Below the pieces are notes generated by a model. That model was not told the origin of the DNA. It ran no database searches and saw only the letters and a program-made list of their open reading frames with translations. Both the position numbers and the translations under genes were made by a program. From Owenia fusiformis (taxonomy: Eukaryota > Annelida > Polychaeta > Sabellida > Oweniidae), in the NCBI GenBank assembly GCA_903813345.2, contig CAIIXF020000005.1:5051375-5115374 (forward strand): DNA of 64,000 bases, in the 5' to 3' direction. Below, in pieces: positions 1-64,000 of this stretch (position 1 is the first letter of the stretch; the number at the start of each line of letters is the position of its first letter).

Positions 1-3000
1 ACATCTTCTTGAAATTCAGAATTACATACTTCCAAAGAGAGTGACCCTGAACCAAACAGGGTAGGGTATTAATTAGCCATTTTTTCTCAGAGAAACAATT
101 GGAATGTGTTATTGGTTACGGCTATCCAATTCAATTTTTTACAATATAAAAAGTTATCATTGAAATAATGCCTTTTATGATCATGCCATACTTGCATAAA
201 ATAGAAAGAGATAAAAGAGCCTGGATTTTTTTTTACTAAATTCAAATTACTGCATTTTAGAACAACTGGGTGACATTTCCTGAATTGGTAAAATGAGGTC
301 ATGTCAATGTCAGTCTGGGGCACCAGATGATACCCCTAGCAACACAATACATAATCAGGGCCAGGTTTAGACTATCATGGCCCAGAACTATGGCCATGCA
401 ATCATTAATTAGTCTATTAATTCACAGTAGTTAGGAAAATAATTAAATTAGACACCAGGGCAGCTACTTCATACAAAACTTGTATTCTATTGTTTGTGAT
501 AGTTTTTTATAACAATAAAAAAGAATTTGACTATTTGACGTTCTGGTCAAAAGGTTGGCCTAGTCAGACAAAAGACAGTGCCAAAGCTTAAACCTAATAT
601 ATTATACTTTGATCACTCATTTTTTACCAGGATTAAACTAATGTCACATATCAGTCCATCACTGGGAAAATTACACCCTGACAGAATTTCCTTTGTTTTA
701 ATTATATTATGAGGGAGGGCAGATGTACCCAAGAGACCTTGTGGGTGACTTGTGGCGTCTTAATCCCATCTACTCATTCAAACCTTAACCTTGTGGTCGC
801 ATCATAAAAAATGAATACAATTTTACAATTAATAAGACAAAGGGAAAACCAAACATGAGGTAAAACAACCAAATGTGGTGTGGGTTTTGAAATTCAAAGT
901 GCGCCTAAATAAAAGTAACTGACTCACTTTGTGGTCAAATTTTAAAAAAACACAGACAAAAAAACGGAATGCTTTTTGTTTATATCCCATCAGATTATAC
1001 CAAAAATAGTCTATGCTGCAATATGAGGCTGGCATTATGCACATCTGTGACCTGAAATCAGTTTTATGGGGTCATTGAAAGTACACCTAGATCCTTTAAG
1101 GTTAAAGGTCGACTACTGGCAACTAGGAGGCTCAATTACCAAGGAAATGATGAACTGACATTGACCACCCCTGACCCGACTTAACCCTACCTTCTTCAAG
1201 GTAGGATTTCAGTGGAAGAGATGCATTCAGCATGTTACATGCCGAGAAAATATCATATAATCTTAAGGAAATACTTTATACAATTCCAAGACATCAAAAG
1301 GAATTTTTATAGATTTTTTCTAATGAGTGAATGATGGATGGGATAAGGCATTGTAATTATTTCCATTGAAGAAATAATATCAGTTTTTATACTTTTGATG
1401 TTTTTAACATCTACTGGCATTTGTTTTTCTCAGTTAGTCTTTGGGAATGGGGGGGGGGGGTGAGGGGCAATAAAGGGCACCATTTAAGACTAGAATTAAG
1501 CAGGATTAGAATGCAATGGCATACTGATGCAAATTTCTAGCTCTATACTTGCTCCAGTTTTATCTTTTATCAATAACCCCCTCCCCTAGAGGGATAGATA
1601 AGGTCGTAGTCAAACCTATGTTAGTCAAAAATAAACCAAGATGACTAAAACAACAAGAAATATATTCTATGCATCCTAAACAGTTCATATATCTCAATGA
1701 ACTTTTCAAATCATATCAGTAAAGATAGCACACCATGATAAAGATCCATACCAGAGTTAAATTTCATGAAATTAAATGTTAAAACAGCGTAGGTTGGTAA
1801 GGCATTGTTAACCTACACAGCTGCTATAACATGAACTATTCACATTGTTTTATCCTATACCAACATGTGTTGGAAATATCAATAACTTGAAAAAGGCATT
1901 TACAGTTCAGGTAAAAATGTAAATTGATTTGAACTTTGTTATGTACCCAGAAACCCTCCAAATAGATCCAATTTGAACTTTTTGTTATATACCTAGAAAA
2001 CCCCTAAATACACGTAGATCCAATATCCCAAAGGCTGCTTCTTATTTTGAAGATACACATATGTTATCTAATCATATTCAATCATGTTAAGTTAGAAAGT
2101 AGAAATGTGAAATAAACAAATGAAATGATAAAAAACAGTGCATCAAAAATCAGTTGAAACACTTCCAAGCAACATATGCTCGATCATCCATACTTTCTGA
2201 GAACAGTGTACCCAGCCAACAGATGACTTTAATATATTCACAGATGACTTCAGGTTTAGAGAAAATTCAAATGTATCCCGGAATATTCAAATATTCTATC
2301 ACAAGTGACATTAAGTATACATAATAGTGCACAATCAATAAGAAAACCAATTCAACATGTAAATCAACATTGCTATATTCATAAGTGAAAGTATATAACA
2401 ATTCTCTAACCTTTAACAATAGAAATAATCCATACAAGAACAAACTGATTGATGGAATTAACATATAGACGACCATATAGATCTAAATCCATTCTAATAA
2501 GAATACACCCAAGTGCAATAACAGTTAGTGGGAAAATAGAGTATTAAGATTTAATAGCCCTAGATTTTGAACCTACTTACATATTGATGATTTGGATTAT
2601 GCATATATTCTTGAATAAGACCCTGTATTTGCCCCCCCCCCCATTCTCTCTTTAACAGCTACATTCATGTTTTTAAGTCTACCGAATAGAAATCAATTTC
2701 AAATCAATAAATTCTGCTTTTATAAATTATAATGCCTTTTTTGTCATGATCATATCTAGTCAACCTTAGAAGCAAAACATATGGATGTGCTTAGTGTCCT
2801 CTTCTGTTCAAAGCATTACTTCATGAGGACAAAGACTTGAGAGAAGACATTATAATTCCTGACTCTACTCATTTCATCAAACCTAGTCATGAGAGAAAAG
2901 CAAACAATTGTCAAGAGACGTAATACAGATACTGGCCACAAGAACGCAATAATGGACAATGTAATATTGAGCCATATTGGTCAATCTAAAAAATTAATGT

Positions 3001-6000
3001 ACATATTGGAGTTATCAATCAACTATGTGAAGCATGTCAGATATGGAATAGGATGAAATGAATGAATGCGTCATAAGGAAACTGAAAATAACGCTAATAT
3101 TCGCATGAATTTCTTCACTCAATCTCGGTTTGAGACAAATTAAATTCCAAGATTTTACGGTCAGTATTTCTCAGAGATTTAATCGAGAAAAAATCTGTAA
3201 TATTTTCTGAAAATCAGTCAATATTTCATAATTCATTTCTGGTACTAGACAAGATTCTCTACCGAATTATTAATATTAATAATAACTTCATCGTGCAGGA
3301 GCTGTTAATGCACCAAATGTCAAAATAAAACACATTTCAAATATGGTAAACTGACGCTAAATGACTAGTAAATTAAAGCGAAAAATCTATAGTTCCTGTC
3401 GCATCAGTTTTTCTGAGCTTGAAATTAGACTATTCAATTCCATCTCCCACGCAATACAGCTATGTAGGCTTGATTTGCTACGTAATTTCTAATATCATTG
3501 AGTGTTGAAAGTAAAAAAGAACAACAGAAACACTCATTTTAGCCACAAAACTGATAATCTTACCCTAATAACTAAATAAATATATGTAAATATTTTATGC
3601 ACATATGACATATGGATAGATTGCAAAGGTAGATTGTCAGGGACTATGTCAGAATAGGTGCAAGTAAGTTAGTGCTGTATGAAGTTGCCGATTGTACCCC
3701 CCCCCCCCCATTGCCCAAATACAATTACAATCCCTTGACAAAGAAATCTAAATAGATGCACAACATTTCCGAGCATTCATACAAAATATATTTTGAATTA
3801 TTTGGGAGGAAATAAAACCAAACTCTACATTATTAGACGACCTATATTTGAAAACATGATCCAATAAGTTCGACAGAGCTTATGAATGCTAAAACGCACC
3901 AATGATGGCTGGCATGAATTATTGAATCGGATTGTCTCTGTGGAATGAGGCTATAATGTAAAAGTCCCCTTGGAGGAGTAAGGATATAATGTAATAGTCC
4001 CATTGGTGCTATCTCCTGTGGGAGATAATGGGATACATTATGTTAATGTTATTTATTGTACCATAAAGTAACAAACAAATATGAACCAATACAAGAGACA
4101 AAGGCCATAATACCCCCATAATAAACTGGCTTGAAATGTATAATAGAAGGTCGCATTTGTTTGCATCAAGTCAAGCCTCAATGAGACAGATTGATTTTGT
4201 TGTCGCATAGTTGGCACAAATTACACAAACCCCATTGTGTACTTAGAAACATATGTTAATACACAATGGGAATGGCATAACTGCAAATTGGGTACAATTA
4301 AAAATTCTCACTAAATATACTAATATTAACGCACAGCTGTTTTACTATTTTACCATCATAATTCTCTCACATAATGAATCTATTGTTCTTCAGATAAATG
4401 AGCTGGAAAATAATCAAATAAGTGAAGTTATTGAATATAACATTATGTAATCAAGAAATCGATGGAAGAGACTCAATGATGACTTGGATTAATTTTTTCT
4501 ATCAGCTAGTTTAGATCTACTTAGGAATGAAGTCATTGTGCAAAATGCTGAAGATAACGAGGTCAATTTAATATTTTTTTTCTTCATCTGAGAATATTAT
4601 TAATTAGTAATGACCCAAAGAATTGATTTCCATTGTTTTAGTAATTTATGATAAAGACTAATTACCAAGGAAGCCCCGCCTACTATTGGTTGTATGTCTA
4701 GAACAAAGCACACTTAATGACCTGGGTTCTGTCCTCGTTACAGAACAATTCTTTGATTCTGATATATAACAAGGGCCATATCCAATTAAATCTTCTAATT
4801 ATGTGCATTCCTTTAAATCAAAGAAACAAATATATATGCACCTTAGAATTCAATTTTGGACAGAAGCACATGGTCAGCGACCAGGCTTACTATGGCGTTG
4901 TGGTTTGAAAAATGCTGCAATGCCTCACTCAGCTGATCAATGAAACACTGTTGTTAACTCTTAGCCCACATAGGGAAGTTCAAATACCAAGAATATCTAA
5001 AACACAGCGGTAATGCTGATAAAAAGAACATGTTCCATTAGAAATTCAAGTGTCTTCCATTCCAACATCAAAGATAACGTTTCGTGTTTTACCATGAACA
5101 AGAGTAATTTGCCTCTCTATATTATCTAATAATACTGAATGTATATTGAGTTGCATAACATCAATAACATAGAAGCACTTTGGAGCCTGGAGAGTGGTTA
5201 TAGAGAGGTGGAATCAATGTAGGTGTCTGATGACCAGCCAAACATGACTCAAAATTTGCCTCTCAGGGCCTTCTACTATGACATTTTATAAATTGATGAA
5301 AAGTCAAACTGTGCTATCATTAGTTTATAGCAGAATAACAAATCGTATTATCTTTGTGTTTGATTGCAGTATAATCAGAAGAATAATTAGTAAGGCAGCT
5401 GATGCTCTAATACATGTTCATAATAGAAAATGTGATTAGCTAAATGTTATATGGGTTCAGTACCCCCTACCAACATCATCAAACTATGCTTTTATATATT
5501 CTCAACTCTCAGGGAATGAAGTTTATACACCCCCCCCCTCTCCCTTCAATATAACGGGGGTTAGTCTTGCTTTAAAATTGTAGAAATCCCCCCCCCCTTA
5601 TCTTCCTAACCAAATCACCAATACATCATTGTGTTGAGGTGTGTAATGGGGAGGGGGGCTTACAAGAGCTTGTAGCAAGACTAAATGTGGCTTGATGCAA
5701 GACTATATATTAAAAAATCTGTGCTGATCAGCGATTAAAACGATTGTTTTATCTATAAGATGATCAAAAGGATTCCGCCATTATAATTTGGCTTCAAACC
5801 CACCTACTGTCAGTTTTAGAACTCTAAAATTAGATGAATTGATGAATGGCTCAATGCCCTAATATCATCTGGAGATCTGATGCTTATATAAGATATAAGA
5901 GGGTATCACAGACTGATGCCTTATAAGATTGCATATGATATTCTTGGGATTAGATTATCAATCTTACCTTTGGCTTATGTCATGAGATGATAGCGATTGA

Positions 6001-6551
6001 TGTGTCTGTGATTGCATAAATTACATGGACAATGATCACAATTTGAAATATTTCCCGATTAATTTAATTCATTACACGACTTTCCTTTGTTACTTGAAGC
6101 ATGCCATTTATAGGAGGAGGGGGTGGTAGCAATACTTCATTTCCTTGTGTATTTATAGACTATAGAAGGAATAAGCTGCATCAAGTTCGTCGAGATTTAT
6201 AACTGCGAAAATATGGAAACAACCTCATGATAATTAAAAGGTAACTGGGCCTGCCTATGTTTACCTTGAGTACTAAGTATTACGCAGTTGCTATCTTGTC
6301 TGAGTACAGAAATATATCTTCACACGAACAGTACAAATGTTGAGTTAGAGCAATCTGTAAAGATTGTATCAGTGTGAACTATTGATCGCCTTAATTCGCC
6401 ACGATTTGTTCTCTCTGATATATTGGACTAAAATGAGGTTGAGGACAGAAACAATTCTATTGCGCCACATAAAATACATAGATTTACATTAGCATTTATG
6501 AAAATGCGGGATAAACAATAGCCATTAAAGTTAAAGGATAAAAGCACATAC
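1..6551 (-). other. Long first coding intron of the CPEB-like gene
   Basis: This stretch lies downstream of the donor that ends the CPEB-like exon on the minus strand, so it is intron sequence. I looked for the RNA-recognition-motif exons expected further along the gene and found none, so the intron runs off the left edge. It contains several short C-runs or G-runs (near 1450, 2635, 3700, 5530 and 5590) and a short tandem duplication near 1920-2030. I see no coding exon or RNA gene here. Confidence 0.6.
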
Positions 6552-7631
6552 CTGCTGATAGCTCATCATGCCGTTTCCTCCTTCCCTATGGTCATTGCCA
6601 ATATCAAAAGGCTTAGTGCCAATAGCTTGCTGTCCGATCTGGCCAGGGTAGGATGTACATCGTCTAAACCTTGATGGAGAGATGATGTTACTTGTGTTAA
6701 AGCTGCTGTGTTGGGGTTTCTTTAGACTAGGTGCGGAGATGGGATTAACATTTGGCACAGATCTCCTGTTTGGCTGTTGTTGCTGTATACTGGCCCATGG
6801 GGACAGTGTGTTGCTACCCTGTTGTTGATTTGGCCATGAGTTCTGCTGCTGTTGGGCCGCATTGCTCCAGGTCGGATAAGTCTTCGTGTTCTGCTGGAAC
6901 ATTCCTGCCATCTGCTGTTGTTGTCTCTGTTGGGCGTAGTTATGTTGTTGGGCATTGTGTTGTTGTTGTTGGGTGTTGTGTTGTCCATTGTGTTGGGGGT
7001 TATGTTGGCCAACTTGTTCAAGCTGCTGTTGAATCTGATTCTGCAACTGATTTTGCAGTGCTTGTTGACCAGTAATTGCGCGACGATTTTGTTGTGGAAT
7101 ATTCATGCTACTCATTTGTTGCGGAGCCATATTTGATATATTTGAATTATATATAGAATTAGGGGCAGGGGGAAAGTTCTGAAAAGCCACAGTGCCATTT
7201 ACCGTAGCTGTGGGAAAGCTCTGGAGGAGAGAATCTTCAGCTGTGTTTGTTGACCAGAAGTTGGGGGCGGATCCTATTGATGTATTGATGGCATTGGCAG
7301 AATCTGAACTCAACCCAAGCTGATTGAAAGTCGAAGTTACATTACTCACTGGATCTGCCTTTCGATCTACGTCTGGAACTGGACTATTTCCTTCACTCTT
7401 TGCCTTACGAATTAAAGAGTCTTCCAAGCATTGATCAGTTGTTCCATTTTCAGGATTTGGCGACAACTGCTGCGATTTTGACGGCCCTTTGTCGAGCAAA
7501 ATTTCATCTTGCATTTTTCCACCTTGACCCAGCTCGGGTGAAAATAAAGATTGATTGTTCGAAAACTGGTTAAAATCGACTGGTGAGAGTGCTCTTACGT
7601 TAGAATTCTGAACAAACCCGTAATCCCCCAT
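6552..7631 (-). CDS. CPEB2/3/4-type cytoplasmic polyadenylation element-binding protein, N-terminal coding exon
   Basis: This is the first coding exon (360 codons) of a cytoplasmic polyadenylation element-binding protein. The family binds U-rich 3' UTR elements and controls poly(A) length and translation. The exon encodes the disordered regulatory N-terminus; the two RRMs and the zinc-binding C-terminus must lie outside the window. It opens with MGDYGF, the start I recall for vertebrate CPEB4, and also has QDEIL (41-45), SKSQQLSP (51-58), AFQNFPPAP (149-157) and a VNPIS..LKK block (295-305) matching the NSISPLKK region. Residues 171-288 are very rich in Gln and Asn. An open frame continues 3 bases upstream, but the ATG at 7631 fits the family start. 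The exon ends CAG|GTATGT in phase 0. Assignment to the CPEB2-4 subgroup is from motif memory; the individual orthologue is not resolvable. Confidence 0.88.
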
Positions 7632-8200
7632 CAAGTGATCGCAGTTATCGTCCGTATATCTATCTTCTTGGGGTCGATCTTCTGTGTTTTTCGAGAGAAA
7701 TTTTCGCCACGTCCGTCTCCTAAAAATTCTTGTTGGAAATGTAGAGCCTCGTTTTGAAACCTCTCAGAACACAGTTTCGGAATTCTCCCAGAGATAAAAT
7801 TTGTAAACAAAGACTCTTTTAATTGGATTTCCTGAGTTATGTACTGTAATATGCAATCAAGATCTGAAATAACAACCCTACTTCGATAATAAAACAATAA
7901 ATTGTGGAAGCAAACGCTGATTATGACGTATTTCCATGAGTTTTTCTGAGTGGGCGGGTCTGGGGATACAGAAACTAATTTATGTTTACATCGATTTTCC
8001 CGGGGAATTATTTTGAAATAACCCCGGGAATCGCGCAATGGAGAGAATACACAAATATAAATCACAATGAATATTGTAATGATTGCACCCCGGTGTTATT
8101 GAAGAGTTCTATGTTCAATTTACTATTACTTTTCCCTTGGCCTATACCCTGCGTGCAGAGTCTAGTTAAACTACAGATGAAGCTCTCTTTTAAGAAGTGA
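7632..8200 (-). other. Probable 5' UTR and promoter-proximal region of the CPEB-like gene
   Basis: Sequence just upstream of the CPEB-like ATG has more CpG than its surroundings (for example around 7990-8040, with CCCGGG and CGCGCAATGG). An open frame of 144 codons here is not in continuity with the MGDYGF start and resembles no family I know, so I treat it as 5' UTR. No TATA box or initiator could be placed with confidence. Confidence 0.35.
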
Positions 8201-8739
8201 AGTCAAACGAATGCAAAGCCGGGGTACTTGGCCTATGAGACTATGGGTGAAATACAATTTATCCTAGAATTCATCTAAGACAAATGAAACAGCTCTCCTG
8301 AGGGCACTTACTCTGTCTCAGGTGATTGAGACTTTGGCAATCAATCATTACTACATGTTTCTGAGCTAAATCCAAGTAGATGAAACATCTGTGATGGTCG
8401 AACATCTGATCTTAGACTAAAGTAGGGCTATTACAACAAAATCAACCATCTTATGAGAACACAATCAATCAATCTCATGGTTTAACACAAGGTACCAGTA
8501 GTCGTAAAATCAAACAGAAACTACATGTATGCATTTTGATTCTTTAACAAAATGTCTTGGTATAAATCTTTAGCAATCAGACTGTAAGACCATTTAATGA
8601 CTATTCGTAAAAAACAGCACAATCAATAAAGTATGTTGTTGATGAACAGCCAAACCTTTTTGATGAAAGCAATGCTATGACTGAGCAATCAAAAATTGAC
8701 TATTTTTAATAGAAAGTCCTATTTGAGCCTACCATAAAA

Positions 8740-9400
8740 TGACAACAGCAATCCTCAGTGATGACAGCCTTCCAAATTCAGTATGCAAACAGCACAATGA
8801 ACCTTCTATAAGAACAGTCCAACCACATTTGCAACAATAATTAACACTCTTTGACAATGTCAGTATTAAATCAATCAAACAGCACAATCAAGGAACTAGT
8901 CAAACCTTTATCACGATAAAACACAATCTGTTATGGTAGTATGTTAATCCTCTGTGACAACAACACAATCAATCCTCAGTGATGGCAGTCTACCCAATTT
9001 AGTATGAAAACAGCACAAGGAACCTTCTATATTAAGAACAGTCCAACCACATTTGCAACAACAATTAACACTCTTTGACAATGGCAGTATTAAATCAATC
9101 AAACAGCACAATCAAGGAACTAATCAACCCTTTATCATGATAAAACACAATCTGTAATGGTAGTGACAACAGTACAGCACAATCAAGCCTCAGTGTGACA
9201 ATCTAATCATTTTCTTATGAAAACAGCACGAGCTTTCTATAACAACAGTACAACCATCTTTGCCAACAGCACAATTAATTAACCCTCTTAGACAACAACA
9301 ATATCAATCAATCAAACAGCACAATCATTGAGGAGCACAATCAACCTCATATCATGGTAACAGCACAATTTACAGTATATTAATCCTCTTTGACAACAGC
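8740..9400. repeat. Three imperfect tandem copies of a ~220-bp repeat
   Basis: The block beginning CCTCAGTG recurs at about 8753, 8974 and 9188, with spacings of 221 and 214 bases. Each copy carries the same ordered landmarks: AACAGCACAA, ACAGTCCAACCA, TTAACACTCTTTGACAA and AATCAATCAAACAGCACAATC. The third copy is the most diverged. Fragments rich in AACAGCACAATCAA extend on both sides (about 8300-9420). It looks non-coding. Confidence 0.75.
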
Positions 9401-9419
9401 GCACAATCAACCCTCTACC

Positions 9420-11990
9420 TGAGCTCATTACAAATGTGAAATAGAGCCAATCACACTCGTGAATGATGTTAACTCCCAGTAATATTCAATTTGCACCTCG
9501 ATAAATGAGTTCATGAGTTCTTCCAGAAGACCCTAGTGAGATATTTTGCAATCATAAGACTAAGAGATCATACAACATTGTAATGATGAACAAATTGAGG
9601 AGATGTGTTACATGTGGTACACAAAGGTGCCATTTTCATGATTGTTCCTTCAACTCGGATGTTTGGAAGGGTTGTAACTCTCGGAGAAGTGCAAAATAGA
9701 AAAAGTAGTTTTAAAAATGAATATAGTCCCTACAACAATGGTGATTATGACGAGTCATGTAAGCTGGTATGTAGGTACAGTTGCCATCCTTTTGCAATGA
9801 TAACATACCATTTCTAAAAATGTGTTTATTTGGGTTATCTGAAGGAAAACTTCAATGTTTGTCCCTTTTGAGTTTAGTGTCAATGTGTAGCTTAGACATT
9901 GCTTTTGAACCTTAGATATGCAAGTGGGGCCAGCAAATCAAAACTCGAAATAAAAAATAAGGTGTTTCCCTTTTGCCCATTGACTTGTATGGTGACATGA
10001 ATAAGGGATGTTTAGCCAAAGTGCTGTTATTCATTCTAATATTCTCTTGAAAGCCTCGTGGCTGGAGCCATCTATATAACTAATAATAGTTCCTATTTTC
10101 TATTTGGATTAAAGCACCTAAATGCTTAACACCCATATGTGCCTGCAACACTCACAAGTTTTAAGGGAAAATTAAAAGAATCTTTTTTCATATAAATTTG
10201 AGTAACAATATAAACAAAATAGTACTTCTTCTATCCATATTCAAGTATTTATTTCAGTTGTGTTGTGTACAGAGAAAATATAAATTATATAAAAGTGAAA
10301 AATACAAAATAAATGTATCATTACAACAATTTCTGGTGAAGCCATTAAGATGGAGATTCCTATTTCGATTCATGACTCAATACAGCAATATTCATATGGT
10401 TTAAAGTATTACAATAGGTCTGTTTGTACTGTAATGAACACTAAATGTTACATCACAACAAATATCAGCCTCCAATATTCATCCTCCGATCACAGGGCTT
10501 CAAAATCCAGAAAATATTCTTTCTTTTTACCCCCTGCAATAAGCAGTTACCATTTCCCCGATTAAGAACTCACAATCTGATTGGCTGTCGCAACACTGCG
10601 ACAGAAATCATGAGTAAGTCATTGCACATAATCAGATCATGTGATTCAGTAAAATCGGGCGCTTCCAAATTGGTTATAGCATGGGGAAGAAGGAGGTACA
10701 GATTCTGGACACCTGCTTAGGAGGATGCCAATATTTAATTGGTTAACATTGAATTTACAATATTTGGTGCACATATTTTCACATAAAGTGAAAAAAATGC
10801 ATGCCATGGAATGTTGAGCATTTTTTGTAAAATTGCGAAAGTTACTCCCAACTCTTCCCGAGACTTTGATACTCCTTTAAAGGGTTCCGATTAGCATCCT
10901 GTATAAAAACAATATGGCGACTCCAGGCGAATCAACTGGATCAGTCCATTTTTAAGAAATTAGGGGAGTTCTGTAAAATCCAGTTTATTGAAATTGTCTT
11001 TGAGATAAAGTAATCCGTTTATAATGATTTTGAAAACTTTATCCAAAGAGTGATTGCGTTCAAAGAATACATGTACAACAGCCAATATAAATCCTTGTAT
11101 TAGAAACCGGTTTGTCTTGCTTTGTTTCATTTGTAGGATATTTCATATGTCAAGCTGTGTGCTATAACGTTATGGGGAAATTTAGATGCCAATTTTTCCT
11201 TATTATACACAAATAGAAGATCCTGAAACTTCACCCATAAATGTGGAATTGATTTTTCAAAATAAAAATCACCCTTTTATAAATGTGTGACGATCTATAA
11301 TATACTTATGCTATATAACAGTTAGAGGTCTTGACACAACGACCCCGAACCTGTGAACCCTGGAGTATTATTCCGGGATCGGGCCTTTTATACTAAACGG
11401 TGAGCAACACCAGAAACGAGCGTTCGATTTGCTAAACGATATGCGTCACCCTTTAAGAAGTAAACATCTAAAATGAAAATTGCTAATTTTCACTATTAAT
11501 AATAATGGTGTTTCCAGAAAAAACTTAATTGCAAATATATTATCAAGCCTGTTTTATCCCTTTCACTTTTTATGTGAAAACTTGTTCTGGAGATGCAATT
11601 AGTGGATACTACGAAAACCAGGCGGGGAAAACTGCTGCTTGCTTTAAAGAAAACTCAAAAAAGTAAGCCAAGTACTATTTTGAACAATTTTCTCTTCTGT
11701 TTGCGATCAAAGTTAGATTTTTAGATCTATTCACAACAGTACAACTAACTTCCTATTGTATACTGTTAGAGTATAATGTGTTGAATGTGGTGATGAGGAT
11801 GACCTGTTGTGTAACAAATTGCAGGGGATTGGAATCATTTAACAATCCCTTGTATCATGATTGAGTATATATATGCTGCTCTTGCAGTCTGGTGTATTTG
11901 TTCACAGAATGATGTTATCAACAGAATATCCTTGTTTCATTGTAACATGTGCATCTTATTTTTTTGGACCACCCTGTACTTGTACTGAGG
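9420..11990. other. Intergenic region between the CPEB-like 5' end and the TMEM128-like 3' end
   Basis: No gene could be supported. Short open frames (62-91 codons) have no recognisable content. A GC-richer patch near 10860-10950 includes AATATGGCGAC, which resembles a YY1-type promoter element, but no transcript can be attached to it. Confidence 0.4.
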
Positions 11991-14584
11991 CTATAATCTG
12001 TCTCGTATTTGTTGGTCAAGTCCAGGAATTATATAAATTACTGATATAAGTCCCATCACATAAACAAATAGCATTCCAGGTGTGTAGTAACTCCATACAG
12101 GCCACAGACTAACAGTTATACTGAAAAATAAGAAATGGGAGTTATGTAACTGTTACCAAAATCAAAAGAGATGTATATATTTTGATTAGTAGTATGCTCT
12201 GTTGAAAGGAAAAAAAACAATTTTTTAATAGACTTGTCTTACAGACATTTATGTTTTGTGGGGTCTAAGTTTTTTCCTTGTTTATCTTTTTGGACCAACC
12301 AGTATATTGATATTTTGTTGACATAGGTAAATAATGAAAAGATCAGTGCAATAAGGATTCAACAACTGTTGCTCATGAATATTGAATTACCTTATACAGC
12401 TGGACAGAAAACATACAATGGCTAATGGTATAAGTTGTGGATTAGTTTTCATCCAGTCATCTGGTGGTACCCCATATTTTCCTGTTACCCAGTGACACAA
12501 GTATATCGCTATAGCAACTGTTGCACTAAAAAGACCAGCCCCTACATACAGCCATGTCCTGAAAATAAAATGGAGGCAAAAATTTTTCAAAGACATCTTC
12601 ACATATTATTTACATGTCATCTGAAATGGGACTAAGATTGATAAATGAAACATATGTATAATTTGTATAACTTATAATCCTCATCCTATCTCTTCTACGG
12701 TACAAAACAGTGTATAAATTGTTATGTCATTATATATGTGAAAGTTGAGTAACCAAGAAACAGATAAATATATATCAAGACAAACACATATTTGAATCAT
12801 ATATTATGAATGAAAGTATAAAAATAATTATTAAAGGCCCCCTATACTTAATTTAGAATAAAAAATAAAAAAGCATTGAAACATGTTACTCACACTCTTG
12901 CTCAAATATGACACAAAGTTTGATTTGCTTTAATATTGAACCAAGAAAAATAACTCACATAGAAAAAAGCATTTGAAGTTCAGAAATCATTAGACATGCA
13001 TGCACCTGTTAAACAAAGTGCCTGTTTTAAATTACTGTTGATTTTAAAGATGGCAACACTTCTATAAAAATGAATAAGTAATACAAACTTGATGTATAAA
13101 GCTTGACAGATCTAAAATATTTTTTGATAATTTATTGTAAGCTTTGATGTGGTCTGTTTGAGCTGTTGTTGGTGTCAAATAAAAGATAAGGTTCTTATCA
13201 ATATATTGGACATACTACGAAATTCAAATGTAAGTCTTTATTTTGCCCAAAAACGTTGAAAATACGCGAAGTGGGTCTTTGTTTAATTCAATAATGATCC
13301 TCTGTACTAATAAACTAGTAAATATCATAATTTGACAATAAACAATTCATAATCACCTATTTATTTGTTCGTTGTACATTACAGTGCTTATAATTTCAGT
13401 GTAGTAAATGAGAAAACCTGATGATGCCACCCAGATGAGATTCTGCTGACTGAAGGCATGTGCAGCATCCTGCAAGTAGTGCCACTTAGCCAATGGATCA
13501 AAACCACCTGGAATAAGAAGTATCTTATGTGCAATTATGTACATAAGCCCCAAACACTCGAATTTATTTAAAACATATTTATTCTGTAACTGAAACCTGA
13601 TCGCATGATTACTAGCTAGTGAGGGCACTAATTGAGAGACATTAACTTGGCAAAGAAGCATCAAAACGACAAAAGTACAAGAGGCCATACATTTGTTGCA
13701 CTGTGGTTTGCTTTTTTAGGTTTGGTAAACTTACTAGTGTTGTCGCGATGTGCCATAATCGTACATTGATGCATCGGCAATTTTCAGTAGTAAACATCGA
13801 TGCACATTGCGATGTACATCGAGAAAAAGTTCGAGAAAAGTGCACTGAAATACCGAACCCTAATGCACTAAAATACCGAACAGAACAAATTAATAAGAAT
13901 ACGCTGGTACATCCGGGAACTTCTAGTAACGGTGAAATGAAAGTAAAGTAAAGTTTTTAGATTAATGGTTCGTTTCGACTAGCTAAAACAGTTTAAAGCG
14001 AAAGAATATCAGAAAACATTGGGAAATGAAATAAGACATGAAAAAAGGTAAGCAATTTGCATCAAAATAAGATAAGAAAGGGCGATTTTTACCAAATTAA
14101 ATTTTTTTAAAAACATCAATGTTTTGTTTCAGACATCGATGCATCGCCAGAACCAGCTTTGGCGATGTATATCACGATGTATCGATAATCGCGACAACAC
14201 TAAAACTTACATGTTCACTGGTATTGTAAACAATATCATGGGATTTCAAGATAATGGTGATAAATCAAACATGTAGACTAATGTCTAAAATCTGATATGA
14301 TTGTAAAACATGTAAAATGTATATAGATTTTCTACTCAAACTTTGAGTCAAAGCAAAAAATCAATGAAGACAAATCTGGTTTGAAATCATCAGATGTAAA
14401 CAAACAATGTCTATCCATCTTGTGAGTTCATTACAATAGATAATGTTGAATTATTTATCTTCGAATGAACGTTATTCGACAATAAACTATTTGGAACTAT
14501 AGTGATTGGAATACCTTTTCTCTGTTGCTGGAGATGTGCATTTCTTTTCTCTCTTTTCCGATATTTATTTCCTCCACCAGCCAT
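11991..14584 (-). CDS. TMEM128: TMEM128-like four-pass membrane protein, complete gene
   Basis: Four exons join cleanly in phase: 14515-14584, 13357-13507, 12391-12558 and 11991-12120. They give 172 aa (human TMEM128, as I recall it, is about 165 aa). The short basic N-terminus (MAGGGNKYRKREKR) is followed by four hydrophobic segments: around LIWVASSGFLIYYTEIIST, WLYVGAGLFSATVAIAIYL, LIPLAIVCFLSSCI and MLFVYVMGLISVIYII. The pattern G(I/V)..D(D/V)...K.P.LIPL followed by W.VWS..TP matches the TMEM128 family. Its biochemical role is not established; the family is annotated as an ER or endomembrane protein. Every junction has GT-AG signals (for example AAAAG|GTATTC, ATAAG|GTAATT). The start is the first ATG in an open frame in a good context (AAAATGG). 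A hAT-type MITE sits in intron 1. The gene is head-to-head with sideroflexin, about 1.8 kb away. Confidence 0.88.
13735..14202. mobile_element. hAT-type MITE, 468 bp, with 8-bp target-site duplication
   Basis: The terminal inverted repeats begin TAGTGTTGTCGCGAT at both ends. The element is flanked by an exact 8-bp direct repeat, AAACTTAC, at 13727-13734 and 14203-14210. An 8-bp duplication together with a CAGTGTTG-like terminus is diagnostic of the hAT superfamily. Subterminal ATCGATGCATCG-type palindromes occur inside both ends. It is too short for a transposase, so it is non-autonomous. It lies in intron 1 of the TMEM128-like gene and looks intact. Confidence 0.9.
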
Positions 14585-15097
14585 TTTGACCTACTTTCGA
14601 TTTAGACTTGACCCACCACATATTGTTTTTAGGTAATACATATCAATCATTCAGCCTCAAATCAATTGGTAATATTTAGGCAGAGTTCTATTTGGAATGA
14701 ATGAAAGATTAATATATAATTGTATTGCTGCATTGTATATGTCAAAATAAATCTTATAAATCAGATCTCACTACAGATTTCAAATAAGATTTCTGGTGTC
14801 TACTTTTTAAACCAATCAGAGGACGAGATCAACTTCAGTTATTCTGCAAACATCAAAAAGTAACAGGTAACATTTTCTTTGATACTTTCCCAATTATAGC
14901 TTGTTATCAGAAGAAATAACAAACTGACAGCTGGCAGAATATTCCTGAATATCTTTGCTATAATTTTGGTAGGTATTTCAAAGGAATCCCTTTGGAATTT
15001 TCATTGTCAAATGATTATTAGAAGGCCAGTTGAAGGTGACCACTTTGATTCAGTCATCATCAATCAACCATCCCCTGATTTACTTCCTGCGAAAGCT

Positions 15098-15660
15098 ATT
15101 TGGATTTTGATATAATAGCTTTCCCACGGAGCATTTGGACAGCTCAGTGATCGTGACCTTTGAAATCGAATTAAGTAGATCCGCGGCTTACTTTTGGTCT
15201 CTTACTGTGTCTTACATCAGTATCATCAATCCGTGTAAGTATTGGAGCGCTGGAGTACTTCTTTTTCGATCAAGACTTGTAATTGTTAGGTCGAGTGAAT
15301 CGTTTTACTGCCAAATTCCAATATGGCGGTTTCTGCTCGGACATTTTCGTAAATCTCCGGAGGTTGTCCGAACCTAACTAATTCTCAAAATTCATTTCGT
15401 TCGTTGCGTATCTCGCACCTAGCAGTCCGCCATATTGGAAATAGGTCTGTAAAACTTTAACTCGATGAACAATTTACAAGTCTTGATCGAAAAAGAAGTA
15501 CTCCAGCGCTCCAATACTTACACGGATTGATGATACTGATGTAAGACACAGTTAGAGACCAAAAGTAAGCCGCGGATCGACTTAATTCAGTTTCAAAGGT
15601 CACTATTGATCAGCTGTTCACTTCTCCGTTTGAGAGCCATAAGTTTCAAAATCTAACATG
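15098..15660. repeat. Large foldback (inverted repeat) upstream of TMEM128 and sideroflexin
   Basis: A left arm at about 15098-15330 and a right arm at about 15425-15660 are inverted copies. The best-conserved part is at 15175-15290 against 15480-15590: AGATCCGCGGCTTACTTTTG, the TAAGTATTGGAGCGCTGGAG segment and TTCGATCAAGACTTGTAA all recur reverse-complemented. Each arm includes CAATATGGCGG. The loop is about 95 bases. The outer ends are more diverged and I found no clear target duplication. It could be a foldback transposon or an inverted duplication of a promoter-like fragment. Confidence 0.8.
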
Positions 15661-16329
15661 GCTCTCGAAGTGAGTAACCCCTGATCATTCCATTCAAATG
15701 ACAGGTTTGTGGGGTAAATTCGAAAATATCAAAGATGAGAAACTAACAATTGACAATTATGGGAGTATTTCACTTTTCCCATCACTGATCATGAACATCC
15801 AAGACCATTGAGGTGTGTCCTGGGGGTGTGTCTTACCATGGGTTTTCAACTATAATTGAAAGCCCATGGTCTTACAGTTTACCTTCTCAGGTTTACCTTC
15901 TTCCGATTAGGTACAGGAGCAATACTTTTCGCAGCATGACCCTTTACGCTAGGAAAATCTACTGTACAGTGCTGGTATATATTAATTGATCAGTCGTTTA
16001 ATTGGCATATTTTCTTGAATTTTAACATTTAATGTCCCAAACTCCCACAAACTGCAGAAAAGTATACCCCATAAATCATATTTACCAAAATGAGTGTCTC
16101 CAAGGCTTCACACCAGCGTATGCATAATGCATTTTTCACGAGTTTGAGCTGAAATTTCGCCAAAATGAAGTAGGCTAAGGGTAGTCTCTGCCAGGTTTGT
16201 TTATTGTGGCAAGCTTGTAAGTGCTCGGAAGCAAATAATTCACGTGCGCAAAATAATCTAATTGGTCTAAACTTTGCTGCACATGCGCACAATGTGTGCC
16301 ATGTTTTTTTCTAGTGATTTCGTTTCATG
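15661..16329. other. Non-coding interval with a short GCCCATGG hairpin
   Basis: No gene is supported here. At about 15836-15871 a perfect-looking hairpin, CCATGGG..TTGAAAGCCCATGG, occurs. Similar short hairpins built on CATGGGC/GCCCATG recur elsewhere in the window (about 17125-17165, 28270-28300, 37175-37195, 43585-43615). The 87-codon antisense frame at 16029-16292 has no family features. Confidence 0.4.
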
Positions 16330-16387
16330 GAGTTTGCGTTTCAGTGTAACTTCCGCAAAAATGGCCGACCATGGACAGAATTAACAG
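16330..16387 (+). promoter_or_regulatory. Possible first exon and core promoter of the sideroflexin gene
   Basis: A CTTCCG element is followed directly by AAAAATGGCCG, an arrangement like the ETS and YY1 elements of TATA-less housekeeping promoters. It is followed at 16385 by CAG|GTAAAA, a good donor. The first downstream sideroflexin coding exon begins at 19061 after an acceptor (TTTTCTCCAG), so an upstream exon is required and this is the best candidate. It has two ATGs. The one at 16361 opens a 7-codon frame. The one at 16371, if spliced to 19061, runs in frame into the sideroflexin reading frame and would add ten residues. Confidence 0.4.
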
Positions 16388-16587
16388 GTAAAATCACTTG
16401 GAAATTTCAAGAGAACTTTTTACCTATAATTGCAAAACTTTTGTTTTATTTGTGCATTTTATCTATCAGATAAGAGTTTCAGGGGTATGTAGGCAAATTC
16501 ATTTTGGTAGGAACACTCTTTTTAGTTTGAAAACGCATCCTATATTATTATATATCAGCACTGTATATATATTATTATCATTTTGCC

Positions 16588-16673
16588 TAGCCTTGCCCAA
16601 GTCGGTCTCTTTTACTTATCTTGATTTCAAGATCAGATAAGTAAAAAAGAAAATACCAACTTGGGCAAGGCTA
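16588..16673. mobile_element. 86-bp foldback mini-element with 9-bp target duplication
   Basis: The element begins TAGCCTTGCCCAAGT and ends with its exact reverse complement. The rest of the arms also pair (TTTTACTTATCTTG against the complement of AGATAAGTAAAAAA). It is flanked by CATTTTGCC at 16579-16587 and again at 16674-16682. It is a very short non-autonomous DNA element that would fold into one nearly continuous hairpin. The superfamily is not assigned; a 9-bp duplication would suit a Mutator-like origin. Confidence 0.8.
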
Positions 16674-16689
16674 CATTTTGCCTTATTCT

Positions 16690-19060
16690 TCAGTTTTATC
16701 CTGATTCAATATAGTACTTTCAGTTAGGTTGGGGTCAGTTAATAAATTTGGGATTGATTTTTTATATCACCCCACGACCACAACTACATGTACTTGTGTA
16801 TTGAAATCATTTAAAACTTGTGTTTAAAACATTGCCAGTAGTTGACTCAAAGCTGAATTTCATCTAAATAACCATTAATTTAGTTTATTTTCAACCTAAA
16901 GATTTCAATACCCAAGTACCAAAGTGTAGTATCATATGGAAAAATACGTTTAAAAATTAGTTTTATGTGCAATAAACCCATGACCTCTTCTAATAAGGGA
17001 GTTGCAGGCATTTTTTTAAAATTACATGTCAGAGAAGCAACAAAATAAGAAGCCACATATGGTTTTATTAGCCAAACCACAAGAAATCTACAAATGTTTT
17101 AGAGAAAATGACTGGGCAGCCCTTTGGTATATGCATGGGCTCTATCAGGTGGTAGAGCCCATGGTATATGGATCCAAGTAGCTTTAAAACTTGGTTGATA
17201 CACACAAGTTAGTAGGCTGAAGGTTTTCATACAAGCATTTGAACCATTTCAGAAAACCAATTTTTTGATTGACAAGGCTCATGCTGGAAAGACATACATG
17301 TATGTTATATTCTGTGTGGTTTCTAATGCTTTCTTGTCCCTATGTTTAAATCGATTCTGGGAGAAAAAAGTGACAAAAAATTGCTTCTAGGACGAGATCA
17401 AATGACTTTGACATACTGTTTACCCTACCTATTTTGCTATTTAATAAACAATCAACGCAAGTATACATACCATATTTAAGCAGATATCGGACAAATTCAT
17501 GAAAATGTTTTTTTTAAATGATCTTCTAATGCTTACTATGATTTCTATTAGTAATGTTTTGACTTCCCCGCTTCATAAAAACAATATCATCACCATTTAC
17601 TTGACTCGAAAATTCACTTTCGGTCTAGTTAAAGATGAGCTGAAATTGTTGTGAACTCCTTTCAATCCTCAGTCTAAATATGGCTTTTCAAGGTTCAATA
17701 GACGACTTTGAATGGACCTTCATGCATAGTTCGAAAATAGAATCATTAGAGAAGGTTTTAAACCATGAAATTGACTCTAAAGCCTGAGAAAAAGATTTTT
17801 GAACCATTTTGTCGGCTGTATGTTACAATGTTTAAGTGGGTCTACATTCAACTTCAAATATAGAATAAGTTCCAGCAATTTGAAGATTTAACCAAGTGAT
17901 TTAACAATTGATCAATCATGGTGAAGATTCATATTCTGGACATACCATGCCATATGTAGAAGATTAAATCAAGAAAGATCAAAGATCAATATAATAACCA
18001 GCATAATACAGCAGAATCATTGTATAGATAATTATATGAACAGATCTTCTTCAAATATTGATTTATTGAGAACTTTGTAATTGTTAGTCTGTAGTTTGAT
18101 AATGTTGTGATACGCTGGAGAGTAGGTAATGATATGAAGACTGTGATCTTCTGATTTATGATAATGAATTATGATATTGTTGTTCGTATGTATAATAAAA
18201 CCTAAACCTGTCTTAGTGAATACCTCTTCAGTTAACACCTGTGTTTAGTGAACACCACTTACATACATTTTTCATTGACTCCTGTATAAAATCCCCTCTC
18301 TGTAGTGAACACCACCTCCCTACAGTGAACACTTTTTGTGGCTCAACTGGTGTTCACTGTATACAGGTTTTGATGTATATTTACATACATGTATATGATT
18401 TTCTATATTTGATGTGGGATGGCGCTGAAACAACTCAACAGTTTTAGACCATGTAATGGCAGTTGCTGAAGTGAAGCAAACGTAATCTGCAACACTGCAT
18501 CTTTTCTGAATCATGAGAAAAATTAATTTTTTAGCCTATTTTTTTTACTAAAATGTGAATGGATCATTGTTTGATTTTACCTTTCGTCCATCCCCTCATT
18601 TATACCAGAGTTATCTATTCACTTACAAGCAGTCAAGTGGATGCAAAATGTCAACATCTTTGTTACTTTTAAATTAAATTTTAACCAAATATCTCTTGCT
18701 TTTACAGTTGATAGACTTTGAATCTATTCAGTTCAAAACTCAATCAAATCAAAGGCCAAAAGTAAAGAAGAGGACATTGTTTAGTTAATGTTGATACATG
18801 GTGGTCATATGCACTACAAGTAACTACAAGTTACACAAAGTTTGCTGTATCTTGGCATCGATATTTGATTTAATTGTGTTTTAATAACATTTGAAAAATG
18901 TAAGTTTCTGTAAGGTAAATTGAAATATTTTTAATTAATTGATTAATTTTTGCTATCACTAAGTTCACTCGCAGAATTTGGCATTTCAACATGAAGAAAA
19001 AACAAGAAGGGGTGAATATAACATTGTAATCTGATGGATGTGTATTGTTGTTTTCTCCAG
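16690..19060 (+). other. Presumed first intron of sideroflexin
   Basis: If the first exon ends at 16387, this is intron. Apart from the foldbacks listed separately I see no exon with coding character. Near 17115-17170 a short hairpin of the ATGGGCTCTA...TAGAGCCCAT type occurs. The acceptor before the first coding exon is at 19059-19060, after TTGTTGTTTTCTCC. Confidence 0.4.
18206..18369. mobile_element. Probable short MITE built of AGTGAACACC repeats
   Basis: The ends read AACCTGT...AGTGAATACC on the left and GGTGTTCACTGTATACAGGTT on the right, an imperfect inverted repeat. AGTGAACACC recurs internally near 18249, 18304 and 18324. No convincing target duplication was found, so the boundaries are approximate. 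Confidence 0.4.
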
Positions 19061-19073
19061 ATCCAGATTAACA

Positions 19074-22000
19074 ATGGCTGAAGCTCCACTGGATGTTGAT
19101 GGGCGCATCAATCTTGATTCCCCCCGCTATGACCAATCAACATTTGTCGGGAGAGCAAGGCATTTCTTCATTACAACAAATCCTTTGAATCTGTTCGCAT
19201 CTGGATCAGACCTTGACAATGCTAAAGCAGTAGTTGAAAGTTATAAGTAGGTACTTGATTCTTTCACAAATTCTGCAAAACAGTTAATATATGAGAAAAC
19301 AGGTAACCTGAGAGTAGAGCCTGAAGAGCAGAAGGGGAGCAGGGGTATGTGAAGGGCACAGATATACCTTCTCCCTTATTTCCCAATGAATCAAAAAATT
19401 CAAACAATTTTTAGCGAATTTGCTATTTTATGCTTTCGAATGCAACGAAGTGTCAGTTTAGTTTGTAGATTCTGCTTGTAAGTTTACTTATTTGTTATAT
19501 ATTTTCAAGAAACTAGGTCCACTTTCTTGAATGAACTACCGTGAACAACAGCATTCTGCCAATTATCACATATTTATTACATTATTCTTCATAACTTTAG
19601 GAAACGTGCTGAGCCTCCAGGTTTAACAGCAGATGAAGTATGGCGTGCCAAAAGTCTTTACGACTCTGCGTTTCATCCAGACACTGGGGAGAAAATGATG
19701 TTGATAGGGCGCATGTCTGCTCAGGTGCCTATGAACATGAGCATTACAGGGTGCATGATGACATGGTACAGGTGAGCAACTTCTTTAACCCTTATCCTCC
19801 TGGTTTAAAATGGGGTCTGTAACAAATGGCACATGCTGATATTTTGCCTGTTATTTGCCTTGTTGAGAATTACACCCTGCAATGTTACGGGGCAGTGTCA
19901 CAGAGTTGAGGATCACACTATGAATTGTCAGACTCAAGGTCTCCCTCATACTAAGAGTAAGGATGAAAACATATGTAAATATAATCAAATAAGTCACCAT
20001 ATTGTGACATTAAAAAGGATTCAAAGAGGCACTATCAAGTACTGAAATATGTATCTAACCCAAAAATATATTGATCAATGTTTCTGTTTATATTCAGGAC
20101 AACTCCAGCAGTATTGTTTTGGCAGTGGATTAACCAGACATTCAATGCAGTGGTCAACTATACAAACAGGAGTGGAGACTCACCTATACCACTCAAGTAA
20201 GGAGTTTTCACATTTGTATACAGCCTTGTAAAAGGTGTGTGTCAAAATTTGTCAAAAATAGAAATTCAGGAATGTTTCTTTGCTCAACTCATCATCTGTT
20301 TGCCAGCCATTTATTCTTAAGTACTGTACATGTGCATATCTGCAGATCCATAGTCTTTAAAGAGAAGTCCTTGATTGTTATGTCATCATATTAACAGTTG
20401 AGAGATTTCATTCTTGATTTCAATCTCCAATTTTAGGACACTGGGAATCTCCTACACTCTTGCCACATCAGGGGCGGTTATCACTGCACTTGGAGTTAAT
20501 AAACTAGTAACTGTAAGTTGATATGATAGGTTGATTCAAATTCAGCTTTCATATTATTTAATCTTCAATTTGTATAAAAATGAGATAAAAAGGTTGCTAA
20601 CAAATTTCTGCTTAATCAAGTTATAAAGTAGCATAAAATCCACTGATCGTTACCATATGAGCAAATAACACTATAACACTAACACGATATGTAAAACGAA
20701 ATTTGTTATGTCACCACCAAAAGTGGTGACATATTGTTATGGCGGTTGGTGGGTGGCGGTTGGCGGTTGGTGTCTGTAACAAGTTCTTAAAACTTCCAAT
20801 AACTTAACAAATACTGTTTAGATTCCAAATCATCTTCAAGGTTTCAGAAGTTCAAATCTTACTTTACATTTATGATTTGACCTTCAATGACCTTTTCAAG
20901 GTCAAAGAAAGGTCAAAAAGGTCTTTTTTCAACTTGCTTCAAATTGACCAATATTTTTCAAAATCCTGTACAAGTTCTCAAAAGTTCAAATCTGACTATA
21001 GAGTTGACCTTCAGTGACATTCTCAAGGTCAAAAAAGATTTGACCTTCAATGACCATCCCAAGGTCAAAAAGGTCTTTTTTCAACTTTTGACCAATTTTT
21101 TTCAATACCATCTCAGAAATTTAAATCTGACATAAGATTTAACTAATAATATTGTGAGCAACTAGGGTGTGACATTTTGTCATGTTAATGCCTTGTTATG
21201 TCTTCTAATCAGTACTATTATGTGTATAGTTGTATATTGTATTCATATTGTATTTTTTAGAAAGCTCCACCCATAGTTGGTCGCTTTGTCCCTTTCACTG
21301 CTGTTGCTGCTGCTAACTGTATCAATATACCTTGTATGTTTCAGAAAGCCCCACCTATAGTTGCTCGCTTTGTCCCATTCACTGCTGTTGCTGCTGCTAA
21401 CTGTATCAATATACCTTGTATGTTTCAGAAAGCCCCACCTATAGTTGGTCGCTTTGTCCCATTCACTGCTGTTGCTGCTGCTAACTGTATCAATATACCT
21501 TGTATGTTTCAGAAAGCCCCACCTATAGTTGGTCGCTTTGTCCCATTCACTGCTGTTGCTGCTGCTAACTGTATCAATATACCTTCTATGTTTCAGAAAG
21601 CCCCACCTATAGTTGGTCGCTTTGTCCCATTCACTGCTGTTGCTGCTGCTAACTGTATCAATATACCTTCTATGTTTCAGAAAGCCCCACCTATAGTTGG
21701 TCGCTTTGTCCCATTCACTGCTGTTGCTGCTGCTAACTGTATCAATATACCTTGTATGTTTCAGAAAGCCCCACCCATAGTTGGTCGCTTTGTCCCTTTC
21801 ACTGCTGTTGCTGCTGCTAACTGTATCAATATACCTTGTATGTTTCAGAAAGCCCCACCCATAGTTGGTCGCTTTGTCCCATTCACTGCTGTTGCTGCTG
21901 CTAACTGTATCAATATACCTTGTATGTTTCAGAAAGCCCCACCCATAGTTGGTCGCTTTGTCCCTTTCACTGCTGTTGCTGCTGCTAACTGTATCAATAT

Positions 22001-25000
22001 ACCTTGTATGTTTCAGAAAGCCCCACCCATAGTTGGTCGCTTTGTCCCATTCACTGCTGTTGCTGCTGCTAACTGTATCAATATACCTTGTATGTTTCAG
22101 AAAGCCCCACCCATAGTTGGTCGCTTTGTCCCTTTCACTGCTGTTGCTGCTGCTAACTGTATCAATATACCTTGTATGTTTCAGGAAGCCCCACCCATAG
22201 TTGGTCGCTTTGTCCCATTCACTGCTGTTGCTGCTGCTAACTGTATCAATATACCTTATATGTTTCAGAAAGCCCCACCTATAGTTGGTCGCTTTGTCCC
22301 TTTCACTGCTGTTGCTGCTGCTAACTGTATCAATATACCTTGTATGTTTCAGAAAGCCCCACCTATAGTTGGTCGCTTTGTCCCATTCACTGCTGTTGCT
22401 GCTGCTAACTGTATCAATATACCTTGTACACACATCCTAGTTTTCTGCATGAGAAAAATGCAAATTCTGCGCAGAAATTCTGCATGAAAAAGCCAAATTC
22501 TGCACCAAATTCTGCATGAAATCTAAAATTCTGCGCCAAATTCTGAACGGGGAAAAGTGACATTTTGTGGTTCAAGTATGTGCAAAAAATGAAATTCTTG
22601 CTAAAATCAATAATTTTTTCCAAAAAATGAATAATTCAAAATTCTTGAACTCCACTCATGCTGCTTTATTCAGCGATAATGGACAACTGCAGTAATAACA
22701 CCAGATGCAATTTTAATCAATATCAGCGACAAAACTTACCAAATGCTCACTTGTGAACTATCACGAAATTCAAAGTATCACGAAATTCCAGATCAATATG
22801 CAGGGAATTCAGATGTCGTTTATTTATATATGACGAAGTAAAACGCAAGAAGAAGCATGATTTATTGTGTTAGAATACAAAATAATACAATATTAGGCAT
22901 ATAATTGCAAAACAATTACGAGGGACAGTCATCGGTTTCAAATTTCGTGATTATGTTAGACGCAGTCTTAACTCTAAGTGCAAAGGCGGAAGTTCGAGAA
23001 TTTAAAACAGATTTCAGATTTCCTCTTGAAAATCTGACAAAACACAAGTATCTGACAACAAACGAGCGGAGTCTTTGGGTGTTTAGGTGAGTGACAAATA
23101 TGAGATGAGATGGTTGACTGGAAAAATCATGTTTTCCGCGAAATTCCGTGCCAAAACAAAAATTCTGCAAAAAAAATGAAAATGCAAATTTCTGCGGTTT
23201 TTCTGCGGCGACGCGGAATCACGGAATACTAGGATGAGTGCTTGTATGTTTCAGAAAGCCCCACCCATAGTTGGTCGCTTTGTCCCATTCACTGCTGTTG
23301 CTGCTGCTAACTGTATCAATATACCTTATATGTTTCAGAAAGCCCCACCTATAGTTGGTCGCTTTGTCCCTTTCACTGCTGTTGCTGCTGCTAACTGTAT
23401 CAATATACCTTGTATGTTTCAGAAAGCCCCACCTATAGTTGGTCGCTTTGTCCCATCCACTGCTGTTGCTGCTGCTAACTGTATCAATATACCTTGTATG
23501 TTTCAGAAAGCCCCACCCATAGTTGGTCGCTTTGTCCCTTTCACTGCTGTTGCTGCTGCTAACTGTATAAATATACCTTGTATGTTTCAGAAAGCCCCAC
23601 CTATAGTTGGTCGCTTTGTCCCTTTCACTGCTGTTGCTGCTGCTAACTGTATCAATATACCTTGTATGTTTCAGAAAGCTCCACCCATAGTTGGTCGCTT
23701 TGTCCCTTTCACTGCTGTTGCTGCTGCTAACTGTATCAATATACCTTGTATGTTTCAGAAAGCCCCACCCATAGTTGGTCGCTTTGTCCCTTTCACTGCT
23801 GTTGCTGCTGCTAACTGTATCAATATACCTTGTATGTTTCAGAAAGCCCCACCTATAGTTGGTCGCTTTGTCCCTTTCACTGCTGTTGCTCCTGCTAACT
23901 GTATCAATATACCTTGTATGTTTCAGAAAGCCCCACCTATAGTTGGTCACTTTGTCCCATTCACTGCTGTTGCTGCTGCTAACTGTATCAATATACCTTG
24001 TATGTTTTAGAAAGCCCCACCTATAGTTGGTCGCTTTGTCCCTTTCACTGCTGTTGCTGCTGCTAACTGTATCGATATACCTTGTATGTTTTAGAAAGCC
24101 CCACCTATAGTTGGTCGCTTTGTCCCATTCACTGCTGTTACTGCTGCTAACTGTATCAATATACCTTGTATGTTTCAGAAAGCCCCACCTATAGTTGGTC
24201 GCTTTGTCCCTTTCACTGCTGTTGCTGCTGCTAACCGCATCAATATACCTTGTATTTTTTAGAAAGCCCCACCCATAGTTGGTCGCTTTGTCCCATTCAC
24301 TGCTGTTGCTGCTGCTAACTGTATCAATATACCTTGTATGTTTCAGAAAGCCCCACCTATAGTTGGTCGCTTTGTCCCATTCACTGCTGTTGCTGCTGCT
24401 AACTGTATCAATATACCTTGTATGTTTCAGAAAGCCCCACCTATAGTTGGTCGCTTTGTCCCTTTCACTGCTGTTGCTGCTGCTAACTGTATCAATATAC
24501 CTTGTATGTTTCAGAAAGCCCCACCCATAGTTGGTCGCTTTGTCCCATTCACTGCTGTTGCTGCTGCTAACTGTATCAATATACCTTGTATGTTTCAGAA
24601 AGCCCCACCCATAGTTGGTCGCTTTGTCCCATTCACTGCTGTTGCTGCTGCTAACTGTATCAATATACCTTATATGTTTCAGAAAGCCCCACCTATAGTT
24701 GGTCGCTTTGTCCCTTTCACTGCTGTTGCTGCTGCTAACTGTATCAATATACCTTGTATGTTTCAGAAAGCCCCACCTATAGTTGGTCGCTTTGTCCCAT
24801 TCACTGCTGTTGCTGCTGCTAACTGTATCAATATACCTTGTATGTTTCAGAAAGCCCCACCCATAGTTGGTCGCTTTGTCCCTTTCACTGCTGTTGCTGC
24901 TGCTAACTGTATCAATATACCTTGTATGTTTCAGAAAGCCCCACCTATAGTTGGTCGCTTTGTCCCTTTCACTGCTGTTGCTCCTGCTAACTGTATCAAT

Positions 25001-27800
25001 ATACCTTGTATGTTTCAGAAAGCCCCACCTATAGTTGGTCACTTTGTCCCATTCACTGCTGTTGCTGCTGCTAACTGTATCAATATACCTTGTATGTTTT
25101 AGAAAGCCCCACCTATAGTTGGTCGCTTTGTCCCTTTCACTGCTGTTGCTGCTGCTAACTGTATCAATATACCTTGTATGTTTTAGAAAGCCCCACCTAT
25201 AGTTGGTCGCTTTGTCCCATTCACTGCTGTTGCTGCTGCTAACTGTATCAATATACCTTGTATGTTTCAGAAAGCCCCACCTATAGTTGGTCGCTTTGTC
25301 CCTTTCACTGCTGTTGCTGCTGCTAACCGCATCAATATACCTTGTATTTTTTAGAAAGCCCCACCCATAGTTGGTCGCTTTGTCCCATTCACTGCTGTTG
25401 CTGCTGCTAACTGTATCAATATACCTTGTATGTTTCAGAAAGCCCCACCTATAGTTGGTCGCTTTGTCCCATTCACTGCTGTTGCTGCTGCTAACTGTAT
25501 CAATATACCTTGTATGTTTCAGAAAGCCCCACCTATAGTTGGTCGCTTTGTCCCATTCACTGCTGTTGCTGCTTCTAAATGTATCAATATACCTTGTATG
25601 TTTCAGAAAGCCCCACCTATAGTTGGTCGCTTTGTCCCCTTCACTGCTGTTGCTGCTGCTAACTGTATAAATATACCTTGTATGTTTCAGAAAGCCCCAC
25701 CTATAGTTGGTCACTTTGTCCCATTCACTGCTGTTGCTGCTGCTAACTGTATCAATATACCTTCTATGTTTCAGAAAGCCCCACCTATAGTTGGTCGCTT
25801 TGTCCCATTCACTGCTGTTGCTAACTGTATCAATATACCTTGTATGTTTCAGAAAGCCCCACCTATAGTTGGTCGCTTTGTCCCATTCACTGCTGTTGCT
25901 GCTGCTAACTGTATCAATATACCTTGTATGTTTCAGAAAGCCCCACCCATAGTTGGTCGCTTTGTCCCTTTCACTGCTGTTGCTGCTGCTAACTGTATCA
26001 ATATACCTTGTATGTTTCAGAAAGCCCCACCTATAGTTGGTCGCTTTGTCCCATTCACTGCTGTTGCTGCTGCTAACTGTATCAATATACCTTGTATGTT
26101 TCAGAAAGCCCCACCTATAGTTGGTCGCTTTGTCCCATTCACTGCTGTTGCTGCTGCTAACTGTATCAATATACCTTGTATGAGGAATAGGTAGGTCTTA
26201 ATTCAATATGATTACACAAAGACTGTAGAATAAAGAAAGTAATTTTAGATAATGATACATTGGATTGTGAGTATTTTCTGAACAAAAAAAAACAATGGAG
26301 ACCTATATATGACATTTTGGAGGTTTATCAAGAAAATATATGTTAAGAAAGTGTTTGCATTTTAAAAATTTGGAAAAATTACCTGTATTCAATACACTTA
26401 TTTTTTCCTATTTCAGTGAAATGGTGAATGGTATCCCAGTATATAATGCAGAGGGAGAGAGGGTGGGAGAATCAACGGCAGCAGCTAAGAAAGCTATAGG
26501 TCTAGTGGTGTTCTCTAGGATATGTATGGCCACACCTGGCATGTGTGAGTACTCTATTAAGTCATTTACCCTTAGGGTCATCTTGGGCTCATTTTTTAAA
26601 TAAAATATGTTGTAAATGTTGTTGATTTATTTTACTGTCATTGGATCAATGTCAATAGAAAACACTATATTTCGATCTTTAATTTTTATGTCACTACCAG
26701 AAGTGGCAACATATTGTTATAGGCAGTCATTGTTTATTGTCTGTAACAAATGGCAGGTGGTGATATTTTGTATGTTAATACCTTGTTCACAATTATGCTT
26801 AAGTTGGTTACTGTATGTTTTCTAAGGACCTTAATTCCTACAGTATGTTTACCTGTATATAATGAAATAATATTTGCATGATTTTTAATACTAAATGTGT
26901 TTATATTTCAGTAATTCCTCCCTTTATAATGCAGTATTTGGAAAATAAAACAACGATTTTAAAAGTAAGTACATCACTTTATATTGCCATGATTACCCAC
27001 CAGTTGTGCTGTACATGTATTCATATTGTACCATAGCATATTGATTTGTTTATTGTAAAACTATGATTTAAATACAGTTAAATAATCATATGAATTACAA
27101 ATGGCCCATGTTATCCACATGCAAATTCTAAAAAAAGTGATTTGATTGTTGTAGAGGTTTCCCTGGGCTAATGCTCCTATACCAGCTAGTCTAATATGCT
27201 GGTATTTGCCAGTTGATTACTTACTTGCCAGATGAATACTTGTGTGCTAGTTGATTAACAAAAAGTGATTTGATTGTTGTAGAGATTCCCCTGGGCTAAT
27301 GCTCCTATACAAGTTGGTCTAGTGGGTTTCATGCTGGTTTTTGCCACACCACTTTGTTGTGCTCTCTTCCCACAGAAAAGGTAAGAAGTCCAATTGATTT
27401 TAAAGGAAATTATTTGCTGTTAACTGCATGCCAAAACAGATCTTCAGACATCTTACATTTGTTTTTCAAATTTTTTGTTTATTTTAATTATGAATTTTAG
27501 AGATTTTTACCAGTTTTTGAATTTTATAGGCAAAATTCGAATTTTACAATGACTTCAATAAATCAAGAAAAGACACTTTGGAAATTGTTAGCCTTCTAAT
27601 TTTGGAAAATTTTGTGATGTGATGCTGGTTCATCATGGTATCCAGCTTATCTCCAGATGTTTGTACAATTCAAGTTATATGGGATTATAATTTGATTTTC
27701 CAGCTCAATGGCTCTCAACTCATTAGAAGCAGACCTGCAGGAAAAACTGAAGGCATTACCCAACACCCCTGATGTTGTATACTTCAACAAAGGATTATAA
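19074..27800 (+). CDS. Sideroflexin (SFXN1/3-type mitochondrial amino-acid transporter)
   Basis: Sideroflexins are multi-pass inner-mitochondrial-membrane proteins; SFXN1 and SFXN3 carry serine for one-carbon metabolism. Nine coding exons join in phase: 19074-19246, 19601-19771, 20098-20196, 20437-20512, 26105-26190, 26417-26544, 26912-26964, 27283-27380 and 27704-27800. They give 326 aa (human SFXN1 is 322). Family hallmarks, in order, are [14 protein letters not shown] (19-32), HPDTGEK (83-89), [55 protein letters not shown] (from about 180), GES..AAKKAI, the IPPFIM block, [27 protein letters not shown] and the C-terminal VYFNKGL. Thirteen UTR bases precede the ATG in its exon. Intron 5 (20513-26104) is expanded by the 84-bp exon-derived array. 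For the fifth coding exon listed, only the last copy has a true donor (AATAG|GTAGGT). A possible AATAAA lies at 27844. Confidence 0.95.
20704..21196 (+). repeat. Dispersed repeat of the GTCACCACC family in sideroflexin intron 5
   Basis: The block starts TATGTCACCACCAAAAGTGG and ends near GTGACATTTTGTCATGTT, followed by AATGCCTTGTTATG. Internally it has GGCGGTTGG repeats and several AAGGTCAAAAA-type repeats. Related blocks occur at about 26685-26795 and 28750-28795 (plus) and 55384-55536 and 63086-63177 (minus), with a fragment near 19812-19862. Common landmarks are CTGTAACAAATGGCA, GGTGGTGACAT and TGTTAATGCC. It is probably a non-autonomous transposon family. Confidence 0.6.
21261..22428 (+). 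repeat. Exon-derived 84-bp tandem array, first block (14 units)
   Basis: Fourteen head-to-tail units of exactly 84 bases start at AAAGC (21261) and the last starts at 22353 (13 x 84 = 1092). Each unit is the first 26 codons of the sideroflexin GRFVPF exon plus GTATG and a rebuilt 3' splice site, TTTCAG. The first unit follows a genuine-looking intron end (TTGTATTTTTTAG). The unit length is a multiple of three and has no stop in the sideroflexin frame, so the frame stays open through the whole block. It then runs into the inserted transposon and terminates. Differences between units are mostly CCT/CCC, CCA/CCT and GCC/GCT at third codon positions. Confidence 0.97.
22429..23240. mobile_element. 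812-bp non-autonomous DNA transposon inside the exon array
   Basis: The element has 17-bp terminal inverted repeats, CACACATCCTAGTTTTC on the left and CACTCATCCTAGTATTC (reverse complement of the right end), differing at two positions. It is flanked by CTTGTA at 22423-22428 and 23241-23246; since one array unit contains CTTGTA once, this is a 6-bp target duplication. AATTCTGC and TTCTGCATG repeats crowd both ends. Its open frames (61-84 codons) resemble nothing I know, so no transposase is claimed. Superfamily unknown. Confidence 0.85.
23247..26182 (+). repeat. Exon-derived 84-bp tandem array, second block (35 units)
   Basis: Unit starts run from 23255 to 26105, the last being the functional exon. 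The spacing total, 2850, equals 34 x 84 minus 6; one unit near 25815 has lost two Ala codons in frame. Six units carry TTTTAG or TTTTTTAG instead of TTTCAG (AAAG at 24011, 24095, 24263, 25103, 25187 and 25355), which puts TAG in the read-through frame while keeping a splice acceptor. After 25355 the last ten units are open and in frame with the true donor. About 23750-24460 reappears at about 24842-25552, an offset of 1092 bases (13 units), showing an internal segmental duplication. Confidence 0.97.
26685..26795 (+). repeat. Short copy of the GTCACCACC repeat family
   Basis: It contains TTTTTATGTCACTACCAGAA, CTGTCTGTAACAAATGGCAG-like sequence and GGTGGTGATATTTTGTATG followed by TTAATACC, the ordered landmarks of the larger copy at 20.7 kb. 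It lies in the sideroflexin intron between 26544 and 26912. Confidence 0.5.
27131..27212 (+). pseudogene. Decayed partial duplicate of the RFPW exon of sideroflexin
   Basis: The stretch AAAAAGTGATTTGATTGTTG, then TAG|AGGTTTCCCTGGGCTAATGC, repeats the intron end and first part of the true exon at 27283. The copy reads RFPWANAPI and then diverges (PASLICWYL). It lacks the second half of the exon and the [13 protein letters not shown] coding and donor. Its acceptor still looks usable, so it is a potential cryptic exon about 128 bases upstream of the real one. Confidence 0.75.
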
Positions 27801-30178
27801 CAAACATCAGAGATAGCAGAATTTACTAAAAAATTTACGAAAAAATAAAACAGGCTAATTAACTTATTATGCAAAATAGCATTTTAGAATTGCCTCTGAA
27901 CTGTACAAGTATCTTGAATGTTGTAGCAGAGATATACGCTACATTCACAGTGCATTTCTGAAATTGAATTGGATTTTCTATTATTAAATGAATGTAAATG
28001 AAATGAATGTAATGAAAGTTTACGTGTCAAATTGAATGGACTAATTTGAGTATTACAAGTTTGATCGATAATGATGTTTCAGTTGGTCGACTGGAAGGTG
28101 AGCACTTTTGACTAAAAAGCAAGTACTTGAAAATCTATTTGAGGTTGATGAAATTTGAACTGAGGCAGCTTTGCTTACAAAAACTGCATCATTTCAGGTT
28201 GATAGATAAGGTATTATGAATGTTGACACCTTAATCTTCATCAAGTTCAGAGATAAAAGTTCAGTTAATTCATACATGGGCTACCCTTCTAGTTGAAAGC
28301 CCACAATTCATAGCAAAAACTGCTCAAAATAAATTCAGGCGAAAAGTGCTCAGAATAGTGAAAAACTGCATGATTTTGATAGAATTTCTGGCCAGAGGGA
28401 GCTTCAGCTCCTTGGTTATAACAAATAATTGTAATGTAATTGTAAAAATTACCTTAGAGAATTGGAGAAAAATGGAGGCCATTTTTGAAACAAGGAGGTA
28501 AATATGGAACATTTCTGATTCCTGGCTATGGATTTGGCTGAGCTTGGAGAGTGCAATACATTTATATTGAAAGAGAACTAGCCTATATTAATATTATTAT
28601 TATAGCTGCTGTAATTAAAATACATAAAAATATCAACACGACGATGTCATCAATGACGACGATGTCATCAATGACGACATTGTTAGTCTTCCAACTTTTT
28701 TTGTGGATGGTTTGTTGTGGCCAGCATTTGGCATTCAGAGTCTGTAATACTAATGGCAGGTGGTGACATTTCACATTTTAATGCCCTGTTCTGATATGTT
28801 ATGTGCCGTTGCCTGCATCCCCAATGTATTTTAGCACATTTGGAATTTTTGATGAAGGTTTTGATTGTTATCATTTTGATATACATTAATGTACCAAAAA
28901 GTAATAATGTTCATGTGTTTAACGTGATTTATTCATTTTTGATCATTATAATGAAGACTATGTGGATGTGGAAGTATTATATACATCAAGTATATGCCAC
29001 TTATATGATCAATCATGTTTGTATAGGCCTATAGAATGATCTATTTTAAATACAGACTAAAATTAAATAAACATATGGCATGTATGGTTGTTTGTCACTT
29101 TTCTTTTACTAATTGACCCAGTTTGATTGACCCAGAGAAAATTAAAGATGATTCATCATAATTGAGAAAATAATTCCAAATTAAGAGGATAGCATTTTAT
29201 TTGTGCAATATGTTGTATTTACCACTGTTTTGTTTAGGCCATTGTTCTTCCATGGAGTGAATATGTCATTTGACAATCATCAGTTTGAAAGGATGCAATG
29301 GAGAGAATCTGGAATTTCAAAATGGTCTAAAAGTGTGGTCCATTTGAATCATTCTGGAAATACTCTGATTCCTAGTTGAAAAAAGATGAAAACACAGATT
29401 TATATAAATAATATTTATTTCAATTTTTCTTGTACCATATTAATTATGTTTCTGAAAACTTAATACAAAATAAAATAAAACTTTGTCGTATAAACCTTGG
29501 ATGGAATATCAGTATTTTAATCTGATTAAAATTATTGCTCATTTTTGAAATATAAATCAAAATGAAATCAAAGAAACAAAAATAACATATTTTCCTGAGT
29601 TTTGCAATATTACATACAAATACAATCGAACATAAAATAAAAAAGAAAATTAATCCAACTTTACATATTAAGTTGGTTGATATGGTTGTATTTTAACTCA
29701 ATAAAACTACCCATGGGCACATTGCCTATATGCTAAATAAATAACAAGTGATAAATGGTAAAACCTGATGCTCCAGATCATACAGATATATACTACACAT
29801 TGAAATGTACCTTAAAAAATTAACTGTTTCAAATCGCAATGGGTGTTCTTGTGGGAGTGCTTTTAAAAGAACACCCTCTGACTGCTTATTTATGTGGACG
29901 GAATATGAAAATTGTTTGGTAAAACTGCGTATACAGTCTCCATACTTATGTTGAGTATATGTGGATATAAGAGAGGTTTCACACATTGGATTTAGCTTAA
30001 GGTATGTGGAATCCGTAACGCATTTGACAGATTTATGCGTAGCAGTTCAATTATAGAACGAGATGGGTTTGCAGATATGTTTAAGCTATTATCCATTGTG
30101 CGAAACCTCTCTAATATCTAACTGTCTCATCATCAAATAAATAAAATAATCTCATGTTCTATTGATGCTTTAATGTCT
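27801..30178. other. Convergent 3' intergenic region
   Basis: Sideroflexin ends at 27800 on the plus strand and the large minus-strand gene ends at 30179. No gene is supported between them. A tandem duplication of GACGATGTCATCAATGAC occurs near 28640-28678. Part of a GTCACCACC-family repeat lies at about 28750-28795. A short hairpin built on GGGTGTTCTT/AAGAACACCC lies at 29837-29876. UTRs of both genes probably extend into this stretch, but I could not place poly(A) sites reliably. Confidence 0.4.
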
Positions 30179-33100
30179 TTAAACCTGGAAACCAGCCAGG
30201 TTCATATAATTTGCTATAGATTTCCTTCGGGGTTCTGATTCCTTTAACCACTTCTTCTTAAATGTTGGAAATCTGGCTGCTATTAGTTGTTCTTCTAAAG
30301 GTGTAGCCATCGGCTGTTTATTTTTCTCTCTTTCCTTTGTGACTAGAATGTAACGACTGAAAGAATAAAAGAAAATCAGATGAAAGATATGAATCCATTT
30401 TTTAAACCAAACAAATGTAAGACACTCTTCAGATTGATAGATTTGAATGTCTCCCAAATAAGATGCCTGACGCAACCAAGTGATTAATAATGATTTAAAT
30501 TAATATCTCCTAAACATGAACACATGTATATTTTTAATATTTATTCCATTCTATTCTCTCAAAAACATATTAAAAACTGAAAGAAGTTTCTGATATCTAG
30601 AGTGTTACATGTAATTAACAACGAGAATGTCTCTGTTGACATAAGTTTTGCTTTACTCCTGTACTTTAGTTTGCATTTGAAATATGAACATCAACTAGGG
30701 ATTTCCTCACATGGGGCCATACTCACTTGCACTTGCTGGGTATAGACTTGACTGGTTGGCGTAAGACATGGGAGATAGGGTTCCTAGGGTCCATTAGTCT
30801 CATGTCCAAATCCTCCTCCCTTGGGATCTTCTCAGCTAATGCTTCGATCCCTGGTTTCAAGCTATGCCTTTCAAAATCAAACATTTAAGCCCAGTTATAA
30901 AGCAAAGAAGGCACACAGTCATAAATATTGTAAATATTGCACTTAGAGCAAAATGGCCATCAAGTAATTTACCCAGCATGCCCAAAACCTATTCAGATCA
31001 TGGCAATAGTCTGCTTTTGTATCTAAAAATATCAATGGATGAATTTACTCCAATTTTGATGGCAAAATTTATGTGTAGCCCATTTGCCCATCCACTTAGC
31101 AACACAACACAGCAATATAGCATTTTGTCAAATTGTAATAAAAAGAAACATATATGGTTCTAGGCTGATGTTATATTATAGAGTTTATTAAAAATTGTAC
31201 TTTAAGAGTCAACAGTATATGGCCAGATTATGGGTTTTACTACATTATTTTTTAAAAATACATCCAATAAATTTTCCCAGAATATCCTCCAAATGTATAA
31301 TTGCTTAAGTCAAAACAATACCAGCGATCCAATGGTATAATATATGGTATAAATATGAATAAATATGTCACATGTACCTAAATGGCCATTTGGCACTCAG
31401 ATCCTCTTCCTCTTTGTATTGCATAAATGCAGATTTGGGCCTTAGTGGTGGCCTCTGGTGAGCAGATTTTGACCTTGCAAGCAGACGTTCTTTCATTGTT
31501 CCAGTTGGTGCACTGTTTGCCCGCTCTACTTGTAACACATGTAAGGATGTGTCTGATTGGGTTGTATATCCTTTAAATATTAATATAATATGCCATAAAT
31601 CATCATGATTATTTTGTTTAATTAACTTTTACAAATTGTTTGAGCAAAAATTTATGATATTGTACATTATATGTACTTTCAAGGATTGCAAGAACTCTTG
31701 TGAAATGCAGGTAGAGTTATGGTTACTATGGTAACATAACTTTTCCAAGAAAATGTGATAACATTTTTGAATTATTAAAGATCTTAGTATCAAATTCACT
31801 TACTTCAACAAATATTTCTTTTTTAGTTTTTGCTTTTTTGTTTTTTTGCAATACTGTTGCTATACAACTCAGTTTTAAGTGTGATTTCATCATAATTATA
31901 ATATTTATTCAATTTCTGGAATTTCATCATCTATGACATTTCGTACAATTCAGTACAATTCTTTAAATAGATCCAATTTGAAGCCAATCATCCACCTTGA
32001 TAATGTACCTACTACAAGTCAGCAAAGACCACTGCAATGAGCTTTAGAGGAGCAAGGTCTTGAGGTCTTAGACCATGCAATATATTCTCCTGATCATGCA
32101 ATACCTGATTTTTATTGGTATGGAGAATGGAATGCCAATCAGTGCAGTATGACCTTTGTAAATGGAAATGACCTTATTAAAGGTGTCCAAATACCCTGTG
32201 TAACATGTCCTCAAATGGGGTCACTCATGTTTTAAGAGGCATGGGTCCACTGTCACTACGCTTTTATTGACCAAAGAGGAGTCTACTTCTCAAAGTAAAG
32301 GATACATAGGGATATCATATGTAAAACTTTAATTCCTACCAGCTGTTGCATTTCAATTTGGACATCTGGGATGTACAAAATGCTAAAACTCTGTAACTTT
32401 TGTGTGGGATGTTGTCCCAGGTACTGTGATGTCATGTCACCATAGCAACCATTACTGTATCCCAGTTTCATAGTTCTTTACCCTTTTAATTGCAATACTT
32501 GATAGTACATTATGTAAAAGATTGAAGCCCTAAATGCCAGCACCAGTCCTGTTACTTTTGGAACACCCTGTATGTTATTTGAGAACATTTAAGTCAAGCA
32601 AATAAGAAATTCCAAATTCTTACCTTCTCTGTGGCCCAGCAGAGATCTTCGTTTCTCTCTCTGGCGGACATCCAACAGGTGGCGCTTCTGGTTGGCACTC
32701 TGGGCACGGAGGTCTCGTTGCATCTTCAGCAGCAAATGCCTGTGTAAGAGTCCAATATAGTCATAATCATTCATTACTTTTTTTCATTTATTTGTTTGTA
32801 GCAATTGCAAGCTGTTTATAATTGGTATATATAAATGTGAGAATTTTAACCATACCTATCTACCATTCTATCTATCTATCATATTTAAAAATCATTCATT
32901 TTTTCTCTTCATTTATTTGCTTATCACAATCTGTTAATAAAAGTGGGATTTTAATCTAACCATACCTATCAATTATTCTGCCTTGCCAGTTCTCCTCAAA
33001 TGAATTTCCATCATTCTTGTACAGTTTTTCCATATCTATGGGGGTCCTCAAAACAAATACATAACATATTTAGGGCACCTCTCTACACAGTGAGCTAATC

Positions 33101-33787
33101 AAGAGCGAGTTGTAACAATTCTTTATGCATGTTTCATAATACAGACAGATTCAATATCAAGGTTTGAAGCAATATTCACATGTAATAACTATCAGCATAA
33201 TATGGTTCAATGATGCCTGATTATCTAATCAATAAAACAATCAATCATCTGATTGAGAAAATACATTCCGCCGGGCAGGTGGAATTGAACCACTCTGACG
33301 CTAGTCAGCTACAGGTTTGAAGCCTGCACCCCAGACCACTGAGGCTCAGCTCGGCAGTAACACATAGGGTTTTATATCATATATATGGCATATTGCACTA
33401 TATCTTTCAAAATGGTGTTTGTGTAATTAAAAGTTATACACTTTTTTAGGGTTATATATAATACTAAAACAGGTCATAAATAAACTGGATCTTAATCAAA
33501 TCAGTAATGATTCCTTGTTATTTTGATGCAGTTTTATTCTTGATATCATTGTGGATTTAATTATGAAAGGCATTTATAAAAAAGACACCCAGTGACTGGT
33601 ATAGTGATTCATAGTACATGTACAGCATATACAGTTTCAAGTGATTTATGTCTCAGTAATACATGTGCTTAAAAATAATGTATTAAATCAGAAGTATTTA
33701 TATTTTATGGTGTATAAATAGTACTTACTGTAAAGTGCTTCTGCTCTGGTACCTGATCAGGGTCTCAATAAAAGCATCTTCTAGCTC
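30179..33787 (-). CDS. C-terminal exon cluster of the unrecognised large gene
   Basis: Six exons (33729-33787, 32966-33046, 32624-32739, 31378-31570, 30727-30867, 30179-30356) encode the part of the protein most likely to be a conserved domain. It starts ELEDAFIETLIRYQSR, continues with a charged stretch (SFEENWQGRIIDRHLLLKMQ, then QREKRRSLL), a basic Ser/Pro linker with RPPLRPKSAF, then PREEDLDMRLMDPRNPISHV and RYILVTKEREKNK. It finishes with LEEQLIAARFPTFKKKW and NLAGFQV before the stop. The predicted helices are amphipathic and rich in Arg, Lys and Glu, which would suit a protein-protein or cytoskeletal contact; that is inference only. A selenocysteine tRNA gene lies in the intron between the first two exons. 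Confidence 0.78.
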
Positions 33788-36700
33788 CTATAATACAATA
33801 CAATACAAAACATACAACACAATCCAATACAAGACAGTAAAATGCAATTCAGTATACATGTAATGATATTTTATATTTTACATACATCCAACAAATTGTT
33901 TCAATAATTCTGAATATTCAAAATTCAATATCACACCTTACACAGTAACTTTATTTTATATTTTAGGGCAATAAAGGATTTTAAGTTAATTTATCTTCAT
34001 TCTAAATTTCATTCTTATTTCTTAACAGTCTTGTGAAGAAAACCATTTTGAGAATGCATGCAGCCCAGCCTATGCCGATGACATTGCACTCATATCACTT
34101 TTTCCGAACGCTATGAATACGCTTATTGACATGGCGTTTATGCACAGTAATAGATGGCGATATATACTACATCCAGATAAGTGCGTTGCTTTAACATATG
34201 GAGACACATCAAACTCCAAGTTTAATTTTAAACTGGGTGAAGAGAACATTAAGAACGAAATTACTGCATTACACGTCGGTATACCATTATCAACCTCGGG
34301 AAATGTTAAAGACCACATAGCTCGAGCAAGCTCCAATGGGAAAAGGAAAATGTACTCCTTATTTGGTTTGGGTAGTAAATCTGGAGGGTTGACACCTATT
34401 GTTAGTGCCAAATTGTACAATAGTTTTAGCATCCCAACTATGTTATATGGGGATCAAATAATTGACTATAAGAGAGGAGAAATTGAGCAGCTAGAGGTAA
34501 CACAACGCCAAATTTGCAGGCGCATACAATTTTTGCCCAAGAACAGTAGTAACCCAACTTCAATTATGCCCCTCGGGATTATGCCAATACAAATGAAAAT
34601 CATGTACGATCGACTGCTGATGTTTTTCGGAATACTTTGTCTGCCAATGAATAACATTTATAAACAACTCATGTTGTTAAGACTTACTCAGATAGTAACG
34701 TGCAGCTTGCCATCATGGAATTCACCTATATCAAGAATGTGGCAATGTGTACAGCGGTTCAACCTAGAAGAGGCAGTCATAGAAATGCTTACCTCTGCCA
34801 TTTTCCCAACAAAACCTGCTTGGAAGCTCAAGATTAGAGACTTAATAGGCTGCGAGATAAGACGAGACTTTAGGACAACAAGCTCAATGTACAATAGGCA
34901 CGAAATATGTCAGAACATTTGTGATATCAGTGAGACGTCAGCAGGTCTTATGAAGCCAACTGCCTGGTGGACGTTATCAAGACTAAAACCAGAACTTCTC
35001 ATACCATGTAAAAACATAATGCGCCTCGCCACGGACTGTCATGATCTTCGCGTTAAAAATTCTGGTATTAACTGTATATGTGTGCTATGTGATTTTTTTG
35101 AAATAGAAACAATTGACCACTTTCTGAATTCTTGCAACGCGTACTCAGATGAGCATGCCAAACTGACATTAATCACAAGGAAATATATTAATGCTTATTC
35201 AAGAACATCTGTTCTATTTGCATTCAACGAAGTTAACGTTGACACAGAGGACATGATAGAGATATCTAAAATCATCTTAAGTATGACAAACAAAAGGTCA
35301 CGCATGATGAGAGCCTATGTAGGCAACACAGGTTGCTCTTAGTTATTGACTGTATTTAAACAATCGGGTAATACCGCAAGTTTGTGTTTCAAACAAAATA
35401 ACAAAGACATGTACATAATATAGATTGGTTTATTTTTATGTTCGATTTCACAATACATAGATTGTAATTTATAATGTGTTAAACTACTCTGTTTAAATAC
35501 AGGCAAATAAATGATAATAATAATAATAATAATACACAGAGCCCAAATGAAAAAAGTATAAAGCGATAAGGTACGAGGTATAAGGTATTGAATATAAGAG
35601 TCATGGATCTCTAATAGCCCACCACAAAAAATGAGCTATACTTACAGAATTGGCCCTTACACCTGGTCCTTGTAGCCCTGTAGAAGGCCTAGCTCTCAGA
35701 GAACCTTCTGAAACACAATTAACAACAATTATCAGCTATCAAAGGTGTTTGTATTGTACATCGTTCTGTTGATGTCAGTGTTTCACTGCACGTTTGTTCA
35801 GGGTTGACCTTTTAGTATTTTCTATTTAATATTTAGCACTAAACAAATATACCATTCCATCTTTTTTCCTCTGACTTAATGAAGCTTGGCATAAAATCAA
35901 TTTAAAATGTCCAATATAAAATTCTGAGTACAATGACAAGTATATTATCATTATTTGGGATCTATACCTTTTTGTGATGATGCTGGTGATTCTGTTCTCC
36001 TGTGGAAGGATGTGGAAGGTCGCTGCAGCAACATTCTTTTCTCCGTCTCAGAGAGCACCTCCTCATCTCTTGGTGACATCCTTGACCTTTGACCCATAGC
36101 ACTGACTCTGCCAGCAATGTCAAACATGGGTCTTTGATCAATCAGATTCAGGTCAGATTGATGGAGGCCGTCATCTTGGTTCAGTAGCTTAGGGTCAAGG
36201 TTCATCACACTCCCTGGTGTGGCAACGCGGCCCATTGGAGTTGGGAGTCGTCCTATTGGTGTCCCTCTTGGTGTTTCTGTTTTGGCGTATGCGTCATATT
36301 GTGCCATATTATTGTCATTATCGGTGAATAGACTTGCCATATCATTGCCTGTATCTACTCCTGGTATTCTTATACTGGATGCGGCATCAAACTCTAAAAG
36401 TTCTGTAAAAAGGATGGAATCATGATTTTAGCATTTGTAGTACTTTACCTGAACTTGAAGATCTTCCCATCTAAGGTAATATAAATATTTCAAATGACAT
36501 AAATGGCAATATAGCAACAGAAACATAAGTTTGTGTTTAATGTCAATTATTCACTTTCTGAATGTTCCATCATTAGTCAAGATTGCCTTTTGACAACCAT
36601 TGAAATGAGCTCAAGATCTGAAATACATAAAATAAATACACATGTTGTTATTTACATTCTTGAATTTTATATTCTATTTGTATTCTAAGATTCATGATTA

Positions 36701-39700
36701 ACTTAATATTTCCATATTTTAAAAATGTTAAATACAAGTACAAGCGTAGGTAGGATGTTCTTAGGTTGATGTTTTTAATAACCGCGATTATTAAGAAATA
36801 CACATGCATATCAGCTACCAGGCCTGTCACCTGGCCAAAATTACTTTCAAAATAATACTCTCAAAATCATGCAGCTTTTAACCATTTTGAACCAATTGTC
36901 AAGGAATCCCCCCTAGAATTTTTTAAAAACTGAACCCCCTTGACAAAACCTGCATACAGGCCTGGATGCATGCAATGTTCTTATTTTACACAAAAGTTGT
37001 ACATAAATAGGGAATATTCAACAATCTCAACAAATCAAGATAGACAAATCAAGATTACCTGGATTGAATAATCAGGGCCAAATAATGTTAACTGGATACA
37101 GAACTGATGTACATTGTATACTTGTACATTGATTCACAAAAATGAATTATTTGCTGCAAGTCTGTACCATAGGGCTTCTCAGAAAAGCCCATGAGAACTA
37201 GTATATATCCATATTTCAAGAATTTTCTTATGCAACTACGCAAAACAAACTCAAAAAGTAAATGTCTCATTATGTACCAGTTTACTGTAATTAGGGCCCG
37301 GTGATTTCAGTCAAATATACATTCATGCAAATTAACGTAATTTGTTGGGAGAGAAAACAGTGAGAGGTGCACCAGGCCCGTAGCCAGGGGGGGGGGGTTC
37401 ACTGGGTTTGGGCGAACCCCCCCCTGGCCAAAAATCAAAATCATGGCAAATCCTGGCTACGGGCCTGTGCACGCTTGTGCTAAAACGTTTTCATGCATTG
37501 GATCCTAGCAAAAATATCCCTTTCTTTAAAGATCACAAAGCCATTGGCAATGGTAATTTTCACACAAGAACACAAATGTGTACAAAATGTCCCCACCTAT
37601 GGGTGATCCTGTTAAATGGTTATCCTAAAAATGAGTAGACAAGACTTTACAGACACAATTTGATGACGGAAAATCCAAAATGGCCACCTTAAAATTTACC
37701 TAGAATGCCAAAAAACTAATCAGATCTAGATTTTCATACTAAGAATCATCCCTGAAAATTTGAAATTGATCTACAAAACGGTTCACCTAAAAACGCGTAG
37801 ACAAAACTTTACGGGCAGGATTTTAAGACGGAAAATCCAAAATGGCTGCCTTGGCATTTATCCAGAATGCCAAAAAACTAATCAGATCTAGATTTTCATA
37901 CTAAGAATCATCCCTGAAAATTTGAAATTGATCTACAAAATGGTTCACCTAAAAACGCATAGACAAGACTTTACGGGCAGGATTTTAAGACGGAAAATCC
38001 AAAATGGCTGCCTTGACATTTATCCAGAATGCCAAAAAACTGATCAGATCTAGATTTTCATATTAAGAATCATCCCTGAAAATTTGAAATTGATCTACCA
38101 AACGGTTCACCGGGAAATACGTAGACAAAACTCTACAGACAAGATTTTAGGACGGAAAATCCAAAATGGCTGCCTTGGCATTTACCCAGAATGCCCAAAT
38201 ACTAATCAGATCTAGATTTTCATACTAAGAATCATCCCTGAAAATTTGAAATTGATCTACAGAACTGTTCACCTGGAAATGCGTAGACAAGACTTTACAG
38301 ACAATATTTTAGGACGGAAAATCCAAAATGGCTGCCTTGACAATTACCCAGAATGCCAAAAAACTAATCAGTTGTACATTTTCATATTAAGGATCATCCC
38401 TGAAAAATTGAAATTGATCTACCAAACAGTTCACCTGAAAACGCGTAGACAAGACTTTACAGACAAGATTTTAGGACGGAAAATCCAAAATGGCTGCCTT
38501 GACATTTACCCAGAATGCCAAAAAACTAATCAGATCTAGATTTTTATACTAAGAATCATCCCTGAAAATCAAGAATTGATCCACCAAACGGTTCACCTGA
38601 AAACACGTAGACAAGACTCCATAGACAAGATTTTAGGACGGAAAATCCAAAATGGCTGACAATAAAAAAGTGATCATGAGTTTTTGCTGATTTCTTTTTA
38701 CAAAATCATCACATATAAATACTGTTAACAACAACATAGGCTTTAACAACAAAGTACATCTGAAATTATTTATAAAGCTACTAAATAGTTAGAATATGAA
38801 AACTCAAAAACACCATTCAATATGATACAAAGTATTATCGTGCGCTAACTTTTCTTAAGACATTCAAAATGGCTGACATGACTGAGCTAACAGGTCCAAA
38901 ACCTAATCAGATCTAGAATGAAGTGAGCTGAACAAGATGTTAAAGTTTTAAAAGCAACTGTGAAGCCGTTTTTCTTAAAGTTTGCAGACAAGGATTTTAG
39001 CATTTGACATCAAAATGGCCGACAGGAAGTAGGTATCGAGTTAATTTTTTTTCATCCACATCTGTATGCACTCATAAGTTATCCCTGAAAATTTGAAGGT
39101 GATATCTGTAGCGGTTTTGGAGAAAACTCCCGGACGTACGGACGGACAGATGGACGGACGGACGGACAGACGGACGGACGGACGCGCCTAGGCCGACAAT
39201 ATGGCCCCACACTATGTGGTGGGGACATAGTGGGGACATAAAAAGGATTTTTGCTAAAAACCTTTGTTTTCAGGACACCTAAACAGACCTGGGGAACTAC
39301 ACTTTTTACCTACTATCATAATCTTTTACAGGGGAGCCCAATTTTATTAATCAAAACTCCAATTCTAAATATTTTTTCTGGAAATGTAAGGTCTCCCAAG
39401 ATCTGTTATCTTTTACAACTTAATTAATATTAAGACATACGTTATATGAGTACCCTTCACTCAAATTTGTCTCGTCAATTTGAAGTTAAGTCAAATAAAA
39501 TCTCATATAGTCAAAATACATAATGTTATAAATGTGCATGATAATCAAAATCATAACCATGTGCTGGGTACTATGTGAACATTATTTAAAAAACATGCAA
39601 CATGAAAAAACATAACATAAACCAACATGACTTATTAGGGGGGGGATATTACATATACTGTACACAGTGCAACAGCAACTTAACAATTAACATGCCAGTA

Positions 39701-42700
39701 CTCTTCACTCTTTACTATCATCTATCATACCAGGTGTCTGGTGCAACCAGTTGCCAAAGCTCTCTATACCCTGGTCAGTTGGGCAATGGGGGATATTGAT
39801 GTCCAAATGTGTGGTTGAGGAATGACCATGTGAGCCTGGGTCCTGGTTGGTTACAAAGTCAGCTTGGGGGAGGATATGAGGCAACTTGGAGCGTATTATT
39901 TCTTCCGGTGTCATCGTTCTCGCCAATGGTGTCTGAGTTCTGGGTGTTTGTGATCGTGATTCTGGCTGTGAGTGTGACCCTGTGTGTGATTGTGACCCCA
40001 TTGGTGTTTGTGATCGTGACCCCAGTGGTGTTTGTGGCTTTGATCCAGATAGAGTCATATGAGTTTCACCAAGTGCGGATGTGACATCAAAACCTTGCTT
40101 TGTCTTCTCAACATCTTTTGCAATGTCTTTTGCTCCTGTTTGAACCAACGAATCTGATGAAGATGTGTTCACCGATGGCAGGCTAATCAACGATTTCTTT
40201 TCTGATGATACCTTGGTAACAGCTTTGAAAAAATCATCTTCCTTTTGTGTTTTAACTCGTGCCTTGACTGCTTCAGCACCCTTCCCCAATGCTTGTTCCA
40301 AGACATGATTGCTACTTGCATCCTTGGCTTTAGCCTTATGTTCTTTATTCAGTTTAGACTTCACTGGAATATACATAATATCTAACCTAATACTATCTAC
40401 ATGACACTGGGCAATCAGATATATAAATATAGGGTTCATTTATCCAAGAATTCATAATATTTGTTCTTGTTTATCTCATGCAGGGGCTGACATGCATTTT
40501 ACATCAATATAAACTTCTACACTCCCCTCCATAAGTTTGGAAACTTAAAGTCCAAATTGGATAATGATTCCAAGCCTGTTTAATGTTTCAATTTTTTGGA
40601 TCATTTAAATTCTATTCCTGAATCAAAAAAAGTCAGTAATAAGTTTTTGATTATGTAAATAAATTGCAAAATAAAACAGGGTTTTACACACTGTCCAAAT
40701 GGGGAATTCCAGTTGCCAAACTTTTAAGGGGAAGTGTACTACAAAACCAGCATGCAGAATATTCCTTAACTCCCAGTTTTACCTTTAGGAAGTGGCTTGG
40801 ATAAATATGCTGAATGAATAGAAACTGGAAAATAATTGTTATCATAAAGTATGCAAGACAGTAAAGTATACACTCTTGTGTGATTAGTGAGCATTTCTCA
40901 AAATTGATATACTTAAGGTGTAAATGAAAACAACTGTAAAATACGGACTAAAAATAAAAGTTGGGAAAACATAAAATTGTTGTTACTTGATAAAGTTACT
41001 AAAGACTTTGTGTTGTTAAAGTACAGCGAAATGTGTAACATAAATATTAAAATGCACATCATAAATACATATAAATTAGCAAAAGAAATCAAGAAAAAAG
41101 CATTATTTAAAATTTTTAAGAATCAGTATGTAAGCATCAAAGCAGCTTCAACAGATATACATGTATGTTAAATGATTGTAAACGTGTACTAGGTTGCCAA
41201 AAATGAAAAGCATATACCAGTCCAGGGCACCATGAATTATTTTGGAGGCTAATAACATTAACTTTCATAAAGTTAAGAATTTTAGGAATTTTTTTAAGAA
41301 TTTCTGAACAATTGTATTTAATATGACATCAATGTTTCCATGGTAACAACAACTGATTGATGAATTCTTAATGGCCATCTGTTTAAAGGATTTCAATTTA
41401 CAGGATTTTACAATGCATTGTAATCGTGCTCTATGACAAAAATCTGATTTGAATTTTGGTTTCATCACATGATATATGGTTTATCAGGATTTGTTTTGAG
41501 TATTTCTATGTGTTCCTGAAATATTTGTCATAGTACTTCTGATATTACATGAACCTTATTACTGTTCCTTATATAAATGCATGCTGCTATAAATTGTGTG
41601 CCATCAGCTCTAACTAATGCATTTATTAGTTCACTATGGTAAATGCATGCTGCCTTACATTATGTGATGCTCTACTAAGCCAAGTACAAATAACTCAACA
41701 TGTGCACAAAGAAAGACAAAACAACACATCAAAACATAACTATGGTATATGGTACACAGCTCTTATAATATTACTATGGACATGAAGAAATGGATCAGAA
41801 TCTGCAATTGACTCAGTGGTCTCACCCCAATTTATCCACAAATAAAAGGAAAAACATGCAGATATAAATTCTCCAGATCAAAACCTCAGGAATCATTTTA
41901 TGCTCATCATTTAGGAGAAAATTTGTTTATTTTTTCACAATGAGGGTGTTTACAATTACTTGAATTTGGTGGTCACATGATGTTTTTTTTCAAAATAATT
42001 TGTTTTTTAACCATTTTAAAATGAACAAACCACAGAAAATTAAATAAGCTTTCATATGGTGTCTGAGATCTGTCTGAAATGCCTAGATATTGACTGAGAT
42101 ATTTGAATGGAGAATTGCACATGTCCACCTATTGGATTAGAGCCAAACTACACTGGTTTAGGCAAAGGACAAGTCTCGGTTTGAAGAACAGTCTCCTGGG
42201 CTAATAATTTTCCTTATGAAAAATATAGAAATATCACCCAAATTAGATTATGAATATCCAAAAGAGGACATTTAAATCTACAAAAAATTTCTTTATCCGA
42301 AGCAGGGGTAACGCTCAATTAGACCAATTCAATAAAATACATGTCTCAATTTGGAGAAAGAAGTCCATCAGTGTACTGCTCTATTCATTTTCTTATGAAA
42401 AATCTAGAAATATCACCCAAATTAAATTATGACTATTCAAAAGAAGACATTCAAATCTGTATTATGTAAAAAAAAAAAATTGTCCAAAGCAGGGGTAACG
42501 CTCAATTAGAGTGATGAACTTTGTTCTCCAAACCGAGAATAGTCATTTCTAAAAGATTCCTATCCATTCTTCACGTTCATGCTTAAACTAATTGGGTTCT
42601 ACAACATTAACGCTGACATGTATAGCGACTATACCATGCTCTGTGATGTCATCATGTTCTATGACATCATCACTGAATGATGACATATTGTCCTCATTGA

Positions 42701-45700
42701 TTTCCTCATTATCTTTGACATCTGAAGTCGGGCTAACAGGACTCTTAATGTTATGTTGTAACATTAAACGTTTAACAGTATTCACAAGTGCATCTGCCCC
42801 TAGAGTTTTGAGTTAGTAGGAACAAACAAAATTGGTTAAAATGCCAAAAACAGTTATTAAGAATGAACATGTGAATATAAAAGCAGGTGAATTATAAAAT
42901 AATAAAATAATGCTTTGGACTCAATATTTGAAAAAGGCGGAATACATCAAATAAATGTATTAATTCAGTTGAAGTTAAGTCCAATATGTGCAAGATTATT
43001 AAATGTTATTTGGTTATTAATATATTATATGCAGGTGACAAGAAGCTAAATAAAAAAATATGTTAGCACAAATATTAAAAATGTTCTTAAATATGTTGAA
43101 ATGGCAAATAAGGAAGAAAAGATGAGGGAATCTGGAATACTATAACCATCTTAAAAATATAAAACCATGCAACAGTCATGCAGGAAACATGCATTTTTAA
43201 ACATAAATTGGAATAGATATTTCTAAAAAAAATGCTTCTATAAATAAATATAAATAAAAAACAACAACAATAAACTTCTTTATTTTTTGGTATCTATTAA
43301 TTCTGATTTAAAATTAAATTAAAAAAAGTCAACCATTGAAATATTCAGTCTAAAAAAAGAAGATCATCTTATTACAGAATGTAAAACAAAAATTAAAAAT
43401 ATTTCACATACCTTTTCCAAAATCCTTTCCTGCATCTAAGCCATATTTCTTTTTCTTTGTCAGAGCCTTGGTTTCCACTGCATCGTTCTCAGCTTCAGCA
43501 TCTCCTTGATGTTCTGTTGTAGATTCATCTTCACCCTGTGTGGGGGTAGGGGAAGATAATATAAATGGGTACAACTTGCCATTACCATGGGCATTAAAAA
43601 GCCCATGCCATTACTGGTGAATGTTTTTCTAAAAACTGTTGGAATTCTTCTTAGCAGAATGATAAGAAGCACCCTGCAAGGTTTAAATCCCTTTGGCATA
43701 CATTGTAGGCTTACCCAATGTTTTCAAAATGTACACATGAAATTTTAATTTGAAAAAGTTGTTTTTTGAAGGCTATTTTACTCTTTTTGAAAGTCAATTT
43801 TTGTCATGACAAATGTTATTTGGACATGTTGGATGATAAAACAAAACTTTGCACGAGGCCTTTATTCTGATGAACTTATTGGCCAGTTACAATACACTTT
43901 TAGTCTTTTAGGCTATTTAAGTTTGGTTATCATCTAAATGGAGAGAAGTGCAGAGCCAGGCTCAAATTATTTGAATATATGAGGAACACACCTTGGCTCA
44001 GTGATGACGTGCTTTGATAGGCTAGGTGAATGGAGAGGTTCATCATCAATAAAAAAGTAAAATAATTTTGGAAGGTTCTGAAATATCTAGTATGAGCAAG
44101 TTGACGTCAGTAACAAGTCTATATATTTTGTATTGTTCACATTAGTACATTGGTTTAACAGTCTTTAACTCACCTGTCCCTCCAGTTCAGCAGTTGGGGA
44201 TTTCCCGACTCCAGGCTTACTCCCCGAACCACTGGCACTCTTTTTAGATGTTACACTCATAGCACCAATAGGAATCTTCTTCTTCTTTGATCTGGAACAT
44301 ATATCATTAAATTACTTTATAATTTTATGATACCACTGCCCTAAAAGTGCAACAATATACTAGTATAGTAGCTATATAGTATAGCTAAAAGCATTTCCAA
44401 GCAATGATCTGAAACATACGAGTTGACATTTTCCAGCTTCAAAATTAATGGATTTGCCATCTACTCAATTGATTTGGTCAAAGGGGAGTTTATGTATATT
44501 GAAAATATTTCCTGCGTTTGCTGACAAAATTACATACCGGTTACTTTGGTTTAAAATTGAAAAACTTTTTCGAGAAATGTTCTGATCACTTTTGAAGTAG
44601 CAGCCATTATTTATTTGCATTTAACCATTTATCATCCATGCATCACTGGTGAAAAAATCGAGAGATTGATTAAAAAACCTTCCATTATATGATCACCTAA
44701 GTACAAAAGTAATGTTTAGGGCTCAGCTTCTATGAAAATATGGAATAACAACCTCATGTCAAATATAAGCTGAAGCAGAGAGGTTCACACTGAGTTTGGA
44801 ATAAATACACAATGCACTGATTCAGTGGTAAATTTGCATGTACATTCTATAAAATTTAATTTCAGAAATTTAATTCGTCATTTTTATAATGTATAGTATG
44901 TATTGGCATATAGCAGGTAAGCTTAAAGGGTAATCCCCTTCTTAGTTTCATTTCCGATAAGAAATTCCTGTAGTCAATGTTGTTGTCATTTAAAACCATA
45001 AAACCAAGTCAAGAGAAGGTAAGAACAGTATTCACAGTATTGTAATGAATAAAATACATTGTTCAAACGTTCTTATGGTAAAATGCCAAGAAAATCTAGC
45101 AATTGCATTTTTGTAAGCATTACTTAAGCATATCTAATATGCAAAATGGTGGCTCCAATATTCAGAAAGAGTGAATAAAGAAAACATCTAACAAACAATA
45201 TAACTCATAGAACCAAGAAATATTATGCAAATATATAAATCTAGAGAACATTATGTTCATCAATTTTTGAAAGCTGTACAGAAATTATATAAATAAATCA
45301 CAATAATGAATTAGAAATTTTATGCGTCATTATTGCATTGGCATACGACAGGTAATTTCAAAGGGGAATCCCCTTCTCAGTTTTGTTTCCGATAAGAAAT
45401 TCCTGATGTTAAATGCCAAGAAAATCTAGCAATTGTATTTTTGTAAGCATTACTCAAGCAACATTCAATTTTTGAAGGCTGTTCAGTAACTACATGTATA
45501 TGAAAAATCACTAAGTGGGTAACTCCCCTTGTCAATACAGATTTTCAGTAGATCTATTTCAAAAGGCTCAAAAGCTCAGAGCTAGTATCTTACCAATCAG
45601 TAAATGTCAATCATTGTGAAATCTAAGTCTACTTCTTTTTTAGAAAATACAAAACCCAGAATAATATCAAACTGTAATTGGTGGCATTAGAGAGATACGA

Positions 45701-48700
45701 TGAGTGCTATATTTGAAGAAGGTTTACTTGCACATATGCAAGCTTTTGCAATAATTGGATTTCTAGCTGTAATTGTCTACCTATTAATTCATGGACAGAA
45801 CAAAAGAGGTAATATTTATTTTCTTTCAGAACTTTTAAAATATTTTACAGCTGTTTAGATTCACTTGTTTGATCTTTGTATTAAATAAACTTAAAGAAAT
45901 GCAGGTTACTTTGACACCCTAGCATTAGAGGCAAGGCAAGCACTTGGTTGAAAATCTGAAAATTATAGTCTCCTAGTTGAAAATCTCTGCACCTTGCCAA
46001 TAAGAGTGAAATACTGTGACATTTTGATAACAAGGCACATGATGTGAACGAGGTCACACCATCGCAAAACCTTCAAATTGGCCACCAGAAAACAAGATGG
46101 CCACTCAAAGTTAATCAGCTCTAGAACTTAATATCTTCTATCATGTGTGCAGATTTGTAGAAAATCCGATGAGTAGTTTTCCTGAAATAGCGATGACAAG
46201 ATTTATTGTAAAACCTTCAAAATGGCCATAAGAAAACAAGATGGCCACCCAAAAGTTAATCAGCTCTAGAACTTAATATCCTTTATCATGTGTGCGAATT
46301 TGTAAAAAATCTGATGAGTGGTTTTCCTGAAATGGCGATGACACGATTTATCGAAAAACCTTCAAAATGGTCACCAGAAAATAAGATAGCTGCCCAAAAG
46401 TTTCTAAGCTCTAGACCTTGATATCCTCTATGATGTGTGTGAGTTTGGAGAAAATCTGATGAATGGAGACAATCATGACAACAATCACGATAACCAAGAT
46501 ATGAGCCAATGAAATAATAAGTTTGTTTTAACTACATAGTTGTCAGACTAATGGATTTAAAGCAATTGCTTTTAATAATTGACATACAGTGGAACATCCT
46601 CAATTTTAACAACATACAAGCACACATCATAGTATGCTTTGTGCTAACGTTCCAGAATATAATAGTTCAGAAGAGTAAATATTGCTACACTCATTCCCTT
46701 TAAATATTTAAATTCTAGATGGAGATGTTCCACATGTCTGGAATTATCCCACCTTAGTGAGGCAGCAGGGCTATCCAAGTGGAGTATTTTCAATGGGACC
46801 TCCTTCAGGTATTATTATTGATAACCAAGAAAATGATACATACAGTCTTATCATGAATTGTGGAGGCAAACTGATAGTTTAAAGTTTATTGTTATATTGA
46901 TATATTGCGGCTTTGTGAGATAAAACTTTTTCAAGGGATATGTTCTTAATAATAATCAACATTGTAGAGTGTCACATACTCATTTTAAACAACTCATCAT
47001 ATAATATCATGCATTATTCTATGCCAAGCAGAGTTTTAGGGAGATAACTTGGTAAAATATATCCCATATCCTGATTTTGAGGTTTCCATATCCTGAACCT
47101 CCATATCTCCTGCTCCAGGACATATCTTTCCCCTTCGAAAAAAAATTTTGAAAAAATTGAAAAAAAGAAAAAATGTGAAAAAAAATTTGAAAAAATTTAA
47201 AATTGAAAAAAGAAAAAAATAGAAAAAAAAATGTGAAAAAATTAAAAATAAAATTAGAAAAATGTGAAAAAATTGAAAAAATAAAAAAAATTGAAAAAAT
47301 TTAAAGAAAATTAGAAAACTCTACTTGGTATAGGATAAAGAAGTTATGTACGGTCGGTTTGGATATTGGGTTCATCCCTCGTGAGATATACACATCTACC
47401 TTCGGTCCCTACGGTCCCTCAGGTAGATATGCATATCTCCCTCTGGATAAACCCCATATCCAAAACCTCCCAGTACATAACCCTTATTTACAGCAATACT
47501 CCAGAATATTCAAAATTAAGTGAAGCTGTTACTCTTGTTTCCTTTTAAATAGCTGGTTTCAAATTGAATTTTAGATGGAGATGTTCCACATGGCCGCAAT
47601 AATAGCGATAATCCAACCTTGGAGAGGCAGCAAGACTATCCAGACAGAGTATTTTCAATGGCACCTCCTTCAGATACAATTGTTGACAACCAACAAAATG
47701 GTGCACTTCGAGAATCATGTGAGCAAACTGTTCTGATTGATGGCAAAAAAAGAATTTTGATGACCCCTGCAGAATATGGGTTGCTAACTGATAAAGTTCA
47801 AATACTTGAAAAGACCCATGAACTTGACCATTTTAAGGACAAATATGTAAAGGATTTAGAAATGACAGTGAAACATGTAAAGGATGATTCTGAGAGAGGT
47901 ATTATATGTTATGATAAGAAGTCTGAGGAACTTTTAGAAGCCAGAATAAATTATAAATCAAAATGTGATGAGACCGTTAAACTAAAAAAATGTAATCTTA
48001 ATTATGAGGCAGAAAATGCTAGAATGAGAGAACTCATAACTATCAAAGAAACTGAAAATAAAGAGTTGAATGAACGGCTTCTCACACTTTCTCAGCCTGA
48101 CAAAAATTTTGAAGAAAAGTTAAAGGAAAATGCAACTTTGAAAAAAAACTTGGAAGAAGAAGAGGCTAAGAATACTCAGTTGAATGAACAATTATCTGCA
48201 AAAGAAAAAGAAAATATTAGATCCATTCAGAAACTAAAAAAGATTGAAAAAGAAAATCTTGAACTAAAAGAAAAACTTGCAAAACTTGAGAGTGAGAATA
48301 ATCAATTGCAACAAAAGCTTTTAGACAAAGAGAAGGAAAATAATGTTGCAAAACAAGGTCTAACAGAGAAAGATAAAGAAAATGTGAAACTCAAAGAAAT
48401 TTTACATGGTTACGAAAACGATAAAGAAAATGTGGGATTAAGTGTCAATCTACCAGAAAAAGAAAATATTGGGTCAGAACATGAGTTAGAAAACATTGTC
48501 AAGGAAAATAATGAGTTTACAAATAAGGAATTAGAAAAGGGGGATGAAAGTACTGAGACAACAAACAAGGACTCAGAAATGGAAGAAAATTCTGAGACAA
48601 AAGGTAGGGAATTGGAAAAAGTAAATGATGAGACAAGTTATAAAAACTTTGAACATAATTCTGAGATCACAAATAAGGAATTACAAAGAGAAAGAGAATC

Positions 48701-51700
48701 TCCAGAGATAAAGGAGAAGGAGTCAGAAAACAAAAGTAAACATAGAAGTGAACAACAAATTAGTTGTCAGACTCATGAACTTTTATGTGAAAAATTGGCA
48801 CAAAGGGAGGCTGAAAATCTTGAGTTAACAAAACTGCCATTCAAAATTGAAAATGAAAATATTGGATTTATACAGAGCTTAAAAGAAATTGGTAACCAAA
48901 TTAATGAGATACAAAGAAAGCTGACCAATGTTTTGGATGAAACAACTAAATTGCAACAAATATTCCTTGAAAACACAAAGACTACAGATAAGGAATCAGA
49001 AAACTCTGCGACCACAACTAAGGAGTCAGAAATAGAGGGGAACCGTTTTGAATCTACAAAGAAGGAATCAGATCAGCCAAATGATATTTCTAAGAGAGCA
49101 AATAAGCAATCAGGAACAGAGGAAGATATTTCTGAAACTATAAATAAGAAATCAAAACAATGTGGGTCTACAAACAGGGAATTGATGAAAGAAAAAGAAA
49201 ATACTGGGAGCACAAATATGGAGTCAAAAAAAGAAAATTGTACAAATAAGGAATCAGAAAAAGAGCAAGGTGTTCCTAAAAACATAAATAGGGAATCAAA
49301 AATGTGTGGGTCTTCAGACAAGGAATTTACTAAAGGTGAAGAAAACAATGGAAGCATAAATAACCAGTTAGAAAAAGAAAATTCTGAGAATGCAAATACA
49401 GTATCAGAAAGAGATAAATCTGATATCGCAAATACTGAATACAAAAGTTGTGGCCCCACAAAAAAGGAATTGACAAAAGAAGAAAATGCTGAGAGCACAA
49501 ATAAGAAGTTGGAAAAATTTAATTCTGAGAGTGCTAAAACAGAATCAGAAAAAGAAGAAGATGACTCAGATATCGCAAACACTGAATACAAAAATTGTGG
49601 CCCCACAAAAAAGGAATTGACAAAAGAAGAAAATGCTGAGAGCACAAATAAGAAGTTGGAAAAATTTAATTCTGAGAGTGCTAAAACAGAATCAGAAAAA
49701 GAAGAAGATGACTCAGATATCTCAAATACTGAATACAAAAATTGTGGCCCCACAAAAAAGGAATTGACAAAAGAAGAAAATGCTGAGAGCACAAATAAGA
49801 ACTTAGAAAAAGAAAATACAGAGATGGTAAATTAGAAAATGGTAATTCTGATATCAGCACAATAAGCACAATCAAAAATGTGGGTAAATAAACTGAAAAA
49901 AGAAGAAAATAATGAACCCACAATTATCGAGAGAGAAAAAGAAAATTTTGAAATAGAAAACATAGAATAAGAAAAAGAGGAACAGACTTCTGGAACTACA
50001 ACTGATGAATAAAAAGTCAGATTCAAATATATTTTCTCATTTTTTTCATCTGGAGTAACATCTGAATTAAGAAGATTCTTAGCCTTTTCTTCTGATTTAA
50101 GCAAGACAAAGAAGGTCCTGAAAATAATAACAATTTGTTGTACATACAGGTACCTCTTCCATTATAAATGTATCTTAGTTATTTAATTATATTCTACTAG
50201 CATTATATTGTACCACATCATGTCACAATACAGTATGTAGCCTAATAATTAATAATCACTGTAAATAGATCATCAAGGTGGTGGTAAAAGTGTAACAATG
50301 TACCTGGTAAATTAATTGGCAGAATGAAATTATAGGTGACAATATCATACACAAACCACAGCACTTTCAGATAGAGTGTACATGTATTTTGAAAATCATT
50401 TGCCAGTTCAATGTTGACAATTTTGGTCCAAAAATGGCCAAAATCGCTCAAAGGTGCTCAGAATGGTGAAAAACTGTGTGATTTCAAAAGAAGGTTTGGC
50501 CTTACCTACGGGCCTGTTTGCATTGTATAAATGTATGTTATGAACAAAATTGTTTAAAAAAATATTTTATTTTGATGTACATGCACCATCATTTTTTAAA
50601 AGTCTAACAAAGAAACTGTATGATTGAATAATTCGGAAGACTAACAAAATACTGTAAACAACACTGGTCAACTTTGAAAAGAAATGAAAAGTAATGCTTC
50701 TTTTCAACAATATATTGTACATACTGAATTTATTATGTTTACTATTATTGAATGCCGAAGTGTGTGTGTCCTAGAAATCATTCTACATGTCATTTTATAT
50801 AAAAGACTAATAAAATGCCAGAATTGTTAGAAAACACACATCTTGATTATTATGCTATTATAATAAAGATGCCAGATATATGTGTATACTGAAATCATGT
50901 GTTCATTCCTCATTCCTCCCAGTCCCTCCTCTCTCAGAGTTTGAGGCTCTCCTCCCATCACTCACAGTCTGAAGCATTCAATAAAGCAACATATATTCAT
51001 AATGAATTTAAACTATCCTTACCTTATGCTGCCTTTGAATCCAGACATTCCCTGTGCTCTCTCAGGAATCTCAAGATTGGTGACTGCTACTGATGTCCCA
51101 GAAGTCTTTCCTGCAGATTCTGTAGCAGATTCTTTGTTCCCCACATCTGTAACCAATTCACTGTTTGACTTTTGGGACAGACTTGATGAAAGCTGAAACA
51201 ATTCAAATTGAAACTTACTTATTTTAATGCAAAGGGTTTATTTCAATCTATGGGCAACAATGGCATCTCCCCCATGGATTTCTTTCCTGATCCACAAACA
51301 GCAAGGAAGTGGAGGGTGTTATAGTACATTTAGTTAGCAAACCTATAAACTGAATTCATTGGTATCATAACAGGGTGACAGTGATGTTAAAGGTATAAGA
51401 GATCATATACATGCACTAACATAAAGTATACTCAACATATACAATATAAAGTATACTCAACATATACAATATAAAGTATACTCAACATATACAATATAAA
51501 GTATACTCAACATATACAATATAAAGTATACTCAACATATACAATATAAAGTATACTCAACATATACAATATAAAGTATACTCAACATATACAATATAAA
51601 GTATACTCAACATATACAATATAAAGTATACTCAACATATACAATATAAAGTATACTCAACATATACAATATAAAGTATACTCAACATAAACAATATAAA

Positions 51701-54700
51701 GTATACTCAACATATACAATATAAAGTATACTCAACATATACAATATAAAGTATACTCAACATATACAATATAAAGTATACTCAACATATACAATATAAA
51801 GTATACTCAACATATACAATATAAAGTATACTCAACATATACAATATAAAGTATACACAACATATACAATATAAAGTATACTCAACATATACAATATAAA
51901 GTATACTCAATATATATAATGCAATATAACAGTACAAGACAACATAAAATCACTTAGGGGTAAATCAAAAACTAAAATGTTGACCCACCTGATTCATTAA
52001 ACCTTTTGACCTCCTATGTGGTCTTGAACTAGCCTTTGATTTCGATCCTCTGGGACTTAGGGTTAACATCTTTACATAAACAACATGTACATGTTAGACA
52101 CAATATAAATTAAAGTACATCGTGAACAGAGATGCTTTAGAAGATAAATGCTGGTGAAGAATAAAATACATGTGTATGACAATTACAAGTGAGAAATCAT
52201 AAAAGAAGTGGATATGAGAAATTAAATTGATATTACAAAATTAATAGTGCAAAGATATAATAACGTTAACAATAAATAGATAAAAGAATGGATTAAATGA
52301 ATGTGTTTTTAAAAATTAGAAATATGCATAATATACAGACATGTAATCATAAAATTGCACTAAAACTAAACACACGTAAAAATATGAATAAAGGAAAAGC
52401 TAGGCATGAAAAGAATATAACTACAGTATACTAGGATATTCTAAAAACTATTAAATTGCAAAAAATCGGAGACTTTTACCTGCATAAATTCACTTCAATT
52501 GGATCATTTGTAGGTGTTCAAATAGGAACTGACATACTTACCATCTTAAACATCATCGCATATTTGGGATGGAGAAACTAAGAATTCTTAACTAGAGAAA
52601 GGCAACTCTAGTATTTGATAGATGAGCGACGGACAGCTTTACTATATTCCTACCATACTTCGCTCCTTGGGAAAAGGAGACTTACTGGGTTTCAGACTAA
52701 ATTGTCTTTTTGCTTCATACAGTCACTAAAAATGTCATGTATCTTATTGATAACTTTATCAGGTTATTTTCAAAATTCCTATTTCAAAATTCCCTGACAA
52801 TTCCAGATGCTGAAAATACATTTCCCTGGTATTTTCAGATTCGTAGGAAACCTGTTATACTCGACTACATGGATGACGAGTCCACAGTTCTGAGGACTTC
52901 CCTCTTATCTGCCATTAGTTGGGACGAGATAGATGGATTTGGAAAATTAAGCTCTTTTCACCCTAACCAGCAATCACCTACATACTGATGATACTATACA
53001 CTAAGATACTCAGAAGCTGGCTAGCAAAGCTGGAAACAGGGTGCTACATAAGCACTGGTCTATGTAGAAAAATGTCAAGTAAATTTCACTATGGATAAGC
53101 TGATATAGAAGCATGTCTAAGAAAATAATATGTTTAAATTCAACTTTGACTAATATGTTTAAAATTCCTATGAGGCACTCTGGCTGAACATGGATGCTTT
53201 GCAATAAAACTTCCCTAGTAATAGCATCTTAACTACAGGGTGTTCACTTGGAAATCTCTCAAGGACCTTAACTACAGGGTGTTACAAACAAACCTGTACC
53301 TGTGTGTTATATTGACTGGTAGATCTGGGTGTGCTTAGCTCCCCACCTACAGATTGCTGACCCCTAGGGGCCCTGTAGGTTGCCTTAGTAGCTTTATTCA
53401 GCTAAAGGAGTTAATACATAAAATGAATGAGAAAATCCACATACATATACAGTACACACCATTCATGGCAATCAAATAGTTTATATTTCTGATGAAAATA
53501 ATTCAGATTATACAATCAGAAAATAAAATATCTGAATAGACAATAATAAATATCTAAAAGTCTGCTAATCAATTATCAAAGGCAATGTTTTATTTTGTGC
53601 CAGGTATGTACAAAATAAAGCATCAATCACTAGAACATATAAGGCAATGTATTTGAAGCTTTTCATTATAAAATAAAATAAAATGAAACTAGAAATACAT
53701 ATTGTGAAGTAGTCCAATCAAATAATAGAACTAAATCTTGATGAGGTGAAGCCCTACCATGAACTTGATTGGCTAAAACAGTGAACAGTTTAAATATGTA
53801 AGAACTTTACAACAAACATGAAAATAAAATGTGCACACACATATACAGGTAATCATGCATTTTCATTACAGGGTCTGTTAATTTCCAACAGTATATTAAT
53901 AATATTGTAATATATTTTGCAAATTCCCTCTCTCCATACATAACAAACAAATGAATGCCATAAAATGTCTGTTGGATTAATTTGGGAATATTATGGCAAT
54001 AATCAGGCATATTGGGTAAATAATACTAACATGACCTGGTGTATACCCAATATGAACTACTAGATATAACATTAGAGAAGAGGTGGGAGTGTTAATGATG
54101 CATACGCATACATCAAAAAATTCCAGGCTTCAATATTTTGTTTTAATAAATCATATGATCAATTAAGTTTTCATTGCTCTCAATTTCTTGCTCATCAATC
54201 CACCCTAAACAAAATAGTCTCTTGTTTGGTAAAATGCTTGAGTTCCCCTACCTTAGCTTTGCTGCTGGTAGACTTAGAGCCATCCTGAGGTGGTCTGACA
54301 GGACGTCTGGTGCCACTGTGAATACGTTTCCTATCACCACTCAACTCTTTCTTTTTGACCTCACGCACTGCTCTCTGTTCCACTGGCTAAAATAGAAAAT
54401 ATTTTGAATGTAAGTTTACCCTCTTTAACTGATTAATACAGAATATGAGGTGTAGGATTTGGAAATATGAAATAACTTTCCAAATGTTTAACAGATGGCT
54501 CTCACTTCAAAGGTTTTTACATTTTGCTCCTGTTGTATTTTAATGCAATTGGTCACGGGGTAGGCAACATGCGAAGGCCTATTGAAGTGAGACATGTTGG
54601 AAAAGCATGGTTTTAAAAGCATGAAGTCTTCATGGCTGGAAATATGACCTATGTCTTGCACCCAGATAATTATTGTATGTCTACTTTGCATAGTATAGAG

Positions 54701-57700
54701 CATTTCCATTCTTATTTTGTGCAAAACAATTTACAATAACATGTTTAAGATTAAACTTTAATTGTTCAATGAATGAACGAATGTTGATCTACATGTATGT
54801 TCATATTTTATCAATATATATCTTATATTGCTATATTTACTGAGGGTGCACTTGGCTTTGGTTCAGGAGTACTGCTTGGAGTCTGTCTCAGAGGAGGTTT
54901 CTTCCCAGATTTCATCAGTGCATTAACATCAATTTTGATCCCAGCAAACTTTGACTCCCTCTCCTGAGGTTTCTCAGACACTGGTTTGACTACTTCCTGT
55001 GACACTTTAGGACTTGGATCTACAAAGTCAATAGATATATAAACAATATATGATGATGTAAGGAAACATTCAAATAAAGAGATCTATTGTACAATTTTTT
55101 TTCCTATTGTACAATATAGCATCGGGTGAATGTAATAGCATATTTGCAGCACTTATTTTACACGCTTTACTACTTATACAGTGTTGGTTTATCTTACTAT
55201 TTCATGTCATGTGTATAAAGATTGCCTAGATGTAAAATATAGAAAGCACCAATTATAAGAACCTCATGGGTCAATTAACTAAGAATATATTATTGTTTAC
55301 TATTTATTTAGATTAATAACAAATAACATTAACACCTACATGTACTTATTCTATGCATCAACTTAATATTTGAAACAAGGCATTAACATACAAAATGTCA
55401 CAACCTGCCATTTGTTACAGACAGTGACCACCAAACATTGTTACAGAAATGAATGCCAAACACTGACCACCAAACACAAGCAACAAAAAAAGTTGAAGAA
55501 CAACATGTCACCACTTTCGTTGGTGACATAAAAATCAACAAATAAAACCTAAATTACACCTAAGCTTAACCTAAGACCACCTGGCAACCTAGGCCATCTA
55601 TACAGAGGTGAGAACTCAACATGCTTAGATGGCACTTTTGTTTTTTCACCCTGGGCTTTGACTTTGAGGATAGAAGGTGTTTTAGAGGGTTCTTGGACAT
55701 ATCTTTGGCTATTGGGCCGATAGAGATTTCCTGTTTAATAGAGACAATTGCATTTAAGCACAATCTTATAAACTTTCATTTATAATGTGCTTGCTATCAC
55801 AGTATATCTAAATAAATTAATTCACTTAGTTTCTAATTCTAATTTTCAATTGTAGTCTAACTGATGTACATAAGAATAATCTAGTTAGGGGAAATATGAA
55901 TGTTTCCTTTCATTTTATAGGATTTTAAGATGAGATGAAGAGCGGGGGGGGGGGGCTCTATGTACATACCAGGAATGTTTATAGGTTGGAAAGAATGTTC
56001 ACTCTCAGCATCTGACACCTCTTCCTCTGTGCTAGCTCCTCCCTGAAGAACACAATTAAAACACTATTACACAACAATTAGAGCATTATTACACACCAAT
56101 TAGAACAATATTACACAACAATTATAACGCCAAAGCACAACAATCACCATGGTTGTTTTTATAGATAAGCAAGTCAGTGACAACGCCCAATAAACAGATA
56201 TAATAAGTTAACGAAAACATTGCATCAAATAATGGTACAACTGAGCTTAACATCGCACACATGTAAGTATTTTACCTCAGAGACAGAAGGACTCCTGGGG
56301 GTGGGTGGAGTTGAGGGAGGAGAGGGGGTTGGAGTAGGCCCTGGCGATTCACCAAATTTGGGCATCTCAAAATCAAGATCATCATCTTTATCAAATCTCA
56401 CAATAGCTGCACGACGTTTTTTCCGACGAGTTGCTGAAAATGATACATATTAATAATACCACAGAAAACTGATAATATTTACTCCCGATACATTAAAAAA
56501 AAGTCTCAGATACATGATGAATACATAAATACTACATATGTAAGCTAGGATGAACAATTTAAAGTAAAACACAAAAATTTGGGTATAATATATCAATATT
56601 ATATATTGTTTATACAAGTTCCTAATAGCGAGATCAATAGTGCAAAAATAGTTCATTCATGGAACGAAGCGTGAAACTTTCCACATATCATCAGAATACC
56701 ATTCCCTTTGATTTAAGAGCCAGAGCCATTTTTGTGGTCCACTAGAATGATCAAAAAATAGTAAGTACCCCCTCCCACCAAATCCCATGGGGGTGGGGAG
56801 ATATCGGGAATATTTTTTTCATAAAAAAATTCTTTGAATATGGTCATACTACAGTTTTAGTGTGCTATTTTCATGGTAAAGAAATTTTGCCAACATAACA
56901 AGATGATTTATCATAGATTTTCATCATGGTTAAAGACTAATAATGGGCGACGCCCACTTTTCATACCTTTAACATTTAGGTTATTAAATCTCTATCATGG
57001 GTTGAACAAATGAATGCAATTCAGTTTTCTGGATGACACCAGATACCTTTTTGATGTAAGGTGCTTTAATTAATCTTAGCATTTGACTTCTTAAAGGCTT
57101 AGACCATATCACACCCCTGTTTAGAAGAAGAAAGCAAGCAACGGATGTCCCAGATCTACAACATGTATCCACTATTCTATGTACATGTATGTGTTATGTC
57201 AAGTCTCTATACTCTCCTGAAGATAACCTGTGCTACAGACACAACTGTCCAGAATCTAGATGATGATATGCTTAAACAGTTTGATGAATGGTGTGCTGAC
57301 CAAGTGCCTAAACAGTTTGATGAATGGCCTGCTGACCAACAGAATGTACCAGTCTTCAAGCTTTGGTTTCTGATTATTCAAATTGAAATACTGTGCCTTG
57401 ACTATGTGAGGGCTATAGGCCAGGAGAATTTTCCTCTTTATTTCCAGATGATTTCTCTTTGATTTTCATAGTTGTTGAAGACTAATCATGGGCGACGCCC
57501 ACTTTTCATATGCGGAACATTTAGGCTATTTAACCTCTTTCATGGGTTGAACCAGAACCAGAAGGGCCGCCACTGTGTCACAGCCTGCAGTCTCTAAATT
57601 CTCAAGAGAGCCTATACTACATATACAGCTGTCCAAAATCTAGATAATGAAGTGATAAACAGTTTGATGAATGGTGTGCTGACCAACAGAATGTACCAGT

Positions 57701-60700
57701 CTTTAAGTTTTGGTTTCAGATTATTTGAATCGAAAAACGGTGCCTTAACTAAGTGTAGGCTATTAGAGAGGGAAATTTCCCTCTTTATCTCCAGTCAATT
57801 AGCAAGCTTATCACCTGGTTTTTCGTTTTTTGACCTTGTCAATATGCTTGCTGAGTACCAGTTCAGTATATCATCAGAACTCAAAGTTCAAAAATGAATA
57901 GCTTTTGGAAAAGTAAAAAATTTGAGATATCTCACTTCGCATGAAGTTGCAGCTGCCCTTTGACATGGTAGGACTATGTGTCTCCCCTTATTTCATGCTC
58001 CCACAGGTTCAGACACTATATCTGGATTCCAATCATTGAACGTTTTTTTTGTGATTTTATACAATAGAGACAACAATGAAACAGCTGTAAATGCTGCAAG
58101 ACAAGAAATGTTCACAAAGAAAACAACTCAAATTGAGAACATCCCACCATAAGTTGCATAAGTTGGTTTCAGACAATTATACCTATGTCAGTCCTCGCTT
58201 CACCCTCACAATTGAGTTGGGAATCCATTGCCACATAGGCTGGGAAAATGATTTGGGTGCCAGTGTAGAAAACATTGCCCCAAGCTTCAGATGCATGCCA
58301 AACGCTAGTAAAATGCAGGGATTGTAATGGACATGACACCTAGCTCAGTGATAATGATAATAGAGTGTTAAAGTGCTTAAATGCACAAAATAGGATATTT
58401 GAACTGCATTTAAGGTACCTAATAAGGTAACGTGTATCAATTAGTCAAAGTGCTCTCATTAAAAGCCAAAATAATGTATCTTTATATCTAAAAGGGGTGT
58501 GGCCTGTCAATTGACTTACTTAAAGCATTTATCATCTTAACATAAATAAATAACTTAATCCTATCAATTTTATTCAGCCTTAATAGGTAATTTTCTTATT
58601 CATAATAGAAGACTCATTAACTTGTATATTTAACATGTTGATAAAGTGGGCGTCGCCCTTGGTCAGGCTTTAATAATGAATATCAACGAGAAATACAGAT
58701 GTAATCTTGAAAATTGTTTTTAAACACTGAAAATAACACACTTAAAATGGATATAGATCATATTAAAAAAAATCAACAACAAAAAATTAATTCTTCCCTC
58801 CCCCAGGATTTGATGTGAGGGGGCATTTGCAATTTTTCAGATATCATCAGGACACCATTCCCTTTGATTTAAGAGCCAGAGCCATTTTTGTGGTTCACTA
58901 GAATGACCAAAAAGCACTTGCATCTTTTTGTCGAGCACTGTTGTTTGCAGCTGCATTTTATTAGCATTTGGCATGCATCTGATGCGTGGCGGCCCTTCTG
59001 GTTCTGGTTCTGGTTCAACCCATGAAAGAGGTTAAATAGCCTAAATGTTCAGCATATGAAAAGTGGGCGTCGCCCATGATTAGTCTTTAACAACTATGAA
59101 AATCAAAGAGAAACCATCTGGAAATAAAGAGGAAAATTCTCCTGTCCTATAGCCCTCACATAGTCAAGGCACAGTATTTCAGTTTGAATAATCAGAAACC
59201 AATGCTTAAAGACTGGTACATTCTGTTGGTCAGCACGCCATTTATAAAACTGTTTAGGCACTTGGTCAGCACACCATTCATCAAACTGTTGAAGCACATC
59301 ATCATCTAGATCCTGGACAGTTGTATCTGTAGCATAGGTTCTCTTCAGGAGAATATAGAGACTCGACATACATGTACATAGAATAGTGGATACATGTTGT
59401 AGATCTGGGACATTTGTTGCTTGCTTTCTTCTTCTAAACAGGGGTGTGATATGGTCTAAGCCTTTAAGAATTCAAATGCTAAGATTAATTATAGCACCTA
59501 ACATCAAAAAGGTATCTGGTGTTATCCAGAAAACTGAATTACATTCATTTGTTCATCCCATGATAGAGATTTAATAACCAAAATGTTCAAGGTATGAAAA
59601 GTGGGCGTCGCCCATGATTAGTCTTTAACAATGATGGAAATCAATGATAAATCATCTTGTTATGTTTGCAAAATTTCTTTACCATGAAAATAGCACACTT
59701 AAACTGTAGAATGACCATATTCAAAGAATTTTTTTTATGAAAAAAATATTCCTTTAACTCCCCACCCACATGGGATTTGGTGGGAGGGGGTACTTACTAT
59801 TTTTTGACCATTCTAGTGCACCACAAAAATGGCTCTGGCTCTTAAATCAAAGGGAATGGTATTCTGATGATATGTGGAAAGTTTCATGCTTCGTTCCATG
59901 AATGAACTATTTGCCTGTTTTCTTGCACTATTGATCTCGCTATAAGAGCAAAGTGTATTCTTATACTGAAATAAGAAGAACTCTGAAATGAGAATTGTAC
60001 ATTAATAGCATAGGTAATATGTGTATACAAGAGGGTGCACTCACACTTACATGTACATATATGTGGGTGCTCATATTTACAAAAAGATGAAGAACATAGC
60101 AATCATGTTTAATAAAAACTATAAGATAGCACTTAAAAGAGCGTACAGTGTTAAAAACAGTGAAACACTTTAGAATACAATACACAATAAAAGGATTCAG
60201 GGACAAAATTATTTATAGATATTGTTCTCAATGTATAATTTAGTCAGAATTTCCCTAGTAGTAAATCAGGTAGAACTCAGAAGAAGATTTCAGACAGAAA
60301 GATGTGTTAAGAGTCAGAACATATTTTGGTATCAAGTTCTATATTGTGATAGAAACCTTACATATGAAATACAAGGACTGTACATAGAGGAAATATATAA
60401 GATATGGTTTGGTGTAGTGTTATATGTCTTTAAAAGGGTGTATCACATCACATCACATCACAACCACTCAGTCAATCCATTGACATCATATTTGGTATAA
60501 AGAATCTGTGTTGTTATATCAATCAATCACTTTATCATATAAAGGCATGAGGTGAAAAATATTGTACCTAAACATCAAAACTGGCTGCCTTAAAATACCC
60601 AGCATGCCCAAAACTCATCACTTTTTGATTTTCATGAAAAGAAACATCCTTCAAAATTTCTAATTAATTCATCGCGCATTTTTTCTTAATATGCGCAGAA

Positions 60701-63700
60701 ATTTTTTTAAAACAACGCCGCCTGGTACCCACCTGCCCACTCATATGGCAATCTGCTTATGAATAATAAAAGTAAACCCAGAATTATATGTATACCCAAA
60801 TATGACGTCAATGGCATGATGTTTTAGGATTATAGACTATACCACCTCTCTTTTTTCTCACACGAACACCATTAGGAATATGCATGGATGCTACAACATG
60901 TGTGTAAATTACATATCATCACTCATGCATATCAAATGTAAAAACAAATGCAAGTGATAAAACATAAACATGCAAATGATATTGAAGACATGCAAGTGAT
61001 ACCGATTTTGTTTTCTCAGTTTGTGAGACTATAAAACATTTTCTGTATTTAACTGTATTCAAAATCTTTCCAAAAATTTTAAAAATAAGGAAACCACAAA
61101 ACGAATGGGAAAAACATTTTTTGAAAAATCATTTTAAAAGGCTAGGCACGGAGGCCTATTATTTACCAAATAGTAATATTCAATTGCAAGAAAAACTTCT
61201 AAATATAGATCATTTCATTAATTTTTGTACATTATACAATTCAAGCATGAAACATACTTTTAAGCAACTCAGCTGTAGAGAGTCCAAGCTGATCATCTAG
61301 ATCATACTTGCTATATGCATCAGTTAACGTCAGGTCCAGCATTGAGAGGCGCCTAGGGGTACCCGCGGGTGATATGTAGATGTCAGTTGGAGCACAAGAC
61401 AGATCGGACACAGTTCCATCCGAGTCCTCCTATAAAACAAATAGTTCCATCTTTAACAACTGAATTGGAATGAACACTTGGTAATTTCATTAGAAAATAT
61501 GGTTTCCAAGGAGTCATCACTTGAGCCATTAAAGGGATCTATTAACAAATCATCAGATAAGTAATGTGTAATATCAAGATATTTCTCCATATGTCAAAAC
61601 ATAATGTAATGTTTCAGAATATGTCATCAATGACATTTACTTGATTGTGAAAAACTGAGATGCCAGTATTTTGGGAAGAAGTGATTAACGAGATGGCAGG
61701 ACTATGCAAGACTAAAATGATGTGCTAAACGAACATTTGAAGCTGTGTCATTGCATTTGAAGCTGTGTCATTGCATTTGAAGCTGTGTCATTGCACTAAC
61801 ATCTTCATTGGAATCTTGCACCAGTGAATGGAAAATAGAGGACACGAAGATTGAATGAAGAAACAGAATTATGTTTGTACTTTTTATTTATTTATCATTA
61901 TCATTCAATTTTTTATTGTTTGTACCTGATCTGATCCCATATGTTGCTCTACATTGTCTTCCTCCAGGGCCATTTTGCCTTCCAGGAAGTCCTTAGAGAA
62001 CTCAATGCTATAGGGTACAAGGTAGGATTCCAGGTCAATTGGGTCTGGGTTGGGCACCATTCCTTCATACTTCACATAAGGGTCTTCTAATACATCAGAT
62101 TCTACAATAAAGATTGTATATATCTATGAAACTCAGTGATTGGGCATGGCTATTTGTTGTTCCATGACACTGGAATAAAATCCCCTAATTTTAGATTTTA
62201 GATGTGTGGTACTTTTTGAATGATCCTAATGGATTAAATTAATAAATACACTATCATCATTCGTTTCAACTAAGTTGAGCAGTTCACCAAATTTTTAATT
62301 TACATTGATATCAAGAAAAAATATATTTTTATTCCAACTGTGTTTTCATTATCAAACAATATGCTGTATTCAAATAACGAGTTATAAATGACTCATATTC
62401 TTTAAATCACACAATTCAGATTTTTGCAACTAACATGCAGTTATATTCTTCGGAAGATGATGTAATGAAACATATAAATGGTACATTGATCTGTTAATGA
62501 TTTTAGTGTAAAGGTTTCATACTCAAAGATGAAGCAAATAAACTGATGATGCAGTTCCTAAAATGCCGTGTGTCACAACATGCTTATACAGGGAGTTCAT
62601 TATAAGTCCTCGTAAAAATGCTTTAATTTTTCTAAATAGATTAGCAAAATTCTATTCCTTGAACCCTTTTTAGTACATATATGAGCGTACATGTACCTGT
62701 ACTATATTTTCTTCCTTAAAGATCAGAGATGTCCTTTTTAAAATTACAACACTTTTTCAAGATCTTTGTAAACACCCTGTATATAGAGTATGTATACAGA
62801 AAACCATAAATAAATGCAGCAATAACATTTAAATTTTTTACATTATAAATTCTTGCTTTGTTTATATCAATGTGAATTGAGACAACTTGTTGCTAAGAAA
62901 CCAAAAGTACAAAATAATCAGGTGCTTAAAATAGAAAAATTGGGCAAATCCGTTGTTTATAAAAAGGTGAAACATGCTTAAACTGCGTATCAATATTTGT
63001 CGTGATGCCACATACAGATGGCTGAAGATTCCAGAACACAAATACTCTTGAAATCATTGATATTATACATCTTTCGATGACATATGCAAAATGTCACATG
63101 CCATTTGTTACAGATGCCAAAAGCCGGACTCTAAACACCAACCGCCACCACAAAAAAAGTGGTGGTGACATAAAAATGCAGCCAGAGGTCCTCAGTGTTT
63201 TAGCTGATTTATCATAAAACTGAAATCATGACTACATGTAGGTGTATCGAAATTAACAGCTATAATCAGAATAATATTGTGATAAAGTAGATTGAACATG
63301 CAAATATGGAGACCTTTGGTACCATTCTGTCAATAGCAGTCCTATCCCTATAGAAACAAGATGCCATTCAACAATTAATAAATAAGAAATACTTTATTAA
63401 GTACAACCTCCAAATGCAGGGCTGCAGACATCCTCCACTCGGTTCCTCTCTATTACGAAGGAACAGTGTGGATGATCTGAAGCCCTGCATTTGGAGGATG
63501 CCAAACTACAAAGAATAAGATTAGTCTTGATATAGTCGACTTTTTACATAATTGACACACTTCTCCATCACCCAGGTATGTTTTCAAGACATTGAGCAAA
63601 TATCAAAATAGCAATACTATAAACAAAGAGTCTCGTTGAGATACGAAATTGAAAAAATTAATTTAAAAACATGGGGCCATTAACAGAAAGTTAAGAATTC

Positions 63701-63945
63701 GTAAAATCCATTGTTCTCTAACTATGACATTATTATATCCATAGTTACAACAACTGATTTACAAATTCGTAATTTTACAAAGTTTCTGTTAATGACCCAA
63801 TGGTTGTTTATAAGAATCTTTATATTCAATACTTTATCTTTGCCTATGACTAATAAATCCCAACTCATTACAAGTCCAAGAGCAGACTTACCCACTTCAT
63901 TCATGCAGTCATCATCAACTACATCTCTACTAAGTGTTGGGCACA
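30179..63945 (-). CDS. Unrecognised large multi-exon gene (5' end beyond the window)
   Basis: Twenty-three exons join with matching phases from 63892-63945 down to the TAA at 30179-30181: 61926-62101, 61258-61429, 56276-56433, 55970-56042, 55581-55730, 54841-55019, 54252-54386, 53300-53401, 51989-52069, 51023-51192, 44174-44291, 43412-43535, 42635-42799, 39731-40363, 35968-36402, 35646-35707, 33729-33787, 32966-33046, 32624-32739, 31378-31570, 30727-30867, 30179-30356. They give about 1,250 visible residues. The protein is hydrophilic, rich in Ser, Pro, Lys and Glu, and has no membrane segment or enzyme motif I can see. Only the C-terminal ~280 residues look like a compact conserved domain. 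I do not recognise the family. The exon chain is supported by every join being phase-compatible with GT-AG ends; a single gene is inferred, not proven. Confidence 0.75.
33269..33355 (-). tRNA. Selenocysteine tRNA (tRNA-Sec, anticodon UCA)
   Basis: This 87-nt gene decodes in-frame UGA as selenocysteine: it is charged with serine and converted on the tRNA. Read on the minus strand, the segment GCCTCAGTGGTCTGGGGTGC, then AGGCTTCAAACCTGTAGCTG, is essentially identical to animal tRNA-Sec, including the long D stem. The anticodon UCA sits in the AGGCTTCAAACCT loop. The long variable arm (CTGACTAGCGTCAG) and the T arm (GAGTGGTTCAATTCCACC... pattern) are intact. The acceptor stem pairs GCCGAGC with GCCCGGC, with one A-C mismatch, followed by discriminator G. 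A T-run (ATTTTCTC) follows the 3' end as a Pol III terminator. It lies in an intron of, and in the same orientation as, the large minus-strand gene. Confidence 0.96.
33370..33385 (-). promoter_or_regulatory. TATA box of the tRNA-Sec gene
   Basis: On the minus strand TATATATGATATAAAA lies 15-30 bases before the first tRNA base. Animal tRNA-Sec genes are transcribed by Pol III from an upstream (type 3) promoter with a TATA element near -25, so the position fits. I could not identify a proximal sequence element with confidence. Confidence 0.6.
34022..35534 (+). mobile_element. 5'-truncated LINE (non-LTR retrotransposon), C-terminal part of ORF2
   Basis: An uninterrupted frame of about 430 codons runs to the TAG at 35342. 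It opens just upstream of YADDIALIS (about 34072), the catalytic YxDD motif of reverse transcriptase, and continues through the thumb region (SNRWRYILHPDKCVALTYG). It ends with a Cys/His cluster, CICVLC...IDHFLNSC, typical of LINE ORF2 C-termini. The rest of the reverse transcriptase and the endonuclease are missing. The 3' end carries AAATAAATGA followed by ATA repeats (to about 35534). An open frame in a dead fragment implies a fairly recent insertion. It lies antisense in an intron of the large minus-strand gene. The clade is not assigned and no target duplication was found. Confidence 0.88.
35968..36402 (-). CDS. 435-bp exon of the unrecognised large gene
   Basis: The exon starts after TTTTTACAG and ends AAAAAG|GTATAG, phase 1 to phase 1. 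It encodes a polar segment beginning ELLEFDAASSIRIPGVD, followed by a Thr/Pro-rich stretch with a short internal repeat (GTPIGRLPTPMGRVATPG). It then has RMSPRDEEVLSETEKRMLLQ and RPSTSFHRRTESPASSQK. The repeated R-x-x-T-P motif resembles proline-directed phosphorylation sites, which is inference only. Confidence 0.75.
37373..37467. mobile_element. 95-bp MITE with GGCCCGTAGCCAGG termini and 5-bp target duplication
   Basis: Perfect 16-bp terminal inverted repeats, CAGGCCCGTAGCCAGG, bound the element. The flanks carry TGCAC at 37368-37372 and 37468-37472. The interior contains G-run and C-run stretches that also pair (GGGTTCACTGGGTTTGGGCG opposite AACCCCCCCC). Terminal sequences of this type are common in marine invertebrate repeats, from memory. 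A related fragment (TTACCTACGGGCCTG) lies near 50502-50516. Confidence 0.85.
37620..38665. repeat. 162-bp satellite-like tandem repeat, about 6.4 units
   Basis: AAATCCAAAATGGC recurs at 37671, 37833, 37995, 38157, 38319, 38481 and 38643, every interval being exactly 162 bases. Each unit contains CAGAATGCC, AATCAGATCTAGATTTTCAT, AATCATCCCTGAAAATTTGA, GGTTCACCT and a variant of ACGCGTAGACAAGACTTTAC. Since 162 is divisible by three, parts stay open as a frame (97 codons at 38246-38539); nothing suggests this frame is used. A decayed copy with the same landmarks occurs at about 60570-60700. Confidence 0.93.
38666..39250. repeat. Decayed satellite units ending in a GGAC microsatellite
   Basis: Degenerate pieces of the 162-bp unit (ATTCAAAATGGCTGACATG, AATCAGATCTAGAAT, ATCAAAATGGCCGAC, TCCCTGAAAATTTGAAGG) continue to about 39115. 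They are followed by GGACGGACGGAC-type repeats at about 39130-39183 and then by GGCCCCACACTATGTGGTGG and a duplicated TAGTGGGGACAT-type end. The order suggests one composite mobile repeat whose internal unit has been amplified. Confidence 0.6.
39731..40363 (-). CDS. 633-bp exon of the unrecognised large gene
   Basis: This is the largest exon of the gene. It begins after TATATTCCAG and ends ACACCTG|GTATGA, phase 1 to 1. It encodes a lysine-rich start (KSKLNKEHKAKAKDASSNHV), a helical charged part (KGAEAVKARVKTQKEDDFF), then a short Ser/Pro/Gln repeat region (KPQTPLGSRSQTPMGSQSHT). It finishes with MTPEEIIRSKLPHILPQADF and a His-rich stretch. An alternative reading without the donor would end at DDSKE-stop at 39705; the phase match to the next exon favours splicing. 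Confidence 0.75.
40364..42170 (-). other. Intron of the large gene without recognised features
   Basis: The interval is AT-rich. Short open frames of 60-67 codons have no coding character. I see no RNA gene, and no transposon with clear ends. Confidence 0.4.
42170..42515. repeat. Two tandem copies of a ~180-bp intronic repeat
   Basis: CTTATGAAAAAT.TAGAAATA at 42213 recurs at 42392, 179 bases on. GCAGGGGTAACGCTCAATTA at about 42303 recurs at about 42489, with extra A residues in an A-run explaining the larger spacing. The copies are strongly similar, implying a fairly recent duplication. Confidence 0.8.
42635..44291 (-). CDS. Three exons (44174-44291, 43412-43535, 42635-42799) of the unrecognised large gene
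   Basis: The upstream exon has a lysine patch (RSKKKKIPIGAMSVTSKK) and a Gly/Ser stretch. The middle exon is acidic and then basic (GEDESTTEHQGDAEAEN, ALTKKKKYGLDAGKDFGK). The third encodes ADALVNTVKRLMLQHNIKSP followed by a long acidic run (EEINEDNMSSFSDDVIEHDD). The third exon could also run on to a TAG at 42588 (ending VNVVEPN) if its donor CATG|GTATAG were skipped. That would give a short isoform lacking everything downstream. Confidence 0.72.
44880..45475. repeat. Imperfect duplication in the intron upstream of the nested gene
   Basis: GGGTAATCCCCTTCTTAGTT followed by TCCGATAAGAAATTCCTG (about 44928-44968) reappears at about 45363-45404. GCCAAGAAAATCTAGCAATT and TTTGTAAGCATTACT appear at about 45084 and again at 45413. 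This gives a duplicated module of roughly 330-430 bases with an internal deletion in the second copy. It ends about 225 bases before the start of the nested gene and could hold its promoter, but I see no specific element. Confidence 0.6.
45700..49835 (+). CDS. Nested gene for a membrane-anchored Lys/Glu-rich coiled-coil protein
   Basis: Exon 1 (45700-45808) joins exon 3 (47575-49835) in phase 1, giving 789 aa. The first exon encodes an N-terminal hydrophobic segment, HMQAFAIIGFLAVIVYLLIH (about 12-31), followed by a basic flank. The large exon encodes a long coiled coil with heptad-like Leu/Ile spacing and many K-E-N repeats (residues about 120-480). The Thr/Lys/Glu-rich C-terminus contains three near-identical ~49-residue repeats with CGPTKKELTKEENAESTNK. 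No enzyme domain is visible. The architecture (one N-terminal anchor plus a long rod) recalls kinectin or golgin-like tethers, but I claim no homology. The gene lies wholly inside an intron (44292-51022) of the large gene, on the opposite strand. A duplicated cassette exon lies at 46719-46808. Confidence 0.7.
46060..46495. repeat. Three tandem copies of a ~144-bp repeat inside the nested gene's intron
   Basis: AAAACCTTCAAA recurs at 46066, 46210 and 46355. Each unit contains AAGATGGCCACCC-like sequence, TAATCAGCTCTAGAACTTAA (variant in the third), ATCATGTGTGC, AAAATCCGATGAGTAG-like sequence and TTTTCCTGAAATAGCGATGA. It resembles the 162-bp satellite at 38 kb in organisation (ATGGCC plus ATCAGNTCTAGA), suggesting a related family. 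Confidence 0.85.
46719..46808 (+). CDS. Duplicated 90-bp cassette exon of the nested coiled-coil gene
   Basis: After AATTCTAG the exon reads (D)GDVPHVWNYPTLVRQQGYPS, then GVFSMGPPS, before CAG|GTATTA. The start of the exon at 47575 reads DGDVPHGRNNSDNPTLERQQ, then DYPDRVFSMAPPS, so the two are tandem copies about 856 bases apart. Both enter in phase 1 and the copy is exactly 90 bases, so it can be included or skipped without a frame change. Similarity continues past the donor (ATTGATAACCAAGAAAATG against ATTGTTGACAACCAACAAAATG). Without the donor the frame ends at a TAA near 46880. The donor is mediocre, so usage is uncertain. Confidence 0.6.
47135..47325. repeat. A-rich low-complexity tract
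   Basis: About 190 bases of GAAAAAATT and TGAAAAAA variations, with almost no C. It lies about 250 bases upstream of the large exon of the nested gene. Confidence 0.9.
49836..50015 (+). pseudogene. Degenerate continuation of the coiled-coil gene beyond its stop
   Basis: Beyond the TAG the sequence keeps the composition and vocabulary of the coding repeat in shifted frames. One reads NKLKKEENNEPTIIEREKEN, then FEIENIE, a stop, and EKEEQTSGTTTDE, a stop. This suggests the ancestral frame was longer and was cut by a frameshift and stops. It is now probably 3' UTR. Confidence 0.5.
50020..51022. other. Intronic interval
   Basis: No gene is supported. Several AATAAA sequences occur (for example near 50012 and 50862) and could serve the nested gene. 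A fragment related to the GGCCCGTAGCC MITE lies near 50502-50516. Confidence 0.35.
51023..56433 (-). CDS. Middle exon cluster of the unrecognised large gene (nine exons)
   Basis: Exons 56276-56433, 55970-56042, 55581-55730, 54841-55019, 54252-54386, 53300-53401, 51989-52069 and 51023-51192 lie here; the next exon downstream is at 44291. The first encodes a basic patch (TRRKKRRAAIVRF), an acidic patch (DKDDDLDFEMPKFGE) and a proline run (PTPTPSPPSTPPTPRSP). Then come an acidic segment (STEEEVSDAESEHS), FAGIKIDVNALMKSGKKPP, a basic Arg/Pro part (SGTRRPVRPPQDGSK) and Ser-rich pieces. Most exons have phase 0 borders and are low in complexity, which suits an intrinsically disordered scaffold. Acceptors are normal except the AAAG acceptor of 51989-52069, which lacks a good pyrimidine tract. 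My count of exons listed in this entry is eight; the cluster continues across the nested gene. Confidence 0.72.
51421..51915. repeat. 25-bp minisatellite, about 20 copies
   Basis: The unit ATAAAGTATACTCAACATAT followed by ACAAT repeats head to tail with very few differences (one T-to-A near 51690, one C-to-A near 51857). The near identity points to recent expansion and likely length polymorphism. It lies in an intron of the large minus-strand gene. Confidence 0.97.
55384..55536 (-). repeat. Minus-strand copy of the GTCACCACC repeat family
   Basis: Read on the minus strand it contains TATGTCACCAACGAAAGTGG near one end and GTCTGTAACAAATGGCAGG, then TTGTGACATTTTG, at the other. These are the ends of the copy at 20.7 kb. 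Confidence 0.6.
56624..59945. mobile_element. 3.3-kb foldback: two ~950-bp inverted arms of a decayed transposon-like repeat
   Basis: The left arm (about 56624-57571) is repeated inverted at about 58986-59945. Both carry ATAGCGAGATCAATAGTGCA at the outer end and GGGCGACGCCCACTTTTCAT internally. Both arms encode the same short frame (57145-57462 plus, 59103-59369 minus), including LDDD.LQQFDEWCADQVPKQF-like sequence and FPLYFQM. A third, more decayed relative lies at about 57485-58000, and further fragments fill the spacer. The spacer frame IREGNFPLYLQSIS...WFF.F..VNYA resembles a repetitive protein family common in invertebrate genomes; this is weak memory-based similarity. No target duplication was found. 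Confidence 0.7.
59946..61257 (-). other. Intron of the large gene with a decayed satellite fragment
   Basis: About 60570-60700 contains AAACTGGCTGCCTTAAAATA, then CCCAGCATGCCCAAAACT, and ATTTTCATGAAAAGAAACATCC-like sequence, a decayed relative of the 162-bp repeat. The rest shows no gene. Confidence 0.4.
61258..63945 (-). CDS. First three visible exons of the unrecognised large gene
   Basis: Exons 63892-63945, 61926-62101 and 61258-61429 encode CPTLSRDVVDDDCMNEVG, then EDPYVKYEGMVPNPDPIDLE and SYLVPYSIEFSKDFLEGKM, then an acidic region and a Ser/Thr-rich segment with TPRRLSMLDLTLTDAYSKYD and LDDQLGLSTAELLK. The second exon looks the most conserved because of its aromatic and proline content. 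The first visible exon enters in phase 1, so at least one more coding exon lies beyond the right edge. Confidence 0.72.
61734..61794. repeat. 20-bp direct repeat, three copies
   Basis: CATTTGAAGCTGTGTCATTG occurs three times in a row without mismatch. It lies in an intron of the large gene. Confidence 0.95.
62102..63406 (-). other. Intron of the large gene
   Basis: No gene is supported. A copy of the GTCACCACC family lies at about 63086-63177, and an AACACCCTGTATAT motif near 62770 resembles the end of a dispersed repeat also seen near 32560. Confidence 0.4.
63086..63177 (-). repeat. Short minus-strand copy of the GTCACCACC family
   Basis: On the minus strand it reads TTTTATGTCACCACCACTTT, then GGTGGCGGTTGGTGTTTAGA, and later CTGTAACAAATGGCATGTGA. 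This is a compact version with both ends and little interior. Confidence 0.6.
63407..63497. repeat. 91-bp hairpin with ~41-bp arms
   Basis: CCTCCAAATGCAGGGCT at the left is matched by AGCCCTGCATTTGGAGG at the right. The arms keep pairing inward (CATCCTCCACTCGGTTCCT opposite AGGAACAGTGTGGATGAT) to a loop of about 8 bases. No target duplication is visible. It could be a mini-foldback element or a microRNA-like precursor; nothing in the sequence decides between these. Confidence 0.8.
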
Positions 63946-64000
63946 CTGGAAATAAAGAATATATTCTTGTAATATTAATAACATGTACCTTACCAAAATT

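Follow-up and report, generated by a model that had tools for sequence, protein, structure and literature searches.

A probable splice-acceptor minisatellite made from part of a sideroflexin exon

How can a gene contain dozens of tandem copies of part of one of its own exons, each of them preceded by what looks like a splice acceptor, and nevertheless retain a frame that encodes a complete protein? This question is raised by a locus in the window, i.e. the stretch of 64,000 nucleotides of Owenia fusiformis DNA analysed here (contig C5, positions 5051375-5115374), which we studied within the genome as a whole (498,259,871 bases in 525 contigs). The answer that we favour, as the probable if far from certain explanation, is that the array is a minisatellite of splice acceptors which derives from a conserved exon, was born by duplication, spread by unequal exchange, and has been tolerated by way of its intact last copy.

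The gene in question has nine coding exons and is located at positions 19074-27800 on the plus strand, as are all features described below unless stated otherwise. Based on the spliced frame and the Pfam family SFXNs (PF03820), coding exons 1-4 were placed at 19074-19246, 19601-19771, 20098-20196 and 20437-20512, exon 5 (86 nt, donor GTAGGT), which is the intact copy 49 of the array, at 26105-26190, and coding exons 6-9 at 26417-26544, 26912-26964, 27283-27380 and 27704-27800. Spliced via the last array copy, these exons yield 326 codons and a stop, and the protein obtained in that way is a sideroflexin over its full length, matching positions 1-319 of the 319 in the model with 468.4 bits (cut-off 22). 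The donors that follow coding exons 1-8 all start with GT; coding exon 4 ends at 20512 in phase 0 before the donor GTAAGT, and the 3' border of exon 5 reads ATGAGGAATAG/GTAGGT (the slash marks the border). Judged from its intact frame, the gene appears to be functional. No PDB chain matched the sideroflexin at E <= 0.001 when one was sought to place the repeated segment. The intron that houses the array measures 748 nt up to the first acceptor and 5592 nt (20513-26104) when removed via the last one, compared with 226-367 nt for the seven remaining introns of the coding region. A second partial exon duplicate, single and decayed, is found at 27129-27211 and comprises an acceptor and the start of exon 8: the acceptor lies 128 bp upstream of the true exon 8 acceptor, with its last 15 nt identical, and a 7-bp gap in the exon part shifts the frame.

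A direct scan of the assembly recovered 49 copies of the unit, which consists of the first 78 nt of exon 5 (the exon encoding GRFVPF) followed by TTTCAG or TTTTAG, with a period of 84 bp. Copies 1-14 (21261-22428) start between 21261 and 22353, the last of them being cut off by a transposable element, and copies 15-49 (23255-26182) start between 23255 and 26105; Tandem Repeats Finder described the two blocks as 84 bp x 14.1 (97% matches, score 2222) and 84 bp x 35.1 (96% matches, score 5464). Copy 45, which starts at 25775, measures 78 bp, as it misses 6 bp while keeping the frame, and one continuous reading frame runs through each block with 28 codons per copy (26 in copy 45). Only copy 49 runs on into the intact end of the exon. 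The array contains 23 distinct units (copies 14, 45 and 49 included), and copies differ from one another at 2.3 of the 84 positions on average when copy 45 is left out. A query of two units returned 24 matches in the genome, all 24 inside this array, in a search in which a missing match is no proof of rarity; neither a second array nor a leftover second haplotype was seen in the genome searches with the sideroflexin and the two-unit queries. The array is thereby a minisatellite, namely a head-to-tail series of 49 units of 84 bp (within the range of roughly 10-100 bp) with matches confined to one locus, and not satellite DNA, which would occupy many loci or form long arrays genome-wide, whereas here the two-unit matches all fall in the array.

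A preliminary description of this DNA, made from the letters alone, had already given 49 copies of an 84-bp unit, 14 and 35 in number, and the scan agrees with it down to the coordinates, apart from the 78 bp of copy 45. Its view of the gene as an otherwise normal one of 326 codons is borne out by the match to the whole Pfam model, and its view that part of an exon was amplified while the terminal copy stayed intact by copy 49, which is the complete exon 5. It had, however, taken the array to lie in intron 5, whereas the intron concerned is the one that follows coding exon 4 and would be the fifth if an upstream non-coding exon were counted; and the two blocks, although counted correctly, are a single array that was cut by the transposable element of 812 bp.

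Some further repeats and frames were observed along the way. Two other tandem arrays occur in the window, at 51421-51920 (25 bp x 20, 98% matches) and at 37624-38658 (162 bp x 6.4, 90% matches), and an open frame of 755 aa at 47568-49835 has internal repeats of 144-147 bp (49099-49811) and no Pfam match. On the minus strand, an open frame of 992 aa (23219-26197) runs through copies 15-49, while the sense frame is broken by TAG codons; as a unit of 28 codons has fair odds of leaving one antisense frame open, this frame is probably due to chance.

Could the array simply be an error of the assembly, in which one copy of an exon was multiplied? The array is known from one assembly, and the exact copy number given there may be wrong. 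An artefact of this kind would be expected to produce identical units, however, whereas the array holds the 23 distinct units, an inserted element with a clean target duplication, and a block duplication that has since diverged, and we therefore regard an assembly error as very improbable. The inserted element (22429-23240, 812 bp) has the inverted ends CACACATCCTAG and CACTCATCCTAG and is flanked by a 6-bp target duplication, CTTGTA, which implies that a transposable element inserted into copy 14 once the array existed. It belongs to a family of about 0.8 kb with the ends CACWCATCCTAG, and is found in at least 39 other places of the genome with 85-98% identity, mostly nearly whole and in some cases partial (the best 40 of 281 candidates were scored, and the 41 matches listed comprise its own copy and 39 places, one of them in two pieces). 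Among the matches listed, these places are on contigs C1-C3, C5-C12 and C80, and the identities of up to 98% suggest that the family was active recently.

The block duplication is a matter of the order of the copies. Between 23759 and 25522, copies 21-28 (23759-24430) and copies 34-41 (24851-25522) show 2 differences in 672 bp, and the corresponding period of 13 copies is the strongest of all lags from 1 to 24, being matched by 3 of 1000 shuffles of the copy order (copy 45 left out). Such a period is what unequal exchange would give, and it argues against an assembler that repeated one copy.

How, then, might the first duplicate have arisen? The hexamer TTGTAT occurs both in TTGTATTTTTTAG, with which the intron ends before copy 1, and in CTTGTATGAGG, with which the exon ends, and a duplication seam at this hexamer would account for the unit. 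In the mechanism that we propose, a tandem duplication would have brought the exon up against the last nucleotides of the intron before it at TTGTAT, as suggested by the seam, and would thereby have copied 13 nt of the intron end together with 71 nt of exon. The acceptor of copy 1 (21248-21260), which lacks the TGCTAAC site discussed below, is likely the original 3' end of the intron. The copies with TTTTAG are likely the older ones and TTTCAG the form that spread, in which case the in-frame stops that TTTTAG brings along would be ancestral and no sign of decay. Unequal exchange would subsequently have carried the array to its 49 copies, including the recent block duplication with its period of 13 copies, and the transposable element would have entered copy 14; the pattern itself is visible in the copies, and the process behind it is what we infer.

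What distinguishes the unit from an arbitrary piece of coding sequence is the set of splice signals that it appears to hold. An acceptor-like 13-mer with AG precedes each of the 49 copies, and the codons GCT AAC, which encode Ala-Asn in the exon and follow a T, create the branch-site-like heptamer TGCTAAC. This heptamer is a close match to the branch-site consensus; the distance from its presumed branch A to the last G of the acceptor AG is 28 nt in 46 of the 49 cases (the heptamer is absent for copies 1, 15 and 43), and outside the array it occurs three times on the plus strand in 59,057 bases of the window. Each unit is thus a near-complete predicted 3' splice site, in keeping with the earlier claim that every copy has one of its own; the branch-site-like heptamer adds to the splicing content beyond what the preliminary description had mentioned. 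The same description had every unit end in TTTCAG, which holds for the CAG of 42 acceptors, while the remaining 7 end in TAG.

To score these acceptors, a position weight model was derived from 14 real ones, namely the 7 of this gene outside intron 4 and 7 from two paralogues, i.e. from sites of three related genes with some borders picked by eye. Seven of the nine paralogue exon borders were used, those of paralogue g3 at 4628 and 6610 being dropped as they had no clear acceptor. More introns for training were sought with nine open frames, chosen from 42 of at least 90 aa, a total to which the frames of the array also contribute; Pfam gave no family for these nine, and the model was consequently built from sideroflexin genes alone. 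In the array, 35 of the 49 acceptors score 8.6, the six internal ones with TAG score 7.0-7.1 and that of copy 1 scores 9.5, the minimum being 7.0. Leave-one-out scoring of the 14 real acceptors gave a median of 6.2 (range 2.1-13.7), and for 3,218 background AGs in the window the median was -2.6 and the 95th percentile 5.6. Judged by this small model, none of the 49 acceptors falls short of a typical real one. We also asked whether RNA folds hide the acceptors: two array units gave z = -1.4 relative to 200 mononucleotide shuffles.

The weight of the branch-site-like heptamer should not be overrated. The motif CTRAY is present in the last 60 nt of intron 2 alone among the seven other introns of the gene, and the looser yUnAy in all of them, so a strong branch site may be of little importance here. 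In the case of copy 1, the sole CTRAY is far upstream, at -56, with another AG in between, for which reason the internal copies may be better acceptors than copy 1. Regarding donors, the true donor AG/GTAGGT follows copy 49 and is absent from copies 1-48, and a weaker donor-like sequence, TTGTATGT, is present in 39 of the 49 copies, by means of which splicing from unit to unit could occur.

The consequences of using each acceptor can be predicted by joining exon 4 to it and reading on to the donor after 26190 (the donor-like TTGTATGT of the 39 copies being ignored). On this prediction, 10 of the 49 acceptors give a full-length protein and 39 a stop. The productive ones are those of copies 40-49 (25355-26190), which form one open frame to the true end of the exon and yield proteins of 576, 548, 520, 492, 464, 436, 410, 382, 354 and 326 residues, respectively. 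The acceptors of copies 1-14 would lead to a stop inside the transposable element, and those of copies 15-39 to a stop at the TAG that closes copy 23, 24, 26, 36, 37 or 39. These six in-frame TAGs (24008-25354, starting at 24008, 24092, 24260, 25100, 25184 and 25352) are the ends of the TTTTAG acceptors of the following copies, and it is they that make acceptors 15-39 unproductive in the prediction.

The open frame of the last ten copies brings up the possibility that the array is coding, in the sense that acceptors 40-48 are regularly used and give rise to transporters with one to nine additional hydrophobic segments of about 28 residues. The unit is indeed a multiple of three, the frame of copies 40-49 reaches the true donor, and the segment is a hydrophobic one, with a mean of 1.53 on the Kyte-Doolittle scale over its best 19 residues. 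The six TAG codons break the array further upstream, however, and a transporter whose match to its family is otherwise complete would presumably be disturbed by additional membrane segments. Moreover, the variants look neutral: the 78 coding positions show 19 types of variant, of which 13 are nonsynonymous, compared with a neutral expectation of 74% (P = 0.60; copy 45, with its 6-bp deletion, excluded and copies 14 and 49 truncated to 76 and 78 nt, respectively). Synonymous changes account for the common variants (positions 12 and 33), nonsynonymous ones for most of the rarer types. The repeated peptide thus gives no sign of selection, it being understood that 19 types are a small number and that redundant copies are free to vary regardless. 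We consider a coding role improbable.

The large share of unproductive acceptors can be read in two further ways, both of which involve the other sideroflexin genes. The 43 sideroflexin matches listed for the genome are all on contig C5 and represent three loci, provided that C5:38827k-38850k is one gene; two of the three are about 1.5 Mb apart. The first reading is that the array has crippled the gene, which would then be a pseudogene in the making with its role taken over by the two further loci on C5. The acceptors that are unproductive in prediction agree with this, but the frame of 326 codons is intact, all eight donors have their GT and the family match reaches 468.4 bits. The paralogues have furthermore diverged, with 38-64% identity (six aligned pieces) and 21-55% identity (five) to the window gene, and are therefore no recent replacements for it, which leaves gene decay an unlikely explanation.

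The second reading, which we also think doubtful, although a shade less so, is that the array is a regulatory device under selection, in which U2AF and U2 snRNP are captured together by many decoy 3' splice sites, splicing is slowed or poisoned, and the level of this sideroflexin is controlled in that way. In its favour, 39 of the 49 acceptors are predicted to lead to a premature stop. In the excerpted text of PMC5389562, two U2AF or two U2 snRNPs may bind strong duplicated 3' splice sites at the same time, and such dual occupancy inhibits splicing in vitro. This inhibition, as far as the excerpts go, likewise supports a more specific proposal, namely that of a natural decoy field in which dozens of units, each a branch site plus acceptor, recruit U2AF and U2 snRNP together and the copy number tunes the amount of functional sideroflexin mRNA; to us this has a small chance of being right, between those of the two readings just given.

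Additional support for regulation may be sought in the paralogue at C5:38827k-38850k, where a pyrimidine-rich minisatellite with a 23-bp unit, TTGAGTATACCTACCTCCTTTGT, and about 36 copies (C5:38846529-38847359) ends 11 bp before the homologous exon, its sequence being unrelated to that of the 84-bp unit. If the decoy field were real, this tract would be a second, convergent case. The repeats of the paralogue are mostly weak sites, however, given their low scores: 20 of its 34 scored AGs have 3.8 and the highest has 6.5, compared with 6.6 for the true acceptor there when left out of the training. That arrays abut the same exon at two of the three sideroflexin loci is striking on the face of it, but was noticed after the fact and may be a coincidence. 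Also at odds with a selected device are the neutral-like variants, and the AG that is intact in all copies is uninformative in view of how few mutations there are.

Returning to the acceptor minisatellite that we favour, each new copy would have come with a near-complete 3' splice site, in which TGCTAAC serves as the branch site and the acceptor is TTTTAG, replaced over time by TTTCAG in most copies; the signals are there to be seen, their use would follow from the proposed mechanism. The gene would persist because its last copy remains a full exon. With 86 nt between them, the acceptor of copy 49 and the donor that follows position 26190 could pair across the exon, and the exons defined by the last three acceptors would measure 254, 170 and 86 nt. 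Since nowhere else is a short exon bounded by both an acceptor and a good donor, splicing most likely proceeds mainly via the last acceptor or the last few. Upstream acceptors would give aberrant RNA or, in the case of copies 40-48, isoforms that keep the frame and gain additional 28-residue segments, so that the array would be largely neutral baggage, which may reduce the efficiency of splicing.

This explanation is favoured by the intact product, the TGCTAAC in 46 of 49 copies, the acceptor scores, the 10 of 49 acceptors that are productive and the neutral-like variants, as well as by the 24 two-unit matches, all of which fall in the array, its 13-copy period and the published choice of the distal site in beta-globin duplicates (in the excerpts of PMC5389562, duplicated beta-globin 3' splice sites are spliced exclusively to the distal site). 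Weighing against it are the upstream acceptors, which score equally well and are transcribed first, the possibly minor role of the branch site, the 19 variant types, the 14 sites behind the model and the fact that the gene is judged from its frame only.

How does the array relate to systems that are already known? Among the open-licence papers listed in searches on the subject, none was seen to describe an exon array that carries acceptors and is as large as this one, but several better-known phenomena share some of its features. The gain of introns by tandem genomic duplication of an exon segment that bears AGGT is well described, as far as the excerpts of PMC3443670 and PMC2891723 go. In both situations the tandem duplication of exon sequence creates new choices of splice site and the gene is not destroyed. 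Intron gain, however, puts a new intron inside an exon and uses the duplicated AGGT as both donor and acceptor, whereas the sideroflexin unit is without the true donor AG/GTAGGT, and the duplication spanned an existing acceptor, merely enlarging the intron and giving rise to 49 copies. Introns that come from tandem arrays in human genes, and are situated inside the repeats, were reportedly described by Zhuo et al. in 2007. That study is cited in PMC2746811, PMC2394776 and PMC7242645, to judge from excerpts of these papers. Common to both would be repeated segments which bear splice sites and undergo alternative splicing; unlike those arrays, the one in the sideroflexin gene repeats no full exon with a true donor of its own. 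Nor is it a set of mutually exclusive exons of the Dscam type, as copies 1-48 are without the true donor and the variants are neutral-like (13 of 19 nonsynonymous).

With respect to competition between acceptors, a parallel is provided by laboratory pre-mRNAs with duplicated 3' splice sites, reportedly also the subject of Reed and Maniatis (1986). The constructs in the excerpted text of PMC5389562 resemble the array in placing identical competing 3' splice sites behind one donor, but have two such sites where the natural gene has 49. The sideroflexin gene is in that respect a natural competition of 49 near-identical sites that differ mainly in position, and it could discriminate between proximity, exon definition and site strength. 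It further implies that a conserved exon can seed a minisatellite, one duplication across an intron-exon junction sufficing for a nearly self-contained acceptor unit, since the coding sequence happened to hold a branch-site-like sequence.

A precedent in kind is the minisatellite of the human gene IFI6 (6-16, G1P3), which has a unit of 12 bp. It was described by Turri, Cuin and Porter (1995) as a minisatellite with multiple splice donor sites, as cited in passages of PMC4526556 and PMC2572611, and, in the former, two downstream repeat units act as splice donors and result in three mRNA species. The preliminary description had seen no earlier account of such an expansion, but the repeated splice donors of IFI6 do not support the view that the kind is entirely new. 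Both are minisatellites at an exon-intron border with splice-site sequence in their units, in our case as read from the DNA. The differences are that in IFI6 it is the donor that is repeated, in a short unit, with several units being used in mRNA, whereas the 84-bp unit of the sideroflexin array, which we liken to it from sequence alone, combines an acceptor, a branch-site-like sequence and 26 codons of a conserved exon and is present 49 times. On these grounds the predicted acceptor array is the counterpart of IFI6, with a longer unit, more coding content and a branch-site-like sequence that is supplied by the codons themselves.
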